NCBI RefSeq assembly: GCF_902832845.1
Contig: NZ_CADFDB010000020.1
Coordinates: 1 to 64,000, forward strand
From: Burkholderia metallica
Lineage (GTDB): Bacteria; Pseudomonadota; Gammaproteobacteria; Burkholderiales; Burkholderiaceae
Direction: 5' to 3'
DNA: 64,000 nt
A model generated the notes under the pieces. That model made no database searches. It saw only the letters and a program-made list of their open reading frames with translations, and was not told the DNA's origin. Within the stretch, counting starts at the first letter, position 1. Every line of letters begins with the position of its first letter. A program made the translations under genes and the position numbers. Below, one piece after another: positions 1 through 64,000 of this stretch.

Positions 1-1
1 G

Positions 2-427
2 AAGCTGGCGACGCGTGCGGATATTGCGCTGCGGGTGGCGGGAGTGGTGGCTGCTGCGGTGTCGGGGGTGGTGGCAGTGATGGATTTTGTTGATGCGGCT
101 GAGAGCGCACGTCAAGAAAAATGGGGCTTGAGATATCTCCAATTTCTTTCGGGGGGAATGGGTGCTCTTGCTGCAGGATTAGCAGGTTGGGCAGCATTTG
201 CTGCGGCTGGTGGCGGCACGATGTTTCTCGGTCTGAGTTTGACTGGGTGGGGATTGATACTCGCAGTTTTGCTGGTGGGGATAGGTATGGCGATTGAGTA
301 TGTGAAAGGCAACCTTTTTTCTCAATGGCTTGAGAAAACCTACTGGGGCGTCCTGCCAGTCTCAAGTCGTTATGGAGAGTCCAAAGTCGAGCAGGCAGAT
401 TTCAACAAGATGATGGCGGGGGCGTGA
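2..427 (+). CDS. C-terminal end of a type VI secretion effector, BTH_I2691/VasX-like (partial)
   Basis: The reading frame is open from the first bases of the window, so this is the 3' end of a larger gene; the GTG at 35 is only an internal codon. The visible 141 residues contain two strongly hydrophobic stretches (a Gly/Ala-rich one, then one ending in GIGMAIEYV) followed by a short polar tail. This layout matches the C-terminus of the BTH_I2691 family of membrane-active type VI effectors, related to VasX colicin-like toxins. The stop codon overlaps the ATG of the next gene (TGATG), which suggests translational coupling, as in effector-partner pairs. The family call rests on recalled similarity of this tail; the N-terminal domain is outside the window. 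Confidence 0.6.
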   Translation, partial: KLATRADIALRVAGVVAAAVSGVVAVMDFVDAAESARQEKWGLRYLQFLSGGMGALAAGLAGWAAFAAAGGGTMFLGLSLTGWGLILAVLLVGIGMAIEYVKGNLFSQWLEKTYWGVLPVSSRYGESKVEQADFNKMMAGA

Positions 428-1365
428 TGTTTACGACGAGCAAAAAGCAGCGTCTACTCACTGAGCAGGATCGTGAGTGGCACTTGTCCATCAAGCAACG
501 TGCCGCTGATCCGCATGCATCGATGATGGCGATCCGGTTGAATTCGACCTATCTGGAATTGGTTGATGGCTATCACTCCAATCGTGGGCTGATGTCAATT
601 ATAGGGAGCGGAGCTGCCCTCCTGTTTTTATGGGCGGTTTTGTCTGGTTGGTATTCGATGGCGCGTGATTTTTTGGGGGCTGATAGATCGGCTTCAAATG
701 ATTGGTCTGAAAGAATATTCTATGAAATTATTTCTGATATCACATTGATAATTTTCTATCTTATTTTTGTTGCTTTTTATAGATGGGCGGGCGAGTGGTT
801 TCGCTACACGCACTATCCGATCCGCCTGAATCGTCGGAATCGCACGGTCTACGTCTTTCGCGGTGACGGCACGGTGCTGAAGGCGTCGTGGGACGACGTG
901 TACTTCGCCTTGCGCGTGAACGCACAGGTTGCCGGTATTCGAACGTTCGGCATATGCGGACTCGTGCTGAAGAACCCGACGACAGTCGAAGAAATGTTCG
1001 TATTCGGCTACGCATCCAGCAGCAAGGAATACTGCCTGCGCCATTGGGAGTTCATCCGCCGCTACATGGAAGAAGGGCCGCGCGCGGTACTCAACGCACC
1101 CGGACTCGATCTTTATCTCCCGATCGCGGACAAGCGTGAGACGTTGTACCAGGGCTGGATACAACTGGTATCGCACGATGCATGGAATCCGGTCTTCAAA
1201 TGGGTGATGTTCCCGTTCCACGTGCTGTTCTTCATCGGCCGTCTGGTGCATCGCGCCACGAGCAAGGTACCGAAATGGCCGGCGGATGTGGAAGCCGAAT
1301 GCCGCATTGAACCGGGCGACCCGTATGTGCGCGATTCCAGCTTGAACCCTCCGGGATATCAATAA
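427..1365 (+). CDS. DUF6708-type membrane protein, likely partner or immunity protein of the upstream type VI effector
   Basis: A 312-residue protein starting at the ATG that overlaps the upstream stop codon. It has two predicted membrane segments, at about residues 55-75 (GSGAALLFLWAVLSG) and 100-120 (ISDITLIIFYLIFVAFY). A cytosolic domain with the FRYTHYPIRLNRRNR region follows, typical of DUF6708 proteins found next to type VI effectors. The stretch at about 690-790 that encodes the second membrane segment is strikingly AT-rich compared with the flanking DNA, which suggests transfer. An immunity or adaptor role is inferred from position only. Confidence 0.6.
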   Translation: MFTTSKKQRLLTEQDREWHLSIKQRAADPHASMMAIRLNSTYLELVDGYHSNRGLMSIIGSGAALLFLWAVLSGWYSMARDFLGADRSASNDWSERIFYEIISDITLIIFYLIFVAFYRWAGEWFRYTHYPIRLNRRNRTVYVFRGDGTVLKASWDDVYFALRVNAQVAGIRTFGICGLVLKNPTTVEEMFVFGYASSSKEYCLRHWEFIRRYMEEGPRAVLNAPGLDLYLPIADKRETLYQGWIQLVSHDAWNPVFKWVMFPFHVLFFIGRLVHRATSKVPKWPADVEAECRIEPGDPYVRDSSLNPPGYQ

Positions 1366-1554
1366 CCGACAGTGCGGATCTGCACTCAAATGACCACGGC
1401 GAAATTGAGCCAGGCGAAACCGGCGCTGCACCGAAGCTGTTGCCGGATTCAGTGGCGAGCGCGCTGACGCAGATTACGGACCCGTTGGCAAAAACGGCGA
1501 ACCGTCGCACTCGATATCAGATAGAAACCACATCATTTATTAGACAAATAAAAA

Positions 1555-1580
1555 ACCCGCTCGAAAGCGGGTTTTGGGTT
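1555..1580. terminator. Bidirectional Rho-independent terminator
   Basis: Perfect 7-bp stem ACCCGCT/AGCGGGT (1555-1561 and 1566-1572) with a CGAA loop, A-run on the left and T-rich tract on the right. It lies between the type VI partner gene (forward) and the DUF1840 gene (reverse) and could serve both. Confidence 0.8.
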
Positions 1581-1618
1581 TTCTTTCACCACCCCTTCAG
1601 ATCAGCGACCGAGGGGGC

Positions 1619-1942
1619 TCAGAACCCCCAGTGCACGTCGGCCTGGCCGGCCTTCGCTTCGCGCAGCATCGTCAGGAACGGTGCGACGCGCTGCGCCAGG
1701 CTCGGCGGCACTTCGTGGTGCGCGTGGTCGGCTTCGTCTTCGTGGAAATGGCCGGCGTGCTCGGCGCGCTCCTGCTTCGCCTGCGCGACTGCGCCTTCCA
1801 GCTTCGCGATCGCGTGGTCCAGCTCGTCGTGCGTAATCACACCGCGCTCGCCCAGCTGCTTGCCGACGAGACCCAGCACATACACGGCGAAATCCTTCAG
1901 CACGTCGAGATCCTGTGCCGCCTTGCTCTTGAACGTAATCAT
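1619..1942 (-). CDS. DUF1840 domain-containing protein
   Basis: A 107-residue protein beginning MITFKSKAAQDLDVL and rich in His and Glu in its second half (GHFHEDEADHAHHEVP). It matches the small DUF1840 family that is common in Burkholderiales; function is unknown. The start at 1942 is chosen because AAGGGAA lies just upstream of this ATG. The frame extends further upstream to about 2125, but that extension has no matching ribosome site and runs into the argS promoter region. It stands alone, divergent from argS. Confidence 0.85.
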   Translation of the reverse strand: MITFKSKAAQDLDVLKDFAVYVLGLVGKQLGERGVITHDELDHAIAKLEGAVAQAKQERAEHAGHFHEDEADHAHHEVPPSLAQRVAPFLTMLREAKAGQADVHWGF

Positions 1943-2044
1943 GACAATTCCCTTTTCATCTTGTTGTGCCTGCGCGGCGAGGTTGGGGAACGCCGGCAGA
2001 CCGGCGTCCGGCCTCGCGGACGCGGGCCGCCTGAGCGGCATATT

Positions 2045-2142
2045 AGCACCTGTTAAAATTCTGCGATCCCTGAAACGCGCGCTTAAAAAGCGCGCCGGCG
2101 GGCCGGCGTTTCCGGCCGCCACCAACGAAGCCTTCTACCAGC
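2045..2142 (+). promoter_or_regulatory. argS promoter and structured leader
   Basis: TAAAAT at about 2054-2059 is a plausible -10 element. Downstream, the leader has a 7-bp hairpin GCGCGCT/AGCGCGC (2077-2083, 2089-2095) with an A-rich loop. A second GC-rich inverted repeat (GGCGGGCCGG ... CCGGCCGCC) ends shortly before the start codon. Whether these control argS or are simply GC-rich structure is not known. Confidence 0.35.
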
Positions 2143-3924
2143 ATGCTGCCAGCCCACAAACAGACCCTCGAAGCCCTGCTCGCGGATAGCGTCAAGCAGG
2201 TCGCACACGCGCTGAAAGGCGCCGACGCCGCGTTCGTCGCCCCGGCCATCACGCTGGAGCGCCCGAAGGTCGCCGCGCACGGCGACGTCGCGTGCAACGT
2301 CGCCATGCAGCTCGCGAAGCCGCTCGGCACGAACCCGCGCCAGCTCGCCGAGCAGATCGTCGCCGCCCTCACCGCCCAGCCGGGCGCGCAAGGGCTCGTC
2401 GAAGCCGCCGAGATCGCCGGCCCCGGCTTCATCAACCTGCGCCTGTCGGCCGCCGCGAAGCAGGCGGTGATCGCTGCCGTGTTCGAGCAGGGCCGCGCGT
2501 TCGGCACGTCGGATCGCGAGAAGGGCAAGCAAGTGCTGCTCGAATTCGTGTCGGCGAACCCGACCGGCCCGCTGCACGTCGGCCATGGCCGCCAGGCCGC
2601 GCTCGGCGACGTGCTCGCGAACGTGATCGCGAGCCAGGGCTACGCGGTGCACCGCGAGTTCTACTACAACGACGCGGGCGTGCAGATCGGCAACCTCGCG
2701 ATCTCGACGCAGGCGCGCGCACGCGGCCTGAAGCCGGGCGACGCGGGCTGGCCGGAAGCCGCGTACAACGGCGAATACATCGCCGACATCGCGCGCGACT
2801 TCCTGCGCGGCGAAACGGTCGCCGCGTCGGACGGCGAGCCGGTCAAGGGCACGGGCGACGTCGAGGATCTCGACGCGATCCGCAAGTTCGCGGTCACGTA
2901 CCTGCGTCGCGAGCAGGACATGGACCTGCAGGCGTTCGGCGTGAAGTTCGATCAGTACTACCTCGAGTCGTCGCTGTACAGCGAAGGCCGCGTCGAGAAG
3001 ACGGTCGACGCACTGATCAAGGCCGGCATGACCTACGAGCAGGACGGCGCGCTGTGGCTGCGCACGACCGACGAAGGCGACGACAAGGATCGCGTGATGC
3101 GCAAGTCGGACGGCACCTACACGTACTTCGTGCCGGACGTCGCGTACCACGTGACGAAGTGGGAGCGCGGCTTCACGAAGGTGATCAACATCCAGGGTTC
3201 GGACCACCACGGCACGATCGCGCGCGTGCGCGCCGGCCTGCAGGGCCTGCACGTCGGGATTCCGAAGGGCTACCCCGACTACGTGCTGCACAAGATGGTC
3301 ACCGTGATGCGCGACGGCCAGGAAGTGAAGATCTCGAAGCGCGCGGGCAGCTACGTGACGGTGCGCGACCTGATCGAATGGTCGGGCGGCGCGGCGGCAG
3401 GCCAGGAAGCGGCGCCCGACCTGATCGACGAAGCGACCATCACGCGCGGCCGCGACGCGGTGCGGTTCTTCCTGATCTCGCGCAAGGCCGATACCGAGTT
3501 CGTGTTCGACATCGACCTCGCGCTGAAACAGAACGACGAAAACCCGGTCTATTACGTCCAGTACGCGCATGCGCGGATCTGCTCGGTGCTCAGCGAGCTG
3601 AAATCGCGCTACAACGTCGACGTCGCGCAACTGCCGGGCGCCGACCTGTCGCAACTGACGAGCGCGCAAGCGGCGTCGCTGATGCAGAAGCTGGCCGAGT
3701 ACCCGGACATGCTCACGCACGCCGCGAACGAACTGGCGCCGCACGCGGTCGCGTTCTACCTGCGCGACCTCGCTGGCGAATTCCACTCGTTCTACAATGC
3801 GGAGCGCGTGCTGGTCGACGACGAAGCGCCGCGCAATGCGCGCGCCGCGCTCCTCGCCGCGACCCGGCAGGTGCTCGAGAACGGTCTGGCGGTGCTCGGC
3901 GTGTCCGCGCCCGTCAAGATGTAA
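2143..3924 (+). CDS. argS: Arginyl-tRNA synthetase
   Basis: A 593-residue class I aminoacyl-tRNA synthetase that charges tRNA-Arg with arginine in the cytoplasm. Visible landmarks are the N-terminal Arg-S tRNA-interaction domain, the HIGH signature as HVGH (145-148, within [10 protein letters not shown]), and a KMSKS-like KISKRAG around residue 396. The C-terminal DALR-type anticodon-binding domain ends in [14 protein letters not shown]. Length matches the bacterial family. The SPOR-domain gene follows after a terminator-like hairpin, so co-transcription with it is uncertain. Confidence 0.97.
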
Positions 3925-3954
3925 CGCAGCAAGCGGCCCGACCGGGCAGCGAAT

Positions 3955-4000
3955 GGCTGCGGCAGGAGCGCCCGCCGTCGGGTGCCCGCCGCAGCCTTTT
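3955..4000 (+). terminator. Terminator-like hairpin after argS
   Basis: 9-bp stem GGCTGCGGC/GCCGCAGCC (3955-3963, 3988-3996) with a GC-rich inner arm, followed by TTTT. It sits between argS and the SPOR-domain gene. Confidence 0.55.
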
Positions 4001-4029
4001 CACGATTCTTTTTGCAGGTGACTCAAGCA

Positions 4030-4923
4030 ATGGCACAACCACGCCGAACTTCGAAGCAATCGAAACAAGCCGGAGGGACATTTCTTGGAATCGTGCTGGG
4101 CCTGATCGTCGGCCTCGCAATCGCCGTGGTGGTGGCGCTCTACATCACGCGTTCCCCGTCGCCGTTCGTGTCGAAGGTCGCGCCGCCGCCGGCCGACAAC
4201 GGCGCGAGCCAGCCGCAGCAGTTCGATCCGAACCGCGCGCTGCAGGGCAAGACGCCCGGCCAGCCGGTGCCGCAGGCCGCGCAGTCCGCGCCGCCGAACA
4301 CCGCGCCCGGCCAGGCCGCGAACCAGACCCAGGGCGGCCTGCTGCCCGAACCGCAGATCGTCGAAGTGCCGCCGTCGGCCAACGGATCGAGCGGCTCGAA
4401 CGACACCGGCAGTTCGGGCAAGCCGAGCGCGTCGAACAATGCATCGTCGGGCAACGGCGTCGCCGTCGCACCGAAGCCGGCCGACAACGTGCCGCCGCCG
4501 AAGAAGACGCAGCAGGCGCAGCAGCAACAGCAAGGCGGCGAAGACGACCTCGCACGCTTCGCCGCGCAGAAGCAGGCGCAGCAAGCCGCCGCGCAAAAGC
4601 AGCAACAGGCGGCGAACACGCCGAAACCGACGTCGTCGGCCACGGCCGCCGCGGCAGCGAAGCCGCCGACCGCAAACGACGCGAACACCGGCTACTTCCT
4701 GCAGGTGGGCGCGTACAAGACCGAAGGCGACGCCGAGCAGCAGCGCGCGCGCCTCGGCTTCCAGGGCTTCGAGTCGAAGGTGTCGAAGCGCGATGTCAGC
4801 GGCGTGACGTATTTCCGCGTGCGGGTCGGCCCGTTCTCGAAGTTCGAGGATATGAACTCGGCCCGCCAGCGCCTGTCCGATGCAGGTGTCGACACGGCGG
4901 TGATCCGTTTCACGAAGCAGTAA
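4030..4923 (+). CDS. SPOR domain protein, FtsN-like inner-membrane protein
   Basis: A 297-residue protein with a short basic cytoplasmic tail, one transmembrane segment (about residues 17-39) and a long Pro/Gln/Ala-rich low-complexity periplasmic linker including poly-Gln stretches. A C-terminal SPOR domain (about 221-297, starting GYFLQVGAYK) binds denuded septal peptidoglycan. This architecture is that of FtsN-type division proteins and their relatives. The start at 4030 (MAQPRRTSKQ) is chosen over an upstream in-frame start at 3982 because it places the basic tail right before the membrane segment and follows a GCAGGTGA ribosome-site-like sequence. Position between argS and dsbA is common in Burkholderia. 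Confidence 0.85.
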   Translation: MAQPRRTSKQSKQAGGTFLGIVLGLIVGLAIAVVVALYITRSPSPFVSKVAPPPADNGASQPQQFDPNRALQGKTPGQPVPQAAQSAPPNTAPGQAANQTQGGLLPEPQIVEVPPSANGSSGSNDTGSSGKPSASNNASSGNGVAVAPKPADNVPPPKKTQQAQQQQQGGEDDLARFAAQKQAQQAAAQKQQQAANTPKPTSSATAAAAAKPPTANDANTGYFLQVGAYKTEGDAEQQRARLGFQGFESKVSKRDVSGVTYFRVRVGPFSKFEDMNSARQRLSDAGVDTAVIRFTKQ

Positions 4924-4992
4924 GCAACCGGCCGAGCCCACTCAGAACCCGTTACGTCCCGTAACCCGAGCAACTGATTCGACGTTCACAAC

Positions 4993-5631
4993 ATGAAAAA
5001 ACTGCTTAGCACGCTCCTTCTGTCCCTGGGCCTGGCCGCCGGTCTCGCGCAGGCTTCGCCCGCCGCACCGGTCGCCGGCAAGGACTTCGAGGTGATGAAG
5101 TCGCCGCAGCCGGTGTCCGCGCCGGCCGGCAAGGTCGAGGTGATCGAATTCTTCTGGTACGGCTGCCCGCACTGCTACGAATTCGAGCCGACGATCGAGG
5201 CCTGGGTGAAGAAGCAGGGCAACAACATCGACTTCAAGCGCGTGCCGGTCGCATTCCGTGACGATTTCGTCCCGCACTCGAAGCTGTTCTACGCGGTGTC
5301 CGCGCTCGGCATCTCCGAGAAGGTCACGCCGGCGATCTTCAACGCGATCCACAAGCAGAAGAACTACCTGCTGACGCCGCAGGCGCAGGCCGACTTCCTG
5401 GCCACGCAGGGCGTCGACAAGAAGCAGTTCATGGACGCGTACAACTCGTTCAGCGTGCAGGGCGAAGTGAACCAGTCGGCCAAGCTGCTGAAGGACTACG
5501 CGATCGACGGCGTGCCGACGGTCGTCGTCCAGGGCAAGTACAAGACGGGCCCCGCTTACGCGAACAGCATCCCGGGCACTGCCCAGGTGCTCGACTTCCT
5601 CGTGAAGCAGGTTCAGGACAAGAAGCTCTGA
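4993..5631 (+). CDS. dsbA: Thiol:disulfide interchange protein DsbA
   Basis: A 212-residue periplasmic oxidoreductase that introduces disulfide bonds into secreted proteins. An N-terminal signal peptide (MKKLLSTLLLSLGLAAGLAQA) is followed by a thioredoxin fold with the active-site CPHC (Cys58-Cys61, context FFWYGCPHCYEF). The cis-proline region is GVPTVVV. In B. cepacia-complex bacteria DsbA supports protease, motility and virulence-factor folding. The downstream dehydrogenase follows after 19 bp, so the two may be co-transcribed. Confidence 0.96.
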   Translation: MKKLLSTLLLSLGLAAGLAQASPAAPVAGKDFEVMKSPQPVSAPAGKVEVIEFFWYGCPHCYEFEPTIEAWVKKQGNNIDFKRVPVAFRDDFVPHSKLFYAVSALGISEKVTPAIFNAIHKQKNYLLTPQAQADFLATQGVDKKQFMDAYNSFSVQGEVNQSAKLLKDYAIDGVPTVVVQGKYKTGPAYANSIPGTAQVLDFLVKQVQDKKL

Positions 5632-5650
5632 TCCCCGCCCGCGCGCCGGC

Positions 5651-6424
5651 ATGACTACTCCGCTGAAGGTCTTCATCACCGGCGCATCGAGCGGCCTCGG
5701 CCTCGCGATGGCCGAGGAATACGCCCGCCAGGGCGCCATGCTCGCGCTCGTCGCGCGACGCACCGAGCCCCTCGATGCGTTCGCGCGGCGCTTTCCGAAG
5801 CTGTCCATCTCCGTGTATTCCGCCGACGTGCGCGACGCCGACGCGCTCGCGACGGCCGCCGCGTCGTTCATCGCGACGCACGGCTGCCCCGACGTCGTGA
5901 TCGCGAACGCGGGCATCAGCCAGGGCGCCGTCACGGGCCAGGGCGATCTCGCGACATTCCGCGACGTGATGGACATCAACTACTACGGAATGGTCGCGAC
6001 GTTCGAGCCGTTCGTCGGCCCGATGACGGCCGCGCGGCACGGCACGCTGGTCGGTGTCGCGAGCGTCGCCGGCGTGCGCGGTCTGCCCGGCTCCGGCGCG
6101 TACAGCGCGTCGAAATCGGCCGCGATCAAGTACCTCGAATCGCTGCGCGTCGAGCTGCGGCCTGCCGGCGTCGGCGTCGTGACGATCGCGCCCGGCTACA
6201 TCCGCACACCGATGACCGCGCACAACCCGTACCGGATGCCGTTCCTGATGGATGCCGACCGCTTCGCCGCCCGCGCGGCCAAGGCGATCGCGCGGCAGCA
6301 CGCGTTCCGCGTGATTCCGTGGCAGATGGGCGTCGTCGCGAAGGTGCTGCACGTGCTGCCGCGCTGGCTGTACGACCGTCTGTTCGAGAAGGCGCCGCGC
6401 AAGCCGAAGGCCGACACGCACTGA
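5651..6424 (+). CDS. SDR family oxidoreductase
   Basis: A 257-residue short-chain dehydrogenase/reductase. The nucleotide-binding motif TGASSGLG is at residues 10-17, the NAG motif at IANAGIS, and the catalytic YxxxK as YSASK near residue 151 with the preceding Ser region VGVASVAG. The motif RRTEP after the second strand suggests NADP(H) preference. The substrate is not deducible. The C-terminal VLHVLPRWLYDRLFEKAPRK tail resembles short-chain dehydrogenases with a membrane-associating end. It lies 19 bp after dsbA and ends before a hairpin. Confidence 0.88.
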   Translation: MTTPLKVFITGASSGLGLAMAEEYARQGAMLALVARRTEPLDAFARRFPKLSISVYSADVRDADALATAAASFIATHGCPDVVIANAGISQGAVTGQGDLATFRDVMDINYYGMVATFEPFVGPMTAARHGTLVGVASVAGVRGLPGSGAYSASKSAAIKYLESLRVELRPAGVGVVTIAPGYIRTPMTAHNPYRMPFLMDADRFAARAAKAIARQHAFRVIPWQMGVVAKVLHVLPRWLYDRLFEKAPRKPKADTH

Positions 6425-6439
6425 CGCGCCGCGAGTGCC

Positions 6440-6463
6440 GGCCCGCGCGAAGCATCGCGGGCC
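6440..6463 (+). terminator. Terminator-like hairpin after the SDR gene
   Basis: 8-bp perfect stem GGCCCGCG/CGCGGGCC (6440-6447, 6456-6463) with an 8-nt loop, followed by TCTCTC rather than a pure T run. Confidence 0.5.
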
Positions 6464-6465
6464 GT

Positions 6466-6555
6466 CTCTCCGCTTAACCCCTCTCCGCTTAACCCCTCTC
6501 CGCTTCACCGCCTCTCCGCTCCTCCACCTCTTCGCCTCACCACCTCTCCGTCGCA
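6466..6555. repeat. Pyrimidine-rich imperfect tandem repeat
   Basis: Two perfect copies of the 15-mer CTCTCCGCTTAACCC (6466-6480, 6481-6495) followed by degenerate CCTCTCCGCT-like copies. It fills much of the roughly 390-bp gap between the SDR gene and the solute-binding protein gene. The rest of the gap shows no gene. Confidence 0.75.
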
Positions 6556-6810
6556 GCGCCCCTTCAAAGCGTCGATTCACGGCAGGCCCGAACCGCCCCC
6601 GGCACCCACTCTTCCCAATCCGCCGCCCCAACACCCGTTCCGTCGCGAACGCGGCCGTTTTTCGGTCAATTCACCGCGTTCAGACGCCTTTTTTCACGCG
6701 TCGCGCGCTTTGACGGTATGCTATTCGCCAGCCGCGCCGGCCCTGCCCGCTTCCGGGCCGCGCCCGCATCCCGTCACCGAGCAAAAAACACAAGCCACGT
6801 GGGAGATCCT

Positions 6811-8406
6811 ATGCAGGTCAAGCTGTTCGCCGCGGCAACACTCGCCGCCGCCCTCGCCGCCCCCGGCCTCGCCGCCGCGAAGCCGCTCACCGTCTGCACG
6901 GAATCGAGCCCGGACGGCTTCGACGTCGTGCAATACAACTCGCTCGTCACGACCAACGCGTCGGCCGACGTGATCTTCAACACGCTCGTGTCGTACGACG
7001 AAGCCGCGAAGAAAGTCGTGCCCGCGCTCGCCGACAAATGGGAAGCGAGCGCCGACGGCCTCACGTACACGTTCCATCTGCGCCCGAACGTCGCGTTCCA
7101 GACCACCGACTATTTCAAGCCGGGCCGCGCGCTAAACGCGGACGACGTGGTGTTCACGTTCTCGCGGATGCTCGACGACTCGAATCCGTGGCACAAGGTG
7201 GCCGGCACGAGCGGCTTTCCGCACGCGCAGTCGATGGGCCTCGTGAAGCTCGTGAAGTCGGTCACGAAAGTCGACGACAGCACGGTGAAGTTCACGCTGA
7301 ACGAGCCGAACGCGACCTTCGTGCCGATCCTGACGATGGGCTTCGCGTCGATCTACTCGGCCGAATACGCGGACCAGTTGCTGAAGGCCGGCAAGCAGGC
7401 CGACCTGAACGCGAAGCCGGTCGGCACCGGGCCGTTCGTGCTGAAGAGCTACACGAAGGACGCGCTGATCCGTTACGACGTGAACCCGACCTACTGGGGG
7501 ACCAGGCCGAAGGTCGACCGGCTGATCTACGCGATCACGCCCGACCCGTCGGTGCGCCTGCAGAAGGTGAAGGCCGGCGAATGCCAGATCGCGCTGTCGC
7601 CGAAGCCGCAGGACGTGCTCGCCGCGAAGGGCGAAAGCGCGCTGAAGGTCGTGCAGACGCCCGCGTTCATGACCGCGTTCGTCGCGCTGAACACGCAGAA
7701 GAAGCCGCTCGACAACGACAAGGTGCGCGAGGCGCTGAACCTCGCGTTCGATCGCGCGACCTACCTGAAGGTCGTGTTCGACAACACCGCGACGGCCGCG
7801 AACAACCCGTATCCGCCGAACACGTGGAGCTACGCGAAGGGCGTCGCGCCGTACGCGTACGATCCGGCGAAGGCGAAGCAGCTGCTCGCGCAGGCCGGCT
7901 TCCCGAACGGCTTCTCGACGACGATCTGGACGCGCCCGACCGGCAGCGTGCTGAACCCGAACCCGAAGGTCGGCGCGGAGCTGCTTCAGGCCGATCTCGC
8001 GAAGATCGGCGTGAAGGCCGAGGTCAAGGTGATCGAATGGGGCGAGCTGATCAAGCAGGCGAAGCTCGGCCAGCATGACATGCTGTTCATGGGCTGGGCC
8101 GGCGACAACGGCGATCCGGACAACTACCTGTCGCCGCTGTTCAGCTGCAACGCGGTGAAGTCGGGCATCAACTTCGCGCGCTTCTGCGACGCGCAGCTCG
8201 ACAAGCTGATCGCCGACGGCAAGTCGACCGCCGACCAGGCCAAGCGCGCGAAGCTGTACGAAGCGGCGCAGAAGATCATCCACGACCAGGCGCTGTGGAT
8301 TCCGCTCGGCTACCCGACCGCGGCCGCGCTCACGCGCACGAACGTGAGCGGCTATCACGTGAGCCCGTTCGGGCGGCAGAACTTCACGACCGTCGCCGTG
8401 CAGTAA
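6811..8406 (+). CDS. ABC transporter substrate-binding protein, dipeptide type (SBP family 5)
   Basis: A 531-residue periplasmic binding protein with a signal peptide (cleavage after GLAAA, about residue 22) and the family 5 fold. The start KPLTVCTESSPDGFD is close to the DppA mature terminus, and the domain includes ADDVVFTFSRM and the C-terminal DQALWIPLG. DppA-type proteins feed di- or oligopeptides, sometimes heme, to their transporter. The ATG at 6811 follows GGGAG at good spacing, unlike the in-frame start at 6718. No permease or ATPase genes adjoin, so it is either an orphan or serves a distant transporter. Confidence 0.9.
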   Translation: MQVKLFAAATLAAALAAPGLAAAKPLTVCTESSPDGFDVVQYNSLVTTNASADVIFNTLVSYDEAAKKVVPALADKWEASADGLTYTFHLRPNVAFQTTDYFKPGRALNADDVVFTFSRMLDDSNPWHKVAGTSGFPHAQSMGLVKLVKSVTKVDDSTVKFTLNEPNATFVPILTMGFASIYSAEYADQLLKAGKQADLNAKPVGTGPFVLKSYTKDALIRYDVNPTYWGTRPKVDRLIYAITPDPSVRLQKVKAGECQIALSPKPQDVLAAKGESALKVVQTPAFMTAFVALNTQKKPLDNDKVREALNLAFDRATYLKVVFDNTATAANNPYPPNTWSYAKGVAPYAYDPAKAKQLLAQAGFPNGFSTTIWTRPTGSVLNPNPKVGAELLQADLAKIGVKAEVKVIEWGELIKQAKLGQHDMLFMGWAGDNGDPDNYLSPLFSCNAVKSGINFARFCDAQLDKLIADGKSTADQAKRAKLYEAAQKIIHDQALWIPLGYPTAAALTRTNVSGYHVSPFGRQNFTTVAVQ

Positions 8407-8426
8407 CGCGCCCCCGCGCGTGGCGC

Positions 8427-8457
8427 GCAAGCGACGGTGCGTCGGGCCGTCGCTTGC
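8427..8457 (+). terminator. Strong hairpin after the solute-binding protein gene
   Basis: 11-bp perfect inverted repeat GCAAGCGACGG/CCGTCGCTTGC (8427-8437, 8447-8457) with a 9-nt loop. No T tract follows, so it may act as a terminator or as an mRNA-end protector. Confidence 0.55.
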
Positions 8458-8604
8458 GGCCCGCGCGCCGCGCTTGCTACACTGCGCGCGCATTCCTCAT
8501 ACCGGACGCCAGCCAAAGTGAACAACTAAGCCTTCCCGAAATGTTTTCGCCGCCGTGCCACGCACGCCGCGCGCGAAGGTCTTCACGCATTTTCGGAGGT
8601 GCTG

Positions 8605-10251
<1,647 letters not shown>

Positions 10252-10267
10252 GGAAAACGCGGCGGTG

Positions 10268-11347
10268 TCAGCCGGCGGTACGGAACCGCAGCACGCCGTC
10301 GTCGCCCTGCTCGCGCACGAGTTCGCCCGCGAGCCACAGCAGGTTGAGGTGCGCGAGCGCCTCGCCGAGTGCGAACGTCATCTGGTGAATGTCGAGTTCG
10401 CGACGGCGGAACATGATCGGCACGATGTCGGCCGCGCTCATCGGCTTCTCCGCGCACGCGACGCGCACTTCGGCCAGGCGCGCGTCGTGGTGGTCGCGCA
10501 GTTGCGCGATGCGCGTGCGCACGCCGCGGAACGGCTTGCCGTGCGACGGCAGCACCAGCGTATCGGGCGCCATCGTCTCGTAACGGCCGAGCGACTGCAG
10601 GTACAGCGCGAGCGGGTTCGCTTCCGGCTCGAGGTCGAACACGGATACGTTCGTGGAAATGCGCGGCAGCACCATGTCGCCGGAGATCAGCACGCCGTCC
10701 GCGTCGCTGTGCAATGCGCAATGTTCAGGCGAATGGCCGAAGCCGGTCACGACGCGCCACGTGCGCGCGCCGATCGTCACCGCGTCGCCTTCGCGCAGGC
10801 GCCGGTAGCGCGGCGGCACGGCCGGCACGAGATCCGCGTAGTAGCTGCGGCGGTTGCGCAGCTTGTCGAGCGCGGCCGGATCGGTGAGCCCGTGGCGCGC
10901 GAAGTGATCGGCCGCCGCCGCGCCGCCCGCGTTCGAGCCGTTGCCGGCCGCCATCAGGCAGCCGAACATGTACTCGCCGAGCGTCATCCACAGCCGCACG
11001 TTCCAGCGGCCCTTGTCGCCGCCTTCGCACAGCCAGTTCGCGAGACCGAAGTGATCGGGGTGGCAGTGCGTGACGAGCACGCGCAGCACAGGCAACCCGT
11101 CGAGATGCGCGTCGAAGATCCGCTCCCAGTGCGCGCGGATCGCGTCCGACGAGATCCCGCAATCGACGATCGTCCAGCCGGCCTGCCCGTCGATCTCGTC
11201 GCGCAGCAGCCAGAGGTTGATGTGATCGAGCGAGAACGGCAGCGGCATGCGCAGCCAGCGCACGCCGGGCGCGACCTCGAACGTGTCGCCCGCAGCGGGC
11301 AGCGTGTCGGCGAAGGGATAGTCGAGTTGGTGTTCCAGTGCGTTCAT
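10268..11347 (-). CDS. Metallo-beta-lactamase fold hydrolase
   Basis: A 359-residue protein with the metallo-hydrolase signature HCHPDH (His94, His96, Asp98, His99) and later metal-ligand regions FGHSPEHC and SGDMVLP. The substrate-side insert (DKLRNRRSYYADLVP) and the C-terminal helical region resemble the LACTB2/RNase Z-like hydrolases often linked to fatty-acid or polyhydroxyalkanoate regulons. The exact reaction is unknown. It converges with the ABC-F gene (16-bp gap) and diverges from aceK. Confidence 0.88.
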   Translation of the reverse strand: MNALEHQLDYPFADTLPAAGDTFEVAPGVRWLRMPLPFSLDHINLWLLRDEIDGQAGWTIVDCGISSDAIRAHWERIFDAHLDGLPVLRVLVTHCHPDHFGLANWLCEGGDKGRWNVRLWMTLGEYMFGCLMAAGNGSNAGGAAAADHFARHGLTDPAALDKLRNRRSYYADLVPAVPPRYRRLREGDAVTIGARTWRVVTGFGHSPEHCALHSDADGVLISGDMVLPRISTNVSVFDLEPEANPLALYLQSLGRYETMAPDTLVLPSHGKPFRGVRTRIAQLRDHHDARLAEVRVACAEKPMSAADIVPIMFRRRELDIHQMTFALGEALAHLNLLWLAGELVREQGDDGVLRFRTAG

Positions 11348-11650
11348 CGGTGGGGCGTCTCGTCGTTATCGGTGCGAATGCGCGCCGGCGGCAGGCCGCG
11401 GCGGGCGGTGCGTCGATTCTATCGCCGTCGCGCGGAACGCGTGCCCGGCGCCTTTTCGCCCGTCAAAAAAAGTTCGTGCCAGAATCGGTCCCGTACCCGT
11501 ATCTTTACGCGAAGATGCACCGAACGGCATCCAACGGCGGACAACCCGCCGCCTGCCGGCCAGCCGCGCCTCGCCGCAAAGTCCTTGAAACGCCCGCTTG
11601 GGCGCTAAAATGGCGAGTGCTTACAGCCCTCCCGAACGAGCCTGCACGCG

Positions 11651-13468
11651 ATGAATCACTTCCCCAAACTGCTGTCCTCGCAGATCGGTTTCGACGTCGC
11701 CCAGACGATGCTCGAGAACTTCGACCGCCATTACCGGATCTTCCGCGAGGCGGCCGTCGAAGCGAAGACGCTGTTCGAGCGCGGCGACTGGCACGGGCTG
11801 CAGCGGCTCGCGCGCGAGCGGATCACGTCGTACGACGATCGCGTGAAGGAATGCGTCGAGGTGCTGGAAGACGAATACGACGCGGAGAACATCGACGACG
11901 AAGTGTGGCAGCAGATCAAGCTGCACTACATCGGCCTGCTCACGTCGCACCGCCAGCCCGAGTGCGCGGAGACCTTCTTCAATTCGGTGTGCTGCAAGAT
12001 CCTGCACCGCTCGTACTTCAGCAACGATTTCATCTTCGTTCGCCCGGCGATCTCGACCGAGTATCTCGAGAACGACGAGCCGGCCGCGAAGCCGACCTAC
12101 CGCGCGTACTATCCGGGCACCGACGGGCTCGCGACCACGCTCGAGCGGATCGTCACGAACTTCCAGCTCGAGCCGGCGTTCGACGACCTTTCACGCGACA
12201 TCGGATGCGTGATGCAGGCGATCCACGACGAATTCGGCCACTTCGACGAAGCGCCGAATTTCCAGATTCACGTGCTGTCGTCGCTGTTCTTCCGCAACAA
12301 GAGCGCGTACATCGTCGGCCGCATCATCAACGCCGACCGCGTGCTGCCGTTCGCGGTGCCGATCCGCCACGTGCGCCCGGGCGTGCTGGCGCTCGATACC
12401 GTGCTGCTGCGCCGCGACCAGCTCATGATCATCTTCGGCTTCTCGCACTCGTATTTCCTCGTCGACATGGGCGTGCCGTCCGCGTACGTCGACTTCCTGT
12501 GCACGATCATGCCCGGCAAGCCGAAGGCGGAGATCTATACGTCGGTCGGCCTGCAGAAGCAGGGCAAGAACCTGTTCTACCGCGACCTGCTGCACCACCT
12601 GTCGCATTCGAGCGACCGCTTCATCATCGCGCCCGGGATCAAGGGCCTCGTGATGCTCGTGTTCACGCTGCCGTCGTTCCCGTACGTGTTCAAGATCATC
12701 AAGGATCAGTTCCCGCCGCCGAAGGAAACGACGCGCGCGCAGATCATGGAGAAGTACCAGCTCGTGAAGCGCCACGACCGCCTCGGGCGGATGGCCGACA
12801 CGCTCGAGTATTCGAGCGTCGCGCTGCCGCTCGCGCGGCTCGACCACGCGCTCGTGCGCGAGCTGGAAAAGGAAGTGCCGTCGCTGCTCGAATACGAGGA
12901 CGACAATCTCGTGATCAAGCACCTGTACATCGAGCGCCGGATGACGCCGCTCAACCTGTACCTGCAGAACGGCAGCGACGCGGACGTCGAGCACGGCGTG
13001 AAGGAATACGGCAACGCGGTGAAGGAGCTGATGAAGGCGAACATCTTCCCCGGCGACATGCTGTACAAGAACTTCGGCGTCACGCGCCACGGCCGCGTCG
13101 TGTTCTACGACTACGACGAGATCGAGTACCTGACCGACTGCAACGTGCGCCGCGTGCCGCCACCGCGCAACGAGGAGGACGAGCTGTCCGGCGAACCGTG
13201 GTATACCGTCGGCCCGCACGACATCTTTCCGGAGACCTACGGGCCATTCCTGCTCGGCGACCCGCGCGTGCGCGCCGTCTTCATGAAGCATCACGCGGAC
13301 TTTTTCGATCCCGCGCTGTGGCAGGCCAGCAAGGACAAGCTGCTACAGGGCGAATTGCCCGACTTTTATCCGTACGACACCGCGCTGCGCTTTTGCGCAC
13401 GCTACCCCGCGCGCTTCGGCGCGGCGGACCGGAACGATGACGCGGGCGGCGCGCAGCGCGCCGCCTGA
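11651..13468 (+). CDS. aceK: Isocitrate dehydrogenase kinase/phosphatase
   Basis: A 605-residue bifunctional enzyme that phosphorylates and dephosphorylates isocitrate dehydrogenase, switching flux between the TCA cycle and the glyoxylate shunt. Family marks are the N-terminal regulatory half ([19 protein letters not shown]), the ATP-binding loop APGIKGLVM with the downstream lysine ([10 protein letters not shown]), and the catalytic [12 protein letters not shown]. Unlike in E. coli it is not next to aceA/aceB here. The length is slightly greater than the E. coli enzyme because of the long C-terminus. Confidence 0.97.
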
Positions 13469-13521
13469 CGCCGATTTACCGCACCGATAGCGACCGATTT
13501 CCGCCAACGGAATCCACACCG

Positions 13522-14289
13522 ATGAACACCCAAGACAATCCGCTTTCACACCTGTTCGACAACAACGACGCGTGGGTCAAACGCAAGCTCGAGGACGATC
13601 CGCAATTCTTCGCGCGCCTTGCCGACCAGCAGGCGCCGGAGTATCTGTGGATCGGCTGCTCGGACTCGCGGGTGCCGGCGAACCAGATCATCGGCCTGCC
13701 GCCGGGCGAAGTGTTCGTCCACCGCAACATCGCGAACGTGGTCGTGCACAGCGACCTGAACTGCCTGTCGGTGATCCAGTTCGCGGTCGACATCCTGCGC
13801 GTGAAGCACATCATGGTGGTCGGCCACTACGGCTGCTCGGGCGTGAACGCCGCGCTGCTCAACCGCCGTGTCGGCCTCGCCGACAACTGGCTGCATCACG
13901 TGCAGGACGTGCGCGAGCGCCACGCGAAGCTGCTCGACGAATGGCCGGTGGGCGAAGCGCGCTACCGCCGCCTGATCGAGCTGAACGCGATCGAGCAGGT
14001 GGTCAACGTGTGCCGCACGACGATCGTCAACGACGCGTGGGCGCGCGGCCAGTCGCTCACCGTGCACGGCCTCGTGTACGGCGTGCACGACGGGCGGATG
14101 CGCAACCTCGGGATGGCCGTGTCGAACTTCGACGCGCTCGACGCAACCTACAAGCGCTGCGTGGCCGCGCTGACCGCCGGCGGCCAACACGCACCGGACA
14201 ACGACATGATCGCGGCGGACGCCGCGCGGCTCGAAGGCGTCGCGCAGGCCGTCGTCGCCACGCTGAAGCCGTGCGACGACGCGAAGTAA
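13522..14289 (+). CDS. can: Beta-class carbonic anhydrase
   Basis: A 255-residue zinc enzyme that interconverts CO2 and bicarbonate in the cytoplasm. Zinc ligands are visible as Cys46 and Asp48 (CSDSRVPAN), His102 and Cys105 (GHYGCSG), with Arg50 forming the usual Asp/Arg dyad. The layout is that of the E. coli Can type. It starts 53 bp after aceK on the same strand and may share its transcript. Confidence 0.95.
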   Translation: MNTQDNPLSHLFDNNDAWVKRKLEDDPQFFARLADQQAPEYLWIGCSDSRVPANQIIGLPPGEVFVHRNIANVVVHSDLNCLSVIQFAVDILRVKHIMVVGHYGCSGVNAALLNRRVGLADNWLHHVQDVRERHAKLLDEWPVGEARYRRLIELNAIEQVVNVCRTTIVNDAWARGQSLTVHGLVYGVHDGRMRNLGMAVSNFDALDATYKRCVAALTAGGQHAPDNDMIAADAARLEGVAQAVVATLKPCDDAK

Positions 14290-14372
14290 CGCCGGCGCGC
14301 GGCCGCGCGCCTTCGAACGGATCTGATCCCGGCGCCGCCATCGCGGCGGCGCCAAGCAAAGGAGCGACGGGC

Positions 14373-15050
14373 ATGAAAACCGTATTGATCGTCGGCGCAT
14401 CGCGCGGCCTCGGCCGCGAATTCGTCAGGCAATACCGGCGCGACGGCTGGAACGTGATCGCCACCGCGCGCGACGACGCGTCGCTCGACGCGCTGCGCGC
14501 GCTCGGCGCGAGCGCGCATGCGCTCGACATCACGCAGCCGGAGCAGATCGCGGCGCTCGGCTGGAAGCTCGACGGCGAGCGGCTCGATGCGGCCGTGCTG
14601 GTGTCGGGCGTGTACGGGCCGCGCACCGAGGGCGTCGAGACGGTCACCGCCGAGGATTTCGACGCGGTGATGCATACGAACGTGCGCGGGCCGATGCAGT
14701 TGCTGCCGATCGTGCTGCCGCTCGTCGAGGACGCGCGCGGCGTGCTGGCCGTCGTGTCGAGCCGGATGGGCAGCATCGCCGAGGCGACCGGCACGACCGG
14801 CTGGCTGTACCGCGCGAGCAAGGCCGCGCTGAACGACGCGCTGCGGATCGCGTCGCTGCAGACGCGCCATGCCGCGTGCATTTCGCTGCATCCCGGCTGG
14901 GTGCGCACCGACATGGGCGGCGCGCAGGCCGCGATCGATCCGGAAACCAGCGTGACCGGCATGCGCCGCGTGATCGCCGAATCCGGCGCGGACGTGTCGC
15001 AGGCCAACGGCCGTTTCTTCCAGTACGACGGTATCGAGCTGAGCTGGTGA
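14373..15050 (+). CDS. SDR family oxidoreductase
   Basis: A 225-residue short-chain dehydrogenase with nucleotide motif GASRGLG (8-14), catalytic YRASK near residue 147 and preceding VSSRMGS. It resembles the C-factor/YbbO-like short SDR group with a shortened C-terminus (NGRFFQYDGIELSW). The ATG at 14373 follows AAAGGAGCG. No substrate can be named. It forms a same-strand run with carbonic anhydrase and the YchJ-like gene. Confidence 0.88.
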   Translation: MKTVLIVGASRGLGREFVRQYRRDGWNVIATARDDASLDALRALGASAHALDITQPEQIAALGWKLDGERLDAAVLVSGVYGPRTEGVETVTAEDFDAVMHTNVRGPMQLLPIVLPLVEDARGVLAVVSSRMGSIAEATGTTGWLYRASKAALNDALRIASLQTRHAACISLHPGWVRTDMGGAQAAIDPETSVTGMRRVIAESGADVSQANGRFFQYDGIELSW

Positions 15051-15087
15051 GCGGCCGACAACCTTTCGTCGTTAATTCCCGTTTCGC

Positions 15088-15525
15088 ATGATTTTGAACC
15101 GACCTGACGCGTGCCCGTGCGGCGGCGCGTCTCCCGCTCCCGCCGGCAACGCACCGGCGCCGCGCTACGCGGCCTGCTGCGGCCGCTTCATCGACGGCGG
15201 CGAAGCCGCGCCGAGCGCGCTCGTGTTGATGCGCTCGCGGTACAGCGCGTACGTGCTCGGCGCGACCGACTACCTGCGCGCGACGTGGGCCGCGCGCACC
15301 TGCCCGCCCGACCTCGACGTCGACCCCGCAGCGCCCGACGCGCCGCGCTGGCTCGGTCTCGCGGTCAAACGCCATGCGCCGCTCGACGAACGGCACGCCG
15401 AGGTCGAGTTCGTGGCCCGCTACAAGGTCGGCGGCCGCGCTTACCGGCTCCACGAGACGAGCCGTTTCGAGCGCGACGAGCACGGTTTCTGGCGCTACGT
15501 CGACGGCGAAGTAAGTGAACGCTGA
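15088..15525 (+). CDS. YchJ family protein (UPF0225, SEC-C type)
   Basis: A 145-residue protein with the N-terminal metal-binding cysteine cluster CPCGG ... CCGRFI and the conserved LMRSRYSAYVLG and YLRATWAARTCP segments of the YchJ family, followed by an NTF2-like half (KHAPLDERHAEVEFVARYK type). Function unknown; SEC-C motifs bind zinc. It follows the SDR gene by 37 bp. Confidence 0.9.
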   Translation: MILNRPDACPCGGASPAPAGNAPAPRYAACCGRFIDGGEAAPSALVLMRSRYSAYVLGATDYLRATWAARTCPPDLDVDPAAPDAPRWLGLAVKRHAPLDERHAEVEFVARYKVGGRAYRLHETSRFERDEHGFWRYVDGEVSER

Positions 15526-15631
15526 CAAATAGTTGCTGTGTCAGACGCCGGGTAATTCCTGCATTGCACAACCCGAATTTGTCGGGCTACGATGGCCTCG
15601 TATTGGTCATGTTGCATGGCAGGGCTTACGA

Positions 15632-16903
15632 ATGGCGTTCAGCAAGGTATTGGTGGGATGGATGGCGGCCTGCGCGCTGTCGGCCGCTCAGGCCGGTACG
15701 CTGCCGAACGCAAATACGGGGACGGGCGCCGGCGCCAGCGGGTCGCTCGCCCACGCCGAACGCTTCGACTACGGCGATTCGAACCTGCCGCCCGTCGCCG
15801 CCGACCTGAACGAACAGGTCCTGCGCATTCCGGCCGACGCATCGGGCGCCGTCACGCTCGAGGCCACGCTCTTCAAGCCGAACGGCCCCGGCCCGTTCCC
15901 GCTCGTCGTCTTCAATCACGGCAAGAACACCGGCGATCTCCATCTTCAGCCGCGCAGCCGGCCGCTCGCGTTCGCGCGCGAATTCGTGCGCCGCGGCTAC
16001 GCGGTGATCGCCCCGAACCGCCAGGGTTTCGCGGGGTCGGGCGGCACGTACCAGCAGGAAGGCTGCAACGTCGGCAAGAACGGCCTCGCGCAAGCGGCCG
16101 ACGTCGACGCGACGGTGCGCTACATGTCGCGCCAGCCGTATGTCGATGCGTCGCGCATCGTCGTCGCCGGCACGTCGCACGGCGGCCTCGTATCGGTCGC
16201 GTACGGGACCGAAGCCGCACCGGGCGTGCGCGGCATCATCAACTTCTCCGGCGGGCTGCGCCAGGACCTCTGCGACGGCTGGCAGCGCAACCTCGTCGAC
16301 GCGTTCGACCAGTACGGCGCGCACACGGCCGTGCGGTCGCTGTGGCTGTACGGCGACAACGATTCGGTATGGACGCCCGGGCTCGTCGCGCAGATGCACG
16401 ACGCGTACGTGTCGCACGGCACGCAGGCCCAGTTCATCGATTTCGGCCGCTACAAGGACGACGCGCACCGGCTGATCGTCGATCGCGACGGCGTGCCCGT
16501 GTGGTGGCCGGCCGTCAACGCGTTCCTCGCGCAGTTGAACCTGCCGACGTCGGTGCGCTACGCGGTCGCGAACCCGCACGAGCCGAAGGCGAGCGGCTTT
16601 GCGTCGATCGACGCGGTCGACGCGGTGCCGTACGTCGACGAAGCCGGCCGCGAAGGCTATCGCCGCTTCCTGAACCAGCATCCGAGCCGCGCGTTCGCGG
16701 TGTCGTCGGAAGGCGCATGGTCGTGGGCCGAAGGCGGCGACGACCCGATGGCGCTCGCGCTCGACAACTGCGCGAAGCAGGACGCGGGCGCATGCCGGCT
16801 GTATGCGGTCAACGACCGGGTCGTGTGGAACGCGACGCAGACGGCCGACAACGACGACGCCCACGCACGCGACACCGGTACGCCGGCGCTGGCTTCGCGC
16901 TAA
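15632..16903 (+). CDS. Exported alpha/beta hydrolase (dienelactone hydrolase-like)
   Basis: A 423-residue protein with a signal peptide (MAFSKVLVGWMAACALSAAQA), a hydrolase core with FNHGKNTGD as oxyanion region and nucleophile elbow GTSHGG, then a C-terminal His region (KDDAHRLIVDRDG). The C-terminal third carries an additional domain of unknown role (YRRFLNQHPSRAFAVSSEG). It is probably periplasmic; substrate unknown. The start at 15632 is chosen because it begins the signal peptide; upstream in-frame codons back to 15533 do not look coding. Confidence 0.82.
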   Translation: MAFSKVLVGWMAACALSAAQAGTLPNANTGTGAGASGSLAHAERFDYGDSNLPPVAADLNEQVLRIPADASGAVTLEATLFKPNGPGPFPLVVFNHGKNTGDLHLQPRSRPLAFAREFVRRGYAVIAPNRQGFAGSGGTYQQEGCNVGKNGLAQAADVDATVRYMSRQPYVDASRIVVAGTSHGGLVSVAYGTEAAPGVRGIINFSGGLRQDLCDGWQRNLVDAFDQYGAHTAVRSLWLYGDNDSVWTPGLVAQMHDAYVSHGTQAQFIDFGRYKDDAHRLIVDRDGVPVWWPAVNAFLAQLNLPTSVRYAVANPHEPKASGFASIDAVDAVPYVDEAGREGYRRFLNQHPSRAFAVSSEGAWSWAEGGDDPMALALDNCAKQDAGACRLYAVNDRVVWNATQTADNDDAHARDTGTPALASR

Positions 16904-17300
16904 ACGCACGGCCGCATTTCCGTCCATTACCCGTCACGCCGACGCCATCGGGGCGTCGACAAGCGGGAAGCCTTCAAGCGGATGGTCTTCAACCTCGTCG
17001 TGAGCAACGACGAGGCCCTCGCTGCGCAACCACGGATCATCCACGCCTCCACGTCGATCAGGCAGCGCGAGACGCTCGATCTGTCGATCTCCCGCTGTCG
17101 CCGCACCCCACCCCCCTCATCATTCCCCATATTTCCGCGTCGTCGCGCACCGCCCGCCCCCACGATTTTTTTCGGTGGGGAAGGCTCACTCGAACGTCGT
17201 CATCTGCGGTCATTTCGGGATATCTGAACCGTACCGTTCCGAGCCGTCCCGATCTACGCCGAACTCCCGCCCAGCAAGGCTTTGCGGCGTTTGTAACCGG
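16904..17300. other. Intergenic region without a recognised gene
   Basis: About 400 bp between the hydrolase and the biotin operon promoter. It has a small hairpin GACGCC/GGCGTC (16941-16957) that could end the hydrolase transcript. Short open frames here lack ribosome sites and coding-type codon bias. Confidence 0.5.
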
Positions 17301-17303
17301 TAG

Positions 17304-17331
17304 TGCAACGGGTCGCGGAACACGCTAATCT
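17304..17331 (+). promoter_or_regulatory. Candidate promoter of the biotin operon
   Basis: TGCAAC (17304-17309) and TAATCT (17326-17331) with a 16-bp spacer form a plausible weak sigma-70 promoter, about 75 bp before the bioA start. Confidence 0.3.
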
Positions 17332-17350
17332 CAGCGCGTTTCGTGTCCCG

Positions 17351-17386
17351 CCGCGCGGCATCCCTTCGATGCCGCGCGGCCGTTTT
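17351..17386 (+). terminator. Terminator-like hairpin in the bioA leader
   Basis: An 11-bp perfect stem CCGCGCGGCAT/ATGCCGCGCGG (17351-17361, 17369-17379) with loop CCCTTCG, followed by CCGTTTTGT. It lies between the likely promoter and the bioA ribosome site, so it may be an attenuator, or the terminator of a short upstream transcript. Confidence 0.6.
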
Positions 17387-17402
17387 GTCCCCCGGAGTCG
17401 CC

Positions 17403-18749
17403 TTGAGTACGCCAGCCACCGACGACTGGGTCGCGCGCAGCCTGCGCGCGGTCTGGCATCCCTGCACCCAGATGAAGCACCACGAGCGCCTGCCGCTCAT
17501 CCCCGTCGCGCGTGGCGCGGGCGTGTGGCTGTACGACCGTGACGGCCGCCGCTACTTCGACGCGATCAGTTCGTGGTGGGTCAACCTGTTCGGCCATGCG
17601 AACCCGGACATCAACGCGGCGCTGAAAGCGCAGCTCGACACGCTCGAGCACGCGATGCTCGCCGGCTGCACGCACGAGCCCGCGATCGAGCTCGGCGAAC
17701 GGCTGCATGCGCTCACCGCGCGCACGCTCGGCCATGCGTTCTTCGCGTCGGACGGCGCGTCGGCCGTCGAGATCGCGCTGAAGATGAGCTTCCACGCGTG
17801 GCGCAACCGCGGCCGCGCGAACAAGCAGGAATTCGTCTGCGTCGCGAACGGCTATCACGGCGAAACGATCGGCGCGCTCGGCGTGACCGACGTCGCGCTG
17901 TTCAAGGACGCGTACGACCCGCTGATCCGCCATGCGCACGTCGTCGCGTCGCCCGATGCGCGCGGCGCGCTGCCGGGCGAAACGGCCGCCGACGTCGCCG
18001 GCCGCGCGCTCGCGGACGTGCGCCGCCTGTTCGCCGAACGCGGCGACCGGATCGCCGCGCTGATCGTCGAGCCGCTCGTGCAGTGCGCGGCCGGCATGGC
18101 GATGCACGATCCGTCATACGTGCGCGGGCTGCGCGCACTGTGCGACGAATTCGGCGTACACCTGATCGCCGACGAGATCGCGGTCGGCTGCGGCCGCACC
18201 GGCACCTTCTTCGCGTGCGAGCAGGCCGGCGTCTGGCCCGATTTCCTGTGCCTGTCGAAAGGCATCAGCGGCGGCTACCTGCCGCTGTCGCTCGTGCTCA
18301 CGCGCGACGACGTGTTCGCCGCGTTCTACGACGACGACACGACGCGCGGCTTCCTGCACTCGCATTCGTACACCGGCAACCCGCTCGCGTGCCGCGCGGC
18401 GGTCGCGACGCTCGACCTGTTCGCGCGCGACGACGTGCTCGCGAGCAACGCCAGCAAATCGGCGACGCTGCGCGCGGCGCTCGCGCCGCTCGGCGCGCAC
18501 CCGCAGGTGCGCCATCTGCGCGAACGCGGCACGCTGTTCGCATTCGACGTCGCGCTCGACGGCGACGCGGCGCGTGGCTTCTCGCGGCGCTTCTTCGAAC
18601 GCGCGCTGGAACGCGAGCTGCTGCTGCGCCCGATCGGCACGACCGTGTACCTGATGCCGCCGTACGTGATGAGCGACGACGACATCGCGTGGCTCGCGCA
18701 ACGCACGCGCGACACGCTCGACGCCACGCTGGAGGAAATCGGCCGATGA
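17403..18749 (+). CDS. bioA: Adenosylmethionine-8-amino-7-oxononanoate aminotransferase
   Basis: A 448-residue PLP-dependent class III aminotransferase that converts KAPA to DAPA using S-adenosylmethionine as amino donor in biotin synthesis. Visible marks are [11 protein letters not shown] near the N-terminus, [11 protein letters not shown], the Asp of the PLP site in [14 protein letters not shown], and the Schiff-base Lys in CLSKGISGG. The start is assigned to TTG at 17403 ([14 protein letters not shown]) because GGAG lies 6-10 bp upstream; an in-frame start at 17343 would lie within the leader hairpin region. The stop overlaps the bioF ATG. Confidence 0.96.
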
Positions 18750-20056
18750 CACGACCGCCCGCACACACGCTTCGTTCGCGGCTCCCCGACGGGGCCGCCG
18801 CTTCCGCAGGGACGGCCCGGCGGGACGCCGCGACGCACCCGCTGCTCGATACGCTGCAACGCGGCCTCGCCGATCTCGACGCGCAAGGGCTGCGCCGCGT
18901 ACGCCGCACCGCCGATACCGCGTGCGATGCGCGCATGACCGTCGACGGCCGCGAGATCGTCGGCTTCGCGAGCAACGACTATCTGGGCCTCGCCGCGCAT
19001 CCGGCGCTCGTCGCCGCGTTCGCCGAAGGCGCGCAGCGCTACGGCTCCGGCAGCGGCGGCTCGCACCTGCTCGGCGGCCATTCGCGCGCGCACGCGACGC
19101 TCGAGGACGACCTCGCGGCCTTCTCGGGCGGCTTCTGCGACGCGCCGCGCGCGCTGTACTTCAGCACCGGCTACATGGCGAACCTCGCCGCGATGACCGC
19201 GCTCACCGGCAAAGGCGCAACGATCTTCTCCGACGCGCTGAACCACGCGTCGCTGATCGACGGGATGCGGCTGTCGCGCGCGAACGTGCAGGTCTATCCG
19301 CATGCGGATACGGTTGCGCTCGCCGCGCTGCTCGATGCATCGGATGCCGAAACGAAACTGATCGTCAGCGACACCGTGTTCAGCATGGACGGCGACATCG
19401 CGCCGCTGGCCAAGCTCGTCGCGCTGGCCGAACGCCACGGCGCGTGGCTCGTCATCGACGATGCGCACGGCTTCGGCGTGCTCGGCCCGCAGGGCCGCGG
19501 CGCGCTCGCGGCCGCCACGCTGCGTTCGCCGCATCTCGTGTACGTCGGCACGCTCGGCAAGGCGGCCGGCGTCGCAGGCGCATTCGTGATCGCGCACGAG
19601 ACCGTAATCGAATGGATGATCCAGCGCGCACGCAGCTACATCTTCACGACGGCCGCGCCGCCGGCCGTCGCGCACGCGGTCTCGGCCAGCCTGAAGGTGA
19701 TCGCGGGCGACGAAGGCGACGCGCGGCGCGCGCATCTCGCCGCGCTGATCGAACGCACGCGCACGCTGCTGCGCAATACGCGCTGGCAGCCGGTCGATTC
19801 GCACACGGCCGTGCAGCCGCTCGTGATCGGCAGCAACGATGCGACGCTCAAGGCGATGCGCGCGCTCGACGCCCACGGCCTGTGGGTGCCCGCGATCCGG
19901 CCGCCGACGGTGCCCGTCGGCACGTCGCGGCTGCGCGTGTCGCTGTCGGCCGCGCATTCGTTCGACGATCTCGCGCGGCTCGAAGCCGCGCTGATCGAAG
20001 CCAGCGAAGGCGCCGACGTCGCGCTCGAAACGGCCCCGCGGGAGGCCGCAGCATGA
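18746..20056 (+). CDS. bioF: 8-amino-7-oxononanoate synthase
   Basis: A 436-residue PLP enzyme that condenses pimeloyl-ACP (or -CoA) with alanine to form KAPA. It carries [21 protein letters not shown], the VIDDAHGFG aspartate and the lysine in [14 protein letters not shown]. The N-terminus is about 40 residues longer than in many BioF proteins (Arg/Ala-rich, [15 protein letters not shown]); the ATG at 18746 overlaps the bioA stop as ATGA, which supports it. Overlap with bioD continues the coupled operon. Confidence 0.96.
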
Positions 20057-20772
20057 CCGCCCCGCTCTCGCTGTTCGTCACCGGCACCGACACCGAAATC
20101 GGCAAGACCTTCGTATCGGCCGCGATGCTGCACGGCTTCGCGCGGCACGGCCTGCGCGCAGCCGCGCTGAAGCCCGTCGCGGCCGGCGCGTATGAACGCG
20201 ACGGCGTGTGGCGCAACGAGGACGCCGACCAGCTCGACGCGGCCGCGAACGTCGTGCTGCCGCCCGAGCTGCGCACGCCGTTCCTGCTGAAAGCACCGGC
20301 CGCGCCGCATATCGTCGCCGCCCAGGAAGGCGTGACGCTCGACATCGACACGATCGCCGCGTGCCATCGCGAAGCGCTGACGCGCGCGGACGTGGTCGTC
20401 GTCGAAGGCGCCGGCGGCTTTCGCGTCCCGCTGAACGACACGCAGGACATGGCCGATCTCGCGGTCGCGCTCGGCGTGCCGGTCGTGCTCGTGGTCGGCG
20501 TGCGGCTCGGCTGCATCAACCACGCGCTGCTCACCGCCGACGCCATTGCCGCGCGCGGCCTCAAGCTCGCGGGCTGGGTCGCGAATCACGTCGACCCGGC
20601 GATGTCGTTCCCCGACGAGAACGTCGCGACGATGCGCGACTGGCTCGCCCGCGAGCACGGCGCACTGCTGCTCGGCCGCATTCCGCACATGAGCCCGGCC
20701 GCCCCCGAATCCGCCGCGGCGATGCTCGACGTCGCCGCGCTCGTCGAGACGCTGCGCGCCGCGCAGCCTTGA
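20053..20772 (+). CDS. bioD: Dethiobiotin synthetase
   Basis: A 239-residue ATP-dependent ligase that closes the ureido ring of DAPA with CO2. The P-loop GTDTEIGKT lies near the N-terminus, followed by LKPVAAGA and the [13 protein letters not shown] strand typical of BioD. The ATG overlaps the bioF stop codon (ATGA). Length fits the family. Confidence 0.96.
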
Positions 20773-20828
20773 CCCCACCGAAACCGATCTCCCGATCCCC
20801 TCATCCCCGACCAGGACAGGAAAACGAT

Positions 20829-21851
20829 ATGACCCAAGCCCAGACTGCCGCCACCGTGCAACCCGACGCGATTCCCGTGGCCGCTCCGGCCACGCCGCGC
20901 TGGCGCGTCGCCGACGTCGTCGCGCTGTTCGAGCTGCCGTTCAACGACCTGATCTTCCGCGCGCAGCAGGTGCACCGCGAGCACTTCGACGCGAACGCGG
21001 TACAGCTGTCGACGCTGCTGTCGATCAAGACGGGCGGCTGCGAGGAAGATTGCGGCTACTGTTCGCAGTCGTCGCACCACGACACGGGCCTGAAGGCCGA
21101 GAAGCTGATGGACGTCGACGCGGTGCTCGACGCCGCGCGCGCGGCGAAGGCGAACGGCGCGAGCCGCTTCTGCATGGGCGCCGCGTGGCGCAACCCGAAG
21201 GAGCGCCACATGCCCGCGCTGACCGAGATGGTGCGCGGCGTGAAGGAACTCGGCCTCGAAACCTGCATGACGCTCGGCATGCTGGAAGACGAGCAGGCGC
21301 AGGAACTCGCGAACGCGGGCCTCGACTACTACAACCACAACCTCGACACGTCGCCTGAGTTCTACGGCCAGGTGATCTCGACGCGCACCTACCAGGATCG
21401 CCTCGACACGCTCGACCGCGTGCGCGACGCGGGCATCAACGTGTGCTGCGGCGGCATCATCGGGATGGGCGAATCGCGCCGCGAACGCGCGGGCCTGATC
21501 TCGCAGCTCGCGAACCTGAACCCGTATCCGGATTCGGTGCCGATCAACAACCTCGTCGCGATCGAGGGCACGCCGCTCGAAGGCACCGCACCGCTCGACC
21601 CGTTCGAGTTCGTGCGCACGATCGCCGTTGCGCGCATCACGATGCCGAAGGCCGTCGTGCGCCTGTCGGCCGGCCGCGAGCAGCTCGACGACGGCTTGCA
21701 GGCGATGTGCTTCCTCGCCGGCGCGAACTCGATGTTCTACGGCGACCAGTTGCTGACGACGAGCAACCCGCAGACGCAGAAGGATCGCGCGCTGTTCGAG
21801 CGCCTCGGCATCCGCGCGAGCGACGCGGACGCGATGTCGGCGAACGCGTAA
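20829..21851 (+). CDS. bioB: Biotin synthase
   Basis: A 340-residue radical SAM enzyme that inserts sulfur into dethiobiotin. The SAM-cluster cysteines are Cys71, Cys75 and Cys78 ([13 protein letters not shown]); [23 protein letters not shown] and [12 protein letters not shown] are typical BioB motifs, including the conserved ligands of the [2Fe-2S] cluster. A 20-residue Ala/Thr-rich N-terminal extension precedes the barrel. AGGACAGG lies before the ATG. It ends the biotin operon, before a strong terminator. Confidence 0.97.
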
Positions 21852-21886
21852 GCGCAGCGCCCGGCGGATTCGTCCGCCTCATCGAG

Positions 21887-21915
21887 AAGCCGGGATGCGT
21901 CCCGGCTTGTTTGTG
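21887..21915 (+). terminator. Rho-independent terminator of the biotin operon
   Basis: 9-bp perfect stem AAGCCGGGA/TCCCGGCTT (21887-21895, 21900-21908), TGCG loop, followed by GTTTGTG. It lies 36 bp after bioB and between convergent bioB and cutC. Confidence 0.8.
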
Positions 21916-21962
21916 CGCGCGTTGCGCGCCCACGGTGTCCTGCCGTTACTTGATCGCGCGCG

Positions 21963-22688
21963 TCACACGTGCGATGCCGCGCCGTCGAGCGCCGCGCGCA
22001 CACGCTCGACGCGCGCTTCGTCGACGGGCGCGAGCACCTCGCCGCGCGGGCGCACGCCCGAGCCGAAATGCACGGCGCGCACGCCGGTCGCGCGGACGAA
22101 ATCGCCGACCGCGTCGATCGTGAGCCCGGAGCCCGCCAGCACCGTGCACGTCGAGCCCGCCGCCTGCCGCACGAGCCGCGTGATCGTCGCGACCGCGTCG
22201 AGCACCGACGGATGGCCGCCCGACGTCAGCACCGACGTGACGGCCGGCACGCGCAGCAGCGCGTCGAACGCGGCGTTGAGGTCGCGCGACACGTCGAACG
22301 CGCGATGGAACGTGAGCGCGCGGCCGTCGGCCGCGGCCGCGATGCGGGCCAGCGCGCCGAGATCGACGTCGCCGTGCGCATCGAGCGCGCCGAACACGAC
22401 GCCGTTCGCACCGGCCGCGACGGCCGCGCGCACGTCGCGCTCGATCACGCGCAGATCGTCGGCGTCGTAGACGAACGACCGGCTGTGCGGGCGCACGATC
22501 ACGTTGACGGGAATCGGCACGGCGGCCACGACGGCTTCGATCAGGCCGACGCTCGGCGTCAGCCCGCCTTCGGTGATCGCGGTCACGAGTTCGAGGCGGT
22601 CGGCGCCCGCGCGGGCGGCGGCCTTCGCATCGCCGACGGTCGTGGCGATCACTTCGAGGAGTACGGAGGAAGCGGCGTTTCGGTTCAT
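21963..22688 (-). CDS. cutC: Copper homeostasis protein CutC
   Basis: A 241-residue TIM-barrel protein of the CutC family. Family motifs are LLEVIATTVGDAKAAARAGADRLEL at the start, VIVRPHSRSFVY, ALTFHRAFD and LTSGGHPSVLD. It is cytosolic and named from E. coli copper-tolerance genetics; its biochemical role is still debated. It converges on the biotin operon. Confidence 0.93.
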   Translation of the reverse strand: MNRNAASSVLLEVIATTVGDAKAAARAGADRLELVTAITEGGLTPSVGLIEAVVAAVPIPVNVIVRPHSRSFVYDADDLRVIERDVRAAVAAGANGVVFGALDAHGDVDLGALARIAAAADGRALTFHRAFDVSRDLNAAFDALLRVPAVTSVLTSGGHPSVLDAVATITRLVRQAAGSTCTVLAGSGLTIDAVGDFVRATGVRAVHFGSGVRPRGEVLAPVDEARVERVRAALDGAASHV

Positions 22689-22831
22689 GGGCGACCCGCG
22701 AATCGTCTGGACAATTCGCGCATCCTAGCCGAGCCGCGTGACGGACGCCAGCGTGCCGGCCACCGCGCGGTCAGTCGCGCCGGCGGTCGCACTGGCAGCC
22801 GGCCGCTCGCCGCCTTCGGTGCATCCGGCGT

Positions 22832-24118
22832 TCAGCCGGCGCCGGCTTCGTCGTCGTCCCAGTCGATGTCGCCGCACAGCACGCGCTGCGCATCGCCGAC
22901 GCGCACGGCCACCGACAACGTCACGCACGGCTGCGCCTCGTTGATCGACAGGTACGGCCGCGTGACCTGCACGCGCCCCGGCTCGGCGATCGCCGAGCGG
23001 AAATACGGCCGGCGCAGCCAGTTCGCGCCCTGCGCATCCGCCAGCGGCGAGAAGCGCGCCTCGGCGAGCGCACGGTCGGCGCGCAGCACGACGTTGCGGC
23101 CCGACTGCCGGCCGTGCGCGTCGAGCAGGAAGCAGCGTGCGGCCGCGTGGAGCGCGAGGAAGTTCCAGCACACCTCGTCGAGCGGCTCGCCGGCCGCGAG
23201 GCGCTCGGCCGCGCGTTCGAACGCGCGCAGGTACGGCGCGAGCCGCTGCGCGTCGCGCCGCTCGCGCGCCTCGGTCTGCTGCCGGTAACGCTCGGTCAGT
23301 TCACCGATACAGCCCGTCGCGGCCTCACTGTCGGGCAGCCCCGGCGCCGGCCGGCCGAAGTAGTAGCCCTGCACGAAATCGGCCTCGCACGACAGCGCGA
23401 TCTGCGCCTCGTGCTCGGTCTCGATGCCCTCGACGAGCACGAGCTTGCCGGCCTCGTGCAGCAGCGTCACGAGCCCGTGCAGGATCGCGGTGAGCCCGGT
23501 GCGGTGCGCCGCGTGCGACAGCATGATCCGGTCGAGCTTCACGATGTCCGGGTTCAGTTGCCAGATCCGCTCGATGTTCGAGTGCCCCGCGCCGAAATCG
23601 TCGAGCGCGATCAGGAAACCGTGCGTGCGGAATTCGCGCACGGCCTCGGCCAGCCGCTCGACGTCTTCCGCGCGCTGTTCGAGCACCTCGAGCACGACCC
23701 GGCGCGGCGGCATGCCGAGCCGCTTCAGGTTCGCGAGCAGCGCGGCCGCCTGGAACGGGTCGGTGAGTACGCCCGGATGCACGTTGAGGAACAGCCATTC
23801 GCGCTCGGCCCCGAGCAGCGTGAAGTTCTCCAGATGCAGCGCCTGCGCGAGCCGGTCGAGCTGCAGCAGTTCGCCCTGGCGCGCGGCTTCGCCGAACACG
23901 TCGAGCGGCGACACAGGGCGATCGAGCGCATCGTGCGCGCGCAGCAGCGCCTCGTAGCCCACCGCACGCTGGTGCGACAGGCTGAAAATCGGCTGGAACA
24001 CGGTGGTGAGCGTCAGATCGCGGTGCTGCGTCGCCAGACGTTCGAAGCCGGAGCTCACTTCCCGCTCGAACCGGTACGGCGACGCGGCGGCCGGACGCTC
24101 CTGTTGCACGATCGTCAT
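22832..24118 (-). CDS. EAL-domain cyclic-di-GMP phosphodiesterase with YkuI-like C-terminal domain
   Basis: A 428-residue protein. The EAL domain (about 35-275) keeps the catalytic residues: EAL at 56-58 (YEALLR), Asn in FLNVHPG, Glu in VLEVLEQ, the Asp pair in LDDFGAG, Lys in IVKLDR, Glu in VEGIETE and Gln in VQGYYFGRP, so it is probably active against c-di-GMP. The C-terminal region (about 300-428, with RPYFRSAIAE) resembles the PAS/Cache-like sensory domain of B. subtilis YkuI. No membrane segment is seen. A strong AGGAGG lies before the ATG. Confidence 0.9.
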   Translation of the reverse strand: MTIVQQERPAAASPYRFEREVSSGFERLATQHRDLTLTTVFQPIFSLSHQRAVGYEALLRAHDALDRPVSPLDVFGEAARQGELLQLDRLAQALHLENFTLLGAEREWLFLNVHPGVLTDPFQAAALLANLKRLGMPPRRVVLEVLEQRAEDVERLAEAVREFRTHGFLIALDDFGAGHSNIERIWQLNPDIVKLDRIMLSHAAHRTGLTAILHGLVTLLHEAGKLVLVEGIETEHEAQIALSCEADFVQGYYFGRPAPGLPDSEAATGCIGELTERYRQQTEARERRDAQRLAPYLRAFERAAERLAAGEPLDEVCWNFLALHAAARCFLLDAHGRQSGRNVVLRADRALAEARFSPLADAQGANWLRRPYFRSAIAEPGRVQVTRPYLSINEAQPCVTLSVAVRVGDAQRVLCGDIDWDDDEAGAG

Positions 24119-24310
24119 GCCTTCCTCCTGGTAGTGCCTTCGAACGCGGCGTCCGGCGAAGCGAACGGCGTGCGCAATGTCATGGTTGGACCCTCGGTTG
24201 CCCGGTCGACGCCGGACGGCTGGCCAACATCAAGCAAGCTCCGTGCAAGGTACCGAAGACCCATGCGCCGCGCGGACGCACCGGGCTGCCGCACCGGCGT
24301 GGCGCACGTC

Positions 24311-24333
24311 GCGCGCACCATTTTCGTGCGCGC
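24311..24333. other. Hairpin in the region between the EAL gene and the antiporter gene
   Basis: 8-bp perfect inverted repeat GCGCGCAC/GTGCGCGC with loop CATTTTC, in the roughly 300-bp divergent gap. TACACT at 24372-24377 could be the -10 of the antiporter gene. No gene is seen in the gap. Confidence 0.35.
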
Positions 24334-24414
24334 GCACCGGCCGCTCGAACGCACCCGTCACGCTGTCACGCTACACTCCGTACGATCGTTTCATTCCCCG
24401 TATTCGCCGTATCG

Positions 24415-26082
24415 ATGGAAATCGTCTTCACCGTCCTGATTTTGCTGCTGACCGTCGCGCTGTCCGGCGCCGTCACGCGCATCCTGCCGTTCCAACTGCC
24501 GTTGCCGCTGATGCAGATCGCGTTCGGCGCGATCCTCGCGTGGCCGAAGTTCAACCTGCACGTCACGTTCGATCCCGAAATCTTCATGCTGCTGTTCATT
24601 CCGCCGCTGCTGTTCGCGGACGGCTGGCGGATTCCGAAGCGCGAGCTGTACCTGCAGCGCCGCGCGATCCTGATGCTCGCGTTCGGGCTCGTGTTCATGA
24701 CGGTACTCGCAGTGGGCTACTTCGCGCACTGGCTGATACCCGAGTTGCCGCTGCCGATCGCGTTCGCGCTCGCGGCCGTGCTGTCGCCCACCGACGCGGT
24801 CGCGCTGTCGGGCATCGCCGGCAAGGGCCGGATCCCGCCGCAACTGATGCACATCCTCGAGGGCGAGGCGCTGATGAACGACGCGTCGGGCCTCGTCGCG
24901 CTGAAATTCGCGATCGCGGCCGCGCTGACGGGCATGTTCTCGCTGCGCGACGCGTCGGTCACGTTCGTGATCGTCGCGGCCGGCGGGCTCGCGACGGGCG
25001 CGATCGTGGCGTGGGTGTTCAGCACGCTGTCCACGCGCTTCCTGAACGCCGAGCAGGAAGGCGACCCGGCGCCCGGCATCGTGATGACGCTGCTCGTGCC
25101 GTTCGCGGCCTACCTGTTCGCCGAGCACCTCGACCTGTCGGGCGTGCTGGCGGCCGTGTCGGCCGGGATGATGATGAACTACACGAGCTTCTCGCGCAAA
25201 AGCACCGTCGCGTCGCGCGTGCGCGCCGAGAGCACGTGGGCGATGATCGAGTTCGTGTTCAACGGCATGGTGTTCATCATGCTCGGGCTGCAGTTGCCGC
25301 ACATCATCGGCCGCACGCTCGTCGACGCGCATCACACGAGCGACGCGCTCGTCGGCCGGATGATCTTCAACGTGTGCGCGATGATGCTCGCGCTGTATGC
25401 GATCCGCTTCCTGTGGGTCTGGCTGCTGCGCTGGTTCGCGAGCCGTCGCGCCGCGCGCCACGGCCTCGCGGGCACGATGGCCGGCATCCGCACGATCGCG
25501 GTGATGACGGTCGGCGGCGTGCGCGGCGCGGTCACGCTCGCCGGCGTGCTGTCGATTCCGGTCGCGCTGTCCGACGGCGTGCCGCTGCCGGGGCGCGACA
25601 CGGCGATCTTCGTCGCGTCGGCGGTGATCCTCGGCTCGCTCGTCGTCGCGGTGATCGGCCTGCCGCTGCTGCTGCGCGGCGTGCGCTCGTCGCGCAACAC
25701 GCTCGGCGACGAGGAACGCGCGGCGCGCGCGGCCGCGGCCCAGGCCGCGATCCGCGCGATCGATTCGTCGCACGACGCGATCTCGGCCGATCTCGACGAA
25801 TCGGGCGCCGCGCGCTGCGCGGACATCTCCGCGCGCGTGATGGACCAGTACCGCCGCCGCCTCGCGACCCTCGCCGAGGACGGCCCCACGCCGCGCGCGG
25901 AAGCGAAGCAGACCGAAACGATGGAACTGCAGATGCGGATCGCGGCCGTGCGCGCGGAACGCTCCGCGCTGTACCGGCTGCGCAGCGAGAGCAGGATTTC
26001 CGACGAGACGCTGACCAAGCTGCTTCGCGAGATCGACCTGTCCGAAACCGCACTGTCCACGCGCAAGAAAGGCATTCTCTGA
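24415..26082 (+). CDS. Na+/H+ antiporter, CPA1 family
   Basis: A 555-residue inner-membrane protein with about 12 hydrophobic segments in its first 420 residues. It has the CPA1 ion-site motif SPTDAVALSG and the NDASGLV motif (EGEALMNDASGLVALKF), which carries the conserved Asp. The cytosolic C-terminal tail of about 130 residues is hydrophilic and helical, as in NhaP/YjcE-type exchangers. It exchanges monovalent cations for protons in pH and salt homeostasis. No ribosome site stands out before ATG 24415. Confidence 0.92.
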   Translation: MEIVFTVLILLLTVALSGAVTRILPFQLPLPLMQIAFGAILAWPKFNLHVTFDPEIFMLLFIPPLLFADGWRIPKRELYLQRRAILMLAFGLVFMTVLAVGYFAHWLIPELPLPIAFALAAVLSPTDAVALSGIAGKGRIPPQLMHILEGEALMNDASGLVALKFAIAAALTGMFSLRDASVTFVIVAAGGLATGAIVAWVFSTLSTRFLNAEQEGDPAPGIVMTLLVPFAAYLFAEHLDLSGVLAAVSAGMMMNYTSFSRKSTVASRVRAESTWAMIEFVFNGMVFIMLGLQLPHIIGRTLVDAHHTSDALVGRMIFNVCAMMLALYAIRFLWVWLLRWFASRRAARHGLAGTMAGIRTIAVMTVGGVRGAVTLAGVLSIPVALSDGVPLPGRDTAIFVASAVILGSLVVAVIGLPLLLRGVRSSRNTLGDEERAARAAAAQAAIRAIDSSHDAISADLDESGAARCADISARVMDQYRRRLATLAEDGPTPRAEAKQTETMELQMRIAAVRAERSALYRLRSESRISDETLTKLLREIDLSETALSTRKKGIL

Positions 26083-26117
26083 CGGCCCGGCCGCGGCCGC
26101 AGCGGCCGCTCCAATGA

Positions 26118-26147
26118 AAAACGGCGACGCACCTGCGTCGCCGTTTT
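26118..26147. terminator. Bidirectional Rho-independent terminator
   Basis: 14-bp perfect stem AAAACGGCGACGCA/TGCGTCGCCGTTTT with a 2-nt loop, between the convergent antiporter and indolepyruvate oxidoreductase genes; it works in both directions. Confidence 0.92.
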
Positions 26148-26167
26148 CACATCCGCCCGCGCGTGCG

Positions 26168-29100
26168 TTACTTCGCGACGACGACCGGAATCCCCTTCAG
26201 CATCCCCGCGCCCTTCATCTCGTCGAGCGCGTGCTGCACGGCCGCGCTCGTCGCCGCGTCGATGCCGAGCTGCAGCGCGAGTTCGCGCTCCGCGCGCTTC
26301 ACGCCGGCCAGGTTGCGCACCTTCACGTGACCGAAGCCGCGCACGCGGGCGTGCAGGTCGGCCAGTTGCACGACCTGCGCGGCATTGCCGGCCGTCATCG
26401 CGGCGAACGCACGCGTGATCGTCGTTTCGTAGTCGTCGGCGAGCGCGCGCTCCATCTTCCGCTCGACGGTGCGGCCGAACGGATCGAGCCACGTGCCGCG
26501 CAGGCTGCGCACGCGCGCGAGCATGCCGAACACCGGCCACATCCACTGGCCGAACACGCGCTTTTTCGGCACGCTGCCGTCGCGGCCGACCTTCGCGACC
26601 GTCGGCGGCGCCAGGTTGAACTTCACGCGGTACGCGTGCCCCGGCACGCCTTCGAACTGCGCTTCGAGCGCGGTGCGGAACGCGTCGTCCGTGTACAGCC
26701 GCGCGACCTCGTATTCGTCCTTCACCGCGAGCAGCCGGTAGAACGTCGTCGCGACCGCGCGTGTCAGCGCGTCGTCGCCCTTCGCGGCCGCCGCGTTCAC
26801 GAGCGCCCGGTAGCGCTCGACGTAGCGCGCGCCGCCGTATGCGTTCAGACGCGCTTCGCGATCGGCGATCAGCTCGGCGAGCGTCTCCGGTGCAGCATGC
26901 ACGGCCACCGCGTGCCGCGCGTTCCACAACGCGTCGAGGCCCGCCGCGTCGCCGGCCGCCATCCGGCCGATCGAGAACGCGAGCTTGTTCATCGGCACCG
27001 CGACGTTGTTCAGCTCGATCGCGCGCATCATCGCCGCGAGCGACACCGGCACGAGGCCGAGCTGCCACGCGTAGCCGAGCATCAGGATGTTCGCGCCGAT
27101 CGAGTCGCCGAGGAACTTTGCGGCGAGCGCCTGCGCATCGCAGCTCGACAGGTAGCCGTCGCCGGCCGCGTGATGCATCTTTTCGAGCAGCGCATCCGCG
27201 TGCAGGTTCGCATCGGGGTTCTGCACGAACGACGCGTTCGGGATCCGGTGCGTGTTGACGACGATCCGCGTGCGCTCGTGGCGCACCGTCTGCAGCGCCT
27301 CGGCGCTCGCGCCGACGACCATGTCGCACGCGAGCAGCACGTCGGCCTGCTGCGTGTCGATGCGCACCTGGTTCAGCCACCGGTCGCTCGACGCGATCCG
27401 CACGAACGACAGCACCGAGCCGCCCTTCTGCGCGAAGCCCATGAAGTCGAGCACCGACGCGCTCTTGCCTTCGAGGTGCGCGGCCATGCTGATCAGCGCG
27501 CCCACCGTCACGACGCCGGTGCCGCCGACGCCCGTCACGAGCATGTCGAACGGCGCCGCATCGAGATGCGTGGCCGGCACCGGCAGCGCATCGACGCGCG
27601 CGGCGAGCGCCGCTTCGTCGAACGCGGCACCGGCCGCCTTCTTCAGCGCCGCGCCTTCGAGCGTCACGAAGCTCGGGCAGAAGCCGTTCACGCACGAGTA
27701 GTCCTTGTTGCACGACGACTGGTCGATGCGGCGCTTGCGGCCGAGCGGCGTCTCGAGCGGCTCGACCGACAGGCAGTTCGACTGCACGCCGCAGTCGCCG
27801 CAGCCTTCGCACACCGCGTCGTTGATGAACAGGCGCTTGTCCGGGTCGGGGAATTCGCCTTTCTTGCGGCGGCGGCGCTTCTCGGCCGCGCAGGTCTGAT
27901 CGTAGATCAGCACGGTGACGCCCGGCGTCTCGCGCAGCTCGCGCTGCACGGTGTCGAGTTCGCTGCGGTGATGGAACGTCGTGCCGGTCGGGAACTGGCC
28001 GTGATGGCCGTCGTACTTCTCCGGTTCGTCGGACACGACGACGAAGCGCGACACGCCTTCCGCCTCGACCTGCCGCGCGATCTGCGGCACCGAGATGCTG
28101 CCGTCGACCGGCTGGCCGCCCGTCATCGCGACCGCGTCGTTGTAGAGGATCTTGTACGTGATGTTCGCTTTCGCGGCCACCGCCTGGCGGATCGCGAGGA
28201 TGCCCGAGTGGAAGTAGGTGCCGTCGCCAAGGTTCTGGAACACGTGCTTCGTGTTGGTGAACATCGCATGCGCGGCCCAGTCGACGCCCTCGCCGCCCAT
28301 CTGGATCAGCCCCGTCGTGTCGCGCTCCATCCAGGACGCCATGAAGTGGCAGCCGATGCCCGCCTGCGCGATCGAGCCTTCCGGCACCTTCGTCGACGTG
28401 TTGTGCGGGCAGCCCGAGCAGAAGTACGGCGTGCGCTTCACCGCGTCGGCTTCGTTCGACAGGATCTGCGGCGCGACGAGATCGACGACGCGCTCGCGGC
28501 GATCGAGCGCCGGCTTGTGGCGTGCGAGCCATTCGGCGAACACCGGCAGGATGCGCGACGGGCGCAGCTCGCCGAGCTCGGACAGCAGGCACGCGCCGGC
28601 CGCATCGTGCTTGCCGAGCACGCGCGGGCGCGCGCCTTCCGTGCGGTTGTACAGGTAGTCCTTGATCTGCTGCTCGATGACGGGGCCCTTCTCCTCGATC
28701 ACGAGCACTTCGGCGAGCCCGTCGACGAAGGTGTCGAGCCGTGTCGTTTCGAGCGGATACGACAGGCCGACCTTGTAGATCCGCACGCCGGCCGCGTCGA
28801 GGTCGGCCACCGTCAGGTCGAGGCGGCGCAGCGCTTCCATCAGGTCGAGGTGCGCCTTGCCGCAGGTGACGATACCGACGTTCGCCTGTGCGCTCGGTGC
28901 GATCCACTTGTCGATGCTGTTGGCGCGCGCGAAATGGCGCACCGCGTCGAGCTTCGCGGCGAGCCGCGCCTCGATCGTCAGGCTCGGCAGGTCGGGCCAG
29001 CGGTTGTGCAGGCCGCCGGCCGGCGGCGTGAAGCCTTCCGGCGCGGGCCAGCGCGTCTGCAGCGCGTCGAGGTCGACGGTGGAGCCCGACTCGACCGTTT

Positions 29101-29740
29101 CCGAGATCGCCTTGAAGCCGACCCACGCGCCCGAATAGCGCGACAGCGCCCAGCCGTACAGGCCGAATTCGAGCATGTCGGCGATGTTCGCCGGATTCAC
29201 GACCGGCATGTGCCACGCGATCATCGCGAAGTCGCTCTGGTGCGGCATCGACGACGACACGCAACCGTGGTCGTCGCCCGCGACGACGAGCACGCCGCCG
29301 TGCGGCGACGAACCGTACGCGTTGCCGTGCTTCAGCGCGTCGCCCGCGCGATCGACGCCCGGGCCCTTGCCGTACCACATCGCATACACGCCTTCGACCG
29401 TGCGTTCGGGATCGGCTTCCACGCGCTGCGTGCCGAGCACCGCCGTGCCGCCGAGTTCCTCGTTGATCGCGGGCAGGAAGCGCACGCCGCCGGCGTCGAG
29501 CAGTTTCTTCGCCTTCCACAGCTGCTGGTCGACCATCCCGAGCGGCGACCCGCGGTAGCCGCTGACGAAGCCGGCCGTATTCAGGCCCTGTTCGGCGTCG
29601 ACGGTGCGCTGCATCAGCAGCAGGCGGACCAGCGCCTGCGTGCCGGTCAGGAAGATCCGGCCGCGCGTCGCGGTCAGGTTGTCGGTGAGGCGGTAGTCGG
29701 ACAGGGAGGGCGTGCCGTCGACGGGCAGGCGGGCGGTCAT
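26168..29740 (-). CDS. Indolepyruvate ferredoxin oxidoreductase, fused IorA-IorB type
   Basis: A 1190-residue fused enzyme that oxidatively decarboxylates aryl or branched 2-oxoacids to acyl-CoA, as in aromatic amino acid breakdown. The order is pyrimidine-binding and core domains at the N-terminus (GFVSGYRGSPLG, GKGPGVDR), a TPP-binding region (CSGCPHNTS, GIGCHFMASWMERDTTG), a ferredoxin-like cysteine cluster (CEGCGDCGVQSNC and CVNGFCPS), then the IorB gamma-type domain (GVGGTGVVTVG). The ATG at 29740 has AGGAG about 8 bp upstream. Large fused forms are typical of Proteobacteria. Confidence 0.93.
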   Translation of the reverse strand: MTARLPVDGTPSLSDYRLTDNLTATRGRIFLTGTQALVRLLLMQRTVDAEQGLNTAGFVSGYRGSPLGMVDQQLWKAKKLLDAGGVRFLPAINEELGGTAVLGTQRVEADPERTVEGVYAMWYGKGPGVDRAGDALKHGNAYGSSPHGGVLVVAGDDHGCVSSSMPHQSDFAMIAWHMPVVNPANIADMLEFGLYGWALSRYSGAWVGFKAISETVESGSTVDLDALQTRWPAPEGFTPPAGGLHNRWPDLPSLTIEARLAAKLDAVRHFARANSIDKWIAPSAQANVGIVTCGKAHLDLMEALRRLDLTVADLDAAGVRIYKVGLSYPLETTRLDTFVDGLAEVLVIEEKGPVIEQQIKDYLYNRTEGARPRVLGKHDAAGACLLSELGELRPSRILPVFAEWLARHKPALDRRERVVDLVAPQILSNEADAVKRTPYFCSGCPHNTSTKVPEGSIAQAGIGCHFMASWMERDTTGLIQMGGEGVDWAAHAMFTNTKHVFQNLGDGTYFHSGILAIRQAVAAKANITYKILYNDAVAMTGGQPVDGSISVPQIARQVEAEGVSRFVVVSDEPEKYDGHHGQFPTGTTFHHRSELDTVQRELRETPGVTVLIYDQTCAAEKRRRRKKGEFPDPDKRLFINDAVCEGCGDCGVQSNCLSVEPLETPLGRKRRIDQSSCNKDYSCVNGFCPSFVTLEGAALKKAAGAAFDEAALAARVDALPVPATHLDAAPFDMLVTGVGGTGVVTVGALISMAAHLEGKSASVLDFMGFAQKGGSVLSFVRIASSDRWLNQVRIDTQQADVLLACDMVVGASAEALQTVRHERTRIVVNTHRIPNASFVQNPDANLHADALLEKMHHAAGDGYLSSCDAQALAAKFLGDSIGANILMLGYAWQLGLVPVSLAAMMRAIELNNVAVPMNKLAFSIGRMAAGDAAGLDALWNARHAVAVHAAPETLAELIADREARLNAYGGARYVERYRALVNAAAAKGDDALTRAVATTFYRLLAVKDEYEVARLYTDDAFRTALEAQFEGVPGHAYRVKFNLAPPTVAKVGRDGSVPKKRVFGQWMWPVFGMLARVRSLRGTWLDPFGRTVERKMERALADDYETTITRAFAAMTAGNAAQVVQLADLHARVRGFGHVKVRNLAGVKRAERELALQLGIDAATSAAVQHALDEMKGAGMLKGIPVVVAK

Positions 29741-29847
29741 GGGGGGTGTCTCCTGATTGTGCTGTTCTGGGCTGCGCACCGGGGCGTCGGGCGACGCCGG
29801 CCGGAGGCGGCTGGATGGCTCTATTTTTTCGCGGGGAGACGAGAAAG

Positions 29848-29888
29848 TTTTTTCTCATCTTGCTCGGCCAGCCCCGAAGTGAGAAAAA
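29848..29888. other. Imperfect hairpin upstream of the oxidoreductase gene
   Basis: Inverted repeat TTTTTCTCA/TGAGAAAAA (about 29849-29857, 29880-29888) around a GC-rich loop, in an otherwise T/A-run-rich 100 bp. It may be a terminator or an operator; its owner is unclear. Confidence 0.35.
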
Positions 29889-29941
29889 CCGCGTAGGTTT
29901 CGGGAGGGAATTGAGAGAATTTTCGCGCCGGGTGGTGGGCG

Positions 29942-30056
29942 GCGGTTGGGCGGTTGGGCGGTTGGGCGGTTGGGCGGTTGGGCGGTTGGGCGGTTGGGCG
30001 GTTGGGCGGTTGGGCGGTTGGGCGGTTGGGCGGTTGGGCGGTTGGGCGGTTGGGCG
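29942..30056. repeat. Perfect octanucleotide minisatellite (about 14 copies)
   Basis: 115 bp of unbroken period-8 repeat with unit GGTTGGGC, about 14.4 copies without a single mismatch. The G-rich strand (GG and GGG runs with short loops) could form G-quadruplexes. It lies about 200 bp upstream of the oxidoreductase start codon. Such perfect arrays change copy number by slippage. It is not read as protein: there is no ribosome site. Confidence 0.95.
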
Positions 30057-30171
30057 AGATGGGTGGGCGCTTGCCTCGACATCGCGGGTGACGAGCGGGA
30101 CGTCGGCCGCTGGTACGGCGGCGGGTGCTCGGGGCCCGTGCGACAAGGTTTCGGCGGGGAAGCGGCGGCGT

Positions 30172-31718
30172 GCTCACCGATGGAATGCACAGCGTTCGGA
30201 GTGATTGCGGGCGCGGGATGTCCACAATGCCGGGGCTGCCGGCCGAGCGGGCGATCGCGCTCACCGTTCGATCGCACAGGGTTTCGAGTCGCGTCGTGCG
30301 CCGGATGTCCACACCTCGATCTGTCCGCCGTTCATGCGGACGCCGACGCTCACCGTCGAAATTCACAGCGCGACGAGTCGATGCCGGCAGGAGATATCCA
30401 CACCGCTGGATCGCTGCGTGGCCGCTGCGACGTTCGCGCTCAGCGTCCGGATGCACAGGGGCGTGAGTCGATTCGGCGGCAGGATATCCACATGGCCGTG
30501 CGGCCTTCGTGCGCGCCGTTGGGCAGTCGAGCGAGACGCCGGTATGGGTGTGGATATCGCCACCCGCGGACACTCAAAGCCCTGTGAATTTCGACGGTGA
30601 GTGATGGTACGGACTCGAACGAGGGTGCCGATTCTGGTGTGGACAGCCCGATCCGCGACGACTCCAAACACTGTGAATTTCAATGGTGAGCGACGGTACG
30701 CACTCGAACAAGGGTACCGAATCGGGTGTGGATAGCCCGATCCGCGACGACTCTGAACACTGTGAATTTCAATGGTGAGCGAAGGTCCGCGCTCGAACAA
30801 GGGTGCCGAATCGGGTGTGGATCGCCCGATCCGCAACAACTCTGAACACTGTGAATTCCAGCGGTGAGCGACGGCACGACGATCGAACCAGGGCACCGAT
30901 TCGAGTGTGGACAACCCAACCCGAGAGCAGTCGAGACGCTGTGAAATTCAACGGTGAGCGCGGGCGCCCTGTCGCACGAAGGCGGCACTTCGGCGCGATC
31001 AGCCGCCCCGCAACCACGCTGCGCCCCGTGGCTCCGGATTCGCGCAGACGCGGCCGAGCCGCACGCACGCGCCCCTCACCGCTGAAATACACAGCAGGTC
31101 GACTGGCTTCGGCGACCGGCTATCCAACTCGGTGCACGGACTCGAACGGAACGCGCGATCGCGTGTGCGGTTAGAATGCGCAACCGCTCGAAGCGATGCC
31201 GAAGATCACGAACGGGCACGCCGCTCGATCGGCCACCGACGCTCACCATTGAAATACACAGCGCTGCGAGTGAATTCGGCTGCGAAATATCCACACCGCG
31301 ATACGCGCCCGGATCTATCGCCGACCCGCGCGTGCCGTTAGAATGCGCGGCGCCCCGAATTCCCGCGCGACGCGCGCTCGACTCCCGGAAGTCCACACCA
31401 GGCAAGCCTCACCCGCAATCGGTCGCCAACACTCACCCTTCGGAAGCACAGCATTTTTCGTCGTTCGGAGTCGCGGTTGTCCACACCCTGCATCACGCTC
31501 ACCGATGAAAAGCACAGCGTGGCGAGTGATTTGAGAGCCGGGATATCCACAACCGACGCCGCGCAGGAATGTGCGGCCAGCGCATCGGCAATGTCGGCTC
31601 ATGCATCTGCCCGCGACCGGTGTCGAATGCCGGGAAGTCCCGCCGATGCTGGCTCCAGCGATACACTCACCGTTCGCATCCACAGCGTTTCGAGTGGTCG
31701 GGGGGCCGGTTGTCCACA
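30172..31718. repeat. Array of about 15 copies of a 54-55-bp element, unknown function
   Basis: Forward units are at 30172, 30259, 30348, 30438, 31074, 31241, 31343 (degenerate), 31431, 31497 and 31665. Reverse units are at 30549, 30638, 30727, 30816 and 30906. Forward units are 55 bp (54 in the last) and reverse units 54 bp. In the forward sense every good copy has CTCACC at positions 2-7 (CTCAGC in one), CACAG at 17-21, GAG or GAC at 28-30 followed by T, and TCCACA at the end (TCCAAC in one). Bases in between drift freely. Units are separated by linkers of 11 to about 112 bp, with a common start-to-start step near 89 bp. Open frames through the region shift frame from unit to unit and have no ribosome sites, so it is not coding. 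No transposase or terminal repeats are present. Confidence 0.9.
30549..30959 (-). repeat. Inverted block of five units forming a near-tandem 89-bp repeat
   Basis: The five reverse units are spaced 89, 89, 89 and 90 bp. Here the linker is conserved too, with GGTAC and CTCGAAC near its start and a G-rich GGGTRCCG near its end. Units two to four are very similar, which suggests recent tandem amplification of unit plus linker. Within these units GTGGAT and ATCCGC can pair across a short GC-rich loop. Confidence 0.85.
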
Positions 31719-31752
31719 TTCACGTCGCCGCTGAAGAGGCGCTCAGCCACCG

Positions 31753-32310
31753 TCACTCGGCAATCGATCGAATGATCCGCGCCGGATTTCCACCGACCAG
31801 CGTATTCGGCGGAACGTCCCGCGTCACGACCGAACCCGCGCCAACCACCGCGTTCTCGCCTACCATCACGCCGCCGATGATCGTCGCGCCGGCACCGATC
31901 CATACGTTCCGCCCGATCACGATCGGCTTCGCGACGACGAACTCGCGCCGCCGGGAAGGTTCGACGGGATGGCCGGACGTGATCAGGCTGACGTTCGGCC
32001 CGATCATCACGTCATCGCCGATTTCGAGCCCGCCGAGATCGTAGAACGTGCAGTTCTGGTTGACGAACACGTTGCGCCCGAGCTTCATGCCGGTACCGCC
32101 CGTCGCGTAAAACGGCGGGATCAGGACGAAGCGGTCGTCCACTGGCGTGCCGATCAGATCGCCGAACAACGCACGAACTTCGGCGGCATCGTCGAACGTC
32201 AGGCGATTGATCCGCGCAGTGATCGACATCGCCCGCTTGATCTCGGCCACCATCTCCGCAGATTCCGGCGTTCGTCCTGGAATGATTGTGGTGCGATCGT
32301 CGTTTGCCAT
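31753..32310 (-). CDS. Sugar O-acetyltransferase, maltose/galactoside acetyltransferase type
   Basis: A 185-residue acetyl-CoA-dependent acetyltransferase of the LacA/Maa/NodL group. The left-handed beta-helix shows hexapeptide-like repeats (GLEIGDDVMIGPNVSL, VIGRNVWIGAGATIIGG, GENAVVGAGSVVTRDV) and the catalytic His in ITSGHPVE. The end PNTLVGGNPARIIRSI is typical. The acceptor sugar is unknown. It borders the repeat array and has no obvious partner genes. Confidence 0.92.
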   Translation of the reverse strand: MANDDRTTIIPGRTPESAEMVAEIKRAMSITARINRLTFDDAAEVRALFGDLIGTPVDDRFVLIPPFYATGGTGMKLGRNVFVNQNCTFYDLGGLEIGDDVMIGPNVSLITSGHPVEPSRRREFVVAKPIVIGRNVWIGAGATIIGGVMVGENAVVGAGSVVTRDVPPNTLVGGNPARIIRSIAE

Positions 32311-32367
32311 GCGTGGGGCTCTCCGATTAATTCCATGTTTCGCGATGCGTCGGCAACCGCCGGCGGA

Positions 32368-32399
32368 TGCCGTGTTGCCGTGTTGCCGTGTTGCCGTGC
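32368..32399. repeat. Octanucleotide repeat, 3-4 copies
   Basis: Three perfect copies of TGCCGTGT plus a fourth ending in GC, in the gap between the acetyltransferase and glutathione transferase genes. The gap shows no other gene. Confidence 0.8.
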
Positions 32400-32475
32400 T
32401 TCCGTATGAGCCGACGCTGCCGGCTCCGCGATGCCATTCGCATAAGTCCGGCTCAAATCAAAATTGCAGGCGCCG

Positions 32476-32508
32476 TTCATAACTAGTATAAATATAACTA
32501 GTTATGAA
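32476..32508. promoter_or_regulatory. AT-rich palindromic operator upstream of the glutathione transferase gene
   Basis: Perfect 12-bp arms TTCATAACTAGT/ACTAGTTATGAA around a 9-bp AT spacer. The right half also contains the self-complementary 12-mer ATAACTAGTTAT, so two AACTAGT boxes are present. An AT island in high-GC DNA with this symmetry is what a dimeric MarR/HxlR/TetR-type repressor would bind; the TATAAATA spacer may hold the -10 element. No regulator gene of those families is adjacent. Confidence 0.65.
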
Positions 32509-32689
32509 TAAACCTCCTTGCAACATAAGCCTTTGCCCCTCTTTCCGCCCGATCCACGCTCGACGTACCCCCCTCCAACCATCGCCCGCCGCTTGCCGCC
32601 GTCGACCGGCCGCCCCTGTCCGAACCTTCGGCGCTCGGGTACGCTTGAGCATCACCGGACCGACAGCTGCACCCGAACGCGGAGGCGCG

Positions 32690-33304
32690 ATGAAGCTCTA
32701 TTACTGGCCGAAGACCCGGGCATTCCGGGCGTTGTGGATGCTCGAGGAGCTCGGCGTGGTGTACGAACTCGTGCCGATCGACCTGCGCTCGCACGAACAG
32801 GGCAGCGACGCGTTCGTGCAGGTCAACCCGATGGCCAAGCTGCCCGCGCTCGACGACGGTAGCGTCCCGTTCGCCGAATCGGGCGCCGTGCTGCTCTATC
32901 TTGCCGACCGTTGTCCCGGTGCCGGGCTCGGCGTCGCGCCCGACGATCCGCTGCGCGGCCGTTTCCTCCAATGGATGTTCTTCACGCCGACCTGCCTCGA
33001 ACCGGCGATGGCCGAAAAATTCACCGGCGCGTCGGGCAATCCGGTCGCGTTCGGCTGGGGCAACATCGCACGCGTGCAGCGCGCACTGGCGCAAGCGCTC
33101 GCCCATGATCCGTGGCTCGTCGGCGACCGTTTCACCGCGGCCGACCTGCTGCTCGCCAGCACGCTGAAAATCGCATTCGACGCGCATCTGCTGCCGCACG
33201 AAGGCGTGCTCGGCGACTACGTCGCGCGCGCCGAGGATCGCGACGCGTTCCGGCGCGCGGTCGCGATCGAACAGCGCGAGGCGGCCCGTCTGCTGCACGC
33301 TTGA
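32690..33304 (+). CDS. Glutathione S-transferase family protein
   Basis: A 204-residue protein. The thioredoxin-like N-domain begins MKLYYWPKTRAFRALWMLEE, has the cis-Pro region MAKLPAL and the glutathione-binding ESGAVLLYL. The C-terminal helical domain includes VGDRFTAADLLLAS, the N-capping-box region of the fold. It is cytosolic and probably detoxifies electrophiles. GGAGG at 32681 fixes the ATG at 32690; the in-frame start at 32504 would run through the operator and leader. Confidence 0.9.
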   Translation: MKLYYWPKTRAFRALWMLEELGVVYELVPIDLRSHEQGSDAFVQVNPMAKLPALDDGSVPFAESGAVLLYLADRCPGAGLGVAPDDPLRGRFLQWMFFTPTCLEPAMAEKFTGASGNPVAFGWGNIARVQRALAQALAHDPWLVGDRFTAADLLLASTLKIAFDAHLLPHEGVLGDYVARAEDRDAFRRAVAIEQREAARLLHA

Positions 33305-33365
33305 CGAGTAGACGCGTAATGCGCGAACGCGGGCGCAGGCGCCGCCCGACCACCCGCGCGCGCCA

Positions 33366-34325
33366 TTACGCGGCCGGCCCCGACGCAGCGCCCGCATCGA
33401 CCACCGCGCCCGGCGAGCCCCGTTCGTCGGTATCGACATCGACCGGCACCACGTCATGAAAATGCGTGTAGTCGATATGCGTGATGCCGTCCTCGTCGTG
33501 CATCAGGTCGACATAGCGGTGACGCCAGCGGATCTCGCCATGCGTCCACGAATGACGCGCCTGCATCACCTGCGCGGTCGTCTCGTCCGAGCCTTCGATC
33601 GTGATCAGCAACGACGCGTCGCGCGCGGCGAGCGATTCGGGCGTCTCGCCGAACAGCGCGCTCGATTCGTCGATCACGTGCATCAGGTTCCAGCCGAGCA
33701 GGAAGATCGGATGCTCGCTGCGCACGAGCGGCAGGTCGTGGATCTTGCGCAGCGTGTAGCCCTCGTGCGTGCCTTCGACGCGCATCAGCCGCAACTTCGC
33801 CTGCGCCTCGGCAATCACGTTCTGGCGTGCATTCGCGGCGCGCACCATCAGCGTCATCCGGCCGTTCAACGGCCGCACGACCGCATAGCGCGCGAACAGG
33901 ATCTTCGCCTGCGGCCGTGAAAACCGCGCGAACACCAGCCCCGTGGCCATCGCGATGCCCGACATCCCGATGAAGATCTCGAGCGTCGCGACCAGGTGCG
34001 CATAGACGGTCTGCGGATGCATGTCGCCATAACCGACGGTCGCGAGCGTCTCGACGCTGAAGAAGAACGCGCCGCCGAACCCGGCCGGCGACTGGTTCGC
34101 GATCGACGCGTGGCCGAGCAGGTAGAGCACCGCGAAGACGCCGTTGAGCAGCAGGAACAGCGCAGCGAGCGCCAGGAAGAAGACGGGCCAGCTCACCGTC
34201 AGCGCGCGGTGATAAAGGTCGCGCCAGCCGGGCGGCGGCATCCCGTACGCGACGACCGGGCGCGTGCCCGACCAGAGCTTGCGGCCACGGCCGCGGGGAG
34301 CTGGGGAGGACGAATCGACGTTCAT
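33366..34325 (-). CDS. Inward-rectifier potassium channel, KirBac1.1-type
   Basis: A 319-residue tetrameric K+ channel subunit, very close to the structurally known KirBac1.1 of Burkholderia. It has a slide helix (WRDLYHRAL), TM1 (SWPVFFLALAALFLLL), pore helix and selectivity filter TVGYGD (about 96-101), TM2 ending in FARFSRPQA, then the cytoplasmic immunoglobulin-like Kir domain (MTLMVRAANARQNVI, HPIFLLGWNLMHVIDE). The start is placed at MNVDSSSPAP (34325), matching the KirBac N-terminus. It is a single-gene unit. Confidence 0.95.
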   Translation of the reverse strand: MNVDSSSPAPRGRGRKLWSGTRPVVAYGMPPPGWRDLYHRALTVSWPVFFLALAALFLLLNGVFAVLYLLGHASIANQSPAGFGGAFFFSVETLATVGYGDMHPQTVYAHLVATLEIFIGMSGIAMATGLVFARFSRPQAKILFARYAVVRPLNGRMTLMVRAANARQNVIAEAQAKLRLMRVEGTHEGYTLRKIHDLPLVRSEHPIFLLGWNLMHVIDESSALFGETPESLAARDASLLITIEGSDETTAQVMQARHSWTHGEIRWRHRYVDLMHDEDGITHIDYTHFHDVVPVDVDTDERGSPGAVVDAGAASGPAA

Positions 34326-34432
34326 CGCGCGGCGCCGGAAGCAGGGAGGCGATGAGCGTAGCACGCGCGGCGGCGGCCGGGTATGCGTGCCGGTTCGGAA
34401 CGGGCATCCGCCGCGCCGCCGGCCGCGCGGCG

Positions 34433-34460
34433 AAAAAAAACCGGCCGCGGAAGCGGCCGG
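34433..34460 (-). terminator. Rho-independent terminator of the sulfate-binding protein gene
   Basis: Stem CCGGCCGC/GCGGCCGG (34441-34448, 34453-34460) with a 4-nt loop and, on the reverse strand, eight T residues. Confidence 0.92.
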
Positions 34461-34503
34461 CTGCGTCGTCGGCGTGCGGTGGAGCGCACGGCATGCGCGG
34501 CGC

Positions 34504-35523
34504 TTACTTGCGGTCGACGATCACCTGGTCGAACGTGCCGCCGTCGGCGAAGTGCGTCTTCTGCGCGTTCGCCCAACTGCCGAAGACCTGCTCGACGCTG
34601 AACGTCTTCAGCGGCTTGAATTCGGCCGCATGCTTCTTCAGCACGTTCGCGTCGCGCGGGCGCAGATGGTGCTGCGCGATGATCTCCTGCGCTTCCGGCG
34701 TATACAGGTAGTCGAGATACGCCTGCGCGACCTTGCGCGTGCCCTTCTTGTCGACGACCTTGTCGACGACGGCGACGGGCGGCTCCGCGAGGATGCTCGC
34801 CGACGGATACACGGCGTCGAACTGCGCGCCCGACGCGCCTGTGTCCATCAGCGCGACTTCGTTCTCGAACGTGACCAGCACGTCGCCGATGCCGCGCTGC
34901 GTGAACGTCGTCGTCGCGCCCCGGCCGCCGGAATCGAGCACCGGCACGTTGCGGAAGATCGCCTTCTCGAAGTCGATCGCCTGCTGGTCGGTCGCGCCCT
35001 TCTGCTTCTGGAAGCCCCACGCGGCGAGATACGCATAGCGGCCGTTGCCCGACGTCTTCGGGTTCGCGATGATCACCTGCACACCCGGCTTCGCGAGGTC
35101 GCTCCAGTCCTTGATCGCCTTCGGGTTGCCCTTGCGCACGAGGAACACCATCGTGGTCGAGTACGGCGAGCTGTTGTCCGGGAAACGCGCGCGCCAGTCC
35201 TTCGGCAGCAACTGGCCACGCTCGGCGAGCAGGTCGATGTCGTTCGGCTGGTTCATCGTCACGACGTCGGCCTGCAGCCCCTGCAGCACCGACAGCGCCT
35301 GCGCGCTCGACGCGCCGTGAGACTGCTTGATCGCGACCGTCTCGCCGGTCTTCTGCTTGTACGCGGCGGCGAAGCTTGCGTTGATGTCCTTGTACAGCTC
35401 ACGCGTCACGTCGTACGACACGTTCAGGATCGACGTATCCGCGTGCGCGGCCGTCGCCGCCACGACCAGCGCCGCCGCCGCGCCCGTGTGCAGCCAGCGA
35501 CCGATCCCCTTCATGCTTGCCAT
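34504..35523 (-). CDS. Sulfate-binding protein of an ABC transporter
   Basis: A 339-residue periplasmic protein with a signal peptide (KGIGRWLHTGAAAALVVAATAAHA). The mature start TSILNVSYDVTRELYKDIN and motifs SHGASSAQA, PNDIDLLAE and the NPKTSGNGRYAYLAAWG region are typical of Sbp/CysP sulfate or thiosulfate binding proteins. The transporter genes (cysT, cysW, cysA) are not in the adjacent DNA. The start at 35523 (MASMKG) is followed in frame by ATG at 35514, which is an alternative start. Confidence 0.93.
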   Translation of the reverse strand: MASMKGIGRWLHTGAAAALVVAATAAHADTSILNVSYDVTRELYKDINASFAAAYKQKTGETVAIKQSHGASSAQALSVLQGLQADVVTMNQPNDIDLLAERGQLLPKDWRARFPDNSSPYSTTMVFLVRKGNPKAIKDWSDLAKPGVQVIIANPKTSGNGRYAYLAAWGFQKQKGATDQQAIDFEKAIFRNVPVLDSGGRGATTTFTQRGIGDVLVTFENEVALMDTGASGAQFDAVYPSASILAEPPVAVVDKVVDKKGTRKVAQAYLDYLYTPEAQEIIAQHHLRPRDANVLKKHAAEFKPLKTFSVEQVFGSWANAQKTHFADGGTFDQVIVDRK

Positions 35524-35739
35524 CGTGATATGCCCCGTTTCCAGTGGTGGTGAATGTGCGTGACGGCACGCGTACGCGCTGTCATCCAAACGTAAGCGGG
35601 CATTCTAGCGGCCGCGCGCGGCACGCTTTCCAATCAGTCGTGGAAAGCAAATCTCGAATTCTGCTAAACGGCGGCGCGCGCTCGCGCGCGGATCGTAACC
35701 GGTGTTAAGATCGCCGCTCAGCCCACTTACGGTTCCTCC

Positions 35740-35835
35740 ATGTCCGCTACCCTGCGCTCGCTTCCGATCCTCGCCGCCGTCGCGGCAGGTGCGCGCGCGG
35801 CCGGGCTGAAACTGAAAAAACGACTCCTCGACTGA
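35740..35835 (+). CDS. Small open reading frame, 31 residues, hypothetical
   Basis: ATG to TGA encoding MSATLRSLPILAAVAAGARA followed by a basic tail with KLKKR. It is a short hydrophobic helix plus positive tail with G/C-ending codons typical of this genome. TTAAGAT at about 35704-35710 could be a -10 element. A terminator-like hairpin overlaps the stop codon, as expected for a self-contained small gene. No clear ribosome site precedes it, so translation is uncertain; the unit could instead be a small RNA. Confidence 0.4.
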   Translation: MSATLRSLPILAAVAAGARAAGLKLKKRLLD

Positions 35836-35857
35836 CGGGGACGTCGCGTCCCGTCAG
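35832..35857 (+). terminator. Hairpin at the end of the 31-codon frame
   Basis: 8-bp stem CTGACGGG/CCCGTCAG (35832-35839, 35850-35857) with a 10-nt loop; there is no strong T run. Confidence 0.5.
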
Positions 35858-35974
35858 GCGAATGCCGGACGGGATGCCCGCAGGTCGTTTCTCTTTCCTT
35901 GCTTGCACGCCTCGCTCCGGCCCTGCGCCGGCGGAACGGTTCCTTCCCACTCCGTTTCCATCATGAGGCTTTGC

Positions 35975-36868
35975 ATGAACACACGTTTCGAAGGTATCTG
36001 GCTGCCGATCATCACGCCGTTCCATCACGGCGAAGTCGACCATGCCGCGCTCGCGCGGCTCGCGCGCCACTATGCGGCCGCGGGCATCGCGGGCTTCGTC
36101 GCGGGCGCGACGACCGGTGAAGGCGTGCTGCTCGACGCGCGCGAACAGGACGCGGTGTTCGCGACGCTGCGCGAAGCGGCGCCCGGGCTGCCGATCGTCG
36201 TCGGGCTGACCGCGAGCGCGACGCATCTCGCGGCGGCCCGTGCGCGCGAACTCGCGGCGTTGCGGCCCGACGGGCTGCTCGTCACGCCGCCCGTCTACGT
36301 CCGGCCGACGCAGGACGGCATCCGCCGCCACGTCGAGGCGATCGTCGACGCGGCCGACCTGCCGGTGCTCGTCTACAACATCCCGTACCGCACGGGCGTG
36401 AACGTCGAACTGGAGACGCTGCAGGCGCTCGCGCGCGACGCGCGGGTCGCGGGCATCAAGGAGTGCGGCGGCACGCTCGACCGGATGAGCCGGCTCGTGC
36501 ACGACACGCCGCTCGCGATCCTGTCCGGCGACGACAACCAGAACTTCGCGGCGATGTGCGCCGGCGCACACGGCGCGATCGCGAGCAGCGCGCACGTGCT
36601 GCCCGAATGGCACGTGCGCATCCATGCGCTGCTGCGCGACGGCCGGCTCGCCGATGCACGGCGCCTGTCGGTCGCGCTGCAGCCGCTCGTCGCGGCGCTG
36701 TTCGCGGAGCCGAACCCGGCGCCGGTGAAGGCCGTGCTGGCCGCGCAAGGCTGGTGCGAAGACGGGCTGCGGCTGCCGTTCGTGCCGGTGAGTGACGCGT
36801 TGAGGGCGCGGCTGGCGGCGATCCGGGCGGCACTGAACGAAGTCGAGCCGGACATCGCAGCGGCATGA
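35975..36868 (+). CDS. Dihydrodipicolinate synthase/N-acetylneuraminate lyase family protein (DapA-like)
   Basis: A 297-residue class I aldolase of the DapA family. Conserved residues are TTGE (46-49), Tyr134 in VYNIPYRTG and the Schiff-base Lys162 in AGIKECGG. This could be a lysine-pathway DapA or a related lyase; with no lysine-biosynthesis neighbours here, an accessory aldolase is equally possible. The ATG at 35975 follows GAGG with good spacing; another ATG lies at 35963. Confidence 0.88.
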   Translation: MNTRFEGIWLPIITPFHHGEVDHAALARLARHYAAAGIAGFVAGATTGEGVLLDAREQDAVFATLREAAPGLPIVVGLTASATHLAAARARELAALRPDGLLVTPPVYVRPTQDGIRRHVEAIVDAADLPVLVYNIPYRTGVNVELETLQALARDARVAGIKECGGTLDRMSRLVHDTPLAILSGDDNQNFAAMCAGAHGAIASSAHVLPEWHVRIHALLRDGRLADARRLSVALQPLVAALFAEPNPAPVKAVLAAQGWCEDGLRLPFVPVSDALRARLAAIRAALNEVEPDIAAA

Positions 36869-36882
36869 ATCCCGTCGGCGGC

Positions 36883-36964
36883 CAAGACTGCGCACCCGTG
36901 CGCTGAGCCTGGGGTCGTGGGTCACGACCCACAAAAAGATGCGCGTATCGAGCAACAACCGCAT
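36883..36964 (-). pseudogene. Truncated VapC-type PIN-domain toxin remnant
   Basis: The frame starts MRLLLDTRIFLWVVTHDPRL, which is the N-terminus of VapC PIN-domain ribonucleases including the first catalytic Asp. After about 28 codons the similarity ends and the sequence runs into the end of the DapA-like gene. The remaining roughly 100 residues with the other acidic catalytic residues are missing. Its ATG overlaps the stop of the upstream antitoxin remnant (TGATG), the usual layout of such pairs. Confidence 0.7.
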
Positions 36965-37173
36965 CAGCGCCCTTCGAAAGCATCCAGCAGGTCATCGGGC
37001 AGCGGAGCGTCGAAATCGTCCGCGATCCGGGCCTGCCCTTGCAGCACGCCGAACCGCACGGGCGCATCGGCCGTCACGCGCCGATCGGCTGAAGCCCTGT
37101 CGCCGTGAATCGCGGCATCTGTCCTTTGACGCCGATCGACGTCGCTGCCGCCGGGTGTATTCGCGTCTTGCAT
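36964..37173 (-). pseudogene. Phd/YefM-type antitoxin remnant
   Basis: The last 30 residues (RFGVLQGQARIADDFDAPLP and the final LLDAFEGR) match the toxin-binding tail of prevent-host-death antitoxins paired with VapC toxins. The first 40 residues do not show the expected DNA-binding start (a VNIHEAKTHLS-like sequence), so the N-terminus seems lost or frameshifted. With the truncated toxin next to it, the locus is a decayed toxin-antitoxin module. Confidence 0.65.
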
Positions 37174-37293
37174 GATGACCTCCGTTTCAAGTGAACCCCA
37201 CTGTAATCAGGTTCACGCGATCGATCCATTCGACCGATCGGCAGAGGGCTTGCCGAACCGCACCGCAACCCACGGCGCAAAGCGAGCGTCTTG

Positions 37294-38349
37294 TCACGCC
37301 GCCAGCACCGCCCCCTCCGTCGCCTCCCGCACCGCCTGCTTCACGATCCGCGCGAGCCGATCGACGGTCGGCGTCGCCGACGACGTGCGCCGCAGCAGGA
37401 TCAGCGGCAGGCTGGGCAGCGCCGGCAGCCCGCACGAAGCCGCATCGAGCACGCGCACCGACGCCGGCAGCCCGTAGTGCGAGCGCACCGTCAGCCCGAG
37501 GCCGGCCGCCGCCGCGGCCCATAACCCGGCGAGACTCGGCGTCGTGAACGCAACGCGCCAGGGCATGCCGGCGCGGTCGAGCGCGGCGGTCGCCGCGCCG
37601 AAGAACCGGCACGGCCGGTCGAACACGACGAGCGGCAGCGGCTCGCCCGGCACGGCCATCGCGCCGATGCCCGTTTCGCCGCGCGGCGCCTCCGTGTCGT
37701 CGGCCTCCGTGCCGCCGCCCGGCGTGCCGAAACCGCCCGCGCCCGGGCCCGCCGCGCCGACCCACTGCATCGGCACGTGCGCGATCGCTTCGCTGTCGAC
37801 GCCCGCGCGCGCCACCAGCGCCGCCGATGCCGGGTCGCCCCACACCAGCGCGAGATCGAGCTGGTTCGCGTCGAGCCGGTCGAGCAGGTCGGCATTGCGC
37901 GCGACGCGCGCCTCGATCCGCACCTTCGGATGCGCGCGCGCGAACCGCCCGAGCACGTCGGGCAAAATCGCCTCGCCGAAATCCTCCTGCAGCCCGACGC
38001 GCACCCAGCCGTCGAGATTCATCCCGCGCACCGCCGCGGCCGCCTCGTCGTTCAGCTCGATCATTCGCCGCGCATAGCGCAGCATCGCGTCGCCGGCGTC
38101 GGTCAGCGCCAGCCCGCGCCCGGCTTTCACGAACAGCGGCGTGCCGGCCTGCTCCTCGAGCTTGCGGATCTGCGCGCTCACCGCCGACGACGAGCGCGCG
38201 ACGCGATCGGCCGCCTTCGCAAAACTGCCGAGATCCACGCCCGCGACGAGGCTGCGCAGCGCCGCCACGTCGAAGTTGGGCCGCACCCGTGCGGCATCGG
38301 CTTGCGCGAACGACTCGCCGTCGCCGCGCGGAACGTCTTGTCCGGACAT
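37294..38349 (-). CDS. LysR-family transcriptional regulator
   Basis: A 351-residue regulator with the winged HTH near residues 28-85 (VAALRSLVAGVDLGSFAKAA, SSSAVSAQIRKLEEQAGTPLF) and a ligand-binding domain from about residue 105 (VRVGLQEDFGEAILPDVL). The effector domain carries an unusual Gly/Pro-rich insertion (GAAGPGAGGFGTPGGGTEAD). An ATG at 38358 is an alternative start. Divergent from the MFS transporter gene 107 bp away, it likely controls that gene and itself. Confidence 0.9.
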   Translation of the reverse strand: MSGQDVPRGDGESFAQADAARVRPNFDVAALRSLVAGVDLGSFAKAADRVARSSSAVSAQIRKLEEQAGTPLFVKAGRGLALTDAGDAMLRYARRMIELNDEAAAAVRGMNLDGWVRVGLQEDFGEAILPDVLGRFARAHPKVRIEARVARNADLLDRLDANQLDLALVWGDPASAALVARAGVDSEAIAHVPMQWVGAAGPGAGGFGTPGGGTEADDTEAPRGETGIGAMAVPGEPLPLVVFDRPCRFFGAATAALDRAGMPWRVAFTTPSLAGLWAAAAAGLGLTVRSHYGLPASVRVLDAASCGLPALPSLPLILLRRTSSATPTVDRLARIVKQAVREATEGAVLAA

Positions 38350-38455
38350 CTCAACCATCCTGTTTTATCGAACGATCCATCAAGAACTTTCCGATTTTCA
38401 GGATGAATGTAGGCCGCCAGACTGTCGATGTCAATTTCCAACCGGGCCTGCCGTC

Positions 38456-39739
38456 ATGGATACCTCGTACGTCGCTTCCCCCTCCTCGCCCGCCCGCGCT
38501 GCGCGCGGTCCCGCCCATCGCTGGCGCGTGCTGGCCGCCGGCGTCGCCGCGAACATGAGCTTCTCCGCGGCGGCGGCCGGCATTCCGACCACGGCCGTCT
38601 GGATGCGCACGGCCTACCACCTCGACAACCACGCACTCGGCCTCGTGCTCGGCGCGCTCGGCTTCGGCGTCGCGCTGTCCGAGCTGCCGTGGGGCATGGC
38701 CGCCGACCGCTTCGGCGACCGCCGCGTGCTGCTCGCCGGGCTCGTCGCGACGGCCTCGATGTTCGCGCTGATGGTGGCCACGATCGTTCCGACCGCGCAC
38801 GGCGTGCCGCCGCTGCTGCGCGTCGTCGCGGCGATGTGCTGCGTCGGGCTGCTCGGCGGCAGCGTGAACGGGTCGAGCGGGCGCGCGGTGATGCGCTGGT
38901 TCGGCGAGCGCGAACGCGGGCTCGCGATGAGCATCCGTCAGACGGCCGTGCCGCTGGGCGGCGGCATCGGCGCGGCGCTGCTGCCGTCGCTCGCCTCGCA
39001 CCTCGGCTTTGCTGCGGTATTCGGCGCGCTGATGCTGCTGTGCGCCGGATCGGCGGCGCTGACCTGGCGCTGGCTGCACGAACCGCCCGCGGCCCCGGCC
39101 GTCGCGGCCGCCGCAGCCATTGCCGCGCCACGTGCGACCGGGCCCGCGCATCGTGCCGCCCCGCGCAGCCGCGGCCCGCTGACGAGCGGCCCCGTGTGGC
39201 GCATCGTGCTCGGCATCGGCGCGCTGTGCGCACCGCAATTCGCGGTGCTCACGTTCGCGACGGTGTTCCTGCACGACTTCGGGCGGCTCGGCCTCGCCGG
39301 CATCAGCACGGCGATGGTCGCGCTGCAGCTCGGCGCGATGGTGATGCGCGTGTGGAGCGGCCGCCATACCGACCGGCACGGCAACCGGCGTGCGTACCTG
39401 CGCGGTTCGGTGCTCGTCGCGGCCGGGTCGTTCGCGCTGCTCGCCGCGGCGACGGCCGGCAGCCCGGCTGTCCCGCTCGCGGCGATCGTCGCGATTCTCG
39501 TGTGCGCCGGCGTCTGCGTGTCGGCGTGGCACGGCGTCGCGTATACGGAGCTCGCAACGCTCGCGGGCGCCAACCACGCGGGCACCGCGCTCGGAATGGC
39601 GAACACGATCGTCTATCTCGGGCTGTTCGCGACGCCGCTCGCGATCCCGCCGCTCCTCGCGGCCGGTTCGTGGAGCGTGGTGTGGCTCGCGGCCGCGCTG
39701 GTCGCGGGCGCGACCTATCCGCTGTTCGCCGCGCGCTAG
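38456..39739 (+). CDS. MFS transporter
   Basis: A 427-residue inner-membrane protein with about 12 hydrophobic segments in two halves. The inter-helix motif of the major facilitator superfamily (GMAADRFGDRRVLL) is clear, and the second half repeats it as SGRHTDRHGNRRAYL. A hydrophilic loop rich in Ala/Pro/Arg (RAAPRSRG region) separates the halves. Substrate unknown; it resembles CynX/NimT- or OFA-like carriers. The divergent LysR gene is the likely regulator. Confidence 0.9.
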   Translation: MDTSYVASPSSPARAARGPAHRWRVLAAGVAANMSFSAAAAGIPTTAVWMRTAYHLDNHALGLVLGALGFGVALSELPWGMAADRFGDRRVLLAGLVATASMFALMVATIVPTAHGVPPLLRVVAAMCCVGLLGGSVNGSSGRAVMRWFGERERGLAMSIRQTAVPLGGGIGAALLPSLASHLGFAAVFGALMLLCAGSAALTWRWLHEPPAAPAVAAAAAIAAPRATGPAHRAAPRSRGPLTSGPVWRIVLGIGALCAPQFAVLTFATVFLHDFGRLGLAGISTAMVALQLGAMVMRVWSGRHTDRHGNRRAYLRGSVLVAAGSFALLAAATAGSPAVPLAAIVAILVCAGVCVSAWHGVAYTELATLAGANHAGTALGMANTIVYLGLFATPLAIPPLLAAGSWSVVWLAAALVAGATYPLFAAR

Positions 39740-39753
39740 CCGCCGCGCTTGCG

Positions 39754-40392
39754 TCAGGCCGCTTCCCGCGCCAGCGCGCGCCGGGCGGCCGGTCGTTCGG
39801 CCTCGCGCTGCGCATGAGCGGTCCACGCGGGATGCCGCGTCATGTCGAGCCCGATCGCGACACCCCAGCGATACAACACGAACAGGAACGGATCGACGAT
39901 CGAGTGGGCGCCGGGCTCGGCCCACATACGGCCGTCGGCCAGCGCCGCTTCGATCGTGTCGTTTGCGGCTTCGATCACGCCGCGCCCGTGCGTGCTGACG
40001 GCGCCGTGCAGCGCCGGATCGCCGATGAAGCGGCCCGGCCGCCACAGCGCGCCGTAGCCGACGCCGTGCACCCAGCCGACCAGCCACGCGAGCCATTCGT
40101 GGCACCGCGCCTCGCGCAGCGGATCGCCGAGCGGCAGCAATTGCGTGTCGGGATGACGGCGCGCGAGATACGTGAGGATCGCCGGCGTTTCGGTCAGCAC
40201 GCGCGGCTCGCCCGGGATCGCGAGCACCGGCACGCGCGCCTTCGCGTTGATCGCGAGATAGCGCGCTTCGAGATTCTGTTGCTGGCGCACGGAGACGATT
40301 TCGACGTCGAACGGCGCGCCGGTTTCCTCCAGCGCGATGTGGGCGGCAAGCGAGCAGGCGCCCGGCGAAAGATAGAGACGATATGCGTTCAT
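39754..40392 (-). CDS. Glutathione S-transferase family protein
   Basis: A 212-residue protein beginning MNAYRLYLSPGACSLAAHIA, the typical start of beta-class bacterial glutathione transferases, with the catalytic-Cys position in GACS, cis-Pro in ARVPVLAI and ETPAILTYL. The C-terminal helical domain includes HSIVDPFLFVLYRWG. It is divergent from a LysR regulator across a palindromic site, so regulation by that protein is likely. Confidence 0.92.
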   Translation of the reverse strand: MNAYRLYLSPGACSLAAHIALEETGAPFDVEIVSVRQQQNLEARYLAINAKARVPVLAIPGEPRVLTETPAILTYLARRHPDTQLLPLGDPLREARCHEWLAWLVGWVHGVGYGALWRPGRFIGDPALHGAVSTHGRGVIEAANDTIEAALADGRMWAEPGAHSIVDPFLFVLYRWGVAIGLDMTRHPAWTAHAQREAERPAARRALAREAA

Positions 40393-40478
40393 GGTGGCGT
40401 GGCCCGACGGGCTGTGGAAGACGGAACCGAGTGTAGGAACGCGGGCCCGCGCGCCGCAAACGATGAATTGTCGTGCTC

Positions 40479-40501
40479 GGGCATTAGTGTTACTAATACC
40501 C
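40479..40501. promoter_or_regulatory. LysR-type operator between the divergent gst and lysR genes
   Basis: Near-perfect palindrome with 10-bp arms around GTT: the core ATTAGT/ACTAAT (40483-40488, 40492-40497) is exact, and the outer GGG/CCC also match with one mispair. It fits the T-N11-A rule of LysR boxes and ends two bases before the lysR ATG. Confidence 0.75.
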
Positions 40502-40503
40502 GC

Positions 40504-41424
40504 ATGCGACGCATCCACCTTCCTCCGCTGCAGACGCTGCGTGCGTTCGAGACCGCCGTGCGGCTGCAGAGCTTCACGCGCGCGGCCGACGCGCTCGCGC
40601 TCACGCAAGGCGCCGTCAGCCAGCACATCCGCGCCCTCGAGGCGCAGCTCGGCTATCCGCTCTTCACGCGCGAGCGCAACGGCGCGACGCCGACGCACGC
40701 CGCGCACGCGCTCGCGCTGCAGGTCCGCCAGGGCCTGAGCGTGCTCGAACGCGCGTTCGAGCCGGCCCTCGCCACGCGCAGCCGCCCGCGCACGTGCGAC
40801 GTCACGCTCAACGTCAGCGTGCTGCCGAGCGTCGCCGAGCGCTGGCTCGCGCCGCGCCTGCCGCGCTTCTCGGCCGCGCACCCGCACATCGCGATCGCAC
40901 TGCACCCGGAGGTCGCGCTCGCGCCGCTGCGCAAGCGCGACCGTATCGACGTCGCGCTGCGCTACGGGCCCGGCGCGTGGCCGGGCGTCGTCGCCGAGAA
41001 GCTGATGAACGAGACGATCTTTCCGGTCGCGAGCCCCGCGTACCGCAATCGCGACGGCATCGCGCCACGCGCGCCGGCCGACCTCGTGCGCGCGACGCTG
41101 CTGCGCCATCCCGCGCAGCCGTGGGAACCGTGGCTTCAGGCCGCACGGCTCGACCTCACCGAATCCGCGCGCGCCCCGCGATTCACCGATGCGAATGCGC
41201 TGATCGACGCCGCGCTGAAAGGCCGCGGCGTCGCGCTCGCGCGCCGCTCGCTGATCGAACCCGAACTCGCGAACGGCTCGCTCGTGCGCGTGTCGACGGT
41301 GCGCGTGACCGACGTGTATGCGCACTACGTGGTGTGGCGCCCCGGCCATCCGCACGAAGCGGCCATCCGCACGTGGCTCGACTGGCTGCGCAGCGAGGTG
41401 CGGCGACGCACGCCGCGGCGCTGA
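40504..41424 (+). CDS. LysR-family transcriptional regulator, GcvA-like
   Basis: A 306-residue protein starting MRRIHLPPLQTLRAFETAVR, the typical GcvA/AmpR-like opening, with HTH SFTRAADALALTQGAVSQHI (about 21-40) and a substrate-binding domain (NVSVLPSVAERWLAPRLPRF, RIDVALRYGPGAWPG). Divergent from the glutathione transferase gene and sharing its palindromic site. Confidence 0.93.
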   Translation: MRRIHLPPLQTLRAFETAVRLQSFTRAADALALTQGAVSQHIRALEAQLGYPLFTRERNGATPTHAAHALALQVRQGLSVLERAFEPALATRSRPRTCDVTLNVSVLPSVAERWLAPRLPRFSAAHPHIAIALHPEVALAPLRKRDRIDVALRYGPGAWPGVVAEKLMNETIFPVASPAYRNRDGIAPRAPADLVRATLLRHPAQPWEPWLQAARLDLTESARAPRFTDANALIDAALKGRGVALARRSLIEPELANGSLVRVSTVRVTDVYAHYVVWRPGHPHEAAIRTWLDWLRSEVRRRTPRR

Positions 41425-41675
41425 CGCAACGCGACCGGCTGCACACGGTCATCATGAACGGCGACGCTGCCGCATACGCGATCGCATCCACGTAAAAGCG
41501 CCCTGCCCGCATCCGCATCCGCAAATATTGCGTGCCGCCGATCGCGCGAAAGCACTTGGTCAGGATGTCGAAAGCATCGTGCGATCACGCGCCGGTCGCA
41601 AACGATTCACCGAAACGTCGCATCGCATCGGCATACTCGAAAACGTTTCCCGATCAGCCTGCCAGGAGAGAAGTC

Positions 41676-41960
41676 ATGCATCGCGTTTCCGTCGTCGTCG
41701 TTCTTTGTGCCGCCGCTCTCGTCGCCGCCTGCAGCGACGACGCGCCGCACGACGCACACGCGACCGACGCATCGCAGCAGGCCGGCGCATCGGCCGGCTC
41801 CGCCAGCGCGTTCAACAACGATGCCGCCGCGAACCGCGCCGCGTCCGATGCCGCGCCGCTCGCGCCGCCCGTCGTGCACTACCCGCCCGATGACGACGAC
41901 GACGCGAAGCCCGCGGCCAATGCGGGTGCGTCGAGTGCCGCCGCGTCGTCGCCCGGCTGA
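41676..41960 (+). CDS. Small lipoprotein
   Basis: A 94-residue protein with a lipoprotein signal and lipobox LVAAC (Cys19). The mature part is low complexity, rich in Ala, Asp and Ser, with an acidic run (PPDDDDDAKP). AGGAGAG precedes the ATG. It lies 48 bp before the phospholipase C gene and may be co-transcribed. Function unknown. Confidence 0.8.
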   Translation: MHRVSVVVVLCAAALVAACSDDAPHDAHATDASQQAGASAGSASAFNNDAAANRAASDAAPLAPPVVHYPPDDDDDAKPAANAGASSAAASSPG

Positions 41961-42008
41961 TCCCGCCGCTTTCGTCCCCCGACCGCAGCAGAACCGAGGT
42001 GAAACAAC

Positions 42009-44126
42009 ATGACGTCATCGAGCCGCCGCCGTTTCCTGCATACCGTCGCACAATCCGCGGGCGCCGCCGTCGCCCTGAACGCCTTCCCCGAATCGATCCG
42101 CCGCGCGCTCGCGATTCCCGCCGCGCGCGGCACCGGCACGATCCGCGATGTCGAGCACATCGTCGTGTTCATGCAGGAGAACCGCTCGTTCGATCATTAC
42201 TTCGGACACCTGCGCGGTGTGCGCGGCTACAACGACCGCTTCCCGATTCCGCTGCCGAACGGCAAGCCGGTGTGGTACCAGCCGTCGAAGGCCGATCCGT
42301 CGAAACCGGTGCTGCCGTTCCGGCTGAACACGCTGACGACGAGCGCGCAGTGCGTCGGCGATCTCGACCACTCGTGGTACAAGACGCACGCGGCGATCGA
42401 CGGCGGCCGCTACGACCAGTGGCCAGCAAACAAGACCGACATGACGATGGGCTATCACGTGCGCGAGGACATCCCGTTCCACTACGCGCTCGCCGATGCG
42501 TTCACCGTGTGCGACCACTACTTCTGTTCGCTGCCGGGGCCGACGCACCCGAACCGTTCGTACCTGATGACGGGCACGGTCGATCCGACCGGCAAGTTCG
42601 GCGGCCCGCTGCTCGACAACAGCGACTATGTGGACGGCGACGGGCCGCCCGCGTACCAGCTGCTGTCGTGGACGACCTTTCCCGAGCGTCTCGAAGCGCA
42701 TGGCGTGTCGTGGCAGATCTACCAGCAGGGCACGACCGGCAACGATCCGTACAACGGCAACTACGGCACGAACGTGCTGCAGAACTTCGCGAACTTCATC
42801 AATGCGAAGCCCGGTTCGTCGCTGTACCAGCGCGCGCAGACGGCGCGCACGCTCGACAACCTGAAGGACGACGTGATCAACGACCGGCTGCCGCAGGTGT
42901 CGTGGCTGTGCCCGCCCGCCGCGTTCTCCGAGCATCCGAAATACACGCCCGCGTACGGCGCGAACTACACGTCGCAGATCCTCGATGCGCTCACGTCGAA
43001 CCCCGACGTCTGGCGCAAGACCGTGCTGTTCATCATGTATGACGAAAACGACGGCTTCTTCGACCACATCGTGCCGCCGCAGCCGCCGACGTCGGCCGCG
43101 CAGGGCGCGTCGACCGTGACGACCGACGGCGAGCTGCACACGGTCGTGAATCCCGGCCGCGGCGGCAGCTACACGGCCGACGGCCTGCCCTACGGCCTCG
43201 GGCCGCGCGTGCCGATGACGGTCGTGTCGCCGTGGACGAAGGGCGGCTTCGTGTGCTCGCAGGTGTTCGACCACACGTCGGTGATCCGCTTCATCGGCGA
43301 GCGCTTCGGCATCGACGAGCCGAACATCACGCCGTGGCGCCGCACCGTGTGCGGCGACCTCACCGCCGCGTTCGACTTCCGTTCGTCCGACGCATCGTTC
43401 CCGCCGCTGCCCGATACCAGCCAGTACCGCTCGATCGCCGACCAGCAGTGCACGTCGCAGCCCGCGCCGACCGTGCCCGCGACGCCGTCGCCGGTCGAGC
43501 CGCAGGAGCCCGGCGTGCGGCCCGCGCGTGCGCTGCCGTACGAACTGCACGTGAATGCGAGCATCGACGGGACGCGCCTGCGCATCGAGTTCGCGAACCG
43601 CGGCAACCAGGGCGCGCACTTCCACGTGTATGCGACGAACCGCACCGACGGCCCGTGGCGCTACACGGTCGGCGCGCGCCGCGTGCTGCATGCGGACTTC
43701 GACCTGACGGCGACGCACGGCGCGTACACGTTCGCGGTGTACGGGCCGAACGGTTTCGTGCGCGTGTTCTCGGGCAACGTGTCGGCCCCGGCCGTGCCGC
43801 ATCGCAATGCGGCGCAGCCGGAAGTGAAGGCCGGCTACGACGTCGCGAACGGGAACCTGTACCTGAAGCTGCGCAACCATGGCGGCGCGCACGTCACGCT
43901 CTCGCTGACCGACAACGCATACGGCGCGCCGCCGCGGCAGGTCACCCTGCACGGCGGCGACGAACGCGTCGAGCAGTATGCGCTCGCGTCGAGCCACCAC
44001 TGGTATGACGTCACGGTGAGCGACGGTGCGAACGGCACGTTCTCGCGCCGGTTCGCCGGCCACGTCGAGAACGGCCGGCCCAGTTACTCGGACCCGGCCG
44101 CCGTCAAGCCCGTCTCCGCCGTGTAA
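42009..44126 (+). CDS. plcN: Phosphocholine-type phospholipase C
   Basis: A 705-residue secreted enzyme that hydrolyses phosphatidylcholine. A twin-arginine signal (SRRRFLHTVAQSAGAAVAL) is followed by a phosphoesterase domain with the signature QENRSFDHYFGHLRGVRG, metal and catalytic regions SLPGPTHPNRSYLMTG and MYDENDGFFDH. Two C-terminal beta domains of the bacterial phospholipase C C-terminal type follow (about 510-600 and 610-700). This is the non-hemolytic/hemolytic PLC family of Pseudomonas and Burkholderia; hemolytic activity cannot be judged. Confidence 0.93.
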   Translation: MTSSSRRRFLHTVAQSAGAAVALNAFPESIRRALAIPAARGTGTIRDVEHIVVFMQENRSFDHYFGHLRGVRGYNDRFPIPLPNGKPVWYQPSKADPSKPVLPFRLNTLTTSAQCVGDLDHSWYKTHAAIDGGRYDQWPANKTDMTMGYHVREDIPFHYALADAFTVCDHYFCSLPGPTHPNRSYLMTGTVDPTGKFGGPLLDNSDYVDGDGPPAYQLLSWTTFPERLEAHGVSWQIYQQGTTGNDPYNGNYGTNVLQNFANFINAKPGSSLYQRAQTARTLDNLKDDVINDRLPQVSWLCPPAAFSEHPKYTPAYGANYTSQILDALTSNPDVWRKTVLFIMYDENDGFFDHIVPPQPPTSAAQGASTVTTDGELHTVVNPGRGGSYTADGLPYGLGPRVPMTVVSPWTKGGFVCSQVFDHTSVIRFIGERFGIDEPNITPWRRTVCGDLTAAFDFRSSDASFPPLPDTSQYRSIADQQCTSQPAPTVPATPSPVEPQEPGVRPARALPYELHVNASIDGTRLRIEFANRGNQGAHFHVYATNRTDGPWRYTVGARRVLHADFDLTATHGAYTFAVYGPNGFVRVFSGNVSAPAVPHRNAAQPEVKAGYDVANGNLYLKLRNHGGAHVTLSLTDNAYGAPPRQVTLHGGDERVEQYALASSHHWYDVTVSDGANGTFSRRFAGHVENGRPSYSDPAAVKPVSAV

Positions 44127-44186
44127 GCCCGGCGCCGCGGCGTGGCGCGGCCCTCGCCGTGCCGCGCGCGCCGCCTGCCCGACCCG

Positions 44187-44810
44187 TCAGATCGCGTGCG
44201 CGAGCGCGCGGTCGACAAGCGCGGCTTCGAAGCCGTCGTCCGTATCGCGAAAGCGCAGCGGCGCCGCGCAGTGGACGAGCGTGTCGATGAAATACTTCGC
44301 GCGCGGCCACGGCCCGAAGCCGGCCGCGGTGTTGATGTGCCCGGCGTCGCCGAGGTTCACGAACGCGCTGCCCAGGTGCTGCGCGAGCGTGCGCGCGTCG
44401 GCGAGCGGCATCCACGGATCGGTCTCGCTGCCGATCACGATCGACGGCACGGCGAGCCGGCGCGCGTCGAACGGCCCGGCGAACGTGAATTTCTTCGGAC
44501 TGGCCGGCGCGACGAGCAGCACGCCCGCGACGTCGCCCGCATGCGGCCACTGCGCGAGCGCATGCGCGGTCGCGAGGCAGCCGAAGCTGTGCGCGGCCAG
44601 CACGAACGGGCCGCGTTCGCGGTCGAGCAACGCGCGTACCGAGCGCGCCCAGCCCGCGAGATCGGGCGCGTCCCAGTCGTCCTGCTCGACGCGCAGCGAG
44701 CGCGGAAACTGCCTCTCGAGCCAGGTCTGCCAGTGAGCGCCTTCGCTGCCGTGCAGGCCCGGAACGGTCACGAGCCGCGGCGGCCACGCCGATTTGCTGC
44801 ATGCGCGCAT
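44187..44810 (-). CDS. Alpha/beta hydrolase, RBBP9/YdeN family
   Basis: A 207-residue small serine hydrolase with VPGLHGSEGAHWQTWLE at the start, nucleophile elbow AAHSFGCLA, and Asp and His in GSETDPWMP and GDAGHINTAAGFG. This family is short and without a lid domain. Substrate unknown. It converges with the phospholipase gene and diverges from ghrA. Confidence 0.92.
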   Translation of the reverse strand: MRACSKSAWPPRLVTVPGLHGSEGAHWQTWLERQFPRSLRVEQDDWDAPDLAGWARSVRALLDRERGPFVLAAHSFGCLATAHALAQWPHAGDVAGVLLVAPASPKKFTFAGPFDARRLAVPSIVIGSETDPWMPLADARTLAQHLGSAFVNLGDAGHINTAAGFGPWPRAKYFIDTLVHCAAPLRFRDTDDGFEAALVDRALAHAI

Positions 44811-45053
44811 GATTGCCCTCGCTTGCCTGAAAACGGGATTCGATTGTGGCGCGGCGCGCCCGGCGGCCGAACCAATATTTTGTGCTTTGCTTTTGCGTGG
44901 CCCGGCGAGCGGGGGACGACCGCCCGCACCGGGCCGCCCCGCGCACCGGCGCGATGCGCCGCGAAACCGTAGAATGTGGGCTTCCCGTCAGCTTCACACG
45001 GAACCGGGGCCGGGCGCCGACGCGCCGGGCGCCCGGTCGTCAGGAGACGCCCC

Positions 45054-45143
45054 ATGTCCGCTACGCCCGCCGGCGCGCCGCGCCCGGCTTCCGTCGCCGT
45101 TCCCGCTGCGCGCGTCGCCCGCACGCGCGCCGTCGTCCGATGA
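45054..45143 (+). CDS. Candidate 29-codon leader peptide upstream of ghrA
   Basis: ATG at 45054 is preceded by AGGAGACG and encodes 29 residues (MSATPAGAPRPASVAVPAAR and an Arg-rich end). Its stop overlaps the ghrA ATG as ATGA. That layout, with a good ribosome site upstream of this frame and a poor one directly before ghrA, suggests coupled translation. Arg, Pro and Val codons dominate. Function as regulatory leader is inference. Confidence 0.45.
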   Translation: MSATPAGAPRPASVAVPAARVARTRAVVR

Positions 45144-46081
45144 AGATCCTGTTCCATTCCCCGCACCAGGAAGCCGCGGCGTGGCGCGACGAGATCGCGC
45201 AGGCGCTGCCGGAAGCCGAACTGCGCGCGTGGCAGCCGGGCGACACGGCCGCCGCCGATTACGCGCTCGTGTGGCGCGCGCCGCGCGAATTCTTCACGCC
45301 GCGCGACGGTCTGCGCGCGATCTTCAACCTCGGCGCCGGCGTCGACGCGCTGCTCGCGCTCGAGCGCGCGCATCCGGGCACGCTGCCGCCGCACGTGCCG
45401 CTCGTGCGGCTCGAAGATTCGGGCATGGCGCGGCAGATGGTCGAGTACGTGACGCACGCGGTGCTGCGCTACCTGCGCCGCTTCGACGAATACGAAGCGC
45501 TGCAGCGCGCGCGCCGCTGGCAGCCGCTCGAACCGCATGCGCGCGCCGGCTTCACCGTCGCCGTGCTCGGCCTCGGCGTGCTCGGCACGCAGGTCGCGCT
45601 CGCGCTCGCCGCGCTCGGCCTGCCCGTGCGCGGCTACAGCCGCAGCCCGAAGCAGCTCGACGGCGTCACGACCTTCGCCGGCGACGGCGCGTTCGATGCA
45701 TGCCTGGACGGCGCGAAGGTGCTAGTCAACCTGCTGCCGAGCACGCCCGACACCGACGGCATCCTGTCGTCGCACGCGTTCGCGCGGCTCGCGCCCGGCG
45801 CGTATGTCGTCAACGTCGCGCGCGGCGCGCATCTCGTCGACGCCGACCTGCTCGACGCGCTGTCGAGCGGCCGGATCGCCGCCGCGACGCTCGACGTGTT
45901 CCATCGGGAGCCGCTGCCGGAAGACCATCCGTTCTGGCACGCGCCGCGCATCACGATCACGCCGCACAGCTCGGCCGAAACGCTGCGCGACGAAGCCGTC
46001 GCGCAGATCGCCGGCAAGATCCGCGCGCTCGAGCGCGGCGAGCATGTTGGCGGCATCGTCGACTACGCACGCGGCTACTGA
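45140..46081 (+). CDS. ghrA: Glyoxylate/hydroxypyruvate reductase A
   Basis: A 313-residue D-2-hydroxyacid dehydrogenase that reduces glyoxylate and hydroxypyruvate. The NAD(P) motif GLGVLG is at 144-149, with the catalytic Arg in VNVARGAHLVD, Glu in HREPLPEDHPFW and His in TPHSSAE. N-terminal MKILFHSPHQEAAAWRD fits the GhrA subgroup. The only plausible ribosome site is upstream of an overlapping leader frame. The HMG-CoA lyase gene follows after 26 bp. Confidence 0.92.
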   Translation: MKILFHSPHQEAAAWRDEIAQALPEAELRAWQPGDTAAADYALVWRAPREFFTPRDGLRAIFNLGAGVDALLALERAHPGTLPPHVPLVRLEDSGMARQMVEYVTHAVLRYLRRFDEYEALQRARRWQPLEPHARAGFTVAVLGLGVLGTQVALALAALGLPVRGYSRSPKQLDGVTTFAGDGAFDACLDGAKVLVNLLPSTPDTDGILSSHAFARLAPGAYVVNVARGAHLVDADLLDALSSGRIAAATLDVFHREPLPEDHPFWHAPRITITPHSSAETLRDEAVAQIAGKIRALERGEHVGGIVDYARGY

Positions 46082-46107
46082 ACCGACAGACCAATCAGGA
46101 GACAACC

Positions 46108-47040
46108 ATGACCTTCCCCACCGCCGTCAAGATCGTCGAAGTCGGCCCGCGCGACGGGCTGCAGAACGAGAAGACCTTCGTGCCGACCGACGTGAAGATC
46201 GCGCTCGTCGACCGGCTGTCGCGCGCCGGCTTGCGCAACATCGAAGCCGCATCGTTCGTGTCGCCGAAATGGGTGCCGCAGATGGCCGACGGCGCCGACG
46301 TGATGGCCGGGATCGAGCGCCGCGCGGGCACCGTGTACTCGGTGCTCACGCCGAACCTGAAGGGCTTCGAGAACGCGCTCGCCGCGCGCGCCGACGAAGT
46401 GGTGATCTTCGGCGCCGCGAGCGAGGCGTTCTCGCAACGGAACATCAACTGCAGCATCGCCGAGAGCATCGCGCGCTTCGAACCCGTCGCGAAGGCGGCG
46501 AAGGATGCGGGCGTGCGGCTGCGCGGCAGCGTGTCGTGCGCGCTCGGCTGCCCCTATCAGGGCGACGTGCCGGTCGCGTCGGTCGTCGACGTCGTCGAGC
46601 GCTTCGCGGCGCTCGGCTGCGACGAGATCGACATCGCCGACACGATCGGCGTCGGCACGCCGAAGCGCACGCGCGACGTGCTCGCGGCCGTCACGCGCGT
46701 GTTCCCGCGCGAACGCCTGTCGGGCCACTTTCACGACACCTACGGCCAGGCGCTCGCGAACATCTACGCGGCGCTGTTCGAAGGGATCGAGATCTTTCAC
46801 GCGTCGGTCGCGGGCCTCGGCGGCTGCCCGTACGCGAAAGGCGCGACCGGCAACGTCGCGACCGAGGACGTGCTGTATCTGATGCAGGGCCTCGACATCG
46901 ACACCGGCGTCGATCTCGCGCAGGTCGTCGCCGCCGGCGACTTCATCTCGACCGCGATCGGCCGCGCCAACGTGTCGCGCGCCGGTCGCGCATTGCTCGC
47001 CAAGGCGCAGAGCGCGGCCGACGCCGCGAACTGCGCATGA
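46108..47040 (+). CDS. mvaB: Hydroxymethylglutaryl-CoA lyase
   Basis: A 310-residue TIM-barrel lyase that splits HMG-CoA to acetoacetate and acetyl-CoA at the end of leucine and isovalerate breakdown. Key motifs are EVGPRDGLQNE, SVLTPNLKGFE, the metal-binding HFHDTYGQ and the active-site Cys loop GLGGCPYAKGATGN. An AGGAG site precedes the ATG. Its stop overlaps the start of the YbaK gene. Confidence 0.95.
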   Translation: MTFPTAVKIVEVGPRDGLQNEKTFVPTDVKIALVDRLSRAGLRNIEAASFVSPKWVPQMADGADVMAGIERRAGTVYSVLTPNLKGFENALAARADEVVIFGAASEAFSQRNINCSIAESIARFEPVAKAAKDAGVRLRGSVSCALGCPYQGDVPVASVVDVVERFAALGCDEIDIADTIGVGTPKRTRDVLAAVTRVFPRERLSGHFHDTYGQALANIYAALFEGIEIFHASVAGLGGCPYAKGATGNVATEDVLYLMQGLDIDTGVDLAQVVAAGDFISTAIGRANVSRAGRALLAKAQSAADAANCA

Positions 47041-47573
47041 CCCCGGTATTCGACGGATTCCTCAACATGACGACACCCGCTTCATTCGATTCCCTCCCCG
47101 ATTCCGCGCGACGCGTCGCGCTGCTGCTGCGCGAGCGCGGCCATGCGAAAGACATCGTGATGCTCGCGGAAACCGGCAAGACGTCGGCCGAGGCCGCGGC
47201 CGGGCTCGGCTGCTCGGTCGCGCAGATCGCGAAATCGATCCTGTTTCGCCGCCAGTCGGACGGCGCGCCCGTGCTCGTGGTCGCGAGCGGCGTCAATCGC
47301 GTCGACGAGAAGAAGGTCGCCGCGCAAGTGGGCGCGGTCGGCCGCGCGGATGCGAAGTTCGTGCGCGACAACACCGGCTACGCGATCGGCGGCGTCTGCC
47401 CGATCGGCCATCTCGTCGAACCGGTCACGCTGATCGACGCCGACCTGCTCGCGCTCGACAGCCTGTGGGCGGCCGCCGGTCATCCGCACGCGGTGTTCAA
47501 CCTGTCGCCGAACGAACTCGTGTCGCTCACGGGCGCGCCGGTCGCGGACGTCGCGCTGCGGGAGCCCGCATGA
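47037..47573 (+). CDS. YbaK/EbsC-type aminoacyl-tRNA deacylase
   Basis: A 178-residue protein of the YbaK/prolyl-tRNA-editing fold, probably clearing mischarged tRNA in trans. Motifs are SVAQIAKSILFR with the conserved Lys, VLVVASGVNRVD, TGYAIGGVCPIGH and AGHPHAVFNLSP. The ATG at 47037 overlaps the mvaB stop (ATGA); a second Met at 47067 (MTTPASFDSL) is an alternative start. The stop overlaps the DUF1289 start. Confidence 0.92.
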   Translation: MTPVFDGFLNMTTPASFDSLPDSARRVALLLRERGHAKDIVMLAETGKTSAEAAAGLGCSVAQIAKSILFRRQSDGAPVLVVASGVNRVDEKKVAAQVGAVGRADAKFVRDNTGYAIGGVCPIGHLVEPVTLIDADLLALDSLWAAAGHPHAVFNLSPNELVSLTGAPVADVALREPA

Positions 47574-47776
47574 GCGACGTGCCGGTGCACGCCGGCACGG
47601 TCGGCTCGCCGTGCACCGACGTCTGCCGGATCGATCCGCGCACCGACTGGTGCGCGGGTTGCCTGCGCACGCGCGACGAGATCAAGGGGTGGCGCGCATC
47701 GGACGACGACGCGAGGCGCGCGTTGCTCGCGCAGCTCGATGCGCGGCGGCGCCTGCTCGCGCGGAGCGGCGCATAA
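47570..47776 (+). CDS. DUF1289 domain-containing protein
   Basis: A 68-residue protein with the four-cysteine pattern of DUF1289 (SPCTDVCRIDPRTDWCAGC) and the conserved EIKGW segment. It probably binds a metal; function unknown. ATG overlaps the YbaK stop codon, closing a three-gene coupled run. Confidence 0.92.
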   Translation: MSDVPVHAGTVGSPCTDVCRIDPRTDWCAGCLRTRDEIKGWRASDDDARRALLAQLDARRRLLARSGA

Positions 47777-47808
47777 AAAAAAGCCGTTCAGCCTGGCGGG
47801 CGAACGGC
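47775..47808 (-). terminator. Rho-independent terminator
   Basis: Stem GCCGTTC/GAACGGC (47783-47789, 47802-47808) with a run of T on the reverse strand. It is oriented to end transcription from the DMT transporter gene, and the hairpin also follows the DUF1289 stop. Confidence 0.75.
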
Positions 47809-48051
47809 ATGAGATCGGAATCCTGTGAACGTGATCAACGTCACAGCCCGCATCATACGAGCGACGCGACGGCATCGCATCGGGTGTTTCCCTACAACTT
47901 CTTACAGCATCTTTCACGCGTGCGGGCGCGCGGCTTTTCGCTCGCGCGATCCGTGCCGTCCATGCGTAGTATGCGTTCCCGACATGCGGATTCGACGTAC
48001 CGCGGCTACGCGCCGCGACGCCCCGCGGCAGCGCCGAATCGCACGATCGTT

Positions 48052-48954
48052 TCAGTTGCCGACCGCCGCGCGACGCGCGGGCACGATGCGCCAGCCGAGA
48101 TTCACGCCGGCCGCCGCGAGCAGGATCAGCAGCGCGCCGACCACCTGCGTCCATGCGAGCGTCTGGCCGAACGCGACGCGATCGACGACGATCGCGACGA
48201 CCGGATAGACGAACGACAGCGCGCCGGTCATCGCGGTCGGCAGCTTCTGGATCGCGCCGTACAGCAGCACGTACATCAGGCCCGTGTTGACGACACCGAG
48301 CACGACGAGGTCGAGCCATTGCGCGGCGGTCGCCGGCAACGTGCCGAAGTGCGCGAACGGCGCGAGCAGCAGCACGCCGAGGCCGGCCTGCAGCAGCGCG
48401 AGCAGATGCGGCGGCGTGCCCTTCAGGTGCTTCGTGACGATCGACGAAATCGCATACAGGAACGCCGCACCGAGCGACAGCGCGACGCCCTCCAGATATT
48501 CGCCCGGCACCGCGAGCACGGCCGGCTCGACGCGCACCACGGAGACGAGCCCGACGAATGCGAGCGCGAGCCACGCGATCGTCGACGCGGAGATCCGCTC
48601 CCGGAACACAATCGCGCCGAGCGCGACGAGCATGAACGGCTGCGTGTTGTAGACGGCGGTCGCCATCGAGATCGACGCGCGCGAATACGCGGCGAACAGC
48701 AGCAGCCAGTTCGCGACGATCGCGACGCTGCCGAGCGTCGCCAGCGCGAGCATCCGCGGCGAGAACAGCGCACGGCGCAGGAAGCCGAACGCCGCGCATA
48801 CGATCGCGAGCGTCGCGGCGCCGAACAGGCAGCGGAAGAACACGACGTTCGTCAGCGGCTGCTGCGACGACATCACGAGCCAGCCGATCGTGCCGGACAT
48901 CATCATCGCGACGACCATCTCGGCGGCGCCGCGGCGGATTTCATTCGAAGCCAT
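48052..48954 (-). CDS. DMT superfamily transporter (EamA)
   Basis: A 300-residue inner-membrane protein with about ten hydrophobic segments and two EamA repeats. The pattern PLTNVVFFRCLFGAATL in the first and GVVNTGLMYVLLYGAIQKLP in the second is typical of drug/metabolite exporters. Divergent from an Lrp/AsnC regulator, which is a common arrangement for amino acid or metabolite exporters; the substrate is inferred only from that. The region 47809-48051 behind it holds no gene. Confidence 0.9.
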   Translation of the reverse strand: MASNEIRRGAAEMVVAMMMSGTIGWLVMSSQQPLTNVVFFRCLFGAATLAIVCAAFGFLRRALFSPRMLALATLGSVAIVANWLLLFAAYSRASISMATAVYNTQPFMLVALGAIVFRERISASTIAWLALAFVGLVSVVRVEPAVLAVPGEYLEGVALSLGAAFLYAISSIVTKHLKGTPPHLLALLQAGLGVLLLAPFAHFGTLPATAAQWLDLVVLGVVNTGLMYVLLYGAIQKLPTAMTGALSFVYPVVAIVVDRVAFGQTLAWTQVVGALLILLAAAGVNLGWRIVPARRAAVGN

Positions 48955-48988
48955 CGTGACCTCTGTTCAGAAGAGTGGATGACTTCGA

Positions 48989-48996
48989 TTCTAGAA
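48989..48996. promoter_or_regulatory. Possible Lrp-type half operator
   Basis: The palindrome TTCTAGAA lies in the 112-bp divergent promoter region between the exporter gene and the Lrp gene. It is a plausible core site but short enough to occur by chance. Confidence 0.25.
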
Positions 48997-49066
48997 ACTT
49001 GCTTTCGCGACAGCCACGGCTAAACTGAAGTAAATCGACCGATTCACCTTCGAAAGAAAAGCGATC

Positions 49067-49558
49067 ATGCCGAAACGCCTTTCCCCGCCCGCCGTCGCGT
49101 CGCTCGACGCCACCGACCGCGCGATCCTCGCGGCGCTGGCCGACGACGCGCGCATCGCCACCAGCGAACTGGCCCGCCAGATCGGACTGTCGGCGCCCGC
49201 GACCGCCGACCGCGTGCGGCGGCTCGAGGCGCAAGGCGTGATCGCCGCGTTCACCGTCGAACTCGACCCGCGCGCGCTCGGCTACACGCTGCAGGCGATC
49301 GTCCGCGTGAAGCCGCTGCCGGGCCAGCTGCATCTCGTCGAGGAGATGCTGCGGCGGATGCCGGAATTCGTGGAGGTCGACAAGGTCACCGGCGACGACT
49401 GCTTCATCTGCCGGCTGTACCTGCGCACGATCGAGCACCTCGACGGCATCCTGTCGAAAGTGACGGAGCGCGCCGAGACGAGCACCGCGATCGTGAAATC
49501 GACGCCGGTGCCGCGCCGGCTGCCGCCGCTCGTCGAGGACGACGGCGCGCACCGCTGA
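49067..49558 (+). CDS. Lrp/AsnC family transcriptional regulator
   Basis: A 163-residue regulator with an N-terminal HTH (DATDRAILAALADDARIATSELARQIGLS, about 14-42) and C-terminal RAM ligand domain (LGYTLQAIVRVKPLPGQLHL, KVTGDDCFICRLYL). The GDDCF loop is the usual effector-sensing turn. It probably senses an amino acid and controls the divergent DMT exporter. Confidence 0.93.
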   Translation: MPKRLSPPAVASLDATDRAILAALADDARIATSELARQIGLSAPATADRVRRLEAQGVIAAFTVELDPRALGYTLQAIVRVKPLPGQLHLVEEMLRRMPEFVEVDKVTGDDCFICRLYLRTIEHLDGILSKVTERAETSTAIVKSTPVPRRLPPLVEDDGAHR

Positions 49559-49591
49559 GCGGCGGGCCGCGCACGCCGGCCAACCGCACGC

Positions 49592-50488
49592 TCAGGCGGC
49601 CGCGTCGCGCGCGTCGAAGAACGCGAGCAGTTCGTCGATCAGCGCGGCGGGCGCCTCTTCCGGAATGTAGTGCCCGCAGTCGAGCGCGCGGCCGCTGACG
49701 TCGCGCGCGACGCGGCGCCATTCGTCGAGCGGATCGAAGCAGCGGCCGACGATCCCGTTCGCGCCCCACAGCACGCGCAGCGGGCACGCGACCTTGTTGC
49801 CGCGCTCGAGATCCGCACGGTCGTGTTCGAGGTCGATCGTCGCCGATGCGCGGTAGTCCTCGCACATCGCATGCACGGCGCCCGGCTGCGCGAGCGCGGC
49901 GCGGTACGCGGCGAGCGCCTCGGGCGCGAACGGCGCGAGGCCGGCGGACCGGTTGCCCATCACGCGCTCGATGTACGCGTCGGTGTGCGCGCCGATCAGC
50001 GTCTCGGGCAGCGGCTCCGGCTGGATCAGGAAGAACCAGTGGAAGTACGCGGTCGCGAATGCGCGATCGGTTTTCTCGTACATCGCGAGCGTCGGCGCGA
50101 TATCGAGCAGCATCATCCGCTCGACGGCGTCCGCGTGATCGAGCGCGAGCCGATGCGCGACCCGCGCACCGCGATCGTGTGCGCATACGTGGAAGTGCTT
50201 GAAGCCGAAATGCCGCATCACCGCGACCTGGTCCGCCGCCATCGCCCGTTTCGAATACGGCGCATGCTGCGCGTCGCTCGGCGGTTTGCCCGACGCGCCG
50301 TAACCGCGCAGGTCGGTGGCGATCACCGTGAAATGATTCGCCAGCGTCGCCGCGACGCGATGCCAGATCATGTGGGTTTGCGGATGCCCGTGCAGCAACA
50401 GCAGCGGCGGGCCCGCGCCTCCTTTGACACCGAAGATGTCGGTGTCCTGCACCCTCACGCGAAACGGTGCAAACGCCTCAAACGACAT
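49592..50488 (-). CDS. Alpha/beta hydrolase, haloacetate dehalogenase-like
   Basis: A 298-residue protein with features of fluoroacetate/haloacetate dehalogenases: HGHPQTH oxyanion region, nucleophile Asp105 within CAHDRGAR together with Arg106 and Arg109 that bind the carboxylate, the halide-pocket Trp in FHWFFLIQ, and catalytic His in DCGHYIPEEAP. Epoxide hydrolases share the Asp nucleophile but normally have two lid Tyr. Dehalogenase activity is likely but not certain. Confidence 0.85.
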   Translation of the reverse strand: MSFEAFAPFRVRVQDTDIFGVKGGAGPPLLLLHGHPQTHMIWHRVAATLANHFTVIATDLRGYGASGKPPSDAQHAPYSKRAMAADQVAVMRHFGFKHFHVCAHDRGARVAHRLALDHADAVERMMLLDIAPTLAMYEKTDRAFATAYFHWFFLIQPEPLPETLIGAHTDAYIERVMGNRSAGLAPFAPEALAAYRAALAQPGAVHAMCEDYRASATIDLEHDRADLERGNKVACPLRVLWGANGIVGRCFDPLDEWRRVARDVSGRALDCGHYIPEEAPAALIDELLAFFDARDAAA

Positions 50489-50640
50489 GGTTTGTTTCTC
50501 GTTGGTTTGTTATGGCGGCTATTTTAGGAGCGCGCGCGCATCTTCACAGCGCGGTAAGCACCGGAAACCATAGAAAGAGAACACTCACTCGATTGCATGC
50601 ACGCCGCACATTTTGTTAAGCTCGCGTAGAATCGCACGAT

Positions 50641-50664
50641 CGTTCGTATTAATATGAACGAACG
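50641..50664. promoter_or_regulatory. Palindromic operator upstream of the nitronate monooxygenase gene
   Basis: Perfect 7-bp arms CGTTCGT/ACGAACG around a 10-bp AT-rich spacer, about 90 bp before the start codon; the left arm overlaps a second palindrome CGATCG. The shape fits a TetR-family operator. No TetR gene is adjacent. Confidence 0.6.
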
Positions 50665-50750
50665 CGTTCGCAGCTACACTCAAATTACCGTTCGACCGCA
50701 ACGCAGGGTATCGGCGTCAGGGCGCCGCCCCTCGAGACTGGAGACATCAC

Positions 50751-51710
50751 ATGGCCTTGCCCGCTGTCCTGCAGAACCTGACGCTGCCCGTCATCGCGTC
50801 GCCGATGTTCATCGTCAGCTACCCCGAACTCGTGCTCGCGCAATGCAAGGCGGGCATCGTCGGTTCGTTCCCCGCACTCAACGCCCGCCCGGCCGAACTG
50901 CTCGACGAGTGGCTCACGCAGATCCAGGCCGAGCTTGCCGACCACAAGGCGAAGCACCCGGACGCGGTGATCGGCCCGATCGCGGTCAACCAGATCGTCC
51001 ATCAGTCGAATGCGCGGCTCGAGCACGACGTGCGCGTGTGCGTCGAGCACAAGGTGCCGATCTTCATCACGAGCCTGCGCGCACCGGCGCGCGAGATCGT
51101 CGACGCGGTGCACAGCTACGGCGGCATCGTGCTGCACGACGTGATCAACCTGCGCCATGCGCAGAAGGCGCTCGAAGCCGGCGTCGACGGGCTGATCCTC
51201 GTCGCGGCCGGCGCCGGCGGCCACGCGGGCACGACGTCGCCGTTCGCGCTCGTCGGCGAAGTGCGCAAGGTGTTCGACGGCCCGATCGTGCTGTCCGGCT
51301 CGATCGCGAACGGCGGCTCGATCCTCGCCGCGCAGGCGATGGGCGCCGACTTCGCATACATGGGCACGCGCTTCATCGCGACGCAGGAAGCGCACGCGAT
51401 CGACGACTACAAGCACGCGATCGTGAACGCGAAATCGTCGGACATCATCTACACGAACCTCTTCACCGGCGTGCACGGCAACTACATCCGCGAGAGCATC
51501 GAGAAGGCCGGCCTCGATCCGGACGCGCTGCCGGAATCCGACAAGACCAAGATGAATTTCGGCAGCGACAAGACGAAGGCGTGGAAGGACATCTGGGGTG
51601 CCGGCCAGGGTGTCGGCCTGATGGACGACCTGCCGAGCGTCAGCGCGCTGGTCGAGCGCCTGAAGCGCGAGTACGACGACGCGAAGGCGCGACTCGGCAT
51701 TCCGCGCTGA
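50751..51710 (+). CDS. Nitronate monooxygenase
   Basis: A 319-residue flavin-dependent TIM-barrel enzyme of the NMO (2-nitropropane dioxygenase) family. It shows the FMN-binding start LTLPVIASPMFIVSYPELV, the glycine-rich phosphate site LVAAGAGGHAGTTSPFAL, LSGSIANGGS and ADFAYMGTRFIATQEA. Oxidises alkyl nitronates such as propionate-3-nitronate. TGGAGAC precedes the ATG. A monocistronic unit ending in a strong terminator. Confidence 0.95.
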   Translation: MALPAVLQNLTLPVIASPMFIVSYPELVLAQCKAGIVGSFPALNARPAELLDEWLTQIQAELADHKAKHPDAVIGPIAVNQIVHQSNARLEHDVRVCVEHKVPIFITSLRAPAREIVDAVHSYGGIVLHDVINLRHAQKALEAGVDGLILVAAGAGGHAGTTSPFALVGEVRKVFDGPIVLSGSIANGGSILAAQAMGADFAYMGTRFIATQEAHAIDDYKHAIVNAKSSDIIYTNLFTGVHGNYIRESIEKAGLDPDALPESDKTKMNFGSDKTKAWKDIWGAGQGVGLMDDLPSVSALVERLKREYDDAKARLGIPR

Positions 51711-51760
51711 CGGCGGCGGCGGCCATCGCGGCCGCCGGCACCGCGCATGCCGTCGGACAT

Positions 51761-51795
51761 AAAAAAACGCGAACCGCAGCGGTTCGCGTTTTTTT
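51761..51795. terminator. Bidirectional Rho-independent terminator
   Basis: 17-bp perfect inverted repeat (arms 51761-51777 and 51779-51795, core CGCGAACCGC) flanked by A and T runs, between convergent nitronate monooxygenase and LysR genes. Confidence 0.95.
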
Positions 51796-51825
51796 CATCG
51801 TCCCGCCGCGGCGGGAACGGCACGC

Positions 51826-52788
51826 TCACACCGCGCGCTTCATCCGCGTGATCGGCAGCACGCGCAGGCGCGATTCGATCGACGGGCACAGCGACTGCCC
51901 TTCGAAACGCGCGGCCAGGAAGTCGACGAACGAACGCACCTTCGCGGACACGTGACGACGGCTCGCATAGACCGCATAGATCGGCGCCTCGTGCGGCGGC
52001 ACCGCATCGAGCAGCACCGGCACGAGCCGGCCGGACTCGATGTCGTCGCCGACCACCTCGGTGCCGAGCAGCGCGATACCCGCGCCCGCGAGCACGGCTG
52101 CACGCAGCCCCTCGAGGTGATTCACGATCAGGTTGCCGTTCAGGTTCACGCGCGACGCGGCGGCCGCGTCGATCACCAGCGCGTCGAGCATCGTCGAATT
52201 CGAGTCGCGCCGCAGGTAGTTGTGATGCGCGAGATCGGCGATCGTCGCGGGCGTGCCGTGCTTTTCGAGATACTCGGGCGACGCGACCAGCAGGATGTGC
52301 GCGGTCGCGATCTGCCGCGCGACCAGCGACGACGATTTCAATCCGTTCGGCGCCGCGCGCACCGCGACGTCGTAGCCCTCCTCGATCAGGTCGACCACGC
52401 GATCGGACAACGTCATGTCGACGATCACGTCCGGGAACCGACCCGCATAGTCGGTGACGGCCTGCATCACGTGGCGCAATCCGAACGCGGACAGCGACGT
52501 CACGCGCAGCCTGCCTTGCGGCACCACGCTCGCGGCGCCGACGGCCTGCCCGGCTTCGTCGAGTTCCGACAGCGCCTGCACGAGGCGCTCATAGTATTCG
52601 CGTCCGGCCTCGGTAGGGGCGACGCGTCGTGTCGTGCGATGCAGCAGCCGCGCACCGAGCTGCTGCTCGAGATGCATCACGTGCTTGCTCGCCATCGCAG
52701 CCGACATCTGCATGCGTTCGGCCGCGCCGACGAAGCTGCCCACTTCGACGACGTAGCGAAACACATTCATGCTGACGAGGGTATCCAT
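51826..52788 (-). CDS. LysR-family transcriptional regulator
   Basis: A 320-residue regulator starting MDTLVSMNVFRYVVEVGSFV with HTH (SFVGAAERMQMSAAMASKHV) and a ligand domain with GRLRVTSLSAFG and RFPDVIVDMTLSDR, typical of the CrgA-like LysR subgroup that controls porins, efflux or aldehyde metabolism. It lies downstream of the porin gene on the same strand, separated by a terminator. A start at 52821 is possible but less typical. Confidence 0.93.
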   Translation of the reverse strand: MDTLVSMNVFRYVVEVGSFVGAAERMQMSAAMASKHVMHLEQQLGARLLHRTTRRVAPTEAGREYYERLVQALSELDEAGQAVGAASVVPQGRLRVTSLSAFGLRHVMQAVTDYAGRFPDVIVDMTLSDRVVDLIEEGYDVAVRAAPNGLKSSSLVARQIATAHILLVASPEYLEKHGTPATIADLAHHNYLRRDSNSTMLDALVIDAAAASRVNLNGNLIVNHLEGLRAAVLAGAGIALLGTEVVGDDIESGRLVPVLLDAVPPHEAPIYAVYASRRHVSAKVRSFVDFLAARFEGQSLCPSIESRLRVLPITRMKRAV

Positions 52789-52872
52789 CGAACTAGCTCG
52801 TAATGACGGGGAATGGTCCAATTACGAGATAGGGTAGCAAAGGCGAGGAAACAGAAAGGTCAAGAAAGGCAA

Positions 52873-52899
52873 AACGGCGCCGCGGGTGGCGGCGCCGTT
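52873..52899 (-). terminator. Terminator of the porin gene
   Basis: 11-bp perfect stem AACGGCGCCGC/GCGGCGCCGTT (52873-52883, 52889-52899) followed on the reverse strand by TTTTGCCTTT. Confidence 0.85.
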
Positions 52900-52967
52900 G
52901 TGGCGGGAAATCATGCAGCCCGGCCGCGCTTTTCGCGCGCGGCCGGCGCGGCGCTCGCGCGTGCGCG

Positions 52968-54044
52968 TCAGAACTTCGCGCGGATACCGGCGCCGAACGT
53001 GTTGCCGGTCGACAGGCCGCTGATGTGATCGTTCATGTACGCAGCGTAGACGTCCGTGCGCTTGGACAGCGGATAGTCGTAGCCGACGGCCCACGTCTGG
53101 CGCGTCTGGTCGAGGCCACCCGCATCGCGCGAGTACGCGTACGACGCCATCGCGTTGCCGACGCCGAGCGGCACCGACACGCCGCCTTGCGCGGTGTTCA
53201 CGTGCCAGCTGCCCGCGACCTGGTCGTTCTTCGTGTACATGTACTGGCCGAACAGCTTCACGTACTTCAGATCGTAGGTCGCGCCGACTTGCGCGATGCC
53301 CTGGCTCTTCATGCCGGCCACCAGCGCGCTCAGGTCACGCGGGCCGTTGTTGAAGTTCACGTACTGGTAGACCGCGGTCGCCGCGAACGGGCCGTTCGCG
53401 TAGTTGAACTGCGCGCTCCACTTCTTCGAGCCGTTGTCGCCGGCCTGGTTGCCGAGTGCGTACATCGCGCCGAAATTCAGGCCACCGAACGACGGCGACG
53501 TATACGACAGCGCGTTGTTCCAGCCCGAATCGCCCACCGCACCCTGATCGCTCGGGTAGGTCGGGAACGTGCCGAGGCCGAGGAACACGTGGTACACCAT
53601 CGGCGAGAACGTGTACGAGTCGTAGAACGGGTTGAACAGGATCGTCGACAGGAACAGGTGCGTCGTCAGGCGCCCGGCCGTTACCGTGCCGTACGGCGAA
53701 TCGATGCCGACGTACGCGTTGCGCGCGAAGAACGTGTCGCCCTGGAAGCGGCCGAACTGGCCGTTCTGTGCGCGGAAGAAGCTTTCCAGCGTGAAGATCG
53801 CCTTGTAGCCGTTGCCGAGATCCTCGGCGCCGTGCAGGCCCCAGTACGACGTCGACATCCCGCCGCCGCTCACGTTCCATGCACGGTCGCCGCCCGGGAA
53901 CTTGGTGGCGCCGATCCATTCGTCGACCTGACCGTAGAGCGACACGCTCGATTGTGCATGGACGGGTGCGGCCGCGGCCACGCAGGCGGCCGCGGCGATC
54001 AGCTTGACGGACGTGCGCGACGCACGGCGAGCGAGTGCTTTCAT
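52968..54044 (-). CDS. General porin, Burkholderiales type
   Basis: A 358-residue outer-membrane beta-barrel. Signal peptide (TSVKLIAAAACVAAAAPVHA) followed by the classical QSSVSLYGQVDEWIG start, repeated aromatic beta-strand patterns, and a C-terminal strand ending in phenylalanine (NTFGAGIRAKF) recognised by the Bam machinery. It forms trimeric channels for small hydrophilic solutes. The ATG at 54044 has GGAGATCCC upstream. The region 54045-54389 upstream shows no gene. Confidence 0.95.
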   Translation of the reverse strand: MKALARRASRTSVKLIAAAACVAAAAPVHAQSSVSLYGQVDEWIGATKFPGGDRAWNVSGGGMSTSYWGLHGAEDLGNGYKAIFTLESFFRAQNGQFGRFQGDTFFARNAYVGIDSPYGTVTAGRLTTHLFLSTILFNPFYDSYTFSPMVYHVFLGLGTFPTYPSDQGAVGDSGWNNALSYTSPSFGGLNFGAMYALGNQAGDNGSKKWSAQFNYANGPFAATAVYQYVNFNNGPRDLSALVAGMKSQGIAQVGATYDLKYVKLFGQYMYTKNDQVAGSWHVNTAQGGVSVPLGVGNAMASYAYSRDAGGLDQTRQTWAVGYDYPLSKRTDVYAAYMNDHISGLSTGNTFGAGIRAKF

Positions 54045-54389
54045 GGGATCTCCAGGTTTTGTCGAATAGTCGATAGGTGGCGCGAGCGTTGTTGTTTGGA
54101 GCCGAGTGCTTGCGTCGTATGGGGCGCAGCCATCTTTACGGATCATTCGTCCGGTCAAAATTGCGCACGCTTATTGCGGGTATAGCGGCAGCATTAACTT
54201 CGCGGATTTGATCCATGGCCGGCTGCCCGCCGGCGGCCGCGCGTGCGCGCGGTCGCGCGGCAGGGCGGCGGCGTGGCGCACCCGAACCGGGCGCGAAAGA
54301 TAGCGCAATGCAGCGGGAAAATCAGCGGAAATCTGTGCGCGACTGTGGCGAATTCGCATCAGCCGGCGGAGGGACGCGCGCGGGGGCGG

Positions 54390-54872
54390 TCAGTTTCGGT
54401 AGAACGGGGAGAAAAACGGCGAATGCGCAGGCTCTTCCTGCGAGCGGGGCGGCGGCATCGGACGGCCGCCGCGCTCCTCGTTGTAGCGCGCGACGTCGGC
54501 GCGGATCGAACCGGCGCGCAGCGGCACGTTGCCGCCGCCCGGCGGGCGCGGCATCTGGCGCGCGTCGGCACTGATCGGGCGATACGGGCTTTGCGCGGCG
54601 TAATGGCCGTACGACGGCGTCGGCCGCAGCCCCCAGCGGGAGCCGTAGCCGCTCACGCCGCCGGCACGGGCACCGGCGGGAGGTGCGACGTGGCGCCAGA
54701 TGGGCAGGCCGCCTGCCGGCTGACCGTACGCGCGCATGTCGCCGCCACCGAAGCCGTGGCCGCCGAACCCATGACCGCCGTGGGGCGGCTGCGCGAGCGC
54801 GAGCGGCATCAGCAGCGCGCCGAGCACGCCTGCCACCCATCGTCCGATCTTCCGTTTCACCCGTTCCGTCAT
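54390..54872 (-). CDS. Gly/His/Pro-rich exported protein, hypothetical
   Basis: A 160-residue protein with a signal peptide (GRWVAGVLGALLMPLALA) and a mature part rich in Gly, His and Pro (QPPHGGHGFGGHGFGGGDMR), followed by Tyr- and Arg-containing low-complexity sequence ending FFSPFYRN. The His/Gly repeats may bind metal. It resembles short uncharacterised exported proteins of Burkholderia. No partner genes. Confidence 0.75.
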   Translation of the reverse strand: MTERVKRKIGRWVAGVLGALLMPLALAQPPHGGHGFGGHGFGGGDMRAYGQPAGGLPIWRHVAPPAGARAGGVSGYGSRWGLRPTPSYGHYAAQSPYRPISADARQMPRPPGGGNVPLRAGSIRADVARYNEERGGRPMPPPRSQEEPAHSPFFSPFYRN

Positions 54873-55119
54873 CGTTCAGTGCCTGTCCACGCCCGCCGCC
54901 GGCTCCTTTCGGCCGACCCAAGGCTTTCAGCAGTAATTTATGAGCGGGCCGAAAGCGTGTCGAGCCAAAAAGTGTTATGTCGCCGGCATCGGTGTAACAC
55001 CATGTTACTGCTAGGTTTTTTCACTTCGACGCCCGCCCCGGACGGAACATTCTTCTGCCGATTTGCGCGTACCGGGGCCGATGTCGTGGCCGTTTTTTCA
55101 TGCCACCGATTCATCAATC

Positions 55120-55149
55120 GATTCACACAATGAATTTGTGTAGTGAATC
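55120..55149. promoter_or_regulatory. Nested inverted repeat upstream of the SBF-like transporter gene
   Basis: Inner arms ACACAA/TTGTGT around TGAAT and outer arms GATTC/GAATC with a 3-nt bulge, in an AT-rich gap 70 bp before the transporter start. It could be an operator or an mRNA hairpin. A weaker inverted repeat GTGTTA/TAACAC lies at 54972-55000 in the same gap. Confidence 0.5.
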
Positions 55150-55218
55150 GCCAACCGGGACAATGGCGCCATCCGCGCGCGCGACGCGCGCCTCCGTCGT
55201 TTTCGAATCGAGTTCCCG

Positions 55219-56250
55219 ATGGCCCGTCCCCGTTTTCTTCCCGACAACTTCACGCTCGCGCTCGTCGGCACCGTCGTGCTCGCGAGCTTCCTCCCCTGCC
55301 GCGGCCCGGCCGCCCACGCGTTCAACTGGGCGACCAACATCGCCGTCGGCCTGCTGTTCTTCCTGCACGGCGCGAAGCTGTCGCGCGAAGCCGTCGTCGC
55401 GGGCGCGACCCACTGGCGGCTGCACGCGGTCGTGCTGCTCAGCACGTTCGCGCTGTTCCCGCTGCTCGGCCTCGCGCTGAAACCCGTGCTGCAGCCGCTC
55501 GTCACGCCAACGCTATATGCGGGCGTGCTGTTCCTGTGCACGCTGCCGTCGACGGTGCAGTCGTCGATCGCGTTCACGTCGATCGCGAAGGGCAACGTGC
55601 CGGCCGCCGTGTGCGCGGCCTCCGCGTCGAGCCTGCTCGGAATCTTCGTCACGCCGGCGCTCGTCGGGCTGATGATCACGTCGCAGTCGGCCGCCGCCGC
55701 GTCGCCGTGGAGCACCGTCGGCAGCATCGTGATGCAGTTGCTCGTGCCGTTCATCGCGGGCCAGTTGCTGCGGCCCGTGATCGGCGGCTGGATCGACCGC
55801 AATCGCGGCGTGCTGCGCTTCGTCGACCAGGGCTCGATCCTGCTGGTCGTCTACGTCGCGTTCAGCGAGGCCGTCAACGAGGGCCTGTGGCACCAGATCC
55901 CGCCGCGCGCGCTCGGCGGCCTGCTCGTGGTGAACCTCGTGCTGCTCGCGATCGCGCTGTTGCTGACCGCGTTCGTCAGCAAGCGGCTCGGCTTCAACCG
56001 CGCCGACCAGATCACGATCATCTTCTGCGGATCGAAGAAGAGCCTCGCGGCCGGCGTGCCGATGGCGAAGGTGATCTTCTCGGCGAACGCGGTCGGCGCG
56101 ATCGTGCTGCCGCTGATGCTGTTCCACCAGATCCAGCTGATGGCGTGCGCGGCGCTCGCGCAGCGCTGGGGCGCGCGCGACATGAGCGGCGAACACGACG
56201 AGGGCGACGCGGCACGGGCGTCCGGCGCGTTGAACGCCGGCAAGCGCTGA
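55219..56250 (+). CDS. Bile acid:sodium symporter-like (SBF-like) transporter
   Basis: A 343-residue inner-membrane protein with about ten hydrophobic segments and the discontinuous-helix motifs of the SBF/BASS family: FFLHGAKLS, TLPSTVQSSIAFTSIAKGN (first crossover, polar) and CGSKKSLAAGVPMAKVIF (second crossover). It belongs to the SBF-like branch also known from plant and bacterial pyruvate or organic-anion carriers. Substrate unknown. Confidence 0.92.
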   Translation: MARPRFLPDNFTLALVGTVVLASFLPCRGPAAHAFNWATNIAVGLLFFLHGAKLSREAVVAGATHWRLHAVVLLSTFALFPLLGLALKPVLQPLVTPTLYAGVLFLCTLPSTVQSSIAFTSIAKGNVPAAVCAASASSLLGIFVTPALVGLMITSQSAAAASPWSTVGSIVMQLLVPFIAGQLLRPVIGGWIDRNRGVLRFVDQGSILLVVYVAFSEAVNEGLWHQIPPRALGGLLVVNLVLLAIALLLTAFVSKRLGFNRADQITIIFCGSKKSLAAGVPMAKVIFSANAVGAIVLPLMLFHQIQLMACAALAQRWGARDMSGEHDEGDAARASGALNAGKR

Positions 56251-56348
56251 CGATCGGCGGGCGCCGGGACGGCCGCCGCGGGTGGCGCTGTCCTGGCGGT
56301 CGTGCTGTTCGCCGTTTTGCCTCCTGCCTTTCCGCAGCACCGCCTCCC

Positions 56349-56550
56349 GCCTCCCGCTTCCCGCTTCCCCGCTTCCCCGCTTCCCCGCTTCCCCGCTTCC
56401 CCGCTTTCTCGCTTTCTCGCTTTCTCGCTTTCTCGCCTTCCCGCCTTCCCGCCTTCCCGCCGTTCCGCCTTCCCGCCTTCTCGCCTTCCCGCCTTCTCGC
56501 TTTCCCGCTTTCCCGCTTTCCCGCTTTCCCGCTTTCCCGCCGTTCCGCCT
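56349..56550. repeat. Pyrimidine-rich octanucleotide microsatellite
   Basis: About 25 consecutive octamers of closely related sequence: GCTTCCCC (about 5 copies), then GCTTTCTC (about 4), then GCCTTCCC and GCTTTCCC types. Practically all-pyrimidine on the forward strand; the reverse strand has GGGG runs. It fills most of the 430-bp gap before the EAL-GGDEF gene; no gene is seen in it. Confidence 0.92.
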
Positions 56551-56681
56551 CCTACCTTCGCGCTTTCCCTTCCCGCCGCCCCGCTCTTCCGGCTGAGCCA
56601 CCACGCATATCCGCCGCGATGCACCAGCAGCGCCCGTCGCGTCACGAAATCTTCATTCAATTCTCCGCCGGCGGTGCCGTT

Positions 56682-58556
56682 ATGTCGGTCGTCCCGTCGA
56701 TTCGGCTGCCCTCGCCCATGCCCCCGCCTCCCTCCGACTCCGCTGCCGCCAGCACCTCGCGCCTGATCGCGGATCGCGCGCTCGCCGCCGTCTTCCAGCC
56801 GATCGTCGATCTCGGGTCGGGGACCGTCGTCGGCTACGAAGGCCTGATACGCGGCCCGCGCGGCACCGACCTCGAACTGCCCGCCGCGCTGTTCGCGCAG
56901 GCCGCCCGCGAAGGCGAGACCATCGCGCTCGAACAGGCCGCCGCACGCACCTGCCTCGACGCGTTCGCGGCGCTCGGCTGCGACGGCAAGCTGTTCCTCA
57001 ATTTCAGCGCGGGCACGATCCTGCAGCTCGCGCGCGAACGCGAGCGAGCGCGCCTGCTGCTGGGCCGCGCGCGGGTCGGCGCCGAGCGCATCGTGATCGA
57101 GCTGACCGAGCAGAACGCGTCGACGGACATCGCCCACATCGGGCCGGCGGTCGCGTCGCTGCGCGACGCCGGCATCCAGTTCGCGCTCGACGACTACGGC
57201 ACCGCGAACGCGAGCATGAACCTGTGGCTGCGCCTGCACCCGGACGTCGTGAAGATCGACCGCTTCTTCATCCACGACATCGCCCGCGACCCGCTGAAGT
57301 TCGAAGCCGTGAAGGCGATGCAGCACTTTGCGCAGGCGAGCGGCGCGCAACTGATCGCCGAAGGCATCGAGAACGAGTGCGACCTGATCGTCGTGCGCGA
57401 CATGGGCATCTGCTGCGTGCAGGGCTTCCTGCTCGGCCGGCCGAACGCGCAGCCGTCGCCGGTCGTCGCGCCGGCCGCGCGCGACGCGATCCGCGCGCCG
57501 CACATCGCGGTGTTTCCGGGCGCGACGCGCACCGTGCGGCCGGCCGGCACGATCGCCGCGAAGATGCTCGTGCCCGCGCCGGCGCTGCCGCGCGACGCGA
57601 CCAGCAACGACGTGCTCGACCTGTTCAACCGGATGCCCGACCTCCACGCGGTCGCGCTCGTCGAACGCGGGCGGCCCGTCGCGCTCGTGAATCGCCGCGG
57701 CTTCATCGACCGCTTCGCGCTGCCGTACCACCGCGAGGTATTCGGGAAGAAGCCGTGCCTGCAGTTCGCGAACGACGCGCCGCTGATGATCGACAACGCG
57801 ACGACGTTCGAGCAGCTCGCGATGCTGCTCGCGAGCCACGACCAGCGCTATCTCGCGGACGGCTTCGTGATCACCGAACACGGCCGCTACGTCGGGCTCG
57901 GCACCGGCGAGAGCCTCGTGCGCGCGGTGACCGAGATGCGCATCGAGGCCGCGCGCTACGCGAATCCGCTGACGTTCCTGCCCGGCAACATCCCGATCAG
58001 CGCGCACATCGACCGCCTGCTCCAGCGCGACGCCGGCTTTCATGCGTGCTACGTCGACCTGAACCAGTTCAAGCCGTTCAACGACCAGTACGGCTACTGG
58101 CAGGGCGACGAGGTGCTGAAGTTCGCCGCGACGGTGCTGGCCGGCGTGTGCGATCCGCAGCGCGACTTTCTCGGGCACGTCGGCGGCGACGATTTCCTCG
58201 TGCTGTTCCAGCGCGCCGACTGGCGCGAACGCGCCGCCGACGCGATCGCGCGCTTCAACGACGGTGCGCGGCTCTTCTACACGCAGGCCGACCGGCAGGC
58301 AGGCGGGCTGCGCGGCGAGGACCGCCACGGCAACCCGGCGTTCTTCGGCTTCGTGACGATGGCGATCGGCGTGGTCGGCGTGCCGGCCGGCGCGCACGGC
58401 GCCAAGCGCTACGGCAGCGACGAAATCGCGTCGGTTGCCGCGCTCGCGAAGCGGCGCGCGAAGCAGCAGCCGGACGGGCTCGCGGTCGTCGATCTCGATG
58501 CGGGCCGCGCCGCGCTGCGCGATCGCGGCGAACCGCCGGCCGTCGCGATACGCTGA
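56682..58556 (+). CDS. EAL-GGDEF dual-domain protein with a central CBS-like region
   Basis: A 624-residue protein. The EAL domain (about 25-260) has YEGLIRG in place of EAL but keeps Glu, Asn in FLNFSAG, Glu in IELTEQN, the Asp pair in LDDYG, Lys in VKIDRFF and Gln in VQGFLLGRP, so phosphodiesterase activity is plausible. A middle region (about 295-420, MPDLHAVALVERGRPVALV) resembles tandem CBS domains. The C-terminal GGDEF domain has GGDDF, which is degenerate but may still bind GTP. Start uncertain: ATG at 56619 and 56718 are alternatives. Confidence 0.87.
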   Translation: MSVVPSIRLPSPMPPPPSDSAAASTSRLIADRALAAVFQPIVDLGSGTVVGYEGLIRGPRGTDLELPAALFAQAAREGETIALEQAAARTCLDAFAALGCDGKLFLNFSAGTILQLARERERARLLLGRARVGAERIVIELTEQNASTDIAHIGPAVASLRDAGIQFALDDYGTANASMNLWLRLHPDVVKIDRFFIHDIARDPLKFEAVKAMQHFAQASGAQLIAEGIENECDLIVVRDMGICCVQGFLLGRPNAQPSPVVAPAARDAIRAPHIAVFPGATRTVRPAGTIAAKMLVPAPALPRDATSNDVLDLFNRMPDLHAVALVERGRPVALVNRRGFIDRFALPYHREVFGKKPCLQFANDAPLMIDNATTFEQLAMLLASHDQRYLADGFVITEHGRYVGLGTGESLVRAVTEMRIEAARYANPLTFLPGNIPISAHIDRLLQRDAGFHACYVDLNQFKPFNDQYGYWQGDEVLKFAATVLAGVCDPQRDFLGHVGGDDFLVLFQRADWRERAADAIARFNDGARLFYTQADRQAGGLRGEDRHGNPAFFGFVTMAIGVVGVPAGAHGAKRYGSDEIASVAALAKRRAKQQPDGLAVVDLDAGRAALRDRGEPPAVAIR

Positions 58557-58654
58557 ACGGTGGGCAGTGGGCGGTGGGCGGACATGGCGGCGCTCCTTGT
58601 AGCGGCGGTGCGCCTTCGCACGTCACGGGGCCGGGCCGTTCATTGTGCCCCGGG

Positions 58655-58678
58655 CTTCTCGGCTTCTCGGCTTCTCGG
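58655..58678. repeat. Octanucleotide repeat, three copies
   Basis: Three perfect copies of CTTCTCGG, followed about 25 bp on by a duplicated CCCGGTTTCCCTGCTTCC segment. In the 450-bp gap between the EAL-GGDEF gene and lacI; the first half of the gap holds only these repeats. Confidence 0.75.
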
Positions 58679-58859
58679 GCACGCGCCCTCTCGCGCTCCC
58701 GGACTCCCGGTTTCCCTGCTTCCGGGACGCCCGGTTTCCCTGCTTCCCCGCGCCCCGCGCAAACCATCGGACATGCTGCGCAATCGCGTTGCCCCCGCCC
58801 GCTTACCGCCCCCTTCACCTTCGCCACACACCCTCAACCCAACCTTGCCTTTTTCGCGT

Positions 58860-58993
58860 TTTGTTTAGTATTTTTAGTAACGGCGTTTTCGCAGATTAGC
58901 GCTTAAAAACCCCGAATTTGCGGGTATTCCCCGCCTATCCGGCCCGAATTCCGCGATGTGTTTTACTATACAATCGCTTTCACCCTAAACAAA
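58860..58993. promoter_or_regulatory. lacI-operon promoter region with paired operator-like sites
   Basis: An inverted pair TTTGTTTAG (58860-58868) and CTAAACAAA (58985-58993), 9 bp each and perfect, separated by about 116 bp, brackets an AT-rich region. TATACAAT (58967-58974) is a likely -10 and the second site sits right at the expected start of transcription, as in LacI-type looping repression. Confidence 0.5.
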
Positions 58994-59007
58994 CCGGATC
59001 CCGAACG

Positions 59008-60027
59008 ATGGGTACCACCATTCGCGATGTGGCGCGGGCGGCAGAGGTCTCGATCGGCACCGTCTCCCGCGCGCTGAAAAACCAGCCGGGCCTGTCCGAA
59101 GCCACGCGTGCGCGCATCGTCGAGATCGCGCAGCGGCTCGGCTACGATCCCGCGCAACTGCGGCCGCGCATCCGCCGGCTCACCTTCCTGCTGCACCGCC
59201 AGCACAACCGCTTTCCGGCCAGCCCGTTCTTCTCGCACGTGCTGCACGGCGTCGAGGACGCGTGCCGCGAGCGCGGTATCGTGCCGACGCTGCTCACGGT
59301 CGGGCCGAACGACGACGTGCTGCGCCAGATGCGCCCGCACGCGCCCGACGCGATCGCGGTGGCCGGCTTCATCGAGCCGGAAACGATCGAGGCGCTCGCC
59401 GCGACCGGCCGGCCGCTCGTGCTGATCGACCTGTGGGCGCCCGGGCTGCGCTCGGTCAACATCGACAACGCGACGGGCGCGGCGCTCGCGATGCGCCATC
59501 TGCTCGCCACCGGCCGCACGCGGATCGCGTTCATCGGCGGCTCGCCCGCGCACTACAGCATCGCGCAGCGCGCGATCGGCTACCGGCGCGCGTTCTTCGA
59601 GGCCGGGCGGCTGTTCGATCCCGCCTACGAAGTAACGATCGACGCGGGGCTCGACCCCGACACGGGCGCCGCGCGTGCGATGGAGCAGCTGCTCGACGCG
59701 CCGGGCCCGCGCCCGGAAGCCGTGTTCGCATACAACGACGCGGCCGCGCTCGCCGCGCAGCGCGTGTGCACCGCGCGTGGGCTTCGCATTCCCGACGACA
59801 TCGCGATCGTCGGCTTCGACAACATCCCGGCCGCCGCGCACGCGAGCCCGCCGCTCACGACGCTCGCGGTCGACAAGGAGGCGCTCGGCCGCCGCGGCGT
59901 CGAGCTGCTGCTCGCGGAAGCGCCCGAGCGCACCGAGATTTCCCTGCCCGTCGAGCTGATCGTGCGGGCCAGCAGCCAGCCCGCCGGCTCCCCGGCACTC
60001 GATACCGCAACGGTCACCGAATCATGA
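59008..60027 (+). CDS. LacI-family transcriptional regulator
   Basis: A 339-residue repressor. HTH at residues 4-23 (TIRDVARAAEVSIGTVSRAL), hinge helix region PAQLRPRIRR, then a periplasmic-binding-protein-like effector domain (FPASPFFSHVLHGVEDACRE, VIDLWAPGLRSVNIDN, AVFAYNDAAALAAQRV, IVGFDNIPAAAHASP). Its gene overlaps the next one (ATGA), so it is co-transcribed with the sugar enzymes that it likely controls. Confidence 0.93.
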   Translation: MGTTIRDVARAAEVSIGTVSRALKNQPGLSEATRARIVEIAQRLGYDPAQLRPRIRRLTFLLHRQHNRFPASPFFSHVLHGVEDACRERGIVPTLLTVGPNDDVLRQMRPHAPDAIAVAGFIEPETIEALAATGRPLVLIDLWAPGLRSVNIDNATGAALAMRHLLATGRTRIAFIGGSPAHYSIAQRAIGYRRAFFEAGRLFDPAYEVTIDAGLDPDTGAARAMEQLLDAPGPRPEAVFAYNDAAALAAQRVCTARGLRIPDDIAIVGFDNIPAAAHASPPLTTLAVDKEALGRRGVELLLAEAPERTEISLPVELIVRASSQPAGSPALDTATVTES

Positions 60028-61304
60028 ACATGCCCCCGGTCCAACCCTGCACGGCCGCGCCGGCCGCCCACACGCAAGCCGCGCCGTTCGTCGCGAGCTT
60101 CCGCGATCCGTCGTTCCTGCTGTCGCACATCGAGGACACGCTGCGCTTCTACGCAACGAATGCGTTCGACCCGACGGGCGGCTTCCATCACTACTTCCGC
60201 GACGACGGCAGCATCTACAACCGCACGTCGCGCCACCTGGTCAGCAGCTGTAGGTTCGTCTTCAACTACGCGATGGCGTACCGGCATTTCGGCGACCCGC
60301 GTCACCTAGACTACGCACGCCACGGGCTGCGCTTCCTGCGCGACGCGCACTGGGACGATGAACTGCAAGGCTACGACTGGGAACTCGACTGGCGCGACGG
60401 CGCGAAGCACGCGACGCTCGACGGCTCGCGCCACTGCTACGGGCTCGCGTTCGTGCTGCTCGCGGCCGCGCACGCGACGATGGCCGGCATCGACGAGGCG
60501 CGCCCGCTGATCGCCGCCACCTACGAACTCGCCGAGCACCGCTTCTGGGATGCGGCCGCGGGCCTCTATGCGGACGACGCGACGCCGAACTGGAACGTGT
60601 CGTCGTACCGCGGCCAGAACGCCAACATGCACATGACGGAGGCGCTGCTCGCGGCGTACGAGGCGACCGGCCACCTCACCTACCTCGATCGCGCGGAAAA
60701 GCTCGCGACCCACGTCACGCAGCGCCAGGCCGCGCTGTCGGGCGGGCTCGTGTGGGAGCACTACCACGCGGACTGGTCGGTCGACTGGGACTACAACAAG
60801 GAAGACAGTTCGAACATCTTCCGCCCGTGGGGCTTCCAGCCCGGCCACCAGACCGAGTGGGCGAAGCTGCTGCTGATCCTCGAGCGGCACCGCCCGCTCG
60901 ACTGGCTCGTGCCGCGCGCGGCCGAACTGTTCGACGCCGCGCTCGCGCACGCGTGGGACGCCGATCACGGCGGGCTGTACTACGGCTTCGGCCCCGATTT
61001 CACGATCTGCGACCACAACAAGTATTTCTGGGTGCAGGCGGAAACCTTCGCGGCCGCCGCGATGCTCGGCGCGCGCACCGGCAGCGAGCGTTTCTGGGAC
61101 TGGTACGACGAAATCTGGCGCTACAGCTGGGCGCACTTCGTCGATCACCGCTACGGCGCCTGGTACCGCATCCTTACCTGCGACAACCGCAAGTACAGCG
61201 ACGAGAAGAGCCCGGCCGGCAAGACCGACTACCACACGATGGGCGCGTGCTACGACGTGCTGTCGACCCTCGCGCGTATGCAGCGCAGCGAGCCGACGCA
61301 ATGA
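60024..61304 (+). CDS. AGE family epimerase/isomerase
   Basis: A 426-residue (alpha/alpha)6-barrel sugar isomerase of the N-acyl-D-glucosamine 2-epimerase family. Motifs include FDPTGGFHHYFRDDGSIY, RHLVSSCRFVFNYAMAY, NANMHMTEALLAAYE with catalytic His, and CDHNKYFWVQAE with the second His. Within this family it looks closest to mannose or ketose isomerases. The overlapping PfkB kinase gene suggests conversion of an aldose to fructose (for example mannose to fructose) before phosphorylation. Confidence 0.9.
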   Translation: MNMPPVQPCTAAPAAHTQAAPFVASFRDPSFLLSHIEDTLRFYATNAFDPTGGFHHYFRDDGSIYNRTSRHLVSSCRFVFNYAMAYRHFGDPRHLDYARHGLRFLRDAHWDDELQGYDWELDWRDGAKHATLDGSRHCYGLAFVLLAAAHATMAGIDEARPLIAATYELAEHRFWDAAAGLYADDATPNWNVSSYRGQNANMHMTEALLAAYEATGHLTYLDRAEKLATHVTQRQAALSGGLVWEHYHADWSVDWDYNKEDSSNIFRPWGFQPGHQTEWAKLLLILERHRPLDWLVPRAAELFDAALAHAWDADHGGLYYGFGPDFTICDHNKYFWVQAETFAAAAMLGARTGSERFWDWYDEIWRYSWAHFVDHRYGAWYRILTCDNRKYSDEKSPAGKTDYHTMGACYDVLSTLARMQRSEPTQ

Positions 61305-62209
61305 GCGGCGGCACGTTTCCGGCTTTCGTGTCGGCGGGCGACATCCTGACCGACATGGTGCGCGCGGGCGACGCGCAATGGACGTCGGTGCCGGGCGGCG
61401 CCGGCTGGAACGTCGCGCGCGCGGTCGCGCGGCTCGGCATGCCGAGCGCGCTCGCGGGCGCGATCGGCGAAGACTGCTTCTCCGACGTGCTGTGGCGCAC
61501 GAGCGAAGCGGCCGGGCTGGACCTGCGCTTCCTGCAGCGCGTCGCGCGGCCGCCGCTGCTCGCGATCGTCCACGAGACGCAACCGCCCGCGTACTTCTTC
61601 ATCGGCGAAGCGAGCGCCGATCTCGCGTTCGATCCGGCGCGGCTGCCGGCCGGCTGGACCGACCACGTGAAATGGGCGCATTTCGGCTGCATCAGCCTCG
61701 TGCGCGAACCGCTCGCCGGCACGCTGGCCGCGCTCGCGGGCGAGCTGCACGCGCGCGGCGTGAAGATCAGCTTCGACCCGAACGTGCGCAACCTGATGAC
61801 GGCCGCGTACCGGCCGACACTGGAGAAAATGGCCGCGCTGGCCGATCTGATCAAGGTGTCCGACGAGGACCTGCGGCACCTGTTCGGCGGCGACGGCCCC
61901 GACGCGATCGACGCGGTCCGTGCGCTGAACCCGCGCGCGGCGGTGCTCGTCACGCGCGGCGCGCAGGCGGCGACGCTCTACGCGGACGGCGACGTGCATG
62001 AAGCCCGCCCGCCGCGCGTCGAGGTGGCCGACACCGTCGGCGCGGGCGATGCGTCGATCGGCGGCCTGCTGTTCAGCCTGATGGCCGCGCCGCAGCGGTC
62101 GTGGCGCGAGCATCTCGTGTTCGCGCTCGCGGCGGGCGCCGCGGCGTGCCGGCATACGGGCGCGCACGCGCCGACGCTCGACGAGGTCGTCGCGCTGATC
62201 GAACGATGA
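61301..62209 (+). CDS. PfkB-family sugar kinase (fructokinase-like)
   Basis: A 302-residue ribokinase-fold kinase with the C-terminal signature DTVGAGDASIGGLLFSL (catalytic Asp in GAGD), the N-terminal GGAGWNVARAVARLG and the Asn/Asp region FDPNVRNLM. It probably phosphorylates the ketose made by the upstream isomerase. ATG overlaps the previous stop codon. Ends before a hairpin. Confidence 0.93.
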   Translation: MSGGTFPAFVSAGDILTDMVRAGDAQWTSVPGGAGWNVARAVARLGMPSALAGAIGEDCFSDVLWRTSEAAGLDLRFLQRVARPPLLAIVHETQPPAYFFIGEASADLAFDPARLPAGWTDHVKWAHFGCISLVREPLAGTLAALAGELHARGVKISFDPNVRNLMTAAYRPTLEKMAALADLIKVSDEDLRHLFGGDGPDAIDAVRALNPRAAVLVTRGAQAATLYADGDVHEARPPRVEVADTVGAGDASIGGLLFSLMAAPQRSWREHLVFALAAGAAACRHTGAHAPTLDEVVALIER

Positions 62210-62217
62210 CGGAAAGG

Positions 62218-62243
62218 CGGTGACCGGCCCCGTTCGGTCACCG
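62218..62243 (+). terminator. Hairpin closing the sugar operon
   Basis: 9-bp perfect stem CGGTGACCG/CGGTCACCG with an 8-nt loop, 8 bp after the kinase stop codon; no T tract. Confidence 0.55.
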
Positions 62244-62308
62244 ATTCGCCGCGCTGTACATGCTGCGCCGCAGTGCTACGATGAAGTGTCCTTTTGCAGG
62301 AGAGCACG

Positions 62309-62530
62309 ATGGACACCAACACGTTCACGAAGGGTATCTACACGGCCAAGGCGCATACCCAGCAAGCGGGCAACGGGCAGTTCCAGGGTTACGTGATCCT
62401 CTCGCGGGACGACGGCGACGACACCGAGAACACGCGCTACGACGTCCACTCGACGAGCCCCAGCGAGGAAGAAGCGTTCGACGAGGCGAAGGCGCTCGCC
62501 CACCGGATTCTCGGCGAAATCGAGCTGTAG
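62309..62530 (+). CDS. Small conserved hypothetical protein
   Basis: A 73-residue acidic protein (MDTNTFTKGIYTAKAHTQQA at the start, then SRDDGDDTENTRYDV and EEEAFDEAKALAHRILGE). Strong AGGAGAG ribosome site directly before the ATG supports expression. No signal peptide or membrane helix. I do not recognise its function. Confidence 0.8.
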   Translation: MDTNTFTKGIYTAKAHTQQAGNGQFQGYVILSRDDGDDTENTRYDVHSTSPSEEEAFDEAKALAHRILGEIEL

Positions 62531-62570
62531 CGCGCGCCGCACCGGATGCGCGCCGGCGCGTCGGCGCGGC

Positions 62571-62765
62571 TCAGAGCAGCCGCGCCACCATCGACACCAG
62601 CATCGTCAGCACCAGCGTCGACATGAACGGGAACGGGTAGCGCCGCCCGCCGAGCGTCAGCGTGACGTCGCCCGGCATCCGCCCGATGCCGAGCTTGCCG
62701 AGCCACGGCCAGCAGCGCGTCAGGATCATCACCGCGACGAACGACGCCATCAGCCAGCGCAGCAT
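62571..62765 (-). CDS. DUF2905 domain-containing small membrane protein
   Basis: A 64-residue protein with two hydrophobic segments flanking the conserved GKLGIGRMPGDVTL loop and RRYPFPFMSTLVLTMLVS, a good match to DUF2905. Function unknown. It follows the MidA-type gene on the same strand by 11 bp and is probably co-transcribed. Confidence 0.92.
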   Translation of the reverse strand: MLRWLMASFVAVMILTRCWPWLGKLGIGRMPGDVTLTLGGRRYPFPFMSTLVLTMLVSMVARLL

Positions 62766-62776
62766 GCCGGCTCCCG

Positions 62777-63970
62777 TCAGAGCGCGTGCGAGCGGTCGCC
62801 GCGCGCGAACGCGTCGAGCGTGCCGTCGATGCCGCGCGAAAACGCGATCACCTTGAACAGCTCGCCCATCTCGGCTTCCGAGATCAGCTTCTGCACCGCG
62901 TTCGCGGCCGGCAGGAACGCGTGGAAGTCCGACGGATCGATCGCGGCCAGCGCGTCGGTGATGCCCGCGTTCAACAGGAAGCGCGCCTGCGACGTGTAGC
63001 CGAGCAGGTCGGCGCCGGTGGCGACGGCCGCCTCGTAGATGCCGGTGAATTCGACGTGCGCGGTGATGTCCTGCAGCCCCGGGTACAGGAACGGATCGTC
63101 GTGCGCGTGGTGGCGGTAGTGGCACATCAGCGTGCCGCGGTCGCGCTGCGGGTGGTAGTACTCGTGCGCGGGAAAGCCGTAGTCGACCAGCAGCACCGCA
63201 CCGCGCCCGAGCATCGTGCACACGGTGCGGGTGAACGCAAGCGCGGCCTCGTGCGTTTCGGTCACGTAGCCGTCGTGCACATCGTCGAGCCCCGCGAGCA
63301 CCGGCGGCAGACTGGCCGGCGCGGCCGGACGGTCGTCGAACACGAACGCGTGGCGCGCGTCGAGCGCGACGCCGCGCTCGTGCCACGCGCCGCCCGCCTT
63401 CGCGAACAGCCGCACCGGCATCGCGTCGAGCACCTCGTTGCCGACCACGACGCCGTCGAACCGCTCGGGCAGCGCGTCGAGCCAGCGCACCTTCGCGGCG
63501 AGCGCCGGGGCGGCGGCCGCGATCGTGTCGCGCTGCCGTTCGCGCAGCTCGCCGGACAAGTCGACGATCAGGTACGCGTCGAGTTCGACGCCGAGCGCGT
63601 CGAGCGCCGCGAGCAGCCCGGCCGCGAGCTTGCCCGTGCCGGCGCCGAATTCCATCACGCAACGCGTGCCGCTCGCCGCGAGCGCTTGCGCCACCGGTTG
63701 CGCCAAAGTTTGCGCGAACAGCGGCGACAACTCCGGTGCGGTGACGAAGTCGCTGCCGTCGTCGGCGCGGCGCCCGAACTTGCGCGCGCCGCCGCTGTAA
63801 TAGCCGAGGCCGGGCGCATACAGCGCACGCTCCATGAAGCGATCGAACGGCAGCCAGCCGCCGGCCGCCGCGATCTCGTCGCGCAGTTGCGCGGCGAGGG
63901 TTTCGGACTGCGCGAGCGCGTCGGGGCCGGGAGCAGGTAAACTAGCGGGTTCGTGAGCTTTCGGGTTCAT
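62777..63970 (-). CDS. SAM-dependent methyltransferase, MidA/NDUFAF7 family
   Basis: A 397-residue class I methyltransferase of the MidA (Methyltransf_28) group, related to the mitochondrial complex I assembly factor NDUFAF7, which methylates a complex I arginine. Marks include GGWLPFDRFMERALYAPGLGYY, DFVTAPELSPLFAQTLAQPVA, the SAM motif CVMEFGAGTGKLAAGLL and GNEVLDAMPVRLF. The bacterial substrate is not established. Confidence 0.9.
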   Translation of the reverse strand: MNPKAHEPASLPAPGPDALAQSETLAAQLRDEIAAAGGWLPFDRFMERALYAPGLGYYSGGARKFGRRADDGSDFVTAPELSPLFAQTLAQPVAQALAASGTRCVMEFGAGTGKLAAGLLAALDALGVELDAYLIVDLSGELRERQRDTIAAAAPALAAKVRWLDALPERFDGVVVGNEVLDAMPVRLFAKAGGAWHERGVALDARHAFVFDDRPAAPASLPPVLAGLDDVHDGYVTETHEAALAFTRTVCTMLGRGAVLLVDYGFPAHEYYHPQRDRGTLMCHYRHHAHDDPFLYPGLQDITAHVEFTGIYEAAVATGADLLGYTSQARFLLNAGITDALAAIDPSDFHAFLPAANAVQKLISEAEMGELFKVIAFSRGIDGTLDAFARGDRSHAL

Positions 63971-63983
63971 CCCGGCATTGTAA

Positions 63984-64000
63984 ATGACCGTTTCAGCCGA
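63984..64000 (+). CDS. Start of a further forward gene (cut by the window)
   Basis: An ATG at 63984 opens the reading frame MTVSA before the window ends, divergent from the methyltransferase gene. Only five codons are visible, so it is listed solely because the position suits a divergent gene. Confidence 0.25.

What the first reader, a model, noticed from the sequence alone, without database searches (positions are those of the whole stretch)
30172..31718. Uncatalogued array of about 15 rigid 54-55-bp elements in a gene-free 1.5-kb region
The sequence shows fifteen copies, most of them exactly 54 or 55 bp, sharing four short blocks at nearly fixed positions (CTCACC, CACAG, GAGT, terminal TCCACA) while intervening bases drift. 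The spacing of blocks is held even when linkers change from 11 to about 112 bp. That pattern (fixed spacing, variable filler) points to selection on protein contacts or RNA pairing, not to a decaying duplicate. No coding frame, transposase or terminal repeat accounts for it, and I know of no described Burkholderia element with this layout.
Basis: seen in the sequence. Interest (0 to 1): 0.88.

Follow-up and report, generated by a model that had tools for sequence, protein, structure and literature searches.

The report
Origin-motif array beside Burkholderia chromosome origin
A 1.5-kb gene-free stretch on the main chromosome of Burkholderia cepacia-type bacteria carries about 14 copies of a strictly conserved element whose pieces recur at the replication origins of chromosomes 1 and 2, so it may be an undescribed site that helps control when these multi-chromosome bacteria copy their DNA.

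Summary
The array is real: 14 complete 53-54-bp units (9 on +, 5 on -) at 30173-31718 plus a tail-only remnant; no site in 400 kb of control DNA comes near their scores. It is not plain decay: between genomes the four blocks diverge 5%, filler and linkers 19%. Units occur in 52 of 65 genomes of the genus. In 35 of these whose array I fetched, it stands at one locus, upstream of an oxidoreductase gene; 13 genomes lack it there. It was not found outside Burkholderia. A smaller cluster lies 42-63 kb from the chromosome-1 origin (11 genomes), the main array 305-380 kb (13 of 15). Its parts recur at replication origins. CACAG is the only 5-mer over threshold at own oriC1 and the top 5-mer at the own chromosome-2 origin (third in a relative). 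CTCACC is the core of the chromosome-2 iteron. Genome-wide, CACAG-N6-GAGT clusters only in the arrays and at oriC1 (4 of 4 genomes). I read it as a replication-control array, a sink or coupling site for origin factors. The binder is unidentified. The terminal TCCACA block is not an oriC-type DnaA box, and position does not follow the Vibrio crtS termination rule. Protein binding and function are inferred, not shown.

The parts
30173..30226 (+). unit 1 (54 bp)
   Evidence: PWM 64.2 bits
30260..30313 (+). unit 2 (54 bp)
   Evidence: PWM 61.4 bits
30349..30402 (+). unit 3 (54 bp)
   Evidence: PWM 67.1 bits
30439..30492 (+). unit 4 (54 bp)
   Evidence: PWM 45.6 bits
30549..30601 (-). unit 5 (53 bp, first of the inverted block)
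   Evidence: PWM 60.5 bits
30638..30690 (-). unit 6 (53 bp)
   Evidence: PWM 66.5 bits
30727..30779 (-). unit 7 (53 bp)
   Evidence: PWM 66.9 bits
30816..30868 (-). unit 8 (53 bp)
   Evidence: PWM 54.1 bits
30906..30958 (-). unit 9 (53 bp)
   Evidence: PWM 61.5 bits
31075..31128 (+). unit 10 (54 bp, altered tail)
   Evidence: PWM 42.7 bits
31242..31295 (+). unit 11 (54 bp)
   Evidence: PWM 67.0 bits
31379..31397 (+). tail-only remnant of a unit (TCCACA block)
   Evidence: read in the sequence; not reported by the PWM scan
31432..31485 (+). unit 12 (54 bp, GAGT block altered)
   Evidence: PWM 42.5 bits
31498..31551 (+). unit 13 (54 bp)
   Evidence: PWM 67.5 bits
31666..31718 (+). unit 14 (53 bp)
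   Evidence: PWM 63.9 bits
26168..29779 (-). flanking gene: pyruvate/indolepyruvate ferredoxin oxidoreductase-like protein (the name indolepyruvate is recalled; Pfam POR, TPP_enzyme_C, DUF6537)
   Evidence: ORF; Pfam; marks the conserved locus
31753..32310 (-). flanking gene: hexapeptide acetyltransferase
   Evidence: ORF; Pfam Hexapep; near the array in 28 of 35 genomes

Best explanation
The array is a cis-acting replication-control site on chromosome 1. Each unit is a rigid platform for DNA-binding proteins: CTCACC, CACAG, GAGT and [A/G]TCCACA, the CACAG, GAGT and TCCACA blocks starting at positions 16, 27 and 49 of the 54-bp unit, multiples of 11 apart, so that contacts would fall on one DNA face. 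The pair CACAG-N6-GAGT is an element that also occurs twice inside the chromosome-1 origin, and CTCACC is the core of the chromosome-2 iteron. I propose that the factor acting at oriC1 through CACAG-N6-GAGT, and possibly the chromosome-2 Rep initiator through CTCACC, bind the array cooperatively. When the fork passes (second cluster about 50 kb, main array usually 305-380 kb from oriC1, roughly 1.5 and 9-12 minutes at the 33 kb/min reported for B. cenocepacia) the number of sites doubles, which withdraws or remodels initiator and so limits re-initiation and/or times the second chromosome. Shown: the units, the selection on the blocks, the locus, the shared motifs. Inferred: who binds, cooperativity, titration or coupling.
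For: Selection: block divergence 5.1% against 18.9% and 19.1%. Motif sharing: at own oriC1 (650 bp) CACAG is the only 5-mer passing a threshold of 7 copies and 6-fold. At the own chromosome-2 rep region CACAG ranks first among 5-mers (22 against 1.0 expected) and CTCACC first among 6-mers (15 against 0.5); in G002 CACAG ranks third (17 against 1.1) and CTCACC first (18 against 0.6); in the array 14 against 1.2 and 14 against 0.6 (background from G002). Enriched 6-mers shared by array and chr2 origin: CACAGC, CTCACC, GCTCAC, nominal P 1.9e-4; none with chr3 origin. Genome-wide, CACAG-N6-GAGT occurs 27, 28, 24 and 19 times in four genomes (reversed-pattern control 15-24); sites within 2 kb of each other are found only in array 1, cluster 2 (two genomes) and oriC1 (two sites 165 bp apart in 4 of 4). 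oriC1 carries it in 16 of 18 array genomes and 0 of 11 array-less ones. Chr2 rep regions of array species hold 16-26 CACAG (14 with full upstream) against 1-15 in 13 array-less species, one of them short. Du et al. 2016 (passages) independently list CTGTGCA as a 7-mer clustered at all three origins and give the c2 iteron as ctCCCGAAAAacCTCACCTtt. Both clusters lie on the oriC1 side of chromosome 1.
Against: No binding data. Origin matches are partial: no complete unit occurs at any origin, and no iteron-like CCCGAAAA-NN-CTCACC with up to 2 mismatches occurs in the array (10-12 in the chr2 rep region). The longer array-core matrix scores at most 10.6 at oriC1, below the best of 380 kb control DNA (13.1); at the chr2 rep region it exceeds the control in only 2 of 14 array genomes (13.7, 18.8). 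Two array-bearing genomes (G010, G023) lack CACAG-N6-GAGT at oriC1, and CACAG-N7-GAGT is also common there (11 of 18; 3 of 11 array-less). The CACAG counts at chr2 origins of the two groups nearly touch (15 and 16). CACAG is dense at oriC1 of array-less species too (7-14). One or two changes of array presence on the tree suffice, so species counts are not independent. Enriched k-mers overlap, so P is approximate; the 5-mer test gives only 0.043 for chr2 and 0.36 for chr3. 13 of 65 genomes live without the array. In two rearranged genomes it lies 484 and 840 kb from oriC1.
Confidence: 0.5

Rival explanations
1. A DnaA titration or DnaA-inactivation locus (datA-like): each unit offers two weak DnaA boxes, AAATNCACAG and [A/T]T[A/G]TCCACA, and soaks up DnaA after oriC1 has fired.
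For: The tail is TTATCCACA or one step from it in 231 of 297 54-bp units; array and cluster 2 are near oriC1; CACAG is also part of the two G002 oriC1 boxes TTATCCACAG.
Against: oriC1 boxes are TTATCCACA followed by G in G002; the array tail is ATATCCACA in 179 of 297 54-bp units and TTATCCACA in 17, and is followed by G in 4 of 297. ATATCCACA does not occur in 400 kb sampled outside the array, where TTATCCACA occurs 5 times (both are rare 9-mers). It leaves CTCACC and GAGT unexplained.
Confidence: 0.18
2. A crtS-like trigger: the chromosome-2 Rep initiator binds the array through the iteron core CTCACC, and replication of the array licenses chromosome-2 initiation.
For: CTCACC is almost invariant in the array and the core of the c2 iteron; chr3 iterons do not share it. 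A 2026 study (passages) reports broad contacts of B. cepacia ori2 with chromosome 1 and says that timers beyond crtS and methylation in Agrobacterium remain to be identified.
Against: The distance to oriC1 does not follow (L1-L2)/2: rho -0.30, P 0.28, 15 genomes, some with odd contig lengths, unlike the end-control rule reported for Vibrio crtS (passages). Array-less species keep the same iteron core. The iteron's other half is missing. CACAG-N6-GAGT points to oriC1; no exact copy was found at ori2.
Confidence: 0.17
3. A binding array for a nucleoid-organising, segregation or other chromosome protein not concerned with initiation.
For: Multi-site, orientation-tolerant, perhaps helically phased, origin-proximal.
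Against: Would not predict that its motifs are the ones enriched at the origins of chr1 and chr2.
Confidence: 0.15
4. An upstream regulatory region of the oxidoreductase gene.
For: Beside the 5' end of that gene in 35 of 36 loci fetched.
Against: The gene keeps a similar upstream sequence without the array in array-less genomes (by eye in four); the second cluster lies elsewhere; the distance to the gene varies and exceeds 3 kb in G010.
Confidence: 0.04
5. A decaying satellite or a family of small RNAs.
For: The 89-bp tandem period.
Against: Block conservation against drifting filler, no paired structure, no Rfam match, mixed orientation.
Confidence: 0.02

Closest known systems
datA / DARS and other DnaA-box clusters (E. 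coli and others)
   Same: Gene-free chromosomal loci with initiator-type sites at a conserved place (abstracts in the listing; further details recalled).
   Different: Here 14 composite units with three further conserved blocks; the box-like tail differs from oriC1 boxes at both ends.
crtS of Vibrionaceae
   Same: A chromosome-1 site tied to the initiator of chromosome 2 (passages); the array shares the c2 iteron core.
   Different: crtS is a short site occurring once per genome whose position follows termination synchrony (passages); this is a multi-unit array whose position does not.
Iteron arrays of plasmids and chromids (c2 iterons of B. cenocepacia)
   Same: Repeated sites; the c2 iteron core CTCACC is block 1.
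   Different: The unit is 54 bp, lacks the CCCGAAAA half of the iteron, and is on another chromosome.
Origin 7-mer CTGTGCA of Du et al. 2016
   Same: Its reverse complement TGCACAG occurs in 147 of 475 array units, and CACAG at the block-2 position in 442.
   Different: Described at the origins in the passages read; the array and CACAG-N6-GAGT are not mentioned in them.

Membership tests
DnaA-box titration cluster (datA-like) | Sites match the DnaA box used at the organism's own oriC | tested here: not met
   oriC1 TTATCCACA+G; array mostly ATATCCACA, 17 of 297 TTATCCACA, G next in 4 of 297
DnaA-box titration cluster (datA-like) | Origin-proximal, conserved place | tested here: met
   305-380 kb from oriC1 in 13 of 15 genomes
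DnaA-box titration cluster (datA-like) | Binds DnaA; deletion changes initiation | not testable with these tools
   needs experiment
crtS | Carries initiator-2 recognition sequence | tested here: inconclusive
   shares CTCACC of the c2 iteron, not its other half
crtS | Position follows chromosome sizes for synchronous termination | tested here: not met
   rho -0.30, P 0.28, n 15
crtS | Single site per genome | tested here: not met
   array plus a second cluster
c2 iteron cluster | Full iteron CCCGAAAANNCTCACC | tested here: not met
   0 in the array with up to 2 mismatches, 10-12 in the chr2 rep region
REP/BIME or MITE | Palindromes or terminal repeats dispersed over the genome | tested here: not met
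   own genome: 14 hits in the array, 6 in cluster 2, 4 weak hits elsewhere; no pairing
CRISPR array | Near-identical repeats with spacers of constant length | tested here: not met
   copies 61-79% identical to the reference copy, linkers 12-136 bp
Catalogued RNA family | Match to an Rfam model | tested here: not met
   0 matches at E up to 1 in 29700-32000

The most novel reading that the evidence does not exclude
The array is the missing replication timer of a Burkholderia lineage: one chromosomal element read by both the chromosome-1 origin factor (CACAG-N6-GAGT) and the chromosome-2 initiator (CTCACC), so that its duplication links the two initiation events by a mechanism different from crtS.
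Probability: 0.25. Interest if true: 0.92.

Novelty: new variant of a known kind. Interest (0 to 1): 0.74.

Why it matters
How multipartite genomes outside Vibrio time their chromosomes is open; a 2026 survey (passages) calls for finding such timers in further systems. This array is a concrete, deletable candidate with sequence ties to two origins, and CACAG-N6-GAGT gives a handle for finding an origin-binding protein that the passages I read do not name. If it proves unrelated to replication, it is still a genus-restricted, strongly selected 1.5-kb array with no match in the collections searched.

Tried and rejected
The array as the chromosome-1 origin itself: rejected; in G002 the GC skew turns from mostly negative to positive between about +25 and +100 kb of dnaA and TTATCCACA boxes lie at +68 to +115 kb, not at the array. 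The dnaA-rpmH stretch as origin in the own genome: only one TTATCCACA there. RNA element: no consensus pairs, no Rfam match. Viral or plasmid element: no exact pattern match in viral contigs, no blastn match in plasmids; the phage collection was not searched. Chr3 or plasmid Rep iterons: no shared core. crtS-type scaling: not met.

Helical phasing of whole units: all 297 same-strand spacings under 300 bp give a best period of 11.2 bp (R 0.75). After dereplication by linker similarity the best period drifts to 12.35 (R 0.54; R 0.47 at 11.15; 36 clusters), so the period is not settled. The spacing classes near 156/167/178/190 among related linkers are suggestive only.

Weak model hits outside the clusters were discarded: the own-genome hit at C3:117917 (E 0.003) reads as coding sequence of an aminotransferase-like protein (my own reading, no database call); C1:1432313 (E 0.18), C16 and C9 (E above 1) were left. 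A family-level sample beyond the genus gave nothing (stricter filters). Literature searches for a Burkholderia intergenic repeat of this kind, origins and DnaA boxes, DnaA-box titration clusters, and crtS or secondary-chromosome control in Burkholderia gave listings without a description of it; the library is open-access only and I saw listings and passages, not whole papers.

Weakness in method: the oxidoreductase query was translated out of frame by mistake; it still located the homologous DNA, and one search used the correct protein. One search scanned the wrong flank for 11 of 13 loci; one search repeats it on the right one. Positions were entered by hand as midpoints. The k-mer background is from another genome (G002).

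Full report
WHAT IS THERE. The window holds 14 complete units between 30173 and 31718, nine on the + strand and five, 30549-30958, on the - strand; eight are 54 bp and six 53 bp long. A 15th, tail-only copy lies near 31379-31397. Many neighbours are 87-90 bp apart, so much of the array is an old tandem of about 89 bp in which only part of each period is kept. A weight matrix from 381 pattern-found units of 36 array loci and one cluster-2 locus, the own genome not among them, scores the window units 42.5-67.5 bits; no site in 400 kb of chromosome-1 DNA of a relative (20 stretches of G002, array excluded) reaches 10 bits.

The consensus over 292 different 54-bp units is ACGCTCACCGTTGAAATnCACAGCGTTTCGAGTGG...GGAT(A/G)TCCACA; relative entropy averages 1.85 bits per position in the blocks, 0.69 in the filler and 0.15-0.23 in the flanks. 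Because the units were found by a pattern that asks for the blocks, I also compared orthologous arrays by alignment, with the classes set on one member of each pair. In 14 disjoint pairs of loci the blocks differ at 5.1% of positions, the filler at 18.9% and the linkers at 19.1% (means); in all 193 aligned segments of at least 500 bp the blocks differ less than the linkers, though in the closest pair (98.8% identical) all classes are near 1-2%. That is selection on the blocks.

WHERE IT IS FOUND. The own genome has the array and a more degenerate second cluster at C11:254150-254848. In the genus, 52 of 65 genomes have 9-23 matches each, 13 none at E 0.001. In a family sample, 19 of 200 genomes match, all of the own genus (1 of 25 genera). 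An exact pattern of the four blocks in 84,980 species genomes hits 55 stretches, all titled Burkholderia, including B. cenocepacia, cepacia, ambifaria, dolosa, ubonensis, lata and stagnalis; degenerate arrays elsewhere would escape an exact pattern. None was found in viral contigs, and a search with the array DNA found nothing in plasmids.

Of 36 array-1 loci fetched (35 genomes), the oxidoreductase 5' region lies in the same stretch in 35 (the 36th, L074, is the other half of a split contig) and the acetyltransferase in 28. The 13 array-less genomes all keep the oxidoreductase gene. Its upstream 1.5 kb has no array there: a loose pattern of the left half gives single hits in 7 of 13, TCCACA at most twice. 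In the four whose sequence I printed, the next genes of the neighbourhood follow closely in three, read by eye. On a tree of the chr2 rep gene (29 genomes) array presence needs 2 changes, well-supported branches force only 1, and 25% of bootstrap trees show one, so species counts are not independent evidence.

POSITION. dnaA itself is not at the origin: in G002 the skew change and the TTATCCACA boxes lie downstream of dnaA. I took as oriC1 the 0.5-kb DnaA-box-rich stretch at 68.1-68.6 kb, whose homologue was found in 29 of 29 genomes; Du et al. call the exact c1 origin uncertain (section 6). The array lies 305-380 kb from oriC1 in 13 of 15 genomes and 484 and 840 kb in the other two (G009, G058), where dnaA and the array have moved relative to oriC1. 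The second cluster lies 42-63 kb from oriC1 in 11 genomes (G000; eight; G008 and G036 with one listed unit each). The distance of the main array does not track (L1-L2)/2 (rho -0.30, P 0.28), so the termination rule reported for crtS (passages of PMC5854411) is not met.

LINK TO ORIGINS. I counted k-mers at the origins, after seeing by eye that the chr2 iterons contain GGTGAG, the complement of CTCACC. In the own chr2 rep region CACAG is the top 5-mer (22 against 1.0 expected) and CTCACC the top 6-mer (15 against 0.5); in G002 third (17 against 1.1) and first (18 against 0.6); in the array they number 14 against 1.2 and 14 against 0.6; at the own chr3 rep region 10 against 1.0 and 2 against 0.5. 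At own oriC1, CACAG is the only 5-mer passing a threshold of 7 copies and 6-fold. In 2194 overlapping 1.4-kb windows of the G002 sample plus the window, the two densest places for CACAG are oriC1 (13) and the array (12); the next place has 7. CACAG is dense at oriC1 of array-less species as well (7-14).

Du et al. 2016 (PMC4948915; section 6 and passages) describe the 7-mer CTGTGCA as clustered in all three origin regions and give the c2 iteron as ctCCCGAAAAacCTCACCTtt. Thus block 1 equals the iteron core, and block 2 is the origin 7-mer's core. The other iteron half is absent from the array, so identity of the binder is not shown.

More specific is CACAG-N6-GAGT, blocks 2 and 3 at array spacing. 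It occurs 27, 28, 24 and 19 times in four genomes (G000, G002, G018, G012), of which 11, 10, 6 and 11 in array 1; the reversed pattern occurs 17, 16, 24 and 15 times, so the scattered rest is background. Sites within 2 kb of each other occur only in array 1, in the second cluster (G002, G018) and at oriC1, where two sites stand 165 bp apart in 4 of 4. oriC1 has it in 16 of 18 array-bearing and 0 of 11 array-less genomes; N7 spacing occurs in 11 and 3, others less. Two array-bearing genomes, G010 and G023, lack it. The longer array-core matrix does not single out oriC1 (best 10.6) against 380 kb of control (best 13.1); at the chr2 rep region it reaches 13.7 in the own genome and 18.8 in G025 but 6.9-13.1 in 12 others, and up to 11.5 in array-less species. 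So the likeness to oriC1 is confined to these nine bases.

MECHANISM. Blocks 2, 3 and 4 start at positions 16, 27 and 49 of the 54-bp unit, multiples of 11 apart, and the 89-bp unit period is about eight such steps. Over all 297 same-strand spacings under 300 bp the best period is 11.2 bp, but dereplicated data do not fix it. I infer proteins bound along one face. The simplest role is that of an extra, non-origin set of sites used at oriC1 (and partly ori2), duplicated soon after initiation, hence a sink or remodelling platform for initiator activity. DnaA alone fits poorly, because the array's tail box is mostly ATATCCACA rather than the TTATCCACAG of oriC1. A pure crtS model fits poorly because of the position test.

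NOVELTY. The literature searches named in Tried and rejected gave no description of the array. It is closest to datA-type and iteron-type control arrays and differs in unit, composition and rule of position, hence 'new variant of a known kind'.

Noticed in passing
window 29941-30052: Perfect octamer tandem repeat GGCGGTTG, 14 copies, between the oxidoreductase gene and the array; a likely length-variable locus.
   Followed up: no
L009 3150-3850 (G000:C11 about 254.15-254.85 kb): Second, degenerate cluster of the same unit beside ORFs that look like an ECF sigma factor and its anti-sigma factor (named by eye, no database call), about 49 kb from oriC1.
   Followed up: partly
L097 (G002:C2:113.9-114.8 kb): Another place with two TTATCCACA boxes and 7 CACAG in 1.4 kb, about 46 kb beyond the stretch taken as oriC1; could be part of a split origin.
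   Followed up: no
L173 1-1400: The chr2 rep upstream region carries, besides the CTCACC iterons, 22 CACAG motifs; array-less species have fewer.
   Followed up: partly
window 31160-31192 and 31327-31359: A 33-bp repeat (79% identical) with TTAGAATGCGC in two array linkers, unlike the unit.
   Followed up: no
G000:C3:117917-117958, G002:C2:901059, G012:C1:933251, G018:C2:979641: A partial unit match with CACAG-N6-GAGT recurring in several genomes; in the own genome it also has TTATCCACA and reads by eye as coding sequence of an aminotransferase-like gene. Probably coincidence.
   Followed up: partly
G009 and G058 chromosome 1: dnaA and the array have moved together relative to oriC1, as after an inversion.
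   Followed up: no
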